Assembly: GCA_029204225.1 (NCBI GenBank)
Contig: CM055097.1
Location: forward strand, 58,644,651-58,708,650
Origin: Diphasiastrum complanatum
Taxonomy: Eukaryota > Streptophyta > Lycopodiopsida > Lycopodiales > Lycopodiaceae
Reading direction: 5' to 3'
Length of the DNA stretch: 64,000 bases
Positions 1 through 64,000 of this stretch are shown here, piece by piece. Under the pieces are notes generated by a model that did not search any database, was not told the origin of the DNA, and was given only the letters and a program-made list of their open reading frames with translations. Made by a program: the position numbers and the translations under genes. Position 1 is the first letter of the stretch, and every line of letters begins with the position of its first letter.

Positions 1-2853
1 GGGAAGCAGACCTGAATGGTGTAAACAAATCGGACAAGAACCTTCGTCCAAATCCTATGATTAGGTCCTCAGCTTCTAAAGGACAATGATCATGAATTTT
101 AACTGATTTTGACTGTTTGAAGCTCGATAAATTAGGCAACACCTCTTTCATTTTCTTGGTGGAGGCCTCATTCAGTGAACTATTTGTAGTGTAGCATGTG
201 TGCAGAAAACTAAGGCGCCCGCTTAGATAGTTCTGAAAAGTTCCTCAGGAAGATTGGAAGGCACCATTGTTTTTGAATTATGATTGTGTGCCCCACCAAA
301 AGGAGAAATTTAGCAGAGTGCTACTTCATCATGCTCAAGGAAGATAGGGGGATTTCTAATTTGAGCATCTCTTAGCAAACGATTCATCTTACAGTGAACA
401 TATTTTTATGAGCCATACACTCTTTCTTTTAGGCATTCATAGGATCATAGTCATTAGATGGATTCCTTGTGTGCATGGATGCTAGACATTGATGTTTACT
501 TCGATTTTCTTCCAACAAATGGATTCCAATATTCAATAACTGCTCATCAAGTTCTAGATGTCTCGTCATTCTAGTTAATTGGGTACAACCATTCTACAAG
601 GTGGGCATACTTTCTCATTTGGTTGGGAGGTGCTAGCTTGATAATGAGCAGCTTTGACATTTCCATTTTGTTTCACGGGCTGATCAGTCACACTCCCGCA
701 TATTTTGCACTTTTTTACAACAAGTAAAAGCAAACCATATATTAGATATTTTTGAAGTAGTTGGATCTCCGAATTGGCTTTTCTTGGCAGGCTTTTGGGG
801 TGGTGGCGTGGTGCTAGTTGATAATAAGTACCTTTAGCATTTACATCTTTGAAACTCCTTGTGTAGCCTGTTGTGGGCATCATTCACCCTCATTTGCTTA
901 CAGTACACATTTGTGTAAGTAATTAGATCTTGAAATTGGATTGTTACACCCTTTGGGGTTAATGGGCCAAAAGTGACCAATTGGGGTTGATTGGTTGTGA
1001 GTTGAACTCGTTTTAGTGGGTCAACAAAGGGGACAATTTAGGGGCAAGGCTCTTTGAGCCCAAGGAGATTGGATAATGAAGTCCACAAGGCTATATCAGG
1101 TAAAGATAGTGATAGCTTCTAGGGTTTTTCCTTTTACGAAGGTAGAAGAGACAGCCAGGGCTTGAGGCCTTGGCACACGGTGGCTGGAGTTAGTCACCAT
1201 GGTACACCATATAAACTTGCATTTTGTTGATGGAAGTTCTAGCACTCTATCAATATTTCTAGCAAGGAGGAATCATTGAGGGGGATGAGTGTGCATCTTC
1301 TCTAGTTCATGATGGAGCTCTAGCAAGGATTGCGTATAGGACCACTACATGTGCTCTTCTTGGAGTCTGAGGGAGAATGCTGGATATGGTAGGTCATTGT
1401 GATATTTGTGGCTGGGTGGCAAGTAAGTCTCCAAATCCGACTTGTTCGTTATTTCACATACAACCACTATGGATAATGGATCAGGTATGGCTTTTTGTCA
1501 AGTTGTGACATATGGCTGCATTCCTATGGCAACTCTCACGGATGGCTAGTTATCATGTGTTCGAGTTTAGGGTTTTTGTTTGAAAAATCTGAGTGGACAT
1601 TTGTTACCTACATACACTCGATCTCTCTAACCAGGAATCACCCTCATTTTTCACATGTAAGTTAATCAAAAGTTCTCACTTTTGTTTTAAGATGCAGTAA
1701 TCCCCTTTGTCTCTCCAATGTCGATGCTTCAAACATTTGTGCAAACAAGCATTTATCGTGTTTTAATCGATTTCCTTGATAGACATTTGTATTTGCCGAC
1801 ATTGTGCCTACATATAGGATGTTACCCTTTTGATCATTTAACAACAAAGTTCAACATGTATTCAGATTCAGGAGTTAGTGGCGTATGTAGATACTATACA
1901 TACTTTTAGTCGTAAATACAAGAGAGAACAAAGATTTAGTTATGTCATTTCTTTGCAAAGATTCGTTACCTTATATAAGCACTTCAAATATTATGAGCAT
2001 GCCGAATAGTCAAATCAAGTTTGACAACTTTGTCTTGAAGTTTGAGGATGAAAATAAACTATGATGAAAAAGATGAAAAAGTCTCTCTAGAAAAATGAGG
2101 TTAAGTGAATTTGCAACACCGATTGTTTTGGGCCCTAGACGATTCTATTTGGGCACGAAATCACAAAGCTAAATGATTTCAAAGGTGACCATTTACTTTT
2201 GGCTTTCACTATGGTGCACAAGATAAGCTACTTATGTGGAAGCCCCAAGAGGTAAATAATGCAAAATAAAGGACTAGCATAGAAAAAGCAAGAGAATTGG
2301 GTGAGACGAGACAAAGGGTTGAGAGCAAAAAAAGATAGATCTTATTTGTGAGTCTTTAAAAGAGTACTCGAACACTATTGCACAAAAGGCTAGATGGAGA
2401 TTGTAAATCATACGAGCTTATCTTAGTCTAGGTTGCTACAAAGGAAGAATACAGGTACCATTCTTGTGGCTTAGTAGACTTGTGATTGTGAAAAGGACGG
2501 CGAATCATGCAAAGAGCTCTTAGATATTAGTAGATTTGGCATAAGTAGACATTAAAAAAAAATGTAGAGATATGTAATGAATGACAAGGGGTTGGTTGCC
2601 TCGCAAAAGTGTGTAGTATAAGAAATTTCTTTAAGAAGTAATTTCAACTACATCTTTAATCAAGTAATAAAATTGAATAGAAATAGATGATGTTTGTGCT
2701 ATTCATTCTTGTTACTAATTGTGTTAGGAATAGATTTTTTTCTCAAAATACAAATTTATCTTTATGTTGGGTGGCTGGAAACGTAGCTTACAATGTCTTA
2801 TTCATCATCAAACTAGCATTGTCATAGGTTCTTTGTGGCTTATTGTTATTCTA
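1..2853. other. No recognisable gene
   Basis: This stretch is AT-rich and its reading frames are all short. None resembles a family I know. A TGTTACACCC string near 941 and a TATA-like site near 1210 could belong to an LTR, but no second copy and no primer site were seen. I assign nothing here. Confidence 0.5.
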
Positions 2854-3358
2854 GCATTAGGGCCCTTTTTGGACTCAAAAAGGGCCTCTTCCTTGCCTAA
2901 ACGTGTTTGCTAATTACGATTAATTAACCCACTAATTGTCCTATGTGGCAGTTCACCATGGGTTTATCATGGCTTAACTCACATTTCAATAGGCTTCACT
3001 TAGGGCCTAGTGTAATATAACAAGGACAAATGATTTTAATGTTATCTAAAATCTTGAATCCAATATGACTTTCAATTTTCACGGCCTTCAAAAGTCGTTT
3101 TTAATAACTCAGAATGTCAGAAAAGGGGGCACAATATTTCATTGGGCCCCCATATTGAAAAAAATTTCAAAAAAAAAGTTGGGGGGGAGGAGGGATTGAG
3201 GTACAATCCCCCTCCCCCCCCCCTCGGTCCCCCTTGTGTACGCTCTCCCAGCCCCCTTTGCCCGCTGGCTGCGCTGTCCAGCGGGCCCCCCACCTTCCTC
3301 CCTCCGGGCCGTTGACATGAGTGAGGGCGCAAGACCCGGAGGGATCCACGCCCCCCCC

Positions 3359-3389
<31 letters not shown>

Positions 3390-3541
3390 ACACACATCTT
3401 CTTGCACGGCCATCGAGGAGGGGAGGGGGAGAAGTCGCGCCACTAGCCCACGCGTGCCTCTCCCTCTCCCTGGGCGCGCGTGGGCTGGTGGCGCGACTTC
3501 TCCCCCTCCCCTCCTCGATGGCCGTGCAAGAAGATGTGTGT

Positions 3542-3572
<31 letters not shown>

Positions 3573-4105
3573 GGGGGGGGGTGGCGTGAATCCCTCTGGG
3601 TCTTGCGCCCTTACTCATGTCAGCGGCCCGAAGGGAGGAAGGTGGGGGGCCCGCTGGACAACGCAGCCAACGGGCAAAGGGGGCTGGGAGAGGGTACACA
3701 AGGGGGAGCAGGGTGGGGGATTGTACCTCAATCCCCCCTCCCCCCCCCAACTTTTTTTTTGAAATTTTTTTCAATATGGGGGCCCAATGAAATATTGTTC
3801 CCCCTTTTCTGACATTCTGAGTTATTAAAAACAACTTTTGAAGGCCGTGAAAAAATAGCTATATTTTCATTTAAATTTGAACTTGAGCCATGTCCTATCA
3901 TCATTATTATGGGTTGAGGAAGTAGAGTTAGAAGAGAGTTAGTGGGTGGGTTAGGATTGGAGATCTAATTTACACCATTGGATGTGCCATGTCATATGGA
4001 CCATTCCATCTCAATTGTCACTCTCTTATTGGTACACATGTCGTCATTAACACTAATTATAATTAGTGAAGAGGCCCTTTTTGAGTCCAAAACGGGCCCT
4101 AATGC
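2854..4105. mobile_element. Fold-back (MITE-like) element with 37-bp terminal inverted repeats
   Basis: The left end (2854-2890) and the reverse complement of the right end (4069-4105) match at 36 of 37 bases. Both ends open with GCATTAGGGCCC. Each terminal repeat contains its own short palindrome, GGCCCTTTTT...AAAAAGGGCC. Inside lies the much larger palindrome at 3079-3851. No transposase frame is present, so the element would be non-autonomous. No clear target-site duplication was found: flanks TATTCTA and GAGTTTT differ, although a TA dinucleotide inside the repeat could be the target if the true tip is GGGCCC. The superfamily is not assigned. Confidence 0.75.
3079..3851. repeat. Near-perfect ~770-bp palindrome with G/C and CA/TG tracts
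   Basis: The left arm is about 3079-3453 and the right arm about 3475-3851, with a short C/T-rich centre. Outward from the centre each arm carries a segment containing the string GCGCGACTTCTCC or its complement, a CA or TG microsatellite, a long C or G homopolymer, a GC-rich block and an A/T-rich end. The several short reading frames here are translations of this low-complexity DNA and are not genes. Confidence 0.9.
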
Positions 4106-4113
4106 GAGTTTTT

Positions 4114-4516
4114 TGTTAGGGATACTACTTTATTGAACTTGCTTTTGCATTGCACTTGTGGCTAGAGTTGACTACGTAGTCTTTGGATGTATTTTTTGAT
4201 ACTAAGCTTTCTTTGGATGTTAAGAATTGGTGTTCTTAGGCTAAAGTGAGATTCGTTTAATCATTACTTGGACTATAATGAAAAGGACTATGTATATGTT
4301 AACATTCGTAAAGGTTGTTAACAACAGCCTGTTAGCTTTCTTATGCTCAGCCTTAACAAATCAGAGCGCAATTTTTGTCTCACTACTATATTGTTCATTT
4401 GTGCAATTTTGTATGAATGATTCATCTTGAATATTCTTGCTACTAATTGTTGCGTTTCCGTTCCTACACGCCTACGCTCAAGCTTCTGCTGCCAGTCATC
4501 CCCATGTTTTACGACA
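4114..4516 (+). repeat. Candidate 5' LTR of a decayed copia element
   Basis: A TGTTAGGGATAC start and a ...CGACA end immediately precede a copia primer-binding site, giving a TG...CA segment of about 400 bp. The end matches the ...CCGACA end of the related LTR at 35908-36497. The matching 3' LTR was not found, so the left boundary is uncertain. Confidence 0.4.
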
Positions 4517-4528
4517 TGGTATCAGAGC
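4517..4528 (+). promoter_or_regulatory. Copia primer-binding site
   Basis: TGGTATCAGAGC is complementary to the 3' end of plant initiator methionine tRNA, the usual primer of Ty1-copia reverse transcription. It lies directly after the candidate LTR and upstream of gag remnants in the same orientation. Confidence 0.85.
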
Positions 4529-4686
4529 GGGCATTTCAGTAATCTGTATTTCTACTACGGATTATTAGTCTTGTTTCTACCAAGACGTCTCTCTAGCAAA
4601 CGCACATCCAACAGTATTCCGACAATCGTTGTTTCTACCAACGATGTCGCTCAACCAGAATGGATCCATCATCTAGTTAATCTCTT

Positions 4687-4955
4687 ATTGACAAACTCGA
4701 TGGAGATAACTACCATCTCTGAAAATTCAAGATGAAGGTTATACTACTAGCCAAAGAACTATGAGACATCGTTGATGGCACAGAGCTCAAACCAGAAGGT
4801 GGTGCAGCCAGCATCACCAAGTGGAGATTGAGAGATGGCAAAGCATTTGCCATGATCACCCTCAACATCAAGGATACTCAGGTCAGCCACATACGTGCTG
4901 CTTAGACTGCTAAGAATGCATACGTTCACTACAAAAATAGATACTCTTGCCACTG
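4687..4955 (+). pseudogene. Copia gag N-terminal remnant
   Basis: The frame reads DKLDGDNYHL, a stop, KFKMKVILLAKEL, a stop, and then a run matching the gag of the related copia at 36.7 kb (TELKPEGG against TEVKPEDD; DGKAFAMITLNI against DGKAFALIILNI). Gag coats the element's RNA in virus-like particles. At least three in-frame stops show decay. The match ends near 4955 in a YVHYKNRYS stretch. The rest of the element resumes at about 7623, so foreign DNA of about 2.7 kb lies between. Confidence 0.7.
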
Positions 4956-6699
4956 TACAGGCTGATAATAAAGGATTCGCATTTGTGAGTGAATATATAC
5001 AACAAAATTTAAAGCCTTACGCAGCTACAATTCCAGGCTCAACACTAACTTGGATTTCATATAATCTACTCACATATAGATGGAAAGGAGATAGACCATT
5101 TGTTGCTCATCTCATGACTTGCAACATGTTTTTAGCTTACGAGAAGATGAGATGCTTGTGATACTGGCAAAGTTTCAAAATGGAAGTTCTACATTCGACC
5201 ACTCCATGCCAGATGATACATTTCAGAAAGCAACACATATACTATCGAAAAGGCCCTAGCAAAAGTACTGTGTGAATTGAAGACACTACAACTGCCACTA
5301 ATTGAGAGAAGGCCGTTTGTGAAATTATCCCCTTGCAGTATTGAAATCTCTTACAAAGGCAAGGAAATCAAACTTGCAACTACTGAGGAACATGATGCAT
5401 GATCTCAAGCCTATAGACAATGTCATGCTTCATTTATGTTTTGATGAGACGTACCATTGGGGCTATGGAGATAAGAGATTTAGTAGATATCTAATATTTC
5501 TTGATTTCTTTGAAGTAATTTGGTAGTTGCCGCTTTCTTCATTGTATTGGAGTTGGTGGTTGCATACTTTGAAGTTTCTTGCTAGCCCATGGAGGTGGTG
5601 ATGTGGCTATTGTGAAGAATAGGCAAAATCTAGCTTGATTACTTTGCAATTTCATGTACATATGTAAATCTCACACATGTGGAGCATGTTTCCACGTGTG
5701 GAGGGTAGGCATAATCATATTAGATCATGAATGTTGAGTTTTAATAGTTAATAGGGTAGCTACTCGAGTTCTAGTAAAATTGTGACACTTGTCACACATT
5801 CTGAGGCCAATCAAAATGTGAGGTGGAATTCATGAGGTCCAATCTTTTTGAAAGGTGCAAATCTAGGGGTCCAATCATGATGTAGAAAGGCAATCAATGG
5901 GGTCCAATCATTTGTGAGCATAGTTTGATGAGAGTTTTGGCTTTTTTCTCTATGTTCTCTCTCTACTCGAGTGTAAGGGCTCCATTTTCTCTCTCTACCC
6001 ATATGGACAGAGGTGCTCAGACACGTGTGAGATCACTAAAATTTGAATGGTTGGTGTTTCTCCAGTAGAGATATACATGCATAATTCAATGGCGCATGGA
6101 GGTTCTTGAAAGAATGTTGAAGCAGATAGAGCAACAGACGGCTGTGAAGATGCATGGCGGCTGTGTGGTTGATTAGGGATTGTGCCCTATTGCTCGTTTT
6201 CTTGGGGGAAAGAAAAAACCTTTTTTAGTGTTTTGCATGCCTTGAAGGTATAGTTATGGCTATCGCATGGTTGAGACTTTGCATTATGGGTTAATTTTGG
6301 TTTATCCAGGGTCTGAACTGTTTTTTGCATGTGAAGATAGTCTATGTTTGGTAATAGATTTCCCATTCGTTGGCTACTTTTTCAGTAAAGGCATGGGAGA
6401 CAATCAAATCTAACTAGGGATTACCATAAGAGAAACCTATATCGATTCAGGAAGATGATTTTTGAGAATCTGACTAGATCAATGTGAGTGAGAATAATTA
6501 TGGATTCTCCAGGTCATTTGGGACAATATAATTTTTGCTATCCTAACAGTTCGTCTATGAATTGGGTCATGGATTTTAGATGACGGCAAGTTATGCAGCC
6601 CTCATGGGTTACCTTTTCCGAAATGGTACCCGGTTCAAGAAAATCTAATTTTTCTAGTATTGTGCTTGATGGTGAATAAACTTTGAAAGCATGTGTTCT
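4956..6699. other. Unassigned insert sequence inside the copia element
   Basis: Short open frames at 4956-5161 and 5341-5526 (+) do not resemble a family I know. The string GGGGTCCAATCAT occurs twice (about 5870-5910) and G-box-like CCACGTGTGG lies near 5690. The stretch separates the gag remnant from the segment related to the 16.6-17.7 kb DNA, and may be the more diverged part of that same insertion. Confidence 0.35.
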
Positions 6700-7622
6700 C
6701 CCCAGATTGAATGTTAAAAATGAGTTTTTCCTTTTCTGTTGAATTCCGAACTTGAGTTAAAGTTTGAAATCTGTTATTTGTCCAGGATATTTCTAATCGA
6801 TATTGATCGTTGGAAATGAATCAAGTGAACGTTTGTGCAAGATACTTGTCAAAATTAATTTTAAAACCGTCAAACAATATGAAATGGCTAGATAAATGAG
6901 TGATGATAGAACTCTTTATCCGATCAGTGGAATCTTGTTTGGATACAGTTTAAGAGTTCTGAAATCCTATTGGTACGTCTTCTTAGTATCTTAGCTGAAA
7001 TAGATTTTCAAGGAACTGAAAATTATAAGGAGAGAAGAAGAGTGGACATCAGAGGTAGTAAGTGTGATCGGGAAACGTATTTCGCAGTTAGGATTTTGGT
7101 TATCCCAGTAAATAATTGCTTAATACCAGATTATAATTTCTTGGATTAAATTCATTTAGTTGAATTCATAACTGATGTCTTTGTGACCATTGAGTTATCC
7201 GTAGTTTTGGATGTCAATTGTGATGTTAAAAGAGGAATCTGATACATGGATTACATTGGATCTGTTAATTAATAGAAGCTTGTCCCTAGAGTTAATGCTC
7301 TTGGATCCAATGGGATTCAAAAAAGGATCAAAATGTAACGTGGAACCATGTTAATCCTTCTGTTTAAGTCACAAGATCAGATGTGGATTCGTGATATCCA
7401 TTTGATAGGCATGCCAGTCATCTAAATAAAAAGAGATTCTCCAGTTTTGAAACAAGAGATAATTTTCTTATATGGATTATAGGACAGGTAGATGATTGGT
7501 GGATCTCTAGAATTTTAGATAAGGCGGTTAAGGGTTTTTTGGAAGGAAAAGCTGATGGTATGGGACATCAATAATTTTGGAAAGAGAATTCTAGGACTGT
7601 AAAGATTTGATGATCAATGGTG
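6700..7622 (+). mobile_element. Fragment of the non-coding LTR element, inverted relative to the copy at 13.4-19.5 kb
   Basis: This segment aligns with the reverse complement of about 16575-17670. Shared landmarks are CAAGTGAACGTTTGTGCAAG (near 6820), GTCAAACAATATGAAATG (near 6870), a GTGGACATCAGAGGTAGTA stretch (near 7043; its partner differs only slightly) and GGTATGGGACATCA (near 7556). I judge identity at roughly three quarters. Similarity stops at GATGATCAATGGT, where copia sequence resumes, so 7622 is a sharp insertion boundary. There is no coding potential. Confidence 0.75.
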
Positions 7623-8257
7623 CTACAAGAAATAATCGAAGAAGTCAAGACACTTCGTCTACCTCTTCGTCTCATGCTCTTTATATCAACAAGGGCTCGA
7701 AATGACAGAAGCAAAAAAGCTCCAAGCAGTCTGCATTGAATAAACAATAGACTCAAAGTCCAGAACAATCATCGAATCCACATTCGTCGAAGAAAAAGAT
7801 GTTTTGCACGTATTGCAAGTGCAATAACCATGAGATCTAGGATTATTGAATTCTTGAAGCGAAAAATGCAGCCAAGCAACCTGATCAACACGCAAATACA
7901 GTTACAGCATCTCCTGAAGTCGAAATGGACAAAGGCGCTTTTACGGTCAAAGACTAATACGTGAATTCAAATGATTCGTGGTTTTTGGATTCCGGAGCTA
8001 CTCAACATATGACCAATCATCGTGAGATTTTTCATTCTTATATGCCTTACAACACAAAGACGTATGTTCATTTTGGTGATGATAGCACTCACACTATCGA
8101 AGGTGAAGGTATTGTAAGATTAAGGTTCCAACATGATCAATTCAAACTACTGACAAAAGTCTTGTATGTTTCTAAACTCTCGACAAATTTGTTATTAGTA
8201 AGTAGAATTACAGATTTGATGCGAAAAATGCGCTCAGAAAATGTAAATTCCAGCTAG
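7623..8257 (+). pseudogene. Copia gag zinc-knuckle and protease remnant
   Basis: From 7623 the sequence closely follows 37190-37775 of the related copia. It has the remains of a CCHC knuckle (CTYCKCNNHEI, then a stop where the last cysteine should be) and an aspartic protease start with FLDSGATQHM near 7985. The protease cleaves the Gag-Pol polyprotein; DSGAT holds its catalytic Asp. Frameshifts and stops separate the blocks, and nothing follows the protease, so this is a truncated dead copy. Confidence 0.8.
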
Positions 8258-8334
8258 AACTCAGGTGACAAACTGATAAAAATCTCGAACGATTCACAAA
8301 ACTCGAATTATTTCTATTCGAGAATAATTCGTGT

Positions 8335-8680
8335 TGGATCAATCAGGCTCTGTAACACAATGAAAATGAAACGAGACGAAATCTAGACGAAAACGAAATG
8401 AAACGAAGCGAAGCAAAACTTAAACGAGCTCTGACATTGATTCATGCTGGAAGTATAGAGATCGCAAAACGACACGAAATAAAACGAAGCACAAGCATTC
8501 GCGAAAAGATCAATCAGGCTCTGTAACGAGACGAGAAGAGACGAAACAAAACAAGAAAAAAATGAAACGAAACGAAACGAAACTTAAGTGAGTTCTGAAA
8601 TTGATTTACGCTTATAGCCAAGTGATCGCGAAGCAAAACACGAAGCGAAAGGATTCACAAACAAGATCAGTTCATCAAGA
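8335..8680. repeat. Two tandem ~170-bp units rich in GAAAC
   Basis: Each unit starts with GATCAATCAGGCTCTGTAA (near 8336 and 8510), runs through a degenerate (GAAAC)n tract, then a TGA.ATTGATT.A.GCT segment and a GATCGC(A/G)A string. Units differ by small insertions. They lie between the truncated protease and the 3' end of the minus-strand copia. Confidence 0.65.
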
Positions 8681-8693
8681 ATTCATATATGAT

Positions 8694-9257
8694 TGCTGGT
8701 CACTGTTGGCTACATCATTCCTACAATCCTTCAGAGTGTAGACATACACTGCTGATCTACGTTAACAGATTAATATAGCATTCAACAAAATCAAACCAAA
8801 GTGCGGAATTGCAAGCGAATCAGACACACGAATTATAACAGACAAAAATACATTCGAGATCATACAATCATACAAAATAATATGTGCATAACAACTACAA
8901 TATTATCTATTGATTTTCTAATTTTTCAAGCACTGCATGACAGATCCACGCAATGCATTGGCGTGAGAGAAATACAGTTCTCTCATGAATAATGTCTCGC
9001 TTACTAGCGGACTTCTGGATCTACAGATCCTTTATAAAATTGTCTCGCTCACAGGCGGCCATGTATTTTGTATTTTTTTTTCGTCTTTTTTTGACTTCTT
9101 GTCTTACTTGTATTATGCATCAAACAGAAAGTATATAGTTCGCGAACTTTTCGTGTCGCGTCGTGTAACTTCTAGTTTAGAAAGATTAAACATCTACAAC
9201 TAATCGCGAATCACAAGAGTGGCAGATTAGCCACGACCTAGAGTACTTCTGCTGATG
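8694..9257 (-). repeat. Possible 3' LTR of the minus-strand copia element
   Basis: On the minus strand this segment follows the end of the RNase H frame, contains a TTTTATAAAGG TATA-like site near 9035, and could end in ...GACCAGCA at 8694. A matching 5' LTR was not identified near 20 kb, so both boundaries are guesses from position and composition. Confidence 0.3.
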
Positions 9258-9270
9258 TCATGATATCTGA

Positions 9271-11531
9271 TCAAATATTTGTACCCCATGGTACTTGGCT
9301 GATCTTCTTGGTCAGTTGAGGAGAACGACTGATTTTGTGTCGTGTCGTGTCATGTCGTGTCGTGTCGCCTTTTGTCAAAAGTTCAGGATTGAAAGCTAGC
9401 AAAGCTTTGGCACTAGAAACATTTTGTTTCTTCAGCTCCCTCTCAAAGCATGATAGCTTGACGACTCCAAGACTGCTCCTCTGTTTCTCGAATAGACGTT
9501 TGTCTAAGGCCTTTATGAAAATGTCAGCAACCATGTCTTTCATTCCATTGAAGGTAGTTTGCAGCATCTTCTTCCCAATCAAATCCCTTATCAAGCGGTA
9601 CTTGATCGCAATGTGTTTCGTCCTTGAGTGAAACACATGGTCTTTTGTCAGATGTATTGGAGATGTGTTGTCCATCTGCAAAACCAGAGATTCATTCCCC
9701 GTTTTGTCCAGTTCGTCAAGGAACTATTTGAGCCAAATTATTTCGTTGGCCATCTTTGCTGTTGCAACGTACTCTACTTCGTAGGATGATTGAGCCACAA
9801 TGGTCTGCTTCTTGCTGACTCAGAGAATTGTTGCACCTGACGCGATGGTGCATCCTCCTGAGACACTTTTGCAGTCGTCATTGAGGGATGTCCAGCTAGC
9901 ATCACTGTAGGAAAGTATCTGGAATCCTGCATCACGACAATAACACAAACCAAAATCTTTTGTTAATTGAAGATATTGCAAAATTCGTTTTGCAATCTTC
10001 CAGTGAGTCGAGCCTGGATTCGTGTAGAATTGACTCATTCTGAACATAGCATAAGCAATGTCAGGACGTGTGTTATCTGCAAGGTACATCAACAATCCTA
10101 TCAGTTTCCTATATGGTGTGAGCTACATCAATTCTCTCTCTTCTTCAGTCCTTGAACAATTTTTGTTCGTCAGTATTGTTCCTGTAAGCATTGGAGTATT
10201 CGCTCCTTTGCAATTCAGCATCCCGAAATCTTCTAGAATTTTCTGGGTGTATCTGGACTGATGAAGGTACAATTTACCTCCCTCGTAGTCCCTATCAAGC
10301 TGTAAGCCAAGGTAACACCTGGCTTCTCCTAGATCTACAATCTCAAAATGTTTTGAGATATTATTTTTCACTTCAGCAATAAGTTTCTCACTCTTGCAGA
10401 GTATCAGAGTGTTGTCCACATACACAGTCACAATGATGATCTTTCCATCTGTAATTCTTACATAGACATTGGAATCAACCATTAGTGGCTTGAATCCCAA
10501 GGATTTTAGGGCTTGATCTTTCTTCTTGTACCATTGTCGAGCTGACTGCTTCAGACCATAGATATTCCTATGCATTCTGCATGCATAATTAGGAAGTGAA
10601 TTCGAGACATATCCTGGGGGTTGATCCATGTAGACCTCTTCATCTAGCTCACCATGCAAGAAGGTTGTCTTCTCGTCCACAATGTGGATCCTGAGGTCAT
10701 AAGCAGCTGCATATACAAATAGTAAACGTAGGGACGAATGTTTTACGACAGGAGAGAAGGTCTCAGAATAATCAATACCATATCTCTGAGAAAATCCCTT
10801 TGCTACAAGTCTTGGCTTATATTTCGAGACATCTCCATCTGATCTATACTTTAGCTTGTACACCCATTTGCATTTTACAGCCTTTCGCTTATCTGGTAAT
10901 GACTGCAACGTCCATACCTGGTTCTTCCTCATAGATTCCATCTCCTCATTCATGGCTTGGATCCATTTGTCCTTCTCTGGACATTCAATTGCCTCCTCGA
11001 ATGTCTGTGGTTCGTCATTGAATCCACAGAACTCTTCTGATATAGAAGCAGAGCTGCCTGACACATATCTTGCTGGCGCTCTTCGTTGTCTTGTCGACCT
11101 TCTAGGAGATCCTCTTGGAACTGCAATGCCTTTGCCTTTGTCTGCTCTGCTAGGTCCGGAACCATCTCGGTTTACAGGTACTGTAGCAGAAGGCTGCCTC
11201 TCAAATCTTTGGTCTTCTGATTTGTCACTCGAATGCGAAGCGACTCGAAAATCTTCGTCTTCTGCTCCCTCTGTCACAGTTGACAGATCATAGTACTGTC
11301 TTTCAAGAACTTCATAGCTGACAGGATCATCGTTGGCCATTGTTCTGCTCTCATCAAACTTGACATCCCCGACTGTCTTCATAGTGTTTGTCTCTAGCAT
11401 GTAGACTTTGTAGTATGATGAATTATTGTCATATCCTACAAGATATCCCTTTTCAGCTTTCTCATCAAGCTTCTTTCGAAGCTTATTAGGAATATGTGCA
11501 TAAGCTGCACAACCAAAGATTCTGATGTGAG
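9271..11531 (-). pseudogene. Copia reverse transcriptase and RNase H
   Basis: Reading left from 11531: integrase C-terminal part (IRIFGCAAYAHIPNKLRKKL), a Ser/Arg/Pro-rich linker, then reverse transcriptase (KWIQAMNEEMESM, PRLVAKGFSQ, GIDYSETFSPVVK, FLHGELDEEVYMDQPPGY, YGLKQSARQWY, YLGLQLDRD) and RNase H (YLADNTRPDIAYAM, SYSDASW, HSRTKHIAIKYRLI). One frame runs from 11400 to 9271 but is broken by three stops (10123, 9820, about 9727). The usual catalytic YVDD box reads YVDN near 10410. The protein would copy element RNA into DNA in virus-like particles; this copy is inactive. The C-terminal end runs into a (GTGTC)n tract at 9336-9368. Confidence 0.92.
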
Positions 11532-12480
11532 TCAGATTGAGTTTTCTACCCCACCATGTTCGTGTGGTGTCGTGTGAGGGACACCAGACTTTATTGTCCT
11601 ATTTTGAATGTATGCAGTTGTAGCTACTGCTTTAGCCCACAGTACTCTTGGAGCTTTCGAGTAGGCCATCATGCATCTGGCAGCTTCCATCAAAGTTCTA
11701 TTCTTTCTTTCTGCAACACCGTTGTGTTCTGGTGTATAAGATGTAGTCCTTCTGTGAATGATACAACGATCATTGCAGAAGTCAGTGAAACGATTCGAGA
11801 TGTATTTTCCACCTCGATCTGTCCTGATCTGCTTCACTTTATTACCAGTGCATCTCTCTGTCCAATTCACATACTCTGTGAATTTGTCAAATGCTTCTGA
11901 TTTATTTTGAATAAAATAGACTATGACAAATTTACTATAATCATCAATAAAGGTAATGTAATATTTTGAGCCTCCTACTGAGATTACATTGAAAGATGTC
12001 AGAATGCACTAACTCCAAAATCTTGGTCGTTCTGTATGAGTCCTTGACAAACGGAGTGTGTGACATCTTACCCTTCAGACATGCATCATAGGTGGTTGAA
12101 CTGTTTGCATTCGAGATGCTCACCCCTGTGATTGCTCCATGATGGCTTGCTTGGTATAGTGCCATTGAATTCATATGGCATAGTCTCCTGTGCCATAGAG
12201 TGTCTGGCGAATCATCATGAGTCTGATGCACTTGATCTGTAGGCAGACATACCTTCAGGTGATATAGATTGCCTTTTCTTCTGCCTTGAGTGATCAGGGT
12301 ACTGGTACTAGCATCAACAACGTTGCATGCTTCGTTTGAGAACGTCACACACATCCCTACATCAGCTATTCTTGCCACATATAGCAAGTCCTGTTGCAGT
12401 GTAGGCACGAACAGAACATCTTCGAGTCGTCTGTCTCTGCCATTCGTGTTGAGCCACAATGAACCAATATCGTTCACTTG
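11532..12480 (-). pseudogene. Copia integrase
   Basis: The GAG-pre-integrase zinc region (LWHRRLCHM...CLKGKM) lies at about 12090-12200. It is followed by HSDIF and, after a frame break near 11940, by the core with IRTDRGGKYIS, TPEHNGVAERKNRTLMEAARCMM and LWAKAVATTAYIQNR. The core carries part of the DDE triad that inserts cDNA into the genome. A frameshift near 11550 separates it from the next part of the polyprotein. Gene order gag-protease-integrase-RT-RNase H identifies Ty1-copia. Confidence 0.9.
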
Positions 12481-12489
12481 GTGTTTGGA

Positions 12490-12870
12490 TCAATTTCCAA
12501 GAACAATGAATCTTGATGGATCTGCACTTCGAAAATCAGACATGATTCGTCTTGATATTACGAAGTTTGAGGTAGCTCCTGAGTCAAGGATTATCTCCTG
12601 TGTGTCAGGTGTTGACACTTCACACATGTCTACACAGATGTAGGCGGTCGAATTATTTCTGTTCGATCTTTCTTCGCTCATTTTCGAGCTCTCTGGCTCC
12701 TTGACATAGGAAGAACTATTATTGTTCTCTTGTCTATTTCGTGTTGATTTGTTTATTGGGTTCAGGCGGCAGTCCATGGCTACATGACCTTTCTTGTGGT
12801 AGTGGATACACTCAATTTTCGAACTGAGCCAACACGAATCGATTTTATGCCCTTCGCGTTTGCATCTCAC
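12490..12870 (-). pseudogene. Copia gag zinc knuckle and protease
   Basis: The first residues hold a CX2CX4HX4C knuckle, IECIHYHKKGHVAMDC, which binds RNA. An acidic/Asn-rich linker follows, then the protease motif IILDSGATSNF near 12590. The frame is open across both domains and stops before the integrase block. A basic CKREGHKIDSCW segment just before the knuckle suggests a second zinc knuckle upstream. Confidence 0.88.
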
Positions 12871-12982
12871 GCAGGTCTTCTTGTCTCCACCTTGTTGTTT
12901 CGACCTCCCTTTGTTCTTCCATTTGCCTTTGATGGTTCCTTCTGCTTGCTGATCATGATCCTGCTTTCGATCTGACTCCCTC

Positions 12983-13452
12983 TTAGGCTTGAATTGTTTC
13001 TATTGTCTTCTCCTTGTTGCTGTAGAGAGTTTGGTCAGAGGCATCCTTGTGATCAAGGTGCTCTCGAGCCTTGACTTCCTCTCGAATCTTGACAGTTGCC
13101 TTTTCGAGTGTCATTGTTGGATCCTTTGCTAACAGAGTTTTGGTTGTCTGGAAGGATCTAGGTAAGGCTCTCAACAGATAAGTGAGCTGCTTCTCTGTTG
13201 ACATTGCATTTTTTGCTCCTGAATTGTGCAGTGATAGGAATAGATCCTTTATCTTCCTAACAAAAGAAGTGAGGTCTTTTCCATTCCATTGCAGGTTTGT
13301 CAGCTGATCCTCAAGCATCATCATTTGACTGCGTGATTTCGTCTGAAATCTCGTGAGTAGTGTATCCCACATCTCTTTTGCTTTAGAGAGTGTAGCCAGG
13401 TCAAGTGTGAGGCTATCATCGATGGATGATGATAGCAAGGCTACTGCCTTTT
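12983..13452 (-). pseudogene. Copia gag, C-terminal two thirds
   Basis: The frame holds the usual plant copia gag (UBN2-type) pattern: LSSSIDDSLTLDLATLSKAKEMWDTL split over helices, LTNLQWNGKDLTSFVRKIK, then LLRALPRSFQTTKTLLAKD. The upstream end is cut exactly at 13453, where the inserted LTR element begins. The missing N-terminal part lies beyond the insertion at 19517-19660. The apparent open frame beyond 13453 is LTR sequence, not gag. Confidence 0.85.
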
Positions 13453-13641
13453 TGTAAGGGAAGCTCCCTAAGATCCTGCTTACAAGATAACACACTATGG
13501 AGCAACCACCCAACCAAGTAGAAGCAACCAATCAACTCTAGAAGCTTCACCCCCAAGCCAAGGAACAAGAACCATGAATGTAGAGTGAAACCCTGACAAT
13601 GAATCAATGATCACAATGAGGAGTAGGACGAGTTTGGCTTC
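13453..13641 (-). repeat. Partial 3' LTR of the non-coding LTR element
   Basis: This matches 19015-19205 base for base over most of its length, with a 24-bp insertion (near 13558) and a 12-bp deletion relative to the other copy. Both begin TGTAAGGGAAGCTCCC on the plus strand and diverge just after ATATATAGAGC. Confidence 0.85.
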
Positions 13642-16600
13642 AATATATAGAGCTTTTACTTCTAGCTTAATTTCATTTCAAAGATGTTATTATGTTCGAA
13701 TTATTATGAATCACACTTGAAGTTGTTATCTAATGAAATACATGTAGTGCATTGTAAGACAGAGATGTATGAACTCAGTCTCACTGAAGGGACTTCTAGC
13801 ATGCTTGTTGATGCCCTCGGGTGAAGAACCGTCTTCACCACCCCCTCCTCCTGAGTTAGACTCCGCCCAGCTTGTACGGGCCTTGTGAGAGGCGAGTGCC
13901 AATAATATGGCTTAGTTCAAGAGAAAAAGACTTTGAGTCTTTTCATATTTCATAGTACCAGCTTTGGTTCTCTATTCTTCAATTTTGGTATGATAGGCAG
14001 TCTCTAGTTTACATGAAACACTGGGTGAAATAACCTAACTTAAGAGATTAAAATTAAAGAAATAATATTACAGTCTGAAATTATCCACAACTCTGACATA
14101 TAATTCATAAGCTTTCAAGTACAAATACCCTTAGAATCCAAATTCTAAAATATGAAAATTCATTCAATTAGAATCTCTAGGAGAATCATTAAGATATAAA
14201 ATAATTAAAACTCAACGCTGAGTATCCCAGATACTCTTTTGAGTTAAATGCTCCTGTTTCTAGTACCATATGCAAGAAAATGCCATTCATTCATCTTAAT
14301 AGACTTGTCTGTCTCCTAAGATAACTGGAGATCCAATCAAATGAAGAACTGTACTCAAACATCTATAGACCATAAACTATAGTAGAATAACATCCACTAG
14401 ATAAATTAAATTCTCCACAAATAAAATACTTATCTTGTGAGAATATCTGTGAGATCCATAGGTTCTCAAATAAAATACTGGAGTAGAGAGATTCAAAACA
14501 CTGATTTGAATTCTTACTCAAATAATAGAGCAAGAATTAATCATCACACTTAAGAATCATTACAATTCCTTATAATCCTATGACAATAATTAACTGTTTA
14601 TGATCTGTCAACCATAAATTTTCAGATTTATATAATTCGTCAATCATAACTTTCTAGAATCCAAAACCATACTTAACCATTTATAGGATACTGGAGTATA
14701 TGTTCCACATAACTCAGGAAAAGTAAGAGTCATTCCAAAAATCTTTCCATTAAGAAAATACTGGATTTAGGAATACTTTCAAAACATGACACTTTAACTG
14801 AAGTGCAAGATTCAAATTCTAAAAACAATTGGTAATTAAAGACTGAACGCATACCAAAATGACAATCATCTTCAACTACAAAAACTTTAGATTACAATCC
14901 AAAATCACATCTAGATTTCCAAAGTCCTGCTGAATATCAATTCAGTTGTTATTCTTGGATTCATTATGATTCGTTATCCATTTGATCTCTCTGGGATACA
15001 ATCACTAATGAGTTGAGTCCATTCCTTAACTAAGGAATACTCTATCCCAAGAATACTGTATATTTAATGCACATAATTTCAACTGATGAACCCAAATGAT
15101 TCACTAATCATGCGTCTTACAAGCAATATAATTCAAAAATCATCAGTTTCTGGTGAATCCACATCACATTGATCGTTTTACCAATTAACTTTATCCTGGA
15201 GTAATCAACTACTCAAGTTAATTGCCAATGATTCAGAAATCTCAAATGTTTAGGTGAGAAACTAGTATAACACCACATTTAGATCCTTACCCAAATCATT
15301 TATAAGTTAATCCATAAATCTTCCATACAAAGATTTGTTAACTCTGCAAGTATCTGTCAAAACAATACTTGATCATATGCTTATGTTCGCCGACTAGGTT
15401 AAGTGCACCAGATAACCTTAGTAACTAGGATTACACAGTAGATTCATACAAGATTAATCGTGCACATACAAGATTAATCGTGCACATATGAATAATCTCA
15501 CTATGACCCAGTACATAAACACATTCTTATCCGGCATATTCCTCCAGAACCCACATATGTTACTCACATATCTCACTGAGATCTTGTAACTCAGCTACCA
15601 AATATTTTCTATTTCTCATGAGAAAATAACATATCCGGAAAATCTCTGAGACGAATAAAATTCACTCTCAACAGTTTTCAATGCCACTTACCTCTAATTT
15701 ACATAATTTCACCCACTGATTAACCCCTCTTTGATTTTAGTACTTAAACTAAGATTAGGTTGATCCAATATAGAACTCTCAGACTTAAATTTTGATCAAA
15801 CTTACTTTTATTCCAATCAAAATGGAATTAGTAACCTTTGACCTTTTACTGTACTACTTATAGGTAATGATTCAAATTCCAAACCTGTTCCAGTTTCAGA
15901 TTGTCCACACAATCCCTAGAGAATTCCTCATATTCGAAAAGTTCCAAGTAGGCATCTTACTCTGAATCTATCCGAAATTCCTTTCAGATCCAATCTCATT
16001 TCTATATACTAGCTGGTTCTCTTCCGAAAGCTATGCAACCAACAGATTCTCAGATAAAATTTTATCCCACTACTTCACCCCTCCTTTTAAAGAAAATATA
16101 AATTTCCATAAAAGTTAACTGGAAAGATGATATATGAAAATATCTAAATCCAAGAAAAGTCAGTAATAAGTGTTTCCACTAAAGGATTTACCCTATTACA
16201 CACATGACTTCTCCTTCAAATATCTTCACTCTGAGTGATAGAAACTACTATTTCATCGAAATCCATTTATGCAACAGAGATATTCCATGGTTTAAGAAAT
16301 TGAAACATTTTAACCTTAGAATTTATCTGAATTCCAAGTCTATTCACACAAGTAGTAATTTATATGACATAACAGTCTTTCAGAAGAATAACTTCATGCT
16401 GGAAAGAATCATATAAATCAGTCTGATGTCCTATATTCGAGAAATTACTAAGAAGTAAAGGATTAATCAAGAAAGCGAGAAATAGATTTGAGGGCCTTTG
16501 ATTTTGTAAATAATGAGATACACATTTGATCGAATGGTTTTCTTCTTTCCCATATCGCGACTAGGTACTAAAACACACCATTGATCATCATATCTTTACA

Positions 16601-19001
16601 ATCCTAGAAATTTCTTTCCAAAATTACTGATGTCCCATACCATCAGCTTTTCCTTCCAGAAAATCCTTAATCGCCTTATCTGATATTCTAGAGATCCACT
16701 TATCATCTAGCTGTCCTATAATTACTATAAGATATTATCTCTTGTTTTCAAAACACTGTAGAATCCATTTATTTGGATGACTGGCATGCCTATCATATGG
16801 ATACCCAAAATCCACATCTGATTATGTGACTTAGATAGAAGAATTAACATGGTTCAATATTACATCCTGATCCTTTCTAGTTAATGATAAGCTTCAAACC
16901 CCTACTGATGCATCAAATCTAGGGACAAGCTTCTGTCAACTAACAAATCCAATGTAATCCACGTATCAAATTCCACTTTTAACCTCACAATTGACATCCA
17001 AAGCTGCGGATAACTCAATGGTTACAAAGATATCAGTTATGAATATAATTGAATGAATTCTAACCAGGAAATTAATAACTAATATCAAGCAATTATTTAC
17101 AGGGATTACCAAAATCCTAAATGCGAAATACATTTCTCGATCACACATACTACCTCTGACATCCACTCTTCTTCCCTCCTTAGAATTTTCAGTTCCCTGA
17201 AAATCTTTTAGCTAAGGTACCCAAAAGACGTAATGACATTAGTAAATTTTCAAAAACTAATTGCTGTATGAAAAAGTCCAAAACAGTTTCATTTCTGTCC
17301 TATACATGGGCTAAATATAATTCACCATAGGATTTTACTGGAAATGAAATCAGTTATGTAATATAAAATTACATGAATGGAAATCCCACCAATAGGATTT
17401 CAGTAATTCTTGAACCGTATCCTGTCAAATTTACTGACTAGATAAAGAATACTATTGCCACTCATCCAATCTGGTCATTTCATATTGTTTGACAATTTTA
17501 ATTCAAATTTAACGAGTATCTTGCACAAACGTTCACTTGACTGATTTCTAGCGATCAACATCTATTAAAAAACTATCATACAAATAAATGAATTCAAATT
17601 CTAACCAATTTGAAATTCAACAAAAAGAAAAAAAATTCAAATTTTAACTTTCAATCTGGGATTTCCCAACTCCAAAAGTTAAAAGAATGACAGTATAGTA
17701 AAACATGTCGGCAATTTCATTGCGGTTCCTTATGTCAATTTTTACTTATCTATCACCGAAAAATAATTTAGACTTAGTGAAAACACTATGATCAATTTTG
17801 ACTGATAAACTCAGTTTAATCAATTCACTAATTTAAACTGATTTCATAGATAATGAAAAAATGACCGAACTTTTGATTTTTTCGGAAAACTCAATTTTTG
17901 CTTTATTTTACGTAATTCGAAAATTCCGATGAAAACACTGTTAGTACAAAAGGCAATTGAAGTCGAAAAAATCGAAACACTGTCCGATTCCTAATGTTAC
18001 TAACCTAATGTCAAATTGGCATGCAAAACACTCTACATAAGTCATAAACGTCATTACGAAATTTTTTACGTAAACTTCAATTTTACGGAATTTGTTAGCC
18101 ATTAACACTGATTTGTGACCCAATTGTCAGAGTACATGCGTGTGACCACTCAAATCGATTGTAAATCCCTCATGCATGTCAGAATCACTCTAAGAATTAG
18201 CCTACAACTTATCCATGCAAGCACAGTACTACTAATTAGGGAAATGACTGGCATGCAATCAGAACAATTCCAAATTTTGCCAATTTTACTCACAAAACTA
18301 CAAAACTTCAGATGATCATAACTTTGGCTACAGGACACCAAATTGGGTGCTGTAAAGCTCAGTACAGAGGGAGACCAAGTGAACAATATGCTTGCCACAT
18401 CAGTCTGCCACCTAGGCTTCACACGTGCGAGATCAGAACTGCCAAAAATCTGTAGTAGGGCGCACTTCCACAAGAAGGAAGCATGCAAAAATGTGCAAAC
18501 ACCCATCCTAGCCCAAAATTGATGCTATCAATAGTCTTAAACAGCCAATTAGACTTCCATGAAGCATTTATACTGATCCTAAGATGCAGTATATGCTGAG
18601 AACGAAGAAATTTTGAAAAACCAAAAAGCATGAAAAACCAAGCAATTTTGACCAAAACATAGCCTAGAATCATAAATCATTGGAGAGAACCGGCATGCAT
18701 CATTAATTTCATCATTAATGAACCCTAAAACGAAAGTACACTTGCTGGAAAATTCAAATTTACCAAAGATTTGATCTAAAAAGCTCCAAAAAGGCATCAC
18801 AAATTGGCCTTCAAGGACAATTTTCCATAAAACCACAAAGAATCCCAAGAATAATGGATCTTAGCAACATGCAAGTTGAAACTGGGATAGTACACCCACT
18901 TGCACCCTTGCTATCCACCTTAAAAGAAAATTCCAATGATCCAATCCGAAATTTCGACGACAGGTAGCCCTTCTCCATGTTCTACTATCTTCGCAAGCCT
19001 T

Positions 19002-19013
19002 GCTCTGATACCA
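19002..19013 (-). promoter_or_regulatory. Primer-binding site of the non-coding LTR element
   Basis: TGGTATCAGAGC on the minus strand begins two bases after the LTR terminus at 19015. It fixes the element's orientation and shows it uses the initiator-methionine tRNA primer, as copia elements do. Confidence 0.88.
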
Positions 19014-19014
19014 C

Positions 19015-19516
19015 TGTAAGGGAAGCTCCCTAAGATCCTGCTTACAAGATAACACACAATGGAAAACACACTATGGAGCAACCACCCAACCAAGTAGAAG
19101 CAACCAATCAACTCTAGAAGCTTCACCCCCAAGCCGTGAAACCCTGGCAATGAATCAATGATCACAATGAGGAGTAGACCGAGTTTGGCCTCAATATATA
19201 GAGCCAAAAGCAACCTGGGCACATAGCCATGCATAGCCATAAGTTTCCTATACATAGATTTACCAAGAATAGAGTCTTAAGCATGGACCACCTATTCATA
19301 GAATTGCTATTGATAACTCTACACATGCATACACTGTCTCATACCTTGTCTAAACTCCATTTAGTGTGTTCTGGGCCTCACAAGGATATTAGTTACTTTC
19401 TGGTCACATCCAGTATGACGTGGCATAACTAACAGCTTGATTTACTGGAGTACCGTGTATCCAAGACTAGGAGTATAATGAATCCTACTTACTGGCCATG
19501 GACATAACACTCATTT
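19015..19516 (-). repeat. 5' LTR of the non-coding LTR element
   Basis: The inner boundary is fixed by the primer site and by identity with 13453-13641. The outer boundary is fixed by the return of copia gag sequence (WREKK) at 19517. On the minus strand it starts TGAGTGTTATG and ends CTTACA, the canonical TG...CA. A TATA-like CTATATATTGAGG lies near 19198. Confidence 0.75.
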
Positions 19517-19660
19517 CTTCTCCCTCCATTCGCGTAGCTCTTTGCCTGTTGTTGTAGGCATCTCCTCTGTGCCATCAACCCAGGGAAATAATCCTTCACC
19601 CATTAGAGGAGTTTTGAGCACCAAAAGGGCCTTTTGTCAAGATGTTGTTTTTGACTTTTC
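19517..19660 (-). pseudogene. Copia gag N-terminal part, displaced by the insertion
   Basis: The minus strand encodes LKTPLMGEGLFPWVDGTEEM and continues to KELREWREKK, the expected gag N-terminal pattern of a short helix, W/P-rich loop and ..W...D/KKA. It joins in sense to KAVALLSSSI at 13452. A stop (TGA) in this frame just upstream of KALLVLK, and the lack of a clear ATG, mean the true start is not seen. Confidence 0.75.
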
Positions 19661-20123
19661 AACTATTCAACGTACACTTGGCCCAGTTATATGTTTACAC
19701 CTGTGAAAGACCGTAATGTTGTTGCCGGTCAATTTCTTTCTTGGAACTTTCCAGTCATATTTTTATACAAGTCAATACTCCCGCCGGACAGGGTCCTGAC
19801 TTGTAATTGGACCGTAATTGCTGCACGTGAGTTTCCTGAGTGCCCAGGACATAACACTTGTGGTTAAAGTAAGTCTATTTTGATCTAACCGTAGTTAGAG
19901 TAACATATATGATTTACGAAAGACCGCCATCATTTATTACAAATTTGGTTATTTATTTTCATACTGATTCAACTACATTTTGTCTCAGACTCTGTTGTTC
20001 ATCTTCTTTTAGCTTTGCAATGGCTTCCGGAAGCCGTAGACCACAAAGCAATATTGTTTGTTTGTAATGAAAAAGACTCTGATGGCTCTTGGATACCACG
20101 TATGAGACGAATCATCGGGTGCA
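19661..20123. other. Spacer with no assigned gene
   Basis: This should contain the leader of the minus-strand copia, but no good primer site was found. TGGTATCCAAGAGCC on the minus strand near 20090 is only a loose match. On the plus strand ATGGCTTCCGGAAGCCG at about 20019 could open a 15-codon frame (MASGSRRPQSNIVCL) just ahead of the gag-like frame that follows. Confidence 0.35.
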
Positions 20124-21767
20124 ATGATAGTCGACGCTCCTCTAGTCAAGCTCGAGGACATTCAATTCCAGGCCCCACAGGCCTCAGCCATACGGATGGA
20201 AAAATATGTAAGGCTAATCCAAGAGCGAGAAGCCGAAAAGAGAAATTTTGAAAACATTGTGGCCAAACAAGAGAAAATCATCCTGGAGTCCCAGAAGCAG
20301 CTGGAAGAAACCACGAAGGCCCTGCAGCAAGTCTTGGACAAGGTGAACCAATTATGGGACACGACATGCAAGGCTCAAGCAAGTTCTCAAATAACGAAGC
20401 CACGGGATGATGATGAGAATGATGGAGCAGGAAATCAAGGTGGGCAAACTCACCCTTCAGACGGTAGCTCGGGATCGGGTGGCCAGAGAGCCGGTGCTGC
20501 TTCCATGACTTTTCTCCGACCCCCTCCCACCTTTAACCCTTCCTCCTACTCTACATTTAATTTTTTTGAAAGATTCATTCCAACTTACCCAATTCTTCCA
20601 TCTCCCCTCTCTTCATCACCTCCTAGAAAAATAATGGGCCCATCAAAAAGTCCACCTGACACTTACAAAGCTCAATGGGACGAGTTCCTCCAACAACTCC
20701 ACTCCCCCGGTGCTGTGTATAACTTGTTGATTCCACCTCCCTCTAGACCTATCGCCCCCGCACCTCTCTCTCCAGATCATTCCATCCCTGACCTTCCAGA
20801 AACTAACACCAACATGGGGGGTGATGACGACTTCTTGGCAGATCAACCAGAAACGAGAAGGTTCTCGCCCAGGCCAGACACGGGTGCAGCTGAGCCATCG
20901 ACACTCAAGCGAGCTAAAGAGAAAGATACGGGCACCAAGGCCCTAGATGATTATCTGGCAAGGCCATCCCAGCTGTGTAGGACAACTTCCCCTATTAGGC
21001 CCAGAGGCAAACTGGCCGACACAAGGGAGTCAGAGAAATTTGAGAGAAAATACCCTCCCAACATGAGGGGAGGCAAAGAAGACATTGATCAAAGCCAATA
21101 CTCCACCAGGGCTGAGATCATTGTCGCGTGACAACCGCAGCCAGAATGGCAGAATAAAGTCCTGAAGGATAGCAGACAGCTTCAAGAGTATTTGAAAGCA
21201 CCGACATGGAAGCGAGTGGATCCTTTCTACATGCCACTCAAACGCAGAAACCCATGGTCGGTGGAAAAGCCCCGAGTGGAGTTAGTAAACTGGCCAGTCA
21301 TTCCGGGAATCTCAGAGAGAACCTCCCTGGATGATCTGAGGCTGCAGTTACTCGACTTCGGGCATAAATACAAATCAAGTGCCGATCTTTGCGTGCAGGA
21401 AAGTGCCGAGTATTGCATATTTATGGCCTTCTTGATGCAACAAGATTGTTACTGGGATCGAGGCTTGGAGCCCATCAAAATCAACCCAAATGTCGTCCTC
21501 CAGTCAAAAGAAGACCATGAAATGATGGCCAGGCTATACTACAGAGCGGTCTTCATGTCATCATGCTATGTGACCATGGTGGAATACCGGTAGGAAATGG
21601 GCTTTGTAGAGAAGATAAGAGAATATCTGGGGCCCCTCAATTTCGGAAGTAAGCTCCGCTTCCACGTTTTTGAAGCCCTGGGTCGGAAGATGAGCGAGCA
21701 AAAGCAGATGGCACAACGACGAGAAGAGCAAGATTCACAAGAAGTGCTCAAGAGGGCTGATATGTAG
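20124..21767 (+). pseudogene. Unassigned gag-like frame with two in-frame stops
   Basis: One reading frame of 548 codons is interrupted only by TGA at 21129 and TAG at 21591. The N-terminal ~100 residues are strongly helical and coiled-coil-like (EREAEKRNFENIVAKQEK, ESQKQLEETTKALQQVLDKV). Next come an Asp/Gly/Ser-rich linker and a long Pro/Ser-rich part. The C-terminal third is a compact domain (KAPTWKRVDPFYM, LRLQLLDFGHKYKSSADLCV, ARLYYRAVFMSSCY, EKIREYLGPLNFG) ending in a charged helix. An LTR-like sequence begins at the stop codon. Coiled coil, disordered linker, helical domain and LTR suggest a retroelement structural protein, but there is no zinc knuckle, protease or RT and I do not recognise the family. 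A captured host gene is the alternative. Confidence 0.5.
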
Positions 21768-22370
21768 CGGCCAATTGGGAGACTTCCAATTTTGACGAAT
21801 AAATTTTGCGAATAATAAGCACTTGGTTTTACGGAAGCAAACAAAAATCACGCTTTTCCAAGTGCCAAGCGGAAGACATCACTGGTGTTGTCGTGGGTCC
21901 TGCAACAGATGTGTGAGCCTACATGGTGTATCCCAAAGAAGGAATGACCATGTAGGAGCTAGTAATATTTCCTAGGCATTGTAAATAAATGTAGACCCCC
22001 CTTAAATTAGTAAGAGTGAGCCACCTTTTGATGGTGACCTTTAGTGGAAGGGCAAATTCCACATGTAATTTCTAATTTGGTGGAATTGCCACTTGGGCTC
22101 CACATCGACAGCCTTCTTGCTTATTTAAGGGCCTCCCCTCTCTTGTGAGGGAGTTTTTGAATGTATTGTCAAGTTCTCTTGAGCTAATAAAGAGGATCCT
22201 CCACAAGTTCTTGATAATATCTAAGCTCCTTGTTCATGGCAATGTTCTTGAGTGAGATTTCTATGAGCATGCTTGATTTCTTTGCACTGTGGATTAACTA
22301 GGTTCTTGTTTCTTGCTTAGTTGTGGATTAGGATTCAGTTCTTGTTTGTGGAATGAGGTAGTAACCAGCA
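21763..22370 (+). repeat. LTR-like sequence with TATA and polyadenylation signals
   Basis: TGTAGCGGCCAATTG begins within the last codons of the gag-like frame. A TTATTTAAGG TATA-like box lies at 22121 and AATAAAG at 22187, the spacing expected of U3-R. The 3' boundary is not clear and no second copy occurs in the window, so this may be a solo or orphan LTR. Confidence 0.45.
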
Positions 22371-22836
22371 TTCAAGTAAACTAGATAGGCTGGTTTGTGG
22401 TATAATTCTTGCATACTCCCTTACAGCCCAGTTCTTGATTGTTCTTGAGCAATCTAAGCATCAAGAAATGAGTGTTTCTTGATTCTTAGACTGTTAAAAT
22501 GCTGCTAGAAATTTTGTTTCTTGTTTCTTGAATCTTGTTTCTTGTTCCAGTAGTTAATCTTGTCTTTCTGATGCAATAGATAATGGTAAGATTACTCCCT
22601 GTTCTAAAACGTTGATCTTCTTGAGCTGTAGATGGTTACATGGCTGGTTATGCATGTAGCTGAGTATCGAAACCATGTCTCCCATTGACAGGCTGGGAAA
22701 TACATGATGAAAACTGAGTAATGCTTCTGCTTGTAACTGTTCTAATAAGAAGAAGTACCATAAAGAACCGTAACTACAGAAGTATAAGAAGAAGTAGACA
22801 ACCGCGTTCACAGATTCAAGGAATCCGTGAACAACA

Positions 22837-23190
22837 ATGTTTATTTGTAGTGATTTAATAGACAATATGTTATCAAGCCTCCTTGATGATCATTGGGATA
22901 AAAAGAGTAATGGCAATATCGAGTGCATAGTTAATAGATCGTCAATGAAATTTAGATATCTTATAGAAAAACAAGTGCTTTCTTTAACATTTTATTATAG
23001 AAGATGGTCCAAAGTTGGCATTGGATCGAGATTTTACAGTGAATCATCAAGATCAAATAGAAATTCAAGTGAGGACAAATTATTCTATTCCTACAACAAT
23101 TGAGGTGGAAGAAGATTGGACACTTGATCACATTCGATCAGAGCTTACATTGCTGCAATATGATGTTCCTAAACACTTCTGTTTTTGAGT
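22837..23190 (+). pseudogene. Unknown gene fragment, plus-strand member of an inverted pair
   Basis: The conceptual protein runs LLDDHWDKKSNGNIECIV, FRYLIEKQVLSLTFYYRR, then after a frame change LALDRDFTVNH and EVEEDWTLDHIRSELTLLQ, ending at a stop near 23189. The same order occurs in the fragment at 23465-23862 on the other strand at roughly half identity. The VEEDWTLDHIRSELLLLQ pattern looks like a beta-strand followed by a helix, as in ubiquitin-like or PB1 folds, but I cannot name the family. The frame break means this copy is probably dead. Confidence 0.45.
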
Positions 23191-23464
23191 CAACGAGAGA
23201 TTGGTAGGTGTATGAATTTTCTATATTGATAAAAAGACATGATGATTGGCATGTATTTGCTGATAGTGAATCTCAGTGTTTTTCCACAAGTTGGATTGTT
23301 TCGCCAATATCTCTGCATTTGATCTCAAACTCATGTCTTTTACGTACCTGCATAAAACTGATACAAAGTGAGTTACAATTAATACAGAGATTGTATTAGA
23401 AAGTTTTGATTGAAACTATTCATAAAGAATCGAGTGTTTACAATTACTTACGAGTTTACCATTG

Positions 23465-23862
23465 AAAATGAATTTGAAGTCTGAAAGTACATCATCTTGT
23501 AGGAGCAATAGTTCCCGCTTGATGTAATTTAGACTCCAATCTTCTTCCACCTCAACACATGTCAAAACAACATCATTGTATATAATTTCAATATTTTTTC
23601 ATTTTGAATGTCCACTGGCTTCCAAGTCTTGATCAAGTGGCACCCATTTACCTTTATTTATTTTTCATCTTTGATAATGAAAGCCTAAGCTCAACATTTG
23701 TTTTTCAATTTGATAACTGAAGCACTTGGAAGACATTTTAACTCTACATTCTATTTCTCCTTCTGATCTTTTGTCCCAGCCTTCATCCATAAGTTCAGAT
23801 AATAAACTATATGATAACCACCCATGCTTTACACCCAAATTCGAGCTGCATCTCTGTATCAA
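23465..23862 (-). pseudogene. Unknown gene fragment, minus-strand member of an inverted pair
   Basis: On the minus strand it reads LMDEGWDKRSEGEIECRVK, FSYQIEKQMLSLGFHYQR, stop, WVPLDQDLEASGHSK, stop, and EVEEDWSLNYIKRELLLLQ. Each block matches a block of 22837-23190 in order. Conservation at protein level despite frame breaks suggests both descend from a real, once-selected gene. About 270 bp of unassigned DNA separates the two. Confidence 0.45.
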
Positions 23863-23912
23863 TGATTAACTCGTATAGTTTGAATATGAAACCCTAAAAC
23901 CCACAAGGCACA

Positions 23913-24117
23913 GACCGTGCTTTCACCTATTTAGGCAGCACTTTGCCTCATCTGTCCTACTACGTGCAGACATCGCCAGGCCCGAACCGTGGGAATTGAC
24001 CATGCTTACACCTCGAGGGCAGCACTTTGACTCATCAAGTCCCCCGTTCTGCCGACCACCCCGACCGTGGACACCCGTGCTTACACTGTGGGCGACACTT
24101 TGCACAACAGTTGTCCT
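23913..24117. repeat. Three degenerate ~80-bp tandem units
   Basis: Each unit has a (C)CGTGCTT(A/T)CAC core followed by GGGC.(G)CACTTTG.C and a TCATC or similar tail, at about 23918, 24000 and 24078. The third unit runs into the left arm of the large palindrome, in the position expected for the leader region downstream of its primer site. Confidence 0.55.
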
Positions 24118-26301
24118 GATGAACCCCAAACAATGGCCATTTCCGTGAAATCTGCATAGCTGACCGGCCAGTCGGCTCTGATACCACATATAGTGCAGAC
24201 ATCCAAAAGGGAGCCGGGAACCACGACTTAGCTTCCCAGCCTTCAGCTCTTGTCGTCCGAACCCACTTCACATACAAGCACCGACTCGCCAACAACGATC
24301 AGACTTAACCCACTTGAAGTTCTGAAACCAACATTGAGATCCAACCTGGCGCCATGCCAGATCGGGGGGTCCCGATGTGGGTGACTTCCCTCCAAGAAAG
24401 CCGCCCGACATACATCAAACTTAACTAACTCAAAGCTTCGTTACAAACAAGTAACATCCATTCCAAGCAAGTCGTCTGACTTACATCAGACTTAACCAAC
24501 TGAAAGCTTCCTCACGAGCGTTGGAAGCCAACCTGGCGCCACGCCAGTCTGGATAGCCATAAATAAGTAACTTCCACCCAAGCAAGCCATCCAACTCAGC
24601 CGATAGGTTAGAGCTTGTTCCCCAAGAGCTTAACCCATTCATGTTCATGCAAGGAACACTCAGAATCACAAGCCGCGACAGATATGGAGACAACCAGTTC
24701 TTGGACCGAATGGTCCCGACAGCATACCGTTGGCACCTTGGACCGAATGGTCCCGACGACATACTGGTTGGCGTCCCCGGATACAACCCTCAACAATGTG
24801 CCAGTTCAAAAAGTTTGAAGCACCCTTACAATTGGCGCTTTTACCGAACACTGAAATCCAGAAGGTAATCAGAGTCAGTCAAAGGAAAATCCCACTTTCT
24901 ATTAATAAATCTGAGAAGGTTACCTTTCAAGTGTGTGATCGACTCTAGTCTCCGGAGCGCTGGCATGCCAAGGCGGGCTTCAGGACAACATTCCAGCAAG
25001 GGAGACTAAGACTTGGTTGGAGCTCGTCCTGAGTCACAACCCGCACTCCCCTATAGTATTGGTGGGATTCGCCACCTCCCCTCATACCAAGTACTCTACC
25101 CAGGCTGGTAAAGCACGTTTTCTCTCTCTAGAAAGTCATTTCTCTCTCTAGAATCTATTGATCCCCAGACTTCCTTTAATCATGCCTAGATCGTGTGAGG
25201 TGATTGCACATTGATCTGAGCTCTCTGGACTTCGCTAGAACCGATCAAAGATTTTCAGCCATAGGAACTTGGCGCTAGTTGGATTTTGGTCACAATGGCG
25301 CCTGGAGCGGCGCCGGAGCCGATGGCGCCGGGGCAATGCTGTCCCTAGTGGCGCCGGAAGTAAAGCTTGTAAAGGTAGCTCTACAACAGCTTGCTAGAAT
25401 GTTGTCTTGGCGCTCACCTTGGCATGCCAACTCCCCGGAGACTAGGGTCGGTCACACACTTGATTGTAACCTTCTCAAATTTATTAATAAAGTGGGATTT
25501 TTCTCAAACTGACTCTGATTACCTTTTGGGTTTCAGTGTTTAGTAAAAGCGCCAGTTGTAAGGCTGCCTCAAATATTTTTGATCTGGCACTTAGCTAGGG
25601 TCGTATCCCGGGGACTCCCGTAGTATGCCGTCGGGACCATTCGGTTCGGGATTCTAGCGGTATACTGTCGGGACCATTCGGTCCAGGAATTGGTTGTTTT
25701 CATATCTGTCGCGGCTTGTGGTTCTGAGTGTTCCTTGCATGAACATGAATGGGTTAAGCTCTTGGGGAACAGGCTCTAACCTATCGGCTGAGTTGGATGG
25801 CTTGCTTGGGTGGAAGTTACTTATTTATGGCTATCCAGACTGGCGTGGCGCCAGGTTGGCTTCCAACGCTCGTGAGGAAGCTTTCAGTTGGTTAAGTCTG
25901 ATGTAAGTCAGACGACTTGCCTGGAATGGATGTTACTTGTTTGTAATGAAGCTTCGAATTAGTTAAGTTTGATGTATGTCGGGCGGCTTTCTTGGAGGGA
26001 AGTCACCCACATCGGGACCCCCCGATCTGGCATGGCGCCAGGTTGGATCTCAATGTTGGTTTCAGATCTTCAAGTGGGTTAAGTCTGATCGTTGTTGGCG
26101 AGTCGGAGCTTGTATGTGAAGTGGGTTCGGACGACAAGAGTTGAAGGCTGGGAAGCTAAGTTGTGGTTCCTGGCTCCCTTTTGGATGTTTGCACTATATG
26201 TGGTATCAGAGCCGACTGGCCGGTCAGCTATGCAGATTTCACGGAAATGGCCATTGTTTGGGGTTCATCAGGACAACTGTTGTGCAAAGTGCCGCCCACA
26301 T
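24088..26301. repeat. 2.2-kb palindrome of LTR sequence with a primer site on each arm
   Basis: The left arm (24088-25005) and right arm (25389-26301) are reverse complements over about 900 bp with small differences. Each contains a primer site TGGTATCAGAGC in outward orientation (24175-24186 on minus, 26201-26212 on plus) and LTR-like sequence on the centre side. The arms also carry the near-palindrome GGACCGAATGGTCC in two copies per arm. This is two LTRs of one family head to head. The 380-bp centre holds a different retroelement end. Either two elements inserted in opposite orientation or one inverted duplication occurred. Confidence 0.85.
25270..25370 (+). mobile_element. Start of a second LTR element (gypsy-type primer site) in the palindrome centre
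   Basis: R-U5-like sequence with two TTTCTCTCTCTAGAA boxes (25121-25155) ends in TTTTCAGCCA. It is followed by GGAACTTGGCGCTAG, the kind of primer site common in plant Ty3-gypsy elements, and then by ATGGCGCCTGG opening a short Ala/Pro frame (MAPGAAPEPMAPGQ) that stops after 17 codons. Only this 5' edge is present. Confidence 0.45.
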
Positions 26302-26472
26302 TTTAGGCTCCAATGCCGACTGCAACAATCAAAATACAAATATCAATAAATCCTTACTTATTAACAATCCAAATTAAAGCAACAAAAACAAACGAGCAAT
26401 CCTTACTTATTCTCATATGGAATCAAATAAAATTTTGTCACTGGACTGCATTCGATGAAATATACAGCCTTA

Positions 26473-26832
26473 TCAAAATCGGCTTCTTTTGCCTTCATCG
26501 CTTGGCATGAAAAATGGACTAACAACAAAAACTACACCATGAGAATCGGAACTAATGCTATGTTGCAAAAAGCATCCTTCGACTTCCACTATTACATATG
26601 TAATCTTTGATGTTTTATCTTTCAGCTCGGCACAAAATTTGGGATCTAATGTAAAGCTTCTATGTGAATTTGGAAGAAAGAAATCAAAATAATTGTCGAG
26701 AAGATCAATTTTATTAGCTAAGTAAGCCTCGTACTGGCTATAATGGTCAGAATCAAAATAAACTTGCACATGATTGTATGGAATTCTGACAAAAAAGATT
26801 ATGTACAGGAGCAGAAAGAGAAGTAGATACAA
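26473..26832 (-). CDS. Unknown protein fragment, 119 codons
   Basis: The N-terminal residues are hydrophobic (LLLFLLLYIIFFV) and may be a membrane segment or intron read-through. The rest looks like folded protein: YFDSDHYSQYEAYLANKIDLL, DFFLPNSHRSFTLDPKFC, ITYVIVEVEGCFL. I do not recognise it. It lies on the same strand as the histone-like pseudogene that ends 37 bp upstream of it, so it could be a neighbouring exon or an independent fragment. Confidence 0.3.
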   Translation of the reverse strand: MYLLLFLLLYIIFFVRIPYNHVQVYFDSDHYSQYEAYLANKIDLLDNYFDFFLPNSHRSFTLDPKFCAELKDKTSKITYVIVEVEGCFLQHSISSDSHGVVFVVSPFFMPSDEGKRSRF

Positions 26833-26869
26833 TATTTACAGATTTCTCGGTTATTTTGTCGAGCTACTT

Positions 26870-27526
26870 TTAGGTAATCATCACTTTTGGTGAAGAAACC
26901 TTCTGAGGAGCTGGACGAATAACACGAGAAGAGGGTGATTCTCGGTCTGAATCAGATTCTCCAGCATCTGATTCAGAGCTCAGGACGATGCGGGGTCTCT
27001 TGGTAGGGATAACTCCAGGAGGAAGGGAAGCAGCTGGCCTTCGAGATCCAGCTTTCTTGGGAACATGCTGCTTCCTTTTCCTCCTAGAGGTAGTTGGCAA
27101 GTTTGTTCTATCCAGCGGCAGGTCTCTGGAGGTGCTGGCGTTATCCACATGCAGACCAGAATAACGGTCCCGAAGTCTTCTGAGAATGACGAAAACTTTT
27201 TGCATGATGGTGACACGCTTACCATGCACGGCCAAAAGGCAAGTATCCTCAAAGAACTGGGACAGAAAGTCTTCTGCAGCACCCTGTAAGGCCTGCATGG
27301 CTGTCACGACAAAACGAACATTTAGCTCAAGTGACACAATGACATTCCTGACAGATTAGCCAAAAGGAACTTTAGGTATCAATAGTTCAGTTGATCTCTA
27401 GAGTTTTTTAATCTCCCTCAGCCAGACCTACTTTCTGCCACATCTATGGCCAATACCAAGGGAAACACGGGCATGGAATGGCTGTACAATGGTTATGGCA
27501 CGGGCAGTGGATTTGGTCTTAACCAT
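26870..27526 (-). pseudogene. Histone H3/CENH3-like pseudogene with a C-terminal extension
   Basis: One minus-strand frame from an ATG at 27526 matches H3: tail MVKTKSTAR, then WLREIKKL, STELLIPKVPF, VRNVIV, ALQGAAEDFLSQFFEDT, AVHGKRVTIM and ILRRLRDRY. LLIPKVPF and ALQGAAEDFL are closer to plant CENH3 than to canonical H3, but loop 1 is H3-length and the N-tail is only ~25 residues. TAG at 27430, TAG at 27400 and TAA at 27358 fall in frame at otherwise aligned positions, so introns are unlikely and this is a pseudogene. The half after the last stop stays open for ~155 codons and adds a ~95-residue basic/acidic tail (RRKRKQ, PTKRPR, SESDAGESDSDRE) unknown in H3. A functional protein could only start inside the fold. 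Confidence 0.8.
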
Positions 27527-27544
27527 CATTCTTTGAATTAAAAA

Positions 27545-28430
27545 AAATAAATTAGAAAAAAAAAAGTTTGAACCCAAGCGCAGGGAATGAAAACAAAAAA
27601 ATTTGCAACCAGAAGGCGCTTGAGATCGATACCAGAACTGAATATCGGTTTCGAGCGCAAGATAGATAGAGAATATGTGCAGAAAAGAGATCCGCGCTTG
27701 AAAGCGATATTGGAATCACAGCGGTATTGGTCTCGAGCGCACGGTGAGAATGTGGAGTATTTTGCGAAGAGAGAGCGCGCTTGAGAGCGATATTGCAAGC
27801 AAAAACCGAAAATTCTGCGAAAAAAATAAAAATTCCGAAGGCATATATATAGGAAATTTTTGCACATGTGAAAAAAATGGCTGATGACATGTGTCGACAT
27901 CTAACTGGTCCACGTGGATTGTTCATACTGACAATGATGACTCAATTATGAGGCCATGTGTGTCGGGACACGTGCACAAATCAAATGTGGACATGTGTCA
28001 TTCTGCACGTGATAGATGTCAGATCAGTCATTGTCTGTACGGCGGAATATTAATGATGAATCATGCATCGACACATGTCCTTTTGGAACTCCTCCACACG
28101 TGCAGAAAAAATTTATAAATAGGTCATTTTTGGTGCGAATTTTCATGCAAATTTTCAATTTCTTATCCGGATATCGATTTCAAGCGCGCCTATTCCATTG
28201 TTTATGCTCCGTTGACTTACTTGCGCTTGGAACCAATATTGCCTGGTCTGCTATTGCATTCAAGCGCGTCTTACATCTCATTTATTTTTTGATCTTTGTA
28301 CACGTGCTCGGATTCGATACCTTGTTTTCTTATATCTCTTTTGAGTGCACATTGCCTTGAGGTTCTTGTCTGACCTGCATTTTGCGCCTGAGAGCGATAT
28401 TGAAAATTTCACATCTGTATTTTTTGCTTA
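27545..28430. repeat. Head-to-head inverted repeat with shared leader sequence
   Basis: The minus-strand leader of the histone-like pseudogene (27870 to 27545) and the plus-strand leader of the next gene (28105 to 28430) align in the same order: a TATA-like box, GAATTTTC, ATATCG.T.TCAAGCGCGC, TGCGCT(T/C)G.(A)ACCAATA, and TTCAAGCGCG..TCT. The motif GCGCTTGA.A.CGATATTG recurs about eight times in both orientations. The 235-bp centre contains ACGTG cores and a perfect CCACGTGG at 27910. Two divergent genes therefore share duplicated upstream DNA. Confidence 0.7.
27865..28120. promoter_or_regulatory. Divergent promoter-like region with G-box cores
   Basis: CTATATATATG on the minus strand near 27850 and TTTATAAATAG on the plus strand near 28113 face outward. 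Between them are CCACGTGG (27910), ACACGTGC (27968), GCACGTGA (28005) and CACACGTGC (28095). G-boxes are bound by plant bZIP and bHLH factors; activity here is inference from sequence only. Confidence 0.5.
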
Positions 28431-28432
28431 AA

Positions 28433-29955
28433 ATGTCCAATTTTGATTCTAGTTTGTTTTCTTTTTTTCATGAATTTGGTATTAGTGATAATTTAGAGTA
28501 TTTCAAATCTCTTTTTTCTCCTTTTCTTTTTATTCTTCCCTCTATAACTGAGAGTCTTGGTGTGGAAGCATTTTCTGAGATTTATCTCAGATTTAAGTCT
28601 CCGCTCAGTACTCCCTTATTCAGATCTTAGAATAAGGACATGACTCATTATCAGGACCTGGTGGCACTTGACAAGCACAGCTATAAAGCCAAGCTTGACA
28701 GAATGTTCACCAAGTTACATAATGATTTCAAGTCTATAGATGAGTACCCAATTCACAATAAAAAAAAATGTAGATTTGTTGATTTTCAGTCTGCATTTGT
28801 TTTTTTTCTTTTATTAAATATTTTTGATGATTCGGAAGCTGGCCCTTCCACTTCTGAAGCTACTTCTTCCAGTGGTACAAAGTCTGAAAAGTCGAAGATT
28901 GTAGATATAGAAACTTTTTTTATTGATACGAGCGTTAGTTTAGATGACTGTACAGATTTTGATCCTACACGAAACAGGGCATCGTTTATTGGCCTTCTGA
29001 TAAATCTCTTATCACGTTGCCTAATTATAATATAGATAATAATTTTTTTTTGACATTATCGGATATATTGAATCTTTTTTATTTCACTGAAGCTGAGACT
29101 CTTTGCATTTTGAGCAAAGAGCTTGATGAATTTTCAAATATAATTGATTTTAATGTCGATGATCTTCTCTCTGGTGTTGACGATGTACATAATGATGAGC
29201 TTTACTCGAGGAAAGATTGCTTAAAAATGGTTGTGGAGGAAATGCGCAATAAAGAAGGTGATCTACCTTCTGAAGAGGAGTTTCTCATTATTCAAAGTCA
29301 GCTTAGTTTTCCAAAATCAATTGTCTACTCACCAACTATATTGACATCAAGAGGTGGACATAATATTGATGGAGAGACAGCAATCAAGGAAGACAATGCT
29401 GAATGCGTAAGTTTTGTATCTTATTATGGACTAGTAGATTCATTATGTCAGATTATAACCTGGAGCTTACTTTGGATTTTTTCATTTCAGAAAACAATTT
29501 TTCTTGATGATTTTGCAATTCGTCGAGGAGGGCAGAGATCTTTTGCAGGAGAATTTTTCAGAGATCATGCACTGGGGCATTATCTGAAGTTCTTCAAGAA
29601 TAATGAGATAAGTGTTGCCCATTCAAAGTTTCATCAACATGGTGAGACAATGATTATGGCAATCAAGGCACTGTCTCATTTTCTTGGAGGACATAATTTT
29701 AATAAGGTGCATAAAATAACTTTTGTAAAGAAAACTATTGCACTTCTTAAAATTTTAGGATATGGACCAGTGAATTCCATGCTCAGATCATCTCATTTTG
29801 CATTGTATGCTGCTTACGTTGATCTGAATAAGCATGAAAGCTATGATCTGAATAAGCATGAAAGCTATGAGCTGTTGGATCCATATGAAAGAAGAAAATT
29901 GTTGCATGATTCTAAATTGCAACTTTCATTACAAAAAGTATTGGAAGCAGAGTAG
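28433..29955 (+). CDS. Unknown multi-part gene, convergent with the transposase-like gene
   Basis: ATG at 28433 (MSNFDSSLFSFFHEFGIS) opens a frame with a TAG at 28628 before it continues with YQDLVALDKHSYKAKLDRMF, an acidic Ser-rich segment, and then a frame change near 28990. The final open frame to 29955 includes SKELDEFSNIIDFNVDDLL, IFLDDFAIRRGGQRS, EFFRDHALGHYLKFF and ETMIMAIKALSHFLGG. An 84-bp in-frame GT-AG intron is likely at 29407-29490 (GTAAGT...TTCATTTCAG). A 24-bp direct repeat duplicates DLNKHESY near 29820. I recognise no family. The stop and frame change mean either unseen introns or decay. It shares its upstream leader with the histone-like pseudogene. Confidence 0.5.
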
Positions 29956-32470
29956 ATACCGCTGAATTGTACTTTGTGAAAATTTTCATTTAATATACAA
30001 AATTTTATTGTGTGTCTATTGCCTATTGGCTTGTATAAATTTGCATGCTTTTTGAAATTTTTCATAATCCGTCGATTTTGTATAATGACGAATTTGGATT
30101 CTTCTATAAACCATTGGAAAAGTTGCAGTATATAGTTGTTCTTTGTGCTAGTCCCACCATATTGTGTACTTTTATGAAATGCCGCTCTTGCTTGCCAATG
30201 AGATTTTTCCATTCCTTGTGATGACCATATGCTAAGACTTCCACTATTTCTTGCAAAGAATGTCGAATGATGTCGTAATATGTGCTGCATGTTATAAAAA
30301 CATAATCTAAATCAATACCAAAAGTATCTAATTTAATTGCACATATTTGTCCATAGTAGTGTAACATTGAAATCTTACCATACAATGTGTTATATAATCA
30401 ACACCCCATGCACTTCGAACTATATCCACAAATTCACTAGTTGTTTTATGTATCATTTGTACATCAGTATTTGAAAAATTATCTTTTCGCAAGTATTTCA
30501 CCATGTTGTCTAATTTTTTCCAAACTTCTACCTTGTGTATACGAGTAGAACCTTCTTCTTCAAAATCTTGAGTTGCTGCAATAATCTCTTTCCAACCCGA
30601 GTATTGAATCTTGGATTGTTTGCCATAATAATTTGATAAAAATCTTCGAGCTTTGGATCCTCCAATGCTCGGCTTGCATGGAATATTTTCTATTTTACCT
30701 AATAGCTTGTCGTCTTTTTTTATTTTAACGTGGCCTTTATGTAAGCCTGCTTTAGACAACACATCCTCTAATCTAGAAATACATCTGCCTCTGGCTCGGA
30801 ATTCCATGCAAACAAGATGTGAAGATATATTATTTTTTCTATAATACGCACCTCTGCATGCAATGTACAGATATGAACATTCTGAAGAGGAATCGATAGT
30901 ACAGATTTCCAATTAGGATCTTCTCAATCTTTTAGTATTCCTATACTCCTGTCTTTTGTTGTCTTCATGCAGTACAAACAAGGGTGTATAGAGTTAGCGC
31001 CATGGCATACATTGAACATACATTTTAATGTCTTCAGATCTCCTACTAAATGCCATTCAATGTTGAAAGTGCCAATTCCAAAAATATTGAGTGGAACTCC
31101 CTCCATTGATTTTTTATGGTGGCAGGATATGGCATTCTATTAAATATCCATGAGAGAATGTCATGGTCTTCTTTCATCACCTATAAGAGAATACAAAAAC
31201 GTGATTAGCCTCATAATATTAACACAGAGAAGATTTCCCAAATGAAATCCATATTAAAATGATTAGCCCTATTGATTATGCGAAGGGACTGCTATACCTG
31301 AAATGTTGCCAACCACCAGATATCATTTTCTGATTGAACAATGAAATTGAGGCCTTCTTAGTCTTCTGAATTTAAAAGTGCTCCATTCATGATCGTGACA
31401 CTGACTCTTTTTATTTTTTGTCCTTTTATAATTTCAGACTCATCTAACTTGAAAACAACTATCAACTTGTTATTGACATTCTCATTTGTAAAACCGTAAA
31501 AATTTATGATGAATGTTAGTAACTGATTAATGTCAATAAATAAATTGTTGAAATTGTTATATGCTAGACTTTCTCCTTTTGAACAATACACTTCATTGAT
31601 ATGAGATGGATTACCAACTATTGTCTGCATACCTTGGTTTAACATGTCTCTTTTTTTTTAAAGATGAAATGGTCGTGGGATTGGAAACTTTTTAATACTT
31701 ACCTGTGCAAATGCCTCCTTTATCATCTTACACATTGTTAAATATGCTTCTCTACTGATGCTAGAAAAGTCACATGCCCCCTGAAGCAATGTAGTGTCTA
31801 ATATTTTTCCAACTTCATTCATAATGCTATCAGTAACTGAAGCCTTAATCTTTTTCATTTTGTTTTTGTTTGACATTAATTTCATAGACTTAGAAGTCAA
31901 GATAGAGCGTAATGAGTTTCCAGTCGAAATCTCATCGGCCAAATGGTCTTCAACAACCAATGATGATCTGCATTGCAAACATAATGTTCATGTAAATGTC
32001 AATAGAAATTAGGACACTCATAGTATTCACAGCAGTATAATAAGCAAATCAACAGAAAGTTGAAATGAATAAATAACAGAACTAGTGATTATGAATGAAT
32101 CAAAAAGTTCAAATAATATTTAATACCAGATAAGCTATAACTTACTTGAATGCACGGATTTGTCTTTTTCTATGACCTCCTATGGATGATAGATCACATA
32201 TATCCTTGTTTACCAGTCTTTTCCTCTTGTTGCTTCGGACCTTTCTATTGAGCACATCCATATCTTTAACAAGAGACAAATATGAGATACGCATGAATTG
32301 AAATGCAGTTTTTATCTCATCATTACTAGTTGTATAATGATGCAAAGAAGATTTCAATCTTTGGATCTCCTTCTTGATAAGACAAATGATTAGAAATCTC
32401 ACAAAGGTGTAGAATGCAAAAGTCTCATCAATCTTGTTAGCAAAATGGTGATCCTTTTATGGATCAAGTA
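29865..32470 (-). CDS. Multi-exon transposase-like gene of a family I cannot name (degenerate)
   Basis: Five minus-strand blocks join at good GT-AG sites with matching phase: 32470-32146 (NKIDETFAFYTFVRFL, coiled coil, basic NKRKR), 31967-31703 (SSLVVEDHLADEI), 31624-31298 (TIVGNPSHINEVY), 31180-30381 and 30284-29865. The fourth block has FNIEWHLVGDLKTLKCMFN and CHGANSIHPCLYCMK, then IPLQNVHICTLHAEVRIIEK and KPSIGGSKARRFLSN. The last has SQGMEKSHWQARAAFHKST and QYGGTSTKN. GDLK...PC.YC recalls the zinc-binding insert next to DDE-type transposase cores such as En/Spm TNP2. Stops (for example near 31367) and a frameshift near 31095 indicate a decayed copy. Its last 91 bp overlap the plus-strand gene. 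Confidence 0.55.
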
Positions 32471-32500
32471 CATCCACGAGTCTGGTACAGTCCAACAGGT

Positions 32501-32893
32501 CTTCACACGTGTGAAGAGTGCCACATCACTCAGATCTATCCATTTGATCCATCCTTGATCCTTATCCAAAGTTGACCTTCTAGAATATGGCTAAAATCCA
32601 AAAAGCTAGTCTCCTAGAATATAGGAGTATTTCCTACAAAATAGAATCTAAGGAAAATGGTCAAATCTTATCTTCTAGAACTCTATACACACGTGTGAAC
32701 ATCCACTTGCCATCTGGGAGCCTTTACTCATGCACATGCAAGGAAAAGCTAATTTCTAGGTGACTAGTCAACTTGACTAAAAACTAGTCATATCATGTTC
32801 ACACTAACTAGATTTATACAAAATATATTTAGATATATACAAGTATGAAAAGTACATCCTTTCACACGTGGGAACAGGCTTCACACGTGTGAA
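32501..32893. promoter_or_regulatory. Cluster of palindromic G-boxes (TTCACACGTGTGAA)
   Basis: A perfect 16-bp palindrome, CTTCACACGTGTGAAG, lies at 32501-32516. Close variants lie at 32686-32699, 32861-32875 and 32879-32893. They sit within about 430 bp upstream of the first seen exon of the minus-strand transposase-like gene, where its promoter would be. Factor binding is inference. Confidence 0.5.
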
Positions 32894-33019
32894 ATCAGAT
32901 CATCAACATTGTTCTAATGTTTGATCATTATTTACTATAACCAATGTCTAGTGAGAAGTGACAAATTTCAACAGATTAAAAACCGATTAGTCGATTAGTA
33001 AGAAGGAGAATAATCCAAC

Positions 33020-33835
33020 ACATGATTCACAGAAAAATGATTTCCTATCTAATGAAAGAGGTAATTGTAATCCATCAACTAAAGTATTACAACGCATGTA
33101 AGAAAGTGATCTTGTGAATTCACGTGTCCAAATCGACTATGTCATAGGACAGCATATCGTTTACATTATCATTTGAAGTACTAGCTAATGCTACTGAGTT
33201 AGATAATACATATAAATTTCTGATTCTAGTGCAGGTACTCAGAATGGTATCTTCGTCGAAAATTGTACACTGTTCAGATGAAAAGGTAACAATGTAGCCC
33301 TCGTTAGTTATCTTGGAAATTGCCAACAGGTTCTTAAATAACTGCAACACGTGAAGGACGTTGGGAACAGAAATAGGAAGATTGTTTTTGAACACAATCT
33401 TGATTGTCCCTTTGCCTTCAACGCAAATGGTTCTTGAATCTCCGAGATAGATGAATTGCGGTCTAGTATTCAAAAACAATCCTTCTATTTCTGTTTCCAA
33501 CGTCCTTCACGTGCCGCAGTTATCTAAGAACCTGTTGTCAATCTCCAAGATAATTGATGAGGGCTACACTATTACCTTTTCATCTGAATAGTGTAAAATC
33601 TTCGACAAAGATACCCTTCTGAGTACCTACACTAGAGTCGGAAATTTATATGTATTATTTGACTCAGTAGCATTAGCTAGTACTTCAAATGATAATGTAA
33701 ACGATCATGATGTTCTGTGACATAGTCGATTTGGACTCATGAATACAAGATCACTTTCTTACATGCGTTGTAATACTTTAGTTGATAGATTACAATTCTC
33801 TCTTACATTAGATAGGAAATCGTTTTTCTGAGAAT
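33020..33835. repeat. Inverted duplication of copia protease-integrase sequence
   Basis: The left arm (33020-33392, minus sense) and right arm (33469-33835, plus sense) carry the same copia stretch in opposite orientation: NNLPISVPNVLHVLQLFKNLL against NNPSISVSNVLHVPQLSKNLL. Both continue through FSSEQC.IFD.DT and LASTSNDNVND. The loop of about 75 bp belongs to the minus-sense copy (YLGDSRTICVEGKGTIKI). The plus arm has a stop after FSSE. This is a rearranged element, not two intact ones. Confidence 0.85.
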
Positions 33836-35100
33836 CTTGCATCTATGGAAAACACTTCAGAAACAAATTTCCCGAATCACATTCCATCAAACCAAAACAT
33901 GTATTAGATCTTGTACATAGCGACCTTTGTGTTCCAATGCCAAATGGAGAGAGAGGTTAGCTCAAAAGCTCAAGATGCATGCTAATGGAGAAACACATAA
34001 GAATGGAAAGCAAATAGAAACACACAACAAAAACATTAGCATGAGTGCTTAGCCAATGAGGATGCTTGGCTCTCCAATTTGGTAGAGTCTCCTCCTTCTC
34101 ATTAAGCATCAAAATAGAGTACATGAGGTGCCTTTTTATAAATGGGGAAGGCCCTTACCCCAAAATACTATTGGCTAATATGTACACTAATCCTATCCAT
34201 TCATCTTGGACCCAACTTAATCCAAGGGTCCTAAAAAAGTACATTGGATATCACAAGATTCATGTGAGTCCCAAATTGGACCCAACTTAAAAAAGTTTAA
34301 CACTAAGTTCTAAACTTGACTTGGGCCTCAAGTTTGATTTTAATTAGAACAGGGCCCAAGTCTATTATCTCTATTTAAGCTCAACTTGCATGCTCATTGG
34401 GCCATGAGCTTATACGCGCAGGATGCCATGCCCTCGCAACACATTTATTAGTCAAATTTATTTACCTACTCTGTGTTGGGAATACCCCCAACAGGACCCA
34501 CGGCTTGAAGTAGTGCCGGTCCCTTGGCACTCTGTCGGTTCAGTATAAGCCATCAACAACAAAACTCCTTATCAATTAATTTGGCACGGACACAAGCCTA
34601 GTGTCAACCACTTGAAAATGTTTGGTTGTATATGTTTCATTCATGTTCCTAAGAAGCTTAGGAAGAAACTGGACGAGAGGTCAAATAAATGCATCTTCAT
34701 TGGCTATCCTGATGAACATAAAGCTTGTAAGGTTTATGATCCATCCACCAATTTAGCATTTGTTTTTAGGGATGTGATCTTCAAAGAAGATACATTCTGA
34801 CTTCAAACAACCATTGACAGATGATGTTATGTCATTTCATCCTATTTTACACAACATAGAATCTTCCACACATGATGTTCCTTCTACAGAACTGAGCAGC
34901 CAACCGCACCAGTCGACCAGACTAGCCTAGCTCGAGCAGATCTGGATAACTTCAAGAAGGAACACCATCACAACCTGGTCAATCTATTGTTCGAAGATCA
35001 TCAAGAACTCGAATAGTTCCTAAGAGGTGCACACCTCAATCATTCTAGACTTCATCAGAAGAATCAAAGACCCTGGCTGAACATTAGAGAAAATATGGGC
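33836..35100 (+). pseudogene. Copia integrase fragment interrupted by LTR-like DNA
   Basis: The plus-sense copia continues from the right arm: ESCIYGKHFRNKFPE and LDLVHSDLCVPMPN (integrase start) to about 33945. It resumes at about 34556 with NNKTPYQLIWHGHKPSV and LKMFGCICFIHVPKKLRKKL (integrase C-terminal region), followed by decayed linker sequence to about 35100. The catalytic core is missing. The 600 bp in between has a TTTTTATAAATGG TATA-like box (34130) and TGTTGGGAATACCCCCAACA (34471-34490), an LTR-end-like palindrome, so a solo LTR is likely. Confidence 0.7.
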
Positions 35101-35274
35101 CCTATAAGAAATGCCATGTAGGAGAGAGAAAAATAACTATAAAATAATTATAATATCATTTTCTAACTTCTTTACACATCTGCCCGCACTACTTTCCATG
35201 TAAATGAATGCACCTTAGTTTAGTCACATCAAACTTCACTGGTACTTAACCATAGTTAAAATATAATTTTTAAA

Positions 35275-35891
35275 ATGCTGAAATATTCCCTCCCAATAGT
35301 TGGGAACACTCAAAAAATTAAATTAGGAGTGACATTTCTGAAACAAAGCGTACACCATCTCTATCTCCAGGGTCAAAAGCAAGTGTTTAGCGCCATCTGT
35401 ATCTCCAGCAGAGTCGTTAGCGCCATCTCCAGCTTTGTTATTGTCATTGTGTTGTTTGTTATTATACTACTGTACTGATGACAAAGCTTTATCATCTTCA
35501 TGTGGATCTATCACCAGAATATGCTCCGCTCAGGACAAGAAATTCAAAGCAACCCAGATTGTCAACTTCTGATATGGTCCGATACAGGGAGGAAAAGCTA
35601 AAGCATGTAGATTTATGGTCATCAGGAACATTGTATCCTATTGATCCATGTTCATTGCAACATCCAGATTTTCATAAGGTGAGTCAATTAATAATCTGTA
35701 TGTGTCACGATAAAAATGGCCTTTTGGGTTACTGTGAAAATTTGATGCTCTATGGGAATGCACATTCAATGCAAAGAATACATTATTTGGAAGAGGAATC
35801 AAGGAAAATATCAAAGGAGTGCGAAGAGAAATTTACAAAGTTGAAAACTTTTTGTTACGGCCAATTTCCACCGCTTATCAGCAATCAATGA
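35275..35891 (+). CDS. Unassigned open frames
   Basis: A 67-codon frame at 35275 ends in a hydrophobic segment (SSFVIVIVLFVIILLY). It is followed at once by a 137-codon frame at 35478 (MTKLYHLHVDLSPEYAPLRT, EKLKHVDLWSSGTLYPIDP, EEESRKISKECEEKFTKLK). The second looks protein-like up to a possible splice donor at HPDFHK (AAG|GTGAGT, about 35679); residues after that may be intron translation. I recognise neither. They lie just before a copia LTR and may be captured or flanking gene DNA. Confidence 0.3.
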
Positions 35892-35907
35892 CAAGGAACT
35901 GGATGGA

Positions 35908-36497
35908 TGTTAGCGGACACCAACCAACTGGCAATCACAATTGATGACCTGATTTCTTAGTATAAATAGTTGTTCATATTCATACAACTGATCCATCAAC
36001 TTACGATCAAGCATTTGAATAGTTACTCTCTCTTTCTCTCAAGCCTGCGAGCTTGAACACTCCTGAGCATTCTAGCTCACTCAAAGATAGCACAGAGTAC
36101 ACGGCTTTGATCCGCAACTTATTGTACTCATTTACTTCTATTTCGTTTTCATAGTGAATCAATACTATCTTTTATTGCGTTCAGTTTCGTCTCAGAATGT
36201 ATGCGTTTCTATAGTATTTTGTGACAAATTGTTTGTCTGATAATGCAATGCCTAATTGTTTGGCTACGTAATCACTGTAGTGCTAATAATTTCAAAGCTA
36301 GTTATTATAAGATCAAACGTTATTTCTATCACTCTTGTTTTTGTTTGAAATTGATAGGCGTAGTCATGCATTGAGAAAGAGGAAAATAGTTTATTCCACC
36401 ATGCACGAAAAGTTTTCTTTCTAGACGTTTGAATTATTTTTATTTAAGTTCGTTTCTTTTCGACTTCGACCTATACTCTGCACACTTCTTTCCGACA
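35908..36497 (+). repeat. 5' LTR of a copia element
   Basis: TGTTAGCGGACACC starts the segment and ...TTCCGACA ends it, directly before a primer site. A TATAAATAG box at 35961 and a CT-rich segment after it fit U3-R structure. The 3' LTR is absent because the element is truncated in integrase. Confidence 0.7.
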
Positions 36498-36509
36498 TGG
36501 TATCAGAGC
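36498..36509 (+). promoter_or_regulatory. Copia primer-binding site
   Basis: TGGTATCAGAGC follows the LTR end without a gap. The same CGACA|TGGTATCAGAGC junction occurs at 4517, placing the two elements in one family. Confidence 0.88.
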
Positions 36510-36660
36510 AAAACCTCCAATACTTGATATCTTTTGCGATATCAAATTGATAATCATACTCTTCAATTCTTTTCAACATTTCAATATCAGAGAATTGATT
36601 TCCTATTGTTGGCATTACTACATCTTAGCGTCATCGATACAATCGACAAACTAAGTTCCA

Positions 36661-37461
36661 GATGGATTCTCAAAGTAAAGCTGGTCTTATAAGCTGAATG
36701 GATCCAATTATCATTTGTGAAAATTTAAGATGAAGACCTTGCTAATCGCCAACGAATTATGGGATGTTGTTATAGGTACAGAAGTAAAACCTGAAGACGA
36801 CGACTCAAAGTGGAAATCGAATGACGGTAAAGCTTTCGCGCTTATTATCCTCAATATATCATATACACAGATTGGACACATAGTTGAAGCTAAAACATCA
36901 AGAGACGTTTGGGACATCTTGAACTCACTATATGACATGAGAAACGTAACTACTAAGTTACATCTACAAAGGAAATTCTTCACATTCAAGATGTCTACTG
37001 GTGATTCTCTTCAGAGTCACATTAACTAGTTTAAGAGTCTCTTGCAACAGATGGTCGTTGTCGGATCAGTCATAGACAATCAAGATGCAATTATGACATT
37101 GCTCTCAAGCTTGCCCTCTACATATGAGAACTGGGTGATGATCATATCGACACACTTAGATTTAACTCTTACTAGAGTTATCACTATGTTGCTACAAGAA
37201 GACAATAGAAGAAGTCAAGACACTTCGTCTACTTCCTCCTCTCAGACTCTATATGTCAACAAATACTCTAAGCGACAAAAGCAGAAAAGCTCCAAGAAGG
37301 CTGCAACGAATCAGAAACAGACTCAAAGTCAAGCACAATCATCAGATCCACAATTGAAGAAGAAGATGTTTTGTAGGTATTGCAAGTGCAATAACCATGA
37401 GATCAAGAAATTCTCCAAGCAAAGAATGCAGCCAAGCAAACTGATCAACAAGCAAACATAG
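36661..37461 (+). pseudogene. Copia gag
   Basis: The sequence reads MDSQSKAGLIS, stop, LRWKTLLIANELWDVVIGTE (from 36721), EAKTSRDVWDILNSLYDM, LHLQRKFFTFKMSTGDSLQS, a stop at 37027, then LLSSLPSTYENWVMI and a basic Gln/Ser-rich segment. The zinc knuckle near 37365 reads CRYCKCNNHEIKKFSK: the CX2CX4H part is intact but the final cysteine is lost. Two stops make it non-functional as it stands. It is the best-preserved member of the family also seen at 4.5-8.3 kb. Confidence 0.88.
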
Positions 37462-37538
37462 TTTCATCATCTCCCCAGGACAAAGTGGACGAAGGCGCAT
37501 TTCATGGTCGAAGATCAAAGCGCATTTTTGGATGACTC

Positions 37539-38690
37539 ATGTTTCTTGATTCTGGAGCAACTCAATATGTGACCAATCAACGTGAGATTTTCAACTCCTA
37601 CATGCCTTACAACACGAAGAAATTTGTTCATCTTGGTGACAATAGTACTCACACTATTGAAGGTGAATGTACTGTAAGATTGCAATTTCAGCATGATCAA
37701 TTAAAACTACTATCAAAGGTCTTATTTCCTAAATTCTCTACAAATCTGTTATCAGTAAGTAGAATTACAGATTAAGGTAGAATTTGAATCTGATTAATGC
37801 AAAATTATTGATATAAGATCCTTGCACTCGGCAAGAGGCAAGGTTACTTATATAGATTGGTACATTGTTATTCTGAGTCTAGTCAAACCTTGAAAACCTT
37901 TGTTCTAGTCAATAAAGCATTACTATGGCATCATCGCTTAGGACACTTGAATTATGCATCTGTTTTGAACATGTCCAGACAGTCCATGGTTCTTGATCTT
38001 GACTATCCTTCTGGTAAGGTTGATCTCCCTGTCTGTCATAGCTGCATCTTTGGAAATTAGGCTAGGATTCCTTTTAGATCAAACCATAGGCATGCAGCAA
38101 AAGATCTGTTAGATGTTGTTCATACAGATATATGTGGACCTATGCAAACTCCTATATTGCTAGATGCAAAGTATTTCATTACTTTTATTGACAAATTCTC
38201 CAGAGGAACAGCTATTTATTTCATTAAACAGAAGTCAGAGGCTTTCATCAAATTCAGACAATTCAAAGAACATGCTAAGAATCAAACTGGCAAACGAATC
38301 AAAGCATTGAGGTCAAATAACTGGGGAGAATACATCTCCACCGAATTCAAGGAGTATTGCCTTAACAAGGGCATTGAGCAACAATACATTACCTCCTATT
38401 CGCCTCAGTCAAATGGTCTTGTTGAGAGAAAGAACAGAACCTTAGTTGAATCGGCAAAGTGCATATTATCACATGCGACACTTTCGAAGTGCTTCTGGAT
38501 TGAAGTTGTTTCAACAACAACCTATATTCAGAATAGATGTCCTACTAAAGGTCTCTCAAACAAAACACCATTCAAAATTTGGACAGGTACCAAACCTTCT
38601 TATCAAACTTACGAGTTTTTGGATGTACTGCTTTTGTCCAGATTCCTCAGGAAGAAGCTCGACTTCAACATAATCGCCAACCACAAAGGT
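37539..38690 (+). pseudogene. Copia protease and integrase, truncated
   Basis: The protease starts FLDSGATQYVTNQREIF. After a frame break comes the integrase zinc region (LLWHHRLGHL...CHSCIFGN) and, after a stop at 38058, VHTDICGPMQT and the core: FITFIDKFSRG, IKALRSNNWGEYI, ITSYSPQSNGLVERKNRTL. The expected RSDNGGE reads RSNNWGE, losing the second catalytic Asp. Sequence stays copia-like through FGCTAFVQIPQEEARL in another frame to about 38690, then changes abruptly. No RT or RNase H follows. Confidence 0.88.
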
Positions 38691-38745
38691 CGGGTGGTTA
38701 TGGACCGCTTATATTCTTTATGCCAACGCCATTTTTGGCGACAGA

Positions 38746-39464
38746 TTGTTCATAAAATGGTCCGAACAATCTGCCGATCTAAAACGGCAGGTTGTTGGTA
38801 GCCTTCGTAACGAATTCCCAGAAGATGAGGAATTCGAGTTGAATGAAATCTATAAACATATGAGTTTATGGATTAGACATCGTCTTGTACAGTACGACGA
38901 GCATATAGAGATGGGCAATCAAAACCCTCCTGGTGTTCAAGGGCAAATTGGAACACTGTGAAAGCCGATGAACGAACACCAGATAAGTATAAGGTTCAAA
39001 GAGATGTCGCGGCCACCAGGATGCATGGAATGGGCAATCCTAGGTTGGGGGGGCTCGAGCGAAAAAGCGGGCTTGCAAGCCAACATGGTAAGTTAATCTA
39101 AACTATTCTTATAGTTTGTATTTGATTTCATATGATGTCTTTTTCTAATATACATTATCATTAGCTACTCAAACTTAGCCTCAAACTAAATTCAATTTAA
39201 ATTGAATGGATAGTTGGCAGACTATGGACGTCACCCAACTAAAGAGGAGTACAATTTTGCCTTCAAAGAATCATACGAAGCATTAGTTGACAAATTGAAG
39301 AGCGAAGGCAATCCCCCACGTGTAAGTTGCTTTCAAACATTATTTAAACTTCATATATTATTGTTGTGTGAACTCTTAACCATTAGTATGATGTTGCATT
39401 GAATACTAATATGTCTTGTTTGCTTGTGCTCATGTAGAGCAGACATCACGACGACGACGAGTAG
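38746..39464 (+). pseudogene. 3' end of an En/Spm-type accessory transposase gene (tentative)
   Basis: The first block (KWSEQSADLKRQVVGSLRNE, MSLWIRHRLVQYDEHIEMG, NPPGVQGQ) continues in a shifted frame as VKADERTPDKYKVQRDVAA. A donor at about 39090 (CATG|GTAAGT) leads to a second exon starting about 39213 (ADYGRHPTKEEYNFAFKESY, VDKLKSEGNPPR). A further intron ends before SRHHDDDE and a TAG at 39462. The order 'PPGV, charged stretch, GRHPTKEE, helix' resembles plant Transposase_24/PTTA proteins of En/Spm elements. That assignment rests on pattern only. The dense subterminal repeats 560 bp downstream support it. Confidence 0.45.
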
Positions 39465-40024
39465 ATTAGGTTTTAGTTGATTAGATCTTTAATTAGTTCA
39501 TATCAGATCTAGAGACTAAACTGCAACATTAAAGCAGCAATTTTGTAATACATTGTGTTATATTATCAATATATCATGATTGCAATTGATCGTGCAATAT
39601 TGCTATTGCTTTTGTATGTGTATTGTTTTTTTTTTCAAGAAATGCAATGTCGGATTCCGAGATGTGGATTGACGTAATAACTAGTTAGAAATTCAAACCA
39701 TGAGCAATTCTGCATTTCATTTCATGTTAAAAAATGAATCTCACAAATCTAAAGTATGGAATGGAATAACTTGTCATTGATCCAAATCTAAATGCAATAC
39801 AGTATGGAATGGAAGTAAGAATGTGTGTACCTTTTCATTGATGCAAATGCTTAATGAAAATAAGAAATGTTGAAGGATAAGTACCTCACCTCATGATGCT
39901 TAGCTTATTACTTGATCCAATTGTTTAATTGATCCACGAACATCACTTTTCCAAGAACGCCACCCCAAAAACAGCACGATAGAAATGCGCGCATTGTTTT
40001 TTAAGCTTTTTTTTTTTATTACCT

Positions 40025-40390
40025 ATTTTGGACGTCGAAATCTGACATAACTATACGTCGGACAGACATCGGATGGATGTCGGATGTTTAGAAAGGGCAT
40101 TCTGTTAACAAACGTCGGATTTCGACGCGTTATTGGGACGTCGGAATACGACATCAATTTTTACGTCGGATGGACGTCGGGCTTCCAGAAGTGGCATTCT
40201 GTTAACAGACATCGGAATTCAACACGTTTGAAATGCGTTGAATTTCGATGTCCAAGATTTTTTTTCCTCAAATCCACGTCGGATTCGCCACATCAGCTTG
40301 GATGTCGGATTCCGACGTCCACGCTGGATGTCGAAATCCGACGTCCACGTCGGCATGTCGGAATCCGACATCCACGTCGGACCCCAGAGT
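40025..40390. repeat. Dense (GACGTCGGA)/(TCCGACGTC) subterminal repeats
   Basis: About eighteen copies of a ~10-bp motif, (G)A(C/T)GTCGGA or its complement, lie in 365 bp in both orientations. Several are joined as GTCGGATTCCGACGTC palindromes. Clusters of short direct and inverted repeats near the ends are typical of En/Spm (CACTA) elements, where the DNA-binding transposon protein attaches. The terminal CACTA itself was not found. Confidence 0.7.
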
Positions 40391-40522
40391 CCGAACATCT
40401 CGATTGTTGTCCAGGGGCCCGGCAATCCGACGACTCCATTGCGACGTGTTTTGCAACGTCCAACTGGTGGAATTGGGTGGATGAATGGAATGAATGAAGG
40501 AGACGGAACTACTAAGCCAAGA

Positions 40523-41150
40523 GGCTCTGTTACCACTTGTTCGATCTGAAGGGGAGGAAAGGAAATTGTGCAGAACAGCTCCCGTCCCGATATAGGACGG
40601 GTTTTAAAAAAACAAATGCGCAATTAGGTATCAGGGTGATCGCATCCACCGAAGAGTGTAAGAGTTACTGGCATTGATTAGAGTTGGAATGTTCAATTAC
40701 GGAATGAAGAACTATGGTGCAGAGATTTTGCGCTTGTTCCTCAAGCATCAGAGACAACCATAGTCATATCAGATGCAGAGGAGTCAGAGACATCTGTGAT
40801 CTATCAGAGTGAGTGAACAAGCGCGTCAAGCAAGATAGAGTAATGCAATCATATCACAACACATATAAAACATCTACATAAGACACAGATGAAGAAGTGT
40901 TGCTTGTATCTTACATTAACTGCTTATAATGGAACAAGAACAACAATTGTATATTACAGCCTAAAATTGACATGTAACAAACTCTACTAAATCTTCCGCT
41001 CTTGTGCACTCAAGGCTAATGAGAGCTGGAGATGTATTTATGCATGACGATCTCGTTTGTTTACAAGATACGTTTTAACTAATCTATAATTACAAGACTA
41101 GTTTATCTCTAAGTGTACTGTGTCATGAAATAGTGTACAACGACGTCTAT
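40523..41150 (-). repeat. Weak LTR candidate with primer-like site
   Basis: The minus strand has TGGTAACAGAGCC at 40535-40523, one base off the usual copia primer site. It is preceded (to the right on the plus strand) by sequence that would end ...CGAACA at 40539. The far boundary is not visible and no partner LTR was found. Confidence 0.25.
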
Positions 41151-41189
41151 ACAAGCGTACATCACTCAGATTTGAACTATGCTTCAAGA

Positions 41190-41585
41190 GCGTGAAAAAC
41201 GACGCTTATCGCAACCGTATGCAGACCGCATTCGCAGTCGTGCGGTTAATTCCTTCGGTCAGAAGTCTTTGTATAATGATTGTAGGTTTGACGCCTGCGG
41301 TGTCTTGGCGGTCGCTGACGGTTTCGCTTATAACTGCAGGGTTGACCCTTGCGGTGCCTTGGCGGATCCTTTCGGTCCCTAAGGTGGCTCCTTGCGGTTT
41401 CCCTTGGGAGGTGCCTTGGTGGTATGTTGCAGTTTTCCTTGGTCTTCGTTTGAGACCGTAGGTTTGACTTTGCGGTGCTTAACGGCTTGTTGCCTTTGCA
41501 CGTAGAAATCGTAGATGGTGCTGCCTTTGCGGTTCTTAGCGGGTTTGTCGATTGCATTTGGACCGCATGTGAACCGTAAAAAGGT
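41190..41585. repeat. Cluster of GCGGT/ACCGC motifs
   Basis: TTGCGGT, TGCGGT, GGCGGTC, GACCGC and related strings recur about a dozen times in under 400 bp in both orientations, in a region otherwise of average composition. It resembles transposon subterminal repeats of a different type from those at 40.0-40.4 kb. Apparent open frames across it are repeat translations. Confidence 0.5.
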
Positions 41586-41810
41586 TCAATGATGTTGAAG
41601 AGATTAAAGGTTGCCAGGCCTTCAATGTACTTCAGATTCTTGACATTCGAATGTTGAAATATATCAAGATTGGTTACCCTTTGATACGGATTATGGACTG
41701 TGTGCATAATCCTGTGTATTTTACCAGTTGAAAGTTTGCACCCAGAAATAGAGTAGTTTTGCAAGTCTACGTCTGTGTTCAAAAACACGACCAAAAATGC
41801 AGGTAGCAAA

Positions 41811-43400
41811 ACAGAGATAAATAATTCCTGCAGGTATCAGATGAGCAGACAATTAACCAAGATAGGTTGCATCTGATCCTAGATCAATGATAAAAAAATA
41901 TGCAGGAAGAGTCTTAAGATTGTTTCACCAAGGAGAAAATTGGGAGCATAATTTCCAACAGCCTTGAACACCATTATTTTTTAGCAGCTGGTGGAAGAGG
42001 TCGCTAGATGCTTAAAAAATTGAAAAGGGAACGCATGTTTGGTTGTGATTCGGGATAGTGGTCCCAGATCTAATTTGCAACGGATCGCGATCTATTGTAA
42101 TAAACATTGAACACCATTGGGATTCTTAAGAACATACATAGTTTTAGAAGTTGAACTTTTCAAAGAAATTTTGGGGGTCAATATGTCCTTGTGCTCTTGA
42201 TGTTAATGTAATTGAAGAATACTTAAGGAGCAACATTGAAGATGAGAGCATATTTGTTGTAATAGTTGGATTCTTTTTCTTTAAGATATTTAAGACTAAT
42301 GATACTAGTGTTTGTTTTGTAGAAATATACACCAGACCTTAGGTATTAAGCTACGGCAAAAACTCTGTTTACTACATTAGAAAATAGGCTCATGAATGAC
42401 ACCATTAGAGAGTTCAAGCATGTGCCCAATAGTGGCTGCCAAGGTACCCAACTAGACCAAGTGGCTTTGACTATATTTGTTGAATATTAACTCAAAAGTA
42501 ATGTAATTCCATGGGAGATAGGTGGCTATGTATTATGGAATGAGCCAAATGACATTATACCTGGTAAAGAGTCATAGGCGAGGCCCGGAGGGGCTGAGTG
42601 CAGTAGAATTTGCATTTGAAAAACATAATCAACGTTTTGAAAATTGAGCTTTTTCCAAAGGCCATTATGAAGTAGAATTTGCATCTACAAAACATAATCA
42701 CCCTTGAAAATAGTGGGTCGCCCATTCTACTTTCTAAGCAGTCTAAATTATGGGCATAAAATGCAGCAACTGTCCTTTACATACTATGTCTTATCTAGGA
42801 GCGGGCAAAACTTGGGCCTAGAGCAAACCCAACCTACGAGAGTAGCAAGGTTTGCTATAGTCGATATTCGAGCCAATACTTAGCATAATTGGTGAATGGA
42901 GAATTTATGCAATATCTCTTTTAACAAGACCTCTTGTTACCTTCTGTGCTCTCGACAAATGAGAATGTGCCACATCAATAAAAACTCAAAATTTGTGTAT
43001 GCATCATGTGAACCATTATAACCAAAATATCTTGACAGGGAAAGTCCATTGTGGGCAAAATAGCCTTCATGGGTACTCTAAATTTTTTTGTTTAGGTTGG
43101 GAAACGAAAAAAAGGACGTGCTAATCACGTAGGAGAGAGGCATGTTAGACGTGTGGATCGTTGGGCAAAACGCTCTCGCCTTCATTTATTATAATATTGA
43201 AGGAGGTTTGATTGTAATACCTGGTGGCGTGGGACTAGATCCTCATGCTTCCATGTAATTCTCACGGGGAGTGTAGTGTAGTGTAGGGTCTTCGTTTTCC
43301 CAATCTGAACTTTTCTCTAGGATCAACTAGTAGCTCAAGATTAATTAACTATGGCTGGTGTGGAAGAAACAAATATATAAATGTATATATATGTGATGGG
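41811..43400. other. No gene seen
   Basis: Short frames only. A ~35-bp string around GTAGAATTTGCAT...ACATAATCA occurs twice (42603 and 42672). This is the far upstream flank of the PERK gene. Confidence 0.5.
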
Positions 43401-43498
43401 CATGATCAGGAAGGAAAAACGAAAATGAGGAGTGGTGACATAGACTTTACCTCACTCACGCTCGATCTTCATATTCTTCAACGCTGCTGTCGTGAGAG

Positions 43499-43500
<2 letters not shown>

Positions 43501-43531
<31 letters not shown>

Positions 43532-43532
43532 G
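43501..43532. repeat. (GA)n microsatellite upstream of PERK
   Basis: Roughly 15 GA units. Two more GA tracts lie close to start codons in this window (44355 and 63665). GAGA-rich leaders are common in plant genes and may affect chromatin or translation, but no function is shown here. Confidence 0.85.
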
Positions 43533-44354
43533 CAGAAAAAGAAATTATTGAGATGTCTTTGATTTTGTTTTGCCCATGGCGTTTTGAAGCTGAGAGACAG
43601 ATTTGATGCGAAGTGGGTTTGTAATTTTCGCTCAGATAGCTGTTTGTGCTGTTGAACAACGCGGCTAAGGTGCTATTGTGAGGCAATGTAAATGAGGACA
43701 AGTGGGTAGGTGCGCGGGTTTCTGACGTGTGGATTCACGATCTTTGCAGGTAATGTGTAGTAAACCATCGAAATGCCGAGGACTTGAATGCATTTGAATG
43801 ATTGGATGATCTTTTCAAGTTGATCTTGATAACACGATCGGAGTTTGTAGGTTGGATTTTAGATTAGAGTTTCTAGAAAAGTCGAATTGGTTGACGGATG
43901 GTTCAGTTTTCTTTAATATCGGCATCCAAATATCAGAGAGCCTGCATGCAGCAGACGATTCAAGCAGAAGATGGTTGTATCAGGCACGCAATCCACTCAA
44001 TTGATGATCTACATTTGCGTACGATCTTCCAAACTTTCGTACTGCCTCATGAATCGATCCACTCTATCGATCTAAGATTGGACTCCAAAGTTAATCGATT
44101 CGAAAGCGCTCGGAGTACGCAGATTCATTGTGAAATGAAAGCATCTGAATCAATGCTGCAAGAAGCACAACGTCCTGTAGACTGACGAGAGCTCATCGTA
44201 AATATGTGGACGTAATGTGGCTTGATCCGAACGTCACGAACAAAGTTGTCATGGTAGGAGGATCTGCAATTCATGGGCTCATTTCATGCTGCGTGATACA
44301 TGAAGTGCAGAGTAAAGCATTATAATCAGCTTTGAACAAGAGATCGTATCATCG

Positions 44355-44378
44355 AGAGAGAGAGAGAGAGAGAAAGAG
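44355..44378 (+). promoter_or_regulatory. GA-rich leader at the PERK start codon
   Basis: A (GA)n tract broken once by AAAG runs to the base before ATG. No upstream in-frame ATG lies within it, which supports the chosen start. Confidence 0.6.
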
Positions 44379-47300
44379 ATGTCGACACAAACTCTTAGCA
44401 GCTCTGCTCCGACACAAGGAGGCTCTTCTGCCACTCCGCCCGCAGGTTCTCCTCCACCTAGTACTTCATCTCCAATTGCAGGTTCTCCTCCACCTAGTAC
44501 TTCATCTCCAATTGCAGGTTCTCCTCCACCTAGTACTCCATCTCCACCCGCAAGCTCTCCTCCATCTCCACCTGCTCCTCTTGCCAGCCATAAATCGCAA
44601 GCAGCCAATTCTCCACCAGCTCCTCCACCAGCAGCCAATTCTCCACCAGCTCCTCCACCAGCAGCCAATTCTCCACCAGCTCCTCCACCAGCAGCCAATT
44701 CTCCTCCAGCTCCCCCTCCTGCTAATCCTCCTGCTGACGCTCCTCCCCCCGCCAACACCCCTCCTCCTGCAGCCAGTCCCCCTCCTGCTTCTCCTCCACC
44801 AGCTGCTCCTCTCTCTCCACCACCCTCGAATCCACCCCCATCTCAGCCACCACCCGTGGTAAATCCTCCGAGTCCTCCACCTGCATCAACAAATCCTCCT
44901 CCTTCCCCTCCCGCTGCAACCCCTCCTCCTCAACGAATCGCCGCTCCTCCTCTCACTCCTCCGACAGTCTCGCCACCAGCCCCCATATTGCAGCAATCCC
45001 CGCCTCCTCTTCCACCAGCTTCACCACCTCCATCACCACCATTGCCTGGTTCATCTCCTCCACCCGGTGCACCTCCACCATCACCACCATTGCCTGTTTC
45101 ATCTCCTCCACCCGGTGCACCTCCACCATCTCCCCCGCTGCCTGCTTCATCTCCTCCGCCCGGGGCACCTCCACCATCATCCCCATTGCCTGTTTCGTCT
45201 CCTCCACGAGGTGCACCTCCACCATCACCCCCATTGCATGCTTCATCTCCTCCACCCGGGACACCTCCACCATCGTCCCCATTGCCCGTTTCATCTTCTC
45301 CACCCGGTGCACCTCCACCATCTCCCCCATTGCCAATTTCGCCTCCTCCAAGCACTGCGCCTCCACCATCGCATCCTTCAACCCCATTCCCCATTTTACA
45401 TCCACCCAGAGCGCCTCCACCATCGCCACCGTTTTTACCACCACCGCCTCCTGTTCCGGTCCCTCCATCGCCGCCGCCGCCTCCAGGTGCAGCTTCTTCA
45501 CCCCCTAGGTCCTCCCCTGGCTCACCGCCTCCCCCTCAGAACAAATCTCCTCCACCACCTCATACGACTGGCAGTTCGCCTCCCCCTCCAGTGAAGCTAT
45601 CGCCACCTTCCAATTCCACCGCCAGTCCACCAGTATCGCCTCCTAATTCAACGATCCTTTCACCACCAGCACGACCAACCCGGCCAGGAGTCACTGCGCC
45701 TCCTCCAGTGGTGCTCCCTGCACCGCCTCCATCACAGAAGCTGACTCTACCCCCCCCACCTCCAGCCCTTCTCCGTCCTCCATCCCATTTGAATGGCAGC
45801 ACTCCCCCAGTACTTCCTTCATCACCTGGTAATATATCTCCTCCTCCACCTGCCAATGGGAGCACTCCCCCAGGTGTTACTGCACCGCCCGGCGGTGCAA
45901 ATCCACCGAAAAACGGGCCTCCAACTGGAAATCTCTCTCCACCTTCACCTTCGAATGGAACAAATGGAGGAGGATCATATGGGGGACCGGGGGGGATTGT
46001 TGGCATTGCGGTTGGAGCAGCTGTTGCAGTGGCGTTGCTTGCAATAGTTGTGCTGCTCTGCACCAGGAAACGAAAGAGAAACAAGTTTGGAGACGGAATC
46101 CACTATGGAAGTGTTGCAGTAAGATCTTCATCCCATAAAGGTGCACATCTAGCCTGCTTACATTTCTTACTTTATATAAAAGTCTCAGTTCTCTGCGACT
46201 AATGTTAAAGCGGTTTTCAAATCTAATAGATACATCTTGAATACAAGACAAAAAAGAAGAATTTGTACATCTTCATTCCACAACTTCAAAGGAGGTGCAC
46301 ATCGACTAGGCTCTAGCTTGCTTACATTTCTTACTTTGTCTGTTAAATCTCAATGTTTCTTTGTTACTCATCTTAAAGCGGTTCCCAAATCTAATAGATA
46401 CTTATTTAATACAAGACAAAATAATACGTGCACATCTTCGCTTTATAAAGGAGGCGCACATTTAGCTTGTTCAATTTTTTGCTTTGTCCATATCTTATTG
46501 TTATTTTTCAAAGTTCTTACCAATTTAAAGCAGTTCCCAAATCTAACAGATGCACATCTTTAATCCAAGAGGAACAAATAGACGTCCATCTCCATTCCAT
46601 CTAGGAGGTACACATAAAGCTTCCCTACGGTTCTCGCCTTCTCTAAAACCTTAAATTCAATCGTTTCCTTGCTAAGAATTCTATAGCAATTCTCAAATGT
46701 GCTACATCCGACGTCGATGTAAATTTTGGAAAGTGAATGCCACCAGCGCCTGCTTTGACATCTATTGCGAAGAACATAAAATGAAAATGAACAACCGGAT
46801 GCTATTGCTACAAGTCTTCATTTAGACATAACCTTCTCTCTTTTTACTGTTCAAGAAGTTAATGAAATCCCTTCCAGCATACTTGATTTTTTTAGTTAGG
46901 AAGGGATCGTCACCTTGATTCTGTTGATCCATATTTGATAATGTTTATCAATCAGTGTTATTGTTTCAACTTTTGCTAAGGGCTACTCTGTGCTGACAAA
47001 GTTATTAATTGCTCGTGAAAAGTTAGTCATGACCATCATGTGCTACGCATCAGATAAAGCCTTCACATTCTCTAAAGTTCATTTAACTCATTTTCCAGTG
47101 CTCACTTTTGCATGAACAGATGGCTTATATGACGGTAGACAGAGGTTTGATGCTCTTTACTCCGGAGCATCGGATGCTAATGGAAATCCTTTCTATCCTC
47201 CTCCGCCCGCATCTTACGGGCCAATTCCCCCCCCACCTCAAGGTTCTTCTCCAAGCATGGGAAACTCGAGATCTTTTTTCACTCACCGTGAACTTGAGGC

Positions 47301-49225
47301 AGCTACAAATGGATTTTCAAAGGAGAATCTTCTGGGAGAGGGAGGTTTTGGTTGTGTTTACAAGGGACATTTAGCGGGTGGTCAGGTTGTTGCAGTCAAG
47401 CAGCTCAAAGTAGGCGGAGGTCAAGGCGAGCGAGAATTCAAAGCAGAGGTCGAAATCATTTCCCGCATCCACCACAGGCATCTCGTTTCGTTGGTTGGAT
47501 ATTGCATCTCTGAAAGCCAGAGACTTCTCATATATGACTATGTTTCAAATGGCACCCTTGAGCACCATCTCCATGGTAAATGAACTGAAGGCCTACTCCT
47601 CTGCAGTTTAGGGAGCAAATGTTATTGAATCACAGCTATATGACACTAACAATGGTTTTATACTCGTTTCCAGGAAAAGACATGCCGGTGATGGAATGGG
47701 CCACAAGGGTGAAGATTGCGCTTGGATCTGCGCGCGGGCTGGCTTATCTTCATGAAGACTGTAAATATCTCAACACCGTGTCCTAAATCCTTCTGAATTA
47801 TGATCTTTTTGGATCCTATCACAATTTCCCCTGAGCTTCCTTCTGGGCCATTGCAGGTCATCCTCGGATTATCCACCGTGATATAAAGACATCTAATATT
47901 CTCCTGGATGACAACTTCGAAGCACAGGTCTTCTCTAATGCTGGACCCTAGAAGTTATAACAGAATGTTTATGTCAAGGGGTAAATCTGAGCAATATCTC
48001 AAGTAAATGCCTTCACTGTATCGGTCATCCATGCCAACGTCGTCTAATTCTTTGAAATGGCTTGAGTTCAATCCTCCAGGTTGCTGACTTTGGCCTTGCA
48101 AAGCTTACGTCAGATACGTACACTCACGTTACCACGCGCGTGATGGGAACATTTGGGTATGCCGCTTGCCCCTTTAGCAACATAGAACGCACTAATATCT
48201 TCGTGCTCATAACCTAGTTAACTATATGACAGGTATTTGGCGCCTGAGTATGCATCAAGTGGAAAGCTCACAGATAAATCCGACGTTTACTCCTTCGGTG
48301 TTGTCTTGCTTGAGCTGGTTACTGGTCAAAGACCTGTAGATACATCACGACCGATGGGTGAAGAGAGCTTGGTGGAATGGGTAAGTTTCCTAATTATTCC
48401 ACAGAGAGATAAAGAGGGAGAGATTTGCGGATGGGTTGAGCGGGAGGTTCGAATATGCAAAAATGTACAACGCAAATATAAAATTCTACATGTAGCTCAA
48501 CAGATATAAGCAGGGAAAGCCTAACAGGAAATGAATTATATCTCTATTGGAATACCACGAGAAGATGAACTTGAGTAGTTCGCCAGGTTTTTTTGAACCA
48601 GGTGTTGCCTCCATGTCCATATTGAAGTTATTAGAGTAATGGCTAGATGTAGTACCTCTGGCCAAGCTCAAACTTTCAGCTAGCCTTAACTACAGACGAT
48701 GATATCTAGGATGCTTAGTGCTGAGTCCTGACCCATAAATTTGCTTCTTGGCGAGGCTGGGAAACCCTTTCAGCAAATGTGTTAAGGTAGAAGTTTATAA
48801 TTGAAGGTTGGAAGAGAAGCCAACTACAGCCTGAACAGCCTGTCTCACATTCTTTTGCATGTTCTTCAGAAGAAATGCATCAGCGTTTTTAACATGATTA
48901 GGTAAGAATGTTTTACACATTCCTCTAACTGACCTGCCAGATATGGGGCAACACAAGCCATTTGTCGTCTAATACCTCAATCATACTCTTTGAAGCTAAA
49001 GTAACGAAAGGATCAAAGAAGCAACTCATTAATATAGAACTATCCCAAAGAATCCAATTACAGATCCACTCTACTCATTAGGTGTAAGTGTCTATTCGAT
49101 AAAGTACGATGTAAGTGTTTAATTACATGTTTTTTGGGACACAGCTTACAACTTACATCACCTTAACCTCTCCTGGTGCACAGAATGAGTCATACATTGA
49201 CTCCCACACAGAGTGATATTTCTTC

Positions 49226-49269
<44 letters not shown>

Positions 49270-49455
49270 TCTACTAAATTCTCTTCAAAAAATGTATGAA
49301 GAAATACTACTCAGTGTAGAAGTCAATGTATGACTTATTATGTGCACCAGGAGAGGTTGTTTATATAAAGTTTTAAGCTGTCACAGAAAACCTGCAATCA
49401 AACATTCGAAAAATGTTTTGATTCTTCACCAGAGATTTGAAAAGAATTAGGTAGA

Positions 49456-49537
<82 letters not shown>

Positions 49538-52500
49538 TTCTATGTATGTGTAAGTATCTTATCTGTATATGTGCGTCTCGATGCGCATACTGCAGACCAT
49601 ATATATGATACGTAGCCTCTAAGTACTGAGCTCGCGAATCTATGCTTAAGAGCATGAAAATAAGCAAGTTTTGCAGGAAATACACCTTGGAACATCTGTT
49701 TACCCTATATTTCAGTAGCCAATTATATAGCTTGAAATTGTTGGTTTATTATATGAAGGCATTCTACATTATTTGAACAGCTTGAATGATAAGAAATCGC
49801 GTTTGTAAATCTTGAATATGTACTGGTTAGAGCGTAGTAGTAAGGTTGGCACTGCAATGGGGGGTTTAGCCAGCAGGATTAAACCTTGGATTAAGACAGT
49901 GTCTTCATGCTCTCCTACTTTATTGACCTTTACGTCAGATTGCTTGCACCATCAGGTATTCCCCTGGCTTAGGCAGAATTCTGGATGAAGTTTACACCCC
50001 AGTGTATGGGGAATATCAGATCGTTGCCTTTCCCAAAGTTCCCAGGAGTATGTATTGGATTTCGACATGAAGCATCTGTACCTTTTCATTTAAAGAGGAC
50101 ATGTGGTCCAACCTGCATAGAGAACAGATTATTATGGACAATAATGAACCTTACAGGAATCTATATTCTTTCTTGCATAGATTTCTACTGTCTCCCACAA
50201 ACCCCTGCCAATCAGAGAGGTAGAAAGGGTGAGCAAGTTTGATCTGATATATTCAGTTTCATGAAAAAGCACCTTTTTTTTATTTTGTATACAAAGTTAC
50301 GCAACTAGTAGTTATAAACGACATATACAGACATATACAGCCTGGCAACGCCAAGTGAGAAGCACGCTCCTAAGGTGTCATTATGCAGTGGTTGGGATTC
50401 GAGCCTGCTCCTCGCCGCCAACAACTTTATCCATACACCACGCTGCAGTAGACCAAAAAAATAAATAAAGCGCTTTTGTTGATCTGTAGTCTCTTCCTTT
50501 TGGAATTTAGCTAAAGCAGGCATAGTCTGTTTATAGCATTTGTCTACTCTTAACTTATTGGAAGTTGGAACAAAGGCTCCACCCACGTGCTATCTTCATA
50601 GGAAAGTTTGTTGTCGTTCACTCAACGACAATGTTTTCCCGGCATTTACTTTCCCAACATCCCATCCATAGATTTGTGGACGTGTTGGAAGGACATCCAA
50701 AGCATCATGCCAAATGCTGCATTCAGAATGAGCCAGCATTTGGGAAAAGTTTCGTTCTTTTATCTTCGTTGATGTTTATATATACTAACTAGCTACTTCT
50801 CAACAGTTTTGTGAACTTTGTCTTAAATTGCACAAAGGTGCACGTCATCAGCAGGATCCTGTTGCCACTTTTGATCCTGCTCTATAACGTTCAAATTTCT
50901 CAGAAGATCTCACCATGCTAGAAAGAAAATGTCAAGTTCACATAGAAGTCAAATCATACTAAAACAAACTTTGTGTTCTAGGTGTAGAATCTCAAAGTAG
51001 AGATAAAAGTAAAGCTCAATAGGAAAGACAGTTTTTCCTTTTAGCATATCTTCTCAAATATGCACATTCAGAACCCATGGTGTTTGGAATGCAGACACCT
51101 GAATGACCGGCGTTCAGAACTCTAATTCAAAAGCATACTTAGTAAGGAATAAAATCAGGATCTTTTTGTATTATGTGCAACGAGCTTCTGGCTGGATTGA
51201 TGCATTTGTCCCTAAACTGAACCTAGATACAAACTTCTTTAACCAATATTTTTGCTCTTTTTGGTTTCTGAAGTGTGAGGTTCGAAGTTTGGGTCCATTT
51301 TACATTTGATATAACAGCTTCATGAAGATTCTTGTAACATTTGTTTAATTTGTATCATTGCAAATAAAAAGGATATTAAGCATTCGTCTTAGCTAAAAGC
51401 ACATTAAAGGCCAAACTCTAATTTTTTGATGTTAAAAGAAATCCAGAGTAACTGGTATTTCAAGCTATTAATTTTCTCTACTCAAGCTATTAATTTTCTC
51501 TACCAACCTCAGTAAGACGGAGAGCATGTGGCCGAGTCTAGAAAATGTTGTCGCTGCCAACCTATTTCAATTATAGAATTATTAAATAGAATATGCCTTC
51601 AAGTTTAGAAAGCTCAAATATAATTCAGTGTGGTAAAATTTTGCAGTTTTTTACTTGACTTTATTCAATTTGTTTGCTGCCCATGCAGGCTAGACCCATA
51701 ATGACACAAGTACTTGAGTCTGGAAATATGGAGGGTTTGGCTGACCCTAAGCTGGACAATAATTATGATGAGAATGAAATGCTGCGAATGGTCGAAGCAG
51801 CAGCAGCTTGTGTACGTCATTCAGCTAGTAAACGACCAAGGATGGGACAGGTTTGTGGCGTTTTTATTTTACTTATAAGACTGCATTACGCATCATCGAA
51901 TGCTACGGTGTACCACTGACACTATCCTCATATGCTTCGTAGCAAGAATCCAACATGTCAAAATTTCAAGGGCTCCTATACGGCTCAGCTAGTATACTAG
52001 TCTACGCACGGTGCACCTTATCAAGCTTCCTTTTGTGCCCGGTGTTACTTCAAATTTAGAGCCTTAGAACTACCCAGCAATTATGATTTGCCTTGCTAAG
52101 TAGGCATAATCTAAGCTGTTAGCCAGATTCAAACATGAATTGCTGTTGGATATATAGTGAAAAAATTTAGGGTGAAAAACATAGTAGCAGTGTATGCATA
52201 CGCAAAGTTCCGTGTGTGAAGTGTGAACTTATACCTCACGCTCAGTAGAAATGTCCGTAGGAGCATTGGTCACTTCTCCAACCAAGAATGAACGTGTAAC
52301 AAAGGACACGCACAGCCTGTGTGTATATTTAATTTTGCTTTGCTAAGTTGGGTATCTGCATAGGTAGTTGCTTAATTTTGTTCCTTTTCAGGTTATACGC
52401 GCTCTAGAAAGTGATGTTCCAATCTCAGATCTTAACCAAGGAGTGAGACCTGGTCAAAGTGCCATATACGAATCTCCCTTCGAAAGTGTAGACTATGACT

Positions 52501-52769
52501 CTAGCCAATACAGCACAGACATGAAGAAGTTCCGCAAAATGGCTCTTGGTGTGACTCAGGAGTATGGCAGCGAATACAGCGGTGTCACAAGTGAATATGG
52601 AAGAAACCCATCTATGTCCAGCATTGAATCCCAGCAAACCAGGGAGATGGATGTCGGATGGAATAGCCGGCAATTTGAGACAGTTTCAGAGGAAAAAAGT
52701 ACCGAAAACAGTCTCGATGAAAATGTAAGTAAGAGTGAGGATGAATCAGAGTGGCCCCTGAGAAGCTAA
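44379..52769 (+). CDS. Proline-rich extensin-like receptor kinase (PERK)
   Basis: Eight exons: 44379-46140, 47120-47575, 47674-47760, 47857-47927, 48080-48156, 48233-48380, 51689-51850, 52392-52769 (3141 nt, 1046 aa). All introns are GT-AG and phases agree. Residues 1-535 are a Pro/Ser-rich ectodomain of repeats such as [10 protein letters not shown] and [15 protein letters not shown], with no obvious signal peptide, as in other PERKs. A membrane helix ([22 protein letters not shown]) follows near 540-563, then a basic stop (RKRKRNK). The kinase has [18 protein letters not shown] (Lys ~681), [11 protein letters not shown] (~775), DFGLAK (~795), GYLAPEYAS and RRPRM-like SKRPRMGQ. The product would sit in the plasma membrane with its Pro-rich part in the cell wall. 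The ectodomain is long for the family. Intron 6 is 3.3 kb. A GA-rich leader precedes the ATG. Confidence 0.95.
46110..46690 (+). repeat. Four ~155-bp tandem units spanning the PERK exon-1 donor
   Basis: Units share ATCTTCATTCCATAAAGG, (A/G)GGTGCACAT, TAGC.TGCTTACATTTCTTACTTT and AAGCGGTTCCCAAATCTAATAGAT. GGTGCACAT or a variant occurs near 46140, 46293, 46452 and 46606, giving a period of about 155. The first unit begins in exon 1 and holds its 5' splice site (AAAG|GTGCAC). The next units repeat it as GGAG|GTGCAC, GGAG|GCGCAC and GGAG|GTACAC inside intron 1. Confidence 0.8.
49163..49355. repeat. Hairpin (MITE-like) with (GA)n loop in PERK intron 6
   Basis: The arms AACCTCTCCTGGTGCACA...TTTCTTCA (49165-49228) and its complement (49292-49352) pair over about 60 bases, around GTCATACATTGACT. 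The loop is a (GA)n tract and short unique sequence. There is no coding capacity, so a small non-autonomous element is likely. Confidence 0.75.
49457..49540. repeat. (CT)n(CA)n microsatellite in PERK intron 6
   Basis: A tract of about 60 bases of CT is followed by CA units. Its flank (GAATTAGGTAGACCATC) is complementary to the flank of the GA tract at 49231-49270, so this GA and CT pair forms a second, larger inverted repeat around the hairpin's right arm. Confidence 0.9.
50330..50460 (-). mobile_element. Possible tRNA-derived SINE in PERK intron 6
   Basis: The minus strand has TGGTGTATGG (50440-50431), resembling a pol III A box, and 25-35 bases later GGCTCGAATCCC (about 50405-50394), a close match to the B box GGTTCGAATCC. 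The spacing is right for tRNA-derived SINEs. The sequence cannot fold as a whole tRNA that I can see, and no poly(A) tail or target duplication was located. Confidence 0.4.
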
Positions 52770-55620
52770 AGAGAACGTCTGGTCGCCTGCATAAGTCAGC
52801 TTTGGGAACTCCTCCATTTGCCCATTAGCAGCAACAGCAACGGTAATTACTCCTTTGATTTTTGGAACCTAACAAAAAATTATACAGATAGTACTTGATC
52901 TTTTGAAAGTTGATCATGGGGGAAATGCCCCCTCATTTCTTACGGCAAATATGCACCAGAATCATGAAGCTTTTACAGGTTCGTTGCAATAACATGCTGT
53001 AAAACCATCTCAATCTCTTCCCTTTTGTAATGTAATCGTAGAGGCCAAACCCCGGTGGTATTTGCATTTCTTGACCACAGCCTGATAGACTATAAGTTAA
53101 GAATCACGTAATGTGAACTGGCATTCCTCAGTTAATACTTTGGGCTGTCAATCGCTGATATAAAAATAATACCTGCAAAATATTCTCAGCTTCTCGGATT
53201 CTTGATGCCAAGAGCAACAGAATTCAGTAGTAGCTTTTGCTGAGATTAGTATCCTTGATGACGTTTTAAGCTTGAGATCTTCAATTGGTTCTCAAAGTTC
53301 TTTGTACTTTCAACACTAGTTCATGGAATTCCAGAATATTACCATTATTCTATCTACATCGGCGACAAATGCTTCGAATGGAATCCCACTTCAGTCTATA
53401 ATTAATTGTGTTGATAAGACAAACGGCTGGAATTCCATTTTATGTTTGTGCTTGCTACTTATTGATGGCTGTGGTTTTATAAAATGCGCCTTATCAACAC
53501 TAGCGCACCGTAATTGAGAAAAGTGACCATAAGAAGAAATCAATTTTATGTGCTTTTAGTAGGAATTCATGGGGGTGTTACCTCATCACAACTAGTATAG
53601 ATAGCTCAATGAAAATAAATATTATATCTTAAATATCTTAACATTGTTGAATGAGCATGTATGTCTCGAACCGGATTGATTGAACAAAAAATGGTGGCAT
53701 GTTATTCAAGGTGAAGCCATGCACAAGATGTGTATTTGAGGAAGTGTAGGCTGAGAATAAAATAGATAAATTGAAATCTAAGGCCATCATATGAGATGAA
53801 GAAACAATAAATCCTTAGCCCAAGTGCCTAGGCCAAAAGTTTAGTGACAACAGAATTTATCTAAGCACTGAACGTTTTTTAATTTAAAATTCAACATTAA
53901 AGGGGTCACAACCCTAGACCATTTGAATACTATGTTTCAATACAATGAGAATTGGTAAATTGTAATAGGCTAGTGGAGACAAGAGAACCTCTTTCCCTCT
54001 ATTCTCAAGAGCGGAACTAGATTCTTGTGAATCTTGATTATGTGACTTTAAAAACCTAGTCTCCATAATTTATAAAGTTTAAGAGAAAATTATTTCCTTC
54101 ATTTATAATAAACTCTCCTTTTCAATTGGGGGCTTTAATAGTATCAATACCTCAGGTAATCTACACTAATCTTGAATAACAACTTGCGCAAATCTAAATG
54201 ATAGACAATTGTACATCTTGTTAGTACTAATGTAAAAAAAAAACACTTCCTCCGTTTTGCATGTATGTGTGTGTGTGTGTGTGTGTGCATGTGTGTGCGC
54301 GCGCGTGCTCTCTCTCTCTCTCTCTCTCTCTCATCAAAGGCACACCTCATAGGAATAAGTATTGTATGGCCAAATTCTAACACCACTAAAGGGCTCACAC
54401 AAGGGGTGACCAATTTGTATGAATCTAAAATAAAATAATCAAGAACAAGATTATTAACAGCAAAAAGGCAAGAAGTTCCACTCAACTTTTCTTATAAAGT
54501 GGAAGATGAGCTTAGGAAAACACATCCCATCAACCGTTGATCACTATTTGTTAGCATTCATCCAAAGCATCTAGTATTGAAATATCATTTTTTGTACATC
54601 ACAATAAGGTATTGTCCATCAAACATTAATTACGAAAGGAGAAAGGTACAATGTCTTAACTTCTATGAGAAGTAAACTACCACCTCTGAACCTCAACCCT
54701 TGAGATTGGACTTTTATATTGATGCTTTTCCACAATGTTGCAATTTAACAATAGAGGTTGCACAATTTCTTCACGGCCGTATTGCACTGTCATCCTGTTG
54801 TCCAAAACAAAAATTACCTGCAAATCATTATTACATATACTGTCCTCATATTAATGTTTTGAAAAATTTTAGGGTACCAAAAATGTCAATATTTTGGAAT
54901 TTTTGCCATTGGGACTCTTCAAGGATTTGAAAACTGCTGTTATTTGGGTCACTCTCAGCATGATCTTAGAATTGATGTGTCAGTGAACTTTTGAAGAACC
55001 CCTCTACTCTTCATTAGTGTCATCGATCTTGTATTCCCTGCCCTCTACTTTTAAATGTAAATGTTTTCTTTCATATACTCTTAACAGTTACGCTAACATT
55101 AAATAGTAAGAGAGTATGCACATAACAGTTTCTGCCAATATCTCTTCCAGGTAACTGAAATTGTTCATCTTGATGAGTCAAAATCTTTGCAGGAATATCT
55201 GCTTCAAATGACTAAAATCTGCTCTTAGCAGAAAAAAACAAACAAAAACCCTGGAAAGGATGATGAAATTTGAAATTTGATATGCTTATGAGAGTTACAT
55301 CAAATGATTTATGATAAAATTATCGGGAGTGGAATCGTCGATTCCCAGATGTGGACTGGGTGCAGTTAGCACCCTAGGCTCTCAAATCAAGAACAATGAT
55401 GCAGTTGCTGCAGCAAGCAAACTTTCTACCACAGCCATCTGGGCTACTAAATGCCCTGCACTTCATGTGCAATAGCTGCTGTAAAAAGTTAGCAACCATA
55501 ATCTTCCTTTTTATTGCATGGGTCATTCTCTTGCAAAGGTAAAGTGGCTGCCGTTAACTATTGTAGTGAGTAAGCTGCTGTGCTTACTCAGCTCACTTTA
55601 TAGCTTGCTCTTCCCTTTCC
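52770..55620. other. PERK 3' flank and intergenic DNA
   Basis: No gene is seen. It contains a (TG)n...(CT)n microsatellite block at 54262-54333. The PERK and FAS2-like genes converge on this interval, so both transcript ends should lie in it. Confidence 0.5.
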
Positions 55621-56246
55621 CTAGCCTATAAAATGACCATTTCTTTTAATAATGTCATTAGAAGCAGGAAAAGGCTCTTCGTAGTTTTGAGTAGCTGAAC
55701 ATATTGCCACGGGGGTAATGCGCCTCACTTTCGCTGGCCGTGACACTTTTGAAAGATCCATTTTAGGCTGTTCTGATGGTGGTTCAGTGCTCTGCGAAGC
55801 ATGATTAGGATCTGATCTAGGGCAGAAATCAGAAGATTTTTTGGTGGAGATACCAAGCACCTCCCTGAATTCTGCTGGCCTTTCATCCCTTGTCACAGGG
55901 TGATCCAACTCTGAAGCCTTCTCATCTTGTGTCGAAAGCTGACAATGCAAACTCAAAGAAGTTGGCTTTGACTCTGTCACCACAGGCTGACTTGAGTTCA
56001 TTGCCTCCGAAATCTTTGTTGTACATTCACCTGTTAAACTCAAGCATTCTGGTTGGGCCTCTGTGACCAAATCGTCATCCAGTATTGAAGCCTCACCATT
56101 CTTGGTCGACAATTGCATGGTTGGACTTGACGTGATATCTTTTAAACTAGTTTGAGATGAGATCTCTTTCATGTTCTCCGATTCGGCCTTGATATCATTC
56201 ACAAGCTTACTTCCAGGCAAAATTTGTGCAATATGGGGAGGTATAT
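55621..56246 (-). CDS. FAS2: CAF-1 p60 / FAS2-like, C-terminal exon
   Basis: The exon begins after a CAG acceptor at 56247 and encodes DIPPHIAQILPGSKL, a Ser/Glu-rich low-complexity region of ~170 residues, then VSRPAKVRRITPVAI and a short tail to TAG at 55621. The KVRRITPVAI string resembles the conserved C-terminal motif of plant FAS2. FAS2 is the WD40 subunit of chromatin assembly factor 1, which loads H3-H4 onto newly replicated DNA in the nucleus. The phase (2 nt) matches the exon at 59235-59335, which leaves 1 nt, and the joint codon is Asp. The intron is 3.0 kb and repeat-filled. Family assignment is from pattern, not alignment. Confidence 0.65.
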
Positions 56247-56712
56247 CTGCACAGGCACAAGTCAGAAAGCTGATAGGTCGAGGAATTAAATGATAGTACA
56301 GCACAGGGAAAATAAACATGTATCAAAAAACTGAAGAAAAGGTTGGCTGGAGAATTAAAGTGTCAGACTTAATCTTCTCTTGTTTTGGTTGATTTGTGCT
56401 ACAGAAGTCAGAAGCAACAGTCTGATATCTAATTTCTGGCCATAAGTAAGCTGCTATATCAAATGAAACATGGATACCATTGCTTTAGACACAGGAAGCG
56501 AGTACCGCCCTAACCAACTTCTCTATTCTATAGAGGTATGGCTAATCCTACAAAGTTCTATCACCTAAAATTCAAATAGAAGTGAGAATACCTGCACTCC
56601 TCAACAAGTGATATTCTGTTTGTCGTGAAGAAGAAAACACCCATCGATTGTTTTTGCAAGGACAGGCCAGGCCTAAAAATATCCGGATTGATTTTCTTCT
56701 GTGTAATAGAGA

Positions 56713-57180
56713 TCTCTTGAATAATTCCGATTGTGTTCTTGGATAAGGCAAACAAGAGGCCTTGACATATATATGGAAAGGAGATCAGCCTTTTGCATCC
56801 CGGCTTACGAGATTTATGAGCCATTTGAGCAGGGATTAGGAGGTGTTTTGTACTGGTGTGTCCAGATTGTTGATGAAAAAGTTCTGGCTGAAGGGCTTTT
56901 CTGCTAATATTTATTGACCATAGAAGAAGGTTTGATGCTGACGGTGGCTAGCTGCCACACAAATCAACGCTGGGTAACAGGGATCACTTGAATACTTTCA
57001 ATTGTGTTCATGGATAAGGCAGACAAGACGCCCTTTTGGTCGGGTTTTGTACTGGTTTCAATCGAAGTTGTTGACGTAAAGATCTGGTTGAAGGGGTTTT
57101 CTGCTCATATTTGTTATTGATTATAGAAGATTTGAGGCTGATGGTGGCTTGTTGAAGAACAAATTGACGGGATTTTTTAC
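56713..57180. repeat. Tandem duplication (~275-bp unit) in the FAS2-like intron
   Basis: TTGAATA.TT...ATTGTGTTC.TGGATAAGGCA.ACAAGA (56715 and 56989) and the following TTGTACTGGT, TTTTCTGCT.ATATTT and GATGGTGGCT blocks occur twice in the same order. The copies are diverged with small gaps. Confidence 0.7.
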
Positions 57181-57479
57181 TTTGTATCATAGAATACCGT
57201 TCCGTACATTTTGGTACAGATGTATTCTGTTATGTACGTCCAGAACATGACTATAAACTTAAAAACAATACATTTTCTATTTAACACTTTTTGAAACTGA
57301 TTTTCTACCCTAAGGGATCTGGGATCCTACTTCTAACGAATTTAAGCTTGTTGCCAATGGATATTGCCTTGAAGCTTATGTACGCTACAGATCTAACCTT
57401 CCTGCTTCTAACGGATCTAACCTTACTGCTACCAGATCTTCCCCCAGACCTTGCTAACAGAGTTTAGTCTAAACTTGAT

Positions 57480-57620
57480 CTGGAATACTGGGTCTGGAAA
57501 TCTAACAAATATGGAAGAGGTACTACAGGTCTTGAAAACTAATGGATCTGGAATAGGTACTATCGGTCTGCAAAATTAACAGATATGAAATAAGTACTAT
57601 GAATGTGGAAAACTACCAAA
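57480..57620. repeat. Degenerate ~52-bp tandem units
   Basis: About three copies of a unit with GG.(A)TAGGTACTA..GGTCTG.AAA.CTAA.(A/G)GAT(C/A)TG. Simple, diverged, inside the FAS2-like intron. Confidence 0.5.
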
Positions 57621-58429
57621 TCTGAGTAATAGAGATCTGAAAATTTGGCTTTGGGAAACTACGGAAGCAAGAAAAATCCTGCAGAATGTAGCCGAACCAG
57701 AAAAGTGGAATTCAGTGGAACCTGATCTAAAAAAGAAAAGTATAATCCAGCAGACCAAAGCAAGTTGGGTTTGGGAACTACGCAACCAAGCAAGTCGATG
57801 TCGGGAAACTACCCTTTTCTTAAATTACAAAAAGAAATCATATCCTACAATTTTTTTAAGTACGCACAAAACAGAACTATGCTTTGTATCATTTATCCTG
57901 AATTGAAGGTTCTAAGCTCACAATTTTGGGTATGATGTGGCTCTATGGAAAAACATAACTATGATGGTGATGATGATATGCATGTATATGCTCATCATAA
58001 AATCATCAAATCTGCCGCCACTGAAGAATGATGTAATGGAGACTGCAGCTGGAGGTAATTGCGTGCTGATGACATCGTCTAGGAGGTCGTCTGTGAAGTC
58101 TGTCTGGACCACATATAATACTTCTATATAGTAAGTACTCATCTTCTATAGAGTATTGTTTCCATCTGAGTCCTTGTTGTACTGTACTTGAATCCTCCAC
58201 ATGGTCTGATGTGCTATTGGATACCTCGTCCTCACCATGTTTTGATGGATTGTTGAACCTAGTGCCCTTAGCCCCAGGTATTATTATGGATACATATAAA
58301 TTCTGGACTGCATTTTAGATAACAAAGAAATAAGCCCACATTTCCCTTTCAAGGACTCGAGGAAATCATTATGAATCCAAGTAAAACTTAGTTCGTTGAT
58401 CATGGGCATTCTAAGGGTGTCTGCTACAA

Positions 58430-59060
58430 TGTTAGACCTTCCCTTTCTATAACGAAGCTCATGTCAAATTCTCGCATCAATTTTGACCATCGACCCTTTC
58501 TTCCTCCAAGAACAAGTTGATTACAAAGATTTCATGATCAATTAGAATCTCAGATTGTGCACCATGCAAATAGTGGTGCCAAGTTTTAAGGGCATAGATA
58601 ACGGAGATGAGTTCTTTCTCGTAGGGACCATGGATAATGGGTTCTAACTTTTTCCTATTGAAGGCAATTTGCAACACCGTTCCTACATCAAAATCACTTG
58701 CATCCATTTCAACTACAAATGGCTGACGAGGATCAACAACTTTCAGTACTGGTGTTGTGGCAATAATCCGCTTAAGAATTTTAAAACTCTCATGCTACGG
58801 TTGTTGCCATTGAAATCCTTTCCCTTCCTCTTTAAAAGATCCGTCGTGGATATCGCAACTACTACATATCCCTTGATGAATCTCCTATAGTATCCATATG
58901 GACCCAAAAAACTTGTAATAAGATTGGTCAGACTAGGCCAATTCCGGATGGCTGCCACTTTAGTTGGACCCATCCTGATACCGTTTTTTGAGATTACATG
59001 ACCCAAATGGTTTATTTCTTTCGTAAACAACTTACACTTACACGTTTTAGCATAGAGCTT
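58430..59060 (-). pseudogene. Ty3-gypsy RT/RNase H fragment
   Basis: The minus strand reads FTKEINHLGHVISKNGIRM, AAIRNWPSLTNLITSFLG, YYRRFIKGYVVVA and LLKRKGKDF, which is the RT thumb and connection. After frame breaks come MDASDFDVGTVL, YEKELISVIYALKTWHHYL (RNase H) and near 58450 RKGRSNIVADTLRM. These are hallmarks of Ty3-gypsy pol, not copia. Several stops and frameshifts show it is dead. It lies inside the last FAS2-like intron in the same orientation as the gene. Confidence 0.85.
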
Positions 59061-59234
59061 ATGCTTTCACAACAATCTGAATACCTTTCTGAGATGCTTT
59101 TTAGAATGTCATCATAATTAAGAGATAATAACTTGTCCTTGATATTGAGAGCCTCAACCCTCACACACCACTAGCACTCTCATTTTTCTCTTGTAGACAT
59201 TAAAGATGAAAACTTAAGAAGTATTTGACTCTAC

Positions 59235-59335
59235 CTTTCAAAGGAATGGGTTGCCCAAGTTCACCATCATCAAAAGCTACAACAGTGCAATAACCATCTT
59301 GTGAAGATACAGTCAAAAACTTTGCATCCGGTGAC
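59235..59335 (-). CDS. FAS2: CAF-1 p60 / FAS2-like, WD40 exon
   Basis: The 101-bp exon encodes SPDAKFLTVSSQDGYCTVV and AFDDGELGQPIPLK, a WD40 blade of the kind near the end of the CAF-1 p60 propeller. SSQDGYC is typical of plant FAS2 and close to SSTDGYC-type strings in animal p60. It has a CAG acceptor at 59336 and a donor at 59234 (AAAG|GTAGAG). It starts with one base completing a codon, probably Trp (WSPD). The upstream exons are not in the window: more than 4.6 kb of LINE, microsatellite and hAT-like DNA follows on that side. Confidence 0.7.
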
Positions 59336-59754
59336 CTGCAAGAATGAAACATAATGAAAAGTTATAACTCTCATGTTGGAGCATCAGCATCAAAGCCCAT
59401 TTAGCCTAACGAGAAACAATGGCTCCAATCAAGACTTAACTTACCAAGTGATTGATAAGCTTTTAAAGAATAATTAAACCATTTTAAGAATAAAGTGGGC
59501 TTTGTAGTAAAACCCTGCCCAATTTGATGCAAGTCTAAATGAATAAAGTACAAATATTGCTGATGCACTTAGAAATTTGAATTCTAAAACAGATAAGCCT
59601 ACAAGAAACTCTTCAAAAACAAACCAAGTCACTTTGCACTATTTTTTTACAACAATGCAACCCTTCACATTTTCTAGCTAAGTCGATACATAGACACCAT
59701 GATGGATTTATAGTTCAACTATTTCTTGAAGTTGATAGATTGGCATTCAATTTA

Positions 59755-59755
59755 A

Positions 59756-59831
<76 letters not shown>
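59755..59831. repeat. (CT)n microsatellite at the left edge of the LINE pair
   Basis: Nearly pure CT for about 75 bases, ending directly at the first recognisable LINE codons. A (GA)n tract of similar length ends the LINE pair region at 62543-62626. Confidence 0.95.
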
Positions 59832-59832
<1 letters not shown>

Positions 59833-61300
59833 GATTGGTCATACCATGGCCAAGTTGTACGCCACTATTCTCCAGAACTTCGTTACGGCAGAGGCTGATT
59901 CTCGACTATTATATGCGACTGGCCAAGCTGGCTTCCGCCGGGGTTATAGCACTCTTGATCATGTCCTCACTCTACGTACTATCATTGAGGAGGTAAAGCA
60001 TATGGGCAAGAAGGTATTTGCTTGATTCGTTGATCTCTCTAAGGCCTTTGATACTGTTCCCCGTCATCTTTTGATCAGCAGACTACGTCAGCTTGGCTTT
60101 TCCGACTCTATTCTCCCGGCAGTGGTTGCTCTGTATGAGAGAGTTCTAGCACGTATTCGGTTGGGTACTGATTTGTCTTCTCCCATCCATAGCATTGTTG
60201 GCGTCAAGCAAGGCTGTCCACTATCCCCTCCGCTCTTTGCACTTTATATTGATGATCTTGAGTGCCTCATTTGTGAAGAAGGTGGAGATGGTTGCCCGCT
60301 GGCTCATTTGCTCATCCCCATTCTGCTTTATGCTGATGACATTGTCCTGCTTTCTTCCTCACCAGAAGGGTTGCAGTATCACTTACAGGTCTTACATCGG
60401 TTTTGTGTTGCTTGGGGTCTCTCTGTTAACTTAAAAAAGATGAAGATCATGATTTTCAACACCAATCAACAAAGCCTTCACAATTATCAATTCTTCTATG
60501 ACGGCCAGGAAGTTGACATTGTTGCCTCTTATACTTACTTGGGAGTCCTGTTTACTGCGCCCCTTCTTGGTTTCCGCCAGGCTGCATTTGCGCACATTTC
60601 CTCCGGTCTTTCAGCATTGGTCCAGTTCGAGTGTGGTTGTACAATGAATCATATTTTTGATCCCGCTACTAGATGTCAGTTGTTTCACACACGGGTGGTT
60701 CCAGCAGTGATGTATGCCTCCGAGATTTGGTTGCCAGGACTTTCTATCCGGGACTGGGCAGGCATTTCCCGCATTCAGGCCACTATGTTGGGTCGCATGA
60801 TACGTGCCAAGACTACCACCCCTCATGATATCCTATGTGCTGAGTTTGCTACTCCTCCGATCATCCTTGAGGGCTTTCTCCGCCTTATTCTTTTTCTTCA
60901 GCGGATTCAGGAGATTCGTGCATCTCACCCGGATAGATACATAGTTGTTGCGGTTACTTCTTCACGTGTCCTAGCTGATTCCCATGCTAAGCTATATTGG
61001 TACCAGCAGGCGTCTGATCTCTTAGTATTATGAGATACGGGCGAGGTATTATTTTCTCTTTCGCGATGGCCCGCAAACACTTTGCAGTTTTGTCTCCTAT
61101 CTTGATGCTCGTTGCTTGGGACTTCTTGTTCGTGAGATGCTTACTCTCCGTCAGTCTCATCTGCCTGTACCAGATCACCTGGGGTTAGACTCCCGGCAGC
61201 TGCTTCTCACTGGCTTCTTTCGGACTCGAGCACATGCTGATGACTCCAATGATGAGATTCCTATTGCTGTGCCACCGGAAAAAGCCCAGATGTAGTCGGC
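59831..61300 (+). pseudogene. LINE (non-LTR) reverse transcriptase, 5'-truncated copy 1
   Basis: The frame covers RT motifs AGFRRGYSTLDHVLTLR, FVDLSKAFDTVPRHLL (first catalytic Asp), GVKQGCPLSPPLFALYIDD and LLYADDIVLLSS (catalytic YADD), then LSVNLKKMKIMIF and the thumb with YTYLGVLF and VVPAVMYASEIWLPGL, to a TGA at 61031. A TGA at 60024 sits just before FVDLSKAF. The upstream endonuclease and the RT N-terminus are missing. Downstream, to about 61300, are shifted frames with protein-like pieces (IPIAVPPEKAQM) that may be the element's C-terminal region. RT primes cDNA at a nicked chromosomal site; this copy is defective. Confidence 0.9.
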
Positions 61301-61395
61301 ACTCGCCTCCATCGGGGCCCACTGTACGGTCCACTCAGCGAACACTTCACACTTACTTTCGCTGATATGTACTTATTCTCCACCTGGCCCGGGTT

Positions 61396-62350
61396 GTGGG
61401 CATTGGTACTTTTTCTGTAGTTCTTCTGTTATACCTGGTCCGGGTTATTGTTCCCACAGACGCACCCATCTCCATTTCTCCCCGTCCATCTACTTTCACT
61501 TTCTTTACCTCGGACATGGTCCTAACAGCAATCAAGAGAATGAAAACCCGTCGCACCTGTGATATTGATGACCTCGAATCCGAACTACTAATCAATGTTG
61601 CAGACACACTATCACCTACCCTAGCCACTTTGCTCAATCGAGCAGTTGTCTCCGGTTTCCCTTCCTGCTGGTGTACCAACATTATCCATCTCATTCATAA
61701 AATTGGTGATCATGACCACTGGTAATTAGTGCATCATTATGATTGGGCATATCATTGCTAAGTTATACGGCACCATCCTCCAATCAGCAGTCAGTTCTGA
61801 GGCAGAATCTAGGAGATTACATGCATTGGGCCATGCGGATTTCAGGGCACACTACTCCACCACATATATTTTCACCCTTCGGGCCATTATTGAGGAGGCT
61901 AGACATAGGAAAGAGCGGGTCCACTATTGTTTTGTTGACTTCAGGAAAGCCTTCAACACTGTTCCACGTTCCCTTCTCATTCAACGGCTACGTGACCTTG
62001 GTTTTTCTATTGACACAATCTTGGCAGTGATGGCACTATATGAGAGAGTCCTTGGCTGTTTTCGGAGTGACACCGGCATTTCAGATCATATCTGGAGCAC
62101 TATTGGCGTGAAACAGGGTTGTTCTTTATATCCAACCCTATTTGGAATGCCCCAAGTAAATGTCAGCTTTTTGATACACTCGTTACCCCCACAACCCTAT
62201 ATTCAGCAGAGATATGGTGTACAGGTCTTACATCATCTGATTGGGCCAATATTTCACGACTGTAGATTCTCATGCTATCTCGGATGATACAGGCTAAGCC
62301 GTCTGTTCCACATCAGATTATCCTGACAGAGTTTGCGGTTCCACCCATAC
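61396..62350 (+). pseudogene. LINE copy 2, with the RT active site deleted
   Basis: It starts further upstream than copy 1 (FFTSDMVLTAIKRMKTRRT, LLNRAVVSGFPSCW), has IIAKLYGTILQSAVSSEAESR, FVDFRKAFNTVPRSLLIQRL and GVKQGCSLYPTLFG, then near 62150 jumps straight to CQLFDTLVTPTTLYSAEIW in another frame. The span holding YADD in copy 1 is absent. The thumb continues to FAVPPIQLAAIFQLILYI. Copies 1 and 2 share motif order and are clearly one family, in tandem and in the same orientation. Confidence 0.88.
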
Positions 62351-62539
62351 AGCTAGCCGCCATCTTCCAGCTTATCCTATACATAGCGTATCATGATGTT
62401 ACCCACAGATGAGCAGAGACCAAGGTTGCATCGAACTGTGGTTCGAACAGCCTTTCACGGTTCGAACCATCGAATCGTTCGGACCCGGTTCGAACCGTCT
62501 GAGGCCCTAAAACCCGATTTCCGAACATTCTGTTCGCGC

Positions 62540-62542
<3 letters not shown>

Positions 62543-62626
<84 letters not shown>
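62543..62626. repeat. (GA)n microsatellite
   Basis: About 42 uninterrupted GA units. The translation is meaningless Arg-Glu repeat. Confidence 0.95.
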
Positions 62627-62629
<3 letters not shown>

Positions 62630-62934
62630 TACAATGTCTTTTCCATGCCAAAAGGCATATAAGACTAGTAAATGTACATGTCAAGTATGTGGTAACCGTA
62701 GGAGCGTATGAAACGTCTCCAAGACTATAACAGAAATACAAATCTAACTGCTATGATCTGAAACTAAAGGATGCGATGATATATGAAACATGTGGGAGCA
62801 TATATACTGCTAACTGTCATGAATACGGTATGACACTATCATCCAACCCTGTCTCGCTGATGCTATAAAAGGATGTAATACGGGATGCAGCATGAAGGAC
62901 TGTTGGTGGTCGATGACGTTGTCTAGGAAGATGA

Positions 62935-62981
62935 GAGGGTCGGTGTGTGTGTGCATTTGCCATTGAGATTGTGTGTGTCTG

Positions 62982-63059
<78 letters not shown>

Positions 63060-63314
63060 AAATGGTGTGTGATATTGTGTGTGTGTGTGTGTGAGTCTTG
63101 AGATTTTGTGTGTGTATGTGTGTGTGTGTGAGTGATTGTGTGATATTGTGTGTGTGTGTGTGTGTCTTGACTCTTTTGATGTGTGTGTGAGTGAATCAGT
63201 GATTGTGTGTGAGAGAGAGTGTGTGTGTGATATTATGATATTGTGTGTGTATGCACTGTTGTGTGTGTGTGTGAGTCTTGAGATGTGTGCACAATGAGTT
63301 TGTGTGAGCACTGA

Positions 63315-63359
<45 letters not shown>

Positions 63360-63400
63360 CACTGTGTGTATATTTTGTGTGTATGTGACATTGTGAGTGT
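62935..63400. repeat. Compound (TG)n/(GA)n microsatellite block
   Basis: Repeated TG tracts with GA tracts and interspersed GAGTCTTGAGA and GATATTGTG strings, 465 bp in all. It gives an apparent 201-codon frame on the minus strand (His-Thr repeats) that is not a gene. Confidence 0.95.
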
Positions 63401-63459
63401 GTTGAATCTTGATGGGGTTCAATGTGGGGCCTGGGCATTGTGAGGGGTGTGGGACCTGG

Positions 63460-63600
63460 GTAGCTAATTAGTTAGAAGTTAGAACTTAGGAGTTAGTCCG
63501 AGTTAGTAGTTACTAGAGTCTAGTTAGAACTTAGAACTTAGGAGTTAGAAGTTAGCGGTTAGGGTTAGAAACTAGATTAGAATTTAAAATTTAGGGTACC
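63460..63600. repeat. Degenerate (AGTTAGAACTT) repeats
   Basis: AGTTAGAA(G/C)TTAG, GGAGTTAG and GTTAGGGTTAGAA recur about ten times. A GGGTTAG unit near 63563 resembles a telomere-type repeat but occurs only once. Confidence 0.6.
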
Positions 63601-63702
63601 TGGGGGCCGGTATACTACATAGATATTAGAGACCTCAGAGTCCAGACTCGTCACTCGAGAGTTGAGAGAGAGAGATCTGAGAGAGAGAGAGAGAGGGCCA
63701 CC

Positions 63703-63960
63703 ATGCCAAGGGATAGGGATCCCTTGTGGGATCACGTCACCACCGCTGCGGCCTATGGCACATCAGGCACAAAGAGATGGACTTGCAGATACTATCACCA
63801 GTCTCACACTGGAGAGCCCACACGCATCAGGGCACATTTGTTACGTTTGAGGGGGTACGAGATTGCCCCTTGCATGCATGCTCCTAACACGCTACTCACT
63901 CTTGTCGCATCGGAGGAGGTTGGCCCTTCGAGGATCAGGATGGGGCCCAGACCGAGAGGT
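63703..63960 (+). CDS. BED zinc-finger exon of a hAT-type transposase (5' part, window edge)
   Basis: ATG at 63703 (context GCCACCATGCC) opens RDPLWDHVTTAAAYG, then KRWTCRYYHQSHTGEPTRIRA and HLLRLRGYEIAPC. The pattern W...C..(C)...TR...HLLR..G.......C is a BED finger, the DNA-binding module at the N-terminus of hAT transposases and DUF659 proteins. The second cysteine of the first pair is Tyr here (CRYY), so zinc binding may be lost. The exon ends at a likely donor, CGAGAG|GTAAAC, at about 63960. The catalytic part would lie beyond the window. A GA-rich leader precedes the ATG. Confidence 0.6.
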
Positions 63961-64000
63961 AAACATTCAATTCTAAGACTCTTAGTACTTACACTTCAAA

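Follow-up and report, generated by a model that had tools for sequence, protein, structure and literature searches.

Ulp1/C48 protease genes are carried by Zisupton and by plant Mutator-like elements. The Ginger transposon paper also mentions Ulp1 (PMC2836005). A hAT element of Pseudocercospora fijiensis, with 8 bp target-site duplications (TSDs), has captured a housekeeping histone H3 of its host (PMC6710886), and fungal transposons of the CMCT clade carry TET/JBP genes as chromatin-acting accessories (PMC12730594). This clade of DDE transposases, comprising EnSpm/CACTA, Mirage, Chapaev, Transib, Plavaka, ESTA, Lanisha and RAG1, has a C(2)C/H(4)H signature and termini CA..TG, and its members are strongly diverged from one another (PMC12730594).

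The window, a stretch of 64,000 nucleotides from Diphasiastrum complanatum, contains at 26302..35853 what is probably a truncated, decayed copy of a DNA transposon of the cut-and-paste type, about 9 kb long, abundant in the genome and with four genes, whose central portion is the region 28433..32470 of the earlier note; taken jointly with the inferred roles of these genes, the reading is given a probability of roughly 0.7. From their sequences, the predicted genes are a CMCT-clade-like DDE transposase, a convergent gene of unknown family, an H3-Ulp1/C48-like gene and a small gene toward the right end. Like the P. fijiensis hAT, this is a high-copy DNA transposon with an H3-like sequence, but here a divergent H3 is fused to an Ulp1-like domain, relatives of the H3 occur in two element families and the transposase is another one. 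With the Ulp1-carrying transposons it shares an accessory domain resembling an Ulp1 cysteine protease, which here forms the C-terminal end of the histone H3 protein. The TET/JBP elements also have accessory genes acting on chromatin, with a methylcytosine-acting enzyme there and a histone here. No divergent, fused and module-linked H3 was found in the literature searches.

The limits of the window copy follow from a blastn comparison between the window and 20 copies, in which the borders at 26302, 32377, 35082 and 35853 recur. The copy is truncated and rearranged: the right end of the element is absent beyond 26302, other DNA fills 32378-35081, and the left terminal ~770 bp (35082..35853, plus strand; blastn), beginning with the terminal inverted repeat (TIR) CATTAGAGAAAATATGGGCCC, is inverted relative to the gene part. 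Gene 1, the putative CMCT-like transposase gene, lies at 30022..32381 on the minus strand, with five exons placed by tblastn of exon models (part of E1, 32381-32148; E2, 31966-31703; E3, 31624-31298; E4, 31180-30379; E5, 30284-30022) and a D-D-C(2)C-H(4)H-E spacing; E4 and E5 are conserved in a second family. It is decayed, with E1 broken off at about 32377, stops inside E3 and E4, and frameshifts in E4 and E5. Gene 2 (28433..29952, plus strand) has two exons, from the ATG at 28433 to 29406 and from 29491 to 29952, and is interrupted by one stop and one frameshift. The convergent pair described in the earlier note, a five-exon minus-strand gene meeting a plus-strand gene, was recovered by tblastn in its place, and the GDLK..PCLYC and KARRF motifs are present in gene 1. 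As a unit of two genes it was incomplete: both genes are real, but the H3-Ulp1-like gene and a fourth gene had been missed and the element continues to 26302.

The region at 27530..28432, which is CACGTG-rich, is the common 5' region of gene 2 and the H3 gene and, by position only, a candidate bidirectional promoter. Five of the 19 CACGTG sites of the window fall in 27500-28450 and none in 28450-32377, so the ACGTG-rich flanks proposed for the pair hold on one side and not on both. In each of the copies L024 and L016, all nine sites are inside the block matching 27500-28450. Gene 3 runs on the minus strand, with a decayed histone H3 part at 26822..27529 (tblastn; PF00125, E=4.8e-11 on window 26873-27355) and the start of the Ulp1/C48-like domain at 26406..26790 (tblastn; PF02902 on the spliced model), while its exons 2-4 were lost through the truncation at 26302.

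The copies compared were 20 fetched loci selected by gene 1. In L024 and L016, an element of ~9 kb is bounded by imperfect TIRs of ~35-40 bp (CATTAGAGAAA...TTTCTCTAATG, with CATTAGAGAAA as the 5' end), and the termini are CATTAG..CTAATG, i.e., 5'-CA..TG-3', L016 being altered further inside the right end. The TIR pair is also found in L014, where the left end is mutated, and the outermost 21 bp of the left terminus are exact in 10 fetched loci and in the window. A search for both ends of six further copies, over 12 stretches, turned up a left end twice and a right end never. The mobile unit proposed in the earlier note is borne out by the TIRs; of what it had suggested looking for at the copy ends, inverted repeats were found, but no TSD, which in the CMCT clade would measure 2 to 5 bp, was visible in L024 or L016, the sole two copies with both ends clean. 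A 70-aa exon piece of gene 1 has at least 150 scored matches in the genome, every one with E <= 4.6e-27, far beyond chance, and first-look candidates numbered 6306 for the gene 1 exon, 6325 for PF00125 and 8193 for the H3 gene. The consensus frames of the copies are open and the splice sites are standard. In none of the 20 loci is gene 1 both complete and undamaged. Gene 2 (477 aa in the consensus of copies) is present in 18 of the 20, convergent with gene 1 every time; the lack of co-occurrence that the earlier note had named as counter-evidence did not arise. Its assignment of the plus-strand gene to no known family also stood, since gene 2 has no Pfam match and phmmer against PDB returned nothing up to E 10. 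Rearrangements were observed in many loci; one of them is an inversion of the H3 part in L022.

The gene 1 product has the layout D..D..C(2)C..H(4)H..E, as in CMCT transposases (CACTA/EnSpm, Transib, RAG1), with D358, D454 and E705 of the consensus model as candidate DDE residues. The spacing in family 1, family 2 and RAG1, respectively, is 20, 20 and 19 residues from the second D to C, 203, 209 and 207 from C to H, 25, 25 and 25 from H to E, and 251, 257 and 254 from the second D to E. From the second D onward, the spacings of gene 1 are within 4 residues of those of RAG1, whereas the distance between the first two D residues is 96 in gene 1 vs. 108 in RAG1. The C(2)C and H(4)H residues read PCLYC/FCIYC and HILRHH/HIFYAH across the two families. 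In the 39%-identical relative, ADLK..FCIYC and KARHL match GDLK..PCLYC and KARRF, and the catalytic-type and zinc-type positions are conserved where covered, the first D being outside the family 2 coverage.

No Pfam model was above its cut-off for gene 1, and single-exon Pfam searches gave chance hits only. Against PDB, phmmer found nothing up to E 10 and the profile search only a chance match (E 1.3), while scanning exon E4 against viral contigs and genome contigs gave no relatives. The AlphaFold model of the product has a mean pLDDT of 39.4, too low to reveal whether it has the RNase H-like fold of the clade. The dN/dS values from copy pairs (0.70 for E4 of gene 1 vs. 0.46 in wrong frames, 0.31 in an intron, and 0.49 for H3 vs. 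0.63-0.67) are uninformative, since wrong frames and an intron score equally low. A DDE-type layout with no named family by sequence had been anticipated; the further statement that no superfamily could be matched holds for sequence matches, but the C(2)C/H(4)H signature, the CA..TG ends and the RAG1-like spacing together indicate the CMCT clade. The product looks CMCT-clade-like with a RAG1-like zinc insertion, and it resembles the clade in that the C(2)C and H(4)H pairs follow the second D and precede E, and in the TIRs of the element. Unlike in the clade, there is no sequence match, the ends are CATTAG, no TSD was found and the four-gene cargo is unusual.

The third gene of the element is predicted to encode a divergent variant of histone H3 that continues into a borderline Ulp1/C48-like domain. 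Its N-terminus is of the MMARTKSTAR type in other copies and is followed by the histone fold, over which the L024 variant matches PF00125 (E=7e-23); the best PDB matches are CENP-A (7.1e-19) and H3.1 (1.1e-18). It matches host H3 at 56% over 86 aa. Among at least 138 scored places of the H3 gene, 7 can be read through without interruption over 387-438 aa, and H3 was detected in 8 of the 20 gene 1 loci, the other 12 being without it within the fetched DNA. Ulp1/C48 peptidases have a His-Asp-Cys triad. In the spliced model, the domain scores 20.0 bits with PF02902 (cut-off 20.7, E=6.5e-4), and the HW and QQN...SCAWF motifs with His and Cys are present, with an ambiguous Asp position. For gene 4, two candidate folds were considered and neither is proven: one of the ubiquitin-like or PB1 type (PF00564, E=0.05), and a BAH fold, which had no Pfam or PDB match.

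In the second family, seen from its internal genes, each of the four genes has a relative, but their order differs. In L061, E4 is matched at 39% (E=8e-75) and E5 at 38% (E=4.7e-20). One 9 kb stretch of L059 holds relatives of E5 (34%, E=3e-15), gene 2 (33% over 66 aa, E=1.7e-9), H3 (47%, E=1.6e-24) and gene 4 (g4a, 38%, E=4.7e-14), and the H3 of L060 matches PF00125 with E=1.3e-28. Family 2 yielded no Ulp1 part. The only intron shared between the families is E4|E5, E3 and E4 being continuous in L061. The relatives of four genes in another order look like a retained module.

The gene 1 product might belong to a named CMCT superfamily, EnSpm/CACTA or Lanisha, so that only the cargo would be new, and the odds of this are about even. 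The CMCT signature and ends point that way, as do the CACTA-like core of two genes, transposase and ORF2 (PMC4158355), and the fact that Lanisha is a CMCT lineage (PMC12730594), but the ends are CATTA..TAATG and not CACTA..TAGTG, no Pfam model reached its cut-off and no 2-5 bp TSD was seen. For the H3 part, accidental capture and amplification of a host gene with no role in the element, as in the fungal hAT, is unlikely. It has a precedent in the H3-like sequence of 471 repeats of P. fijiensis (PMC6710886), and many copies here are broken, with 12 of the 20 loci lacking H3 in the fetched DNA. Yet at that distance from host H3 the long frame is still open in 7 places, the histone is joined to a second domain, and family 2, at 39% transposase identity, also has H3 along with differently ordered relatives of the remaining genes.

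Plant CENH3 has the motif LIPFAPF, and loop 1 is longer in CENH3/CENP-A than in H3. The element histone has LIPRAPF, which resembles that motif, and RKLQ in common with CENP-A, its best PDB match with H3.1 close behind; a centromeric-type histone that steers insertion to centromeres or exploits them is nevertheless rather improbable. Its loop 1 is short in the alignment, as in host H3, and a tree that includes plant CENH3 sequences, although it leaves the relevant forks unresolved, does not place it with CENH3. In addition, the seven listed places of the H3 gene on C6 are spread over 4.3-64.9 Mb of 75.6 Mb. A chimera, with the transposase element lying next to a second, nested element that supplies the right end and the H3-Ulp1 gene, would fit the rearranged loci, including L022, but is very improbable, as the parts lie between one TIR pair in L024 and L016 and relatives of all four genes are inside the single stretch of L059.

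In the preferred reading, a four-gene transposon with its own histone, the gene 1 product would cut the element at the TIRs and the gene 2 product would assist it, as ORF2 does in CACTA elements. The H3-Ulp1 protein would act on chromatin: most likely it would be built into nucleosomes at or close to the element and would there remove SUMO from silencing factors, whereby the element would escape silencing. The role of the H3 would then be anti-silencing or self-chromatinisation. Judged from the encoded proteins, the data suggest that a mobile element supplies its own chromatin protein. More tentatively, a transposon lineage may use its own H3 variant, coupled to an enzyme that removes SUMO, as a functional component of its life cycle and so rewrite chromatin at its copies or its target sites.

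A divergent H3 with a SUMO-protease-like domain attached accompanies three other element genes here, and relatives of this gene set recur in a second, diverged family; this suggests a histone that a mobile element uses as a tool, and nucleosome entry, location and silencing block by the H3 protein become directly testable. The element also represents a route by which a genome can gain very many extra H3-type genes, which bear on histone annotation and on ChIP with H3 antibodies in the host.

The two convergent genes that the earlier note had placed at 28433-32470 are both present, with 28433 as the exact start of the plus-strand gene (gene 2) and a five-exon structure for the minus-strand gene (gene 1) in its family. 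The guess of an undescribed mobile unit held in that the unit is repeated and has element ends, while the proposed span covers just the middle of the remnant in the window. Searching the genome (1.74 Gb, 5176 contigs) with a 70-aa piece of gene 1 gave at least 150 scored matches, all with E ≤ 4.6e-27, from 6306 first-look candidates; 20 of them, chosen by score and open frame, were taken with flanks, and 6 were extended. The top match, L009, shares 98% identity with the window across 9985 bp and shows an identical rearrangement. It lies 144 kb from window 26034-36005 in inverted orientation, and the same rearranged element is common to both; therefore, it represents a segmental duplication rather than a separate insertion. 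Since L011/L013, L017/L018 and L025/L026 are also apparent duplicate pairs, the independent loci number fewer than 20.

Alignment of copy ends located inverted termini. The left end, taken from the alignment borders, is CATTAGAGAAAATATGGGCCC, exact in the window and in L009, L012, L013, L016, L021, L022, L024, L025, L026 and L027, and also in L040 and L046. The right end reads inward as CATTAGAGAAACTTAGAGCCC in L024 and L014 (whose left end is mutated) and with one change in L016. The terminal inverted repeats are about 35-40 bp long, as judged by eye, and the end-to-end copies measure 8.9 kb (L024) and 9.4 kb (L016). No target-site duplication, the other feature sought at the ends, was found in the flanks of L024 and L016, two clean pairs being too few to call it absent. 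In the window, the left 770 bp of the element is inverted (35082-35853), followed by retrotransposon-like DNA until gene 1 resumes at 32377; the copy stops at 26302. Nested inverted repeats at 33021-33839 (240-nt arms, 90% complementary, 70 nt apart) overlap Copia-like coding pieces, recognized by eye, within an inverted segment. Separately, 44442-45370 holds GC-rich tandem repeats of the CTCCTCCACC type, with units of 36, 30 and 48 bp. A different frame of these may encode a proline-rich protein, and nothing H3-like was found among them.

Gene 1, assembled from the copy consensus and splice sites, encodes 768 aa in five exons (E1-E5) separated by introns of 180, 78, 117 and 94 bp. Its single exons had no Pfam match over the cut-off, and no sequence search (Pfam, PDB, viral and genome contigs) linked it to a known family, in agreement with the expectation that the minus-strand product would match none closely. 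The AlphaFold model of gene 1 from L027, read through its introns, reached a mean pLDDT of 39.4, too low to show an RNase H fold. The candidate catalytic layout is D358-D454-C474-C477-H680-H685-E705, E705 being the sole Glu in exon 5 and further acidic residues lying close by. In Kojima 2025 (PMC12730594), the marks of CMCT, the DDE transposase clade including RAG1, are a C(2)C and an H(3-4)H motif located between D2 and the E, plus CA..TG ends. For RAG1, the corresponding residues are D600, D708, C727, C730, H937, H942 and E962 (PMC4914335). Spacings in gene 1 and RAG1, respectively, are 96 and 108 (D1-D2), 20 and 19 (D2-C), 203 and 207 (C-H), 5 and 5 (H-H), 25 and 25 (H-E) and 251 and 254 (D2-E), a fit that is partly chosen, above all for the two D, since the residues were picked with RAG1 in mind.

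Gene 2 has two exons and encodes 477 aa, with no known family in Pfam or PDB. As the earlier note had anticipated, it accompanies gene 1 in other copies: it was present in 18 of the 20 loci, always on the opposite strand (18/18), and absent from L010 and L015 as taken, a co-occurrence conditional on gene 1 because the loci were selected by it. In CACTA elements, the second gene occupies a similar position (PMC4158355). Gene 4, an opposite-strand frame near the right end, was seen as g4a or g4b in 9/20 loci; no family was found for it in Pfam or PDB. Of the ACGTG-rich flanks claimed for the pair, only the side between gene 2 and gene 3 was borne out, where CACGTG is dense: 5 sites in the window block, and all 9 sites of L024 and likewise of L016.

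Outside 28433-32470, on the transposase strand, gene 3 begins MMARTKSTAR followed by a histone fold (PF00125 at E = 7e-23 for L024 and at 4.8e-11 for the piece in the window; PDB, CENP-A 7.1e-19 and H3.1 1.1e-18). The frame continues through a linker and three further exons, the consensus of exon 4 being frame-broken and replaced by copy L022, to a stretch with HWSL and QQN..SCAWF that reached E = 6.5e-4 against PF02902 (Ulp1/C48), at 20.0 bits for a cut-off of 20.7. A search with the L024 protein scored 138 matches at 78-100% identity out of 8193 candidates; an uninterrupted 387-438 aa frame was found in 7/138. Among five places taken, L035-L038 have an open frame of H3 plus the Ulp1 start (393-397 aa), L037 and L038 being near-identical, and L039 departs early from the Ulp1 sequence. 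H3 was found in 8/20 gene 1 loci as far as taken, many being too short to tell; 7 of the 8 lie on the same strand as the transposase and 1 is inverted. In L017 and L018 the Ulp1 part alone remains. Pairwise dN/dS over copies gave no consistent sign of selection: it was 0.39-0.49 for gene 3 and 0.63-0.67 for H3 in wrong frames, but E4 stood at 0.70 where its wrong frames gave 0.46, and intron sequence treated as codons came to 0.31.

The genome holds at least 153 PF00125 matches. Thirteen of those listed score 163.7-165 bits, and the two examined are canonical H3; of six examined from the other 140 listed, five belong to a second H3 family, Pro-rich at the N-terminus, and one is of a third type. 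This second dispersed family, with a long proline-rich N-terminus, includes L054 and L056-L060 (e.g. L060:3449-4630), and in L059 and L060 it accompanies relatives of the element's other genes. The third type, L055 (G000:C13:7457900-7458600), carries ..MEEIKKYQKSTRLLLLRAPFMR.. and could be a host variant or belong to another element. The element H3 shares 56% identity with host H3 across 86 aa, and 48% across 93 aa with the H3 of a diverged second family that carries relatives of the element's genes (family 2); an H3 tree that included plant CENH3 rows did not distinguish between H3 and CENH3 as the source of these variants.

Family 2 was discovered via its H3 gene, and L061 was taken at an offset derived from L059. 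L061 matches E4 at 39% over all 273 aa (E = 8e-75) and E5 at 38% (E = 4.7e-20). It retains D2, the C pair, CT[LM]H, the H pair and the E, D1 lying outside the covered piece. Its E4|E5 intron sits where it does in gene 1, the E3|E4 intron is absent, a short E3 piece contains a stop, and a PF00125 match adjoins it. Within 9 kb, L059 holds relatives of E5 (34%), gene 2 (33%), H3 (47%) and g4a (38%), in a different order and on different strands: gene 4 runs forward, as does H3, and both gene 2 and the transposase run in reverse. L060 again shows H3, g4a and a weaker gene 2 match, plus a weak g4b match (32%, E = 5e-4). A single 4.3 kb block is common to L059 and L060 at 95%, which makes them copies of the same family, and an Ulp1 part was found in neither. 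Gene 4 (L024:11001-11319 and L060:1653-1922) shows 38% identity between the families, and a later exon of its family 2 version gave a weak PB1-like hint (E = 0.05). The strongest support for the genes forming a set comes from their co-occurrence in family 2, which argues against chance capture.

Capture of H3 by a hAT element in fungi is described in PMC6710886; PMC3538342 was also among the papers listed on the subject. Among the matches listed in open-licence PMC literature on DNA transposons with histone genes, on transposons combining histone and Ulp1, and on lycophyte elements, no comparable case appeared, which is weak evidence. Gene 1 likely cuts and pastes the element at its terminal inverted repeats, with gene 2 helping. 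Because of its domain content and the retention of H3 in two families, we propose that the H3-Ulp1 protein would enter chromatin, strip SUMO near the element and so limit its silencing.
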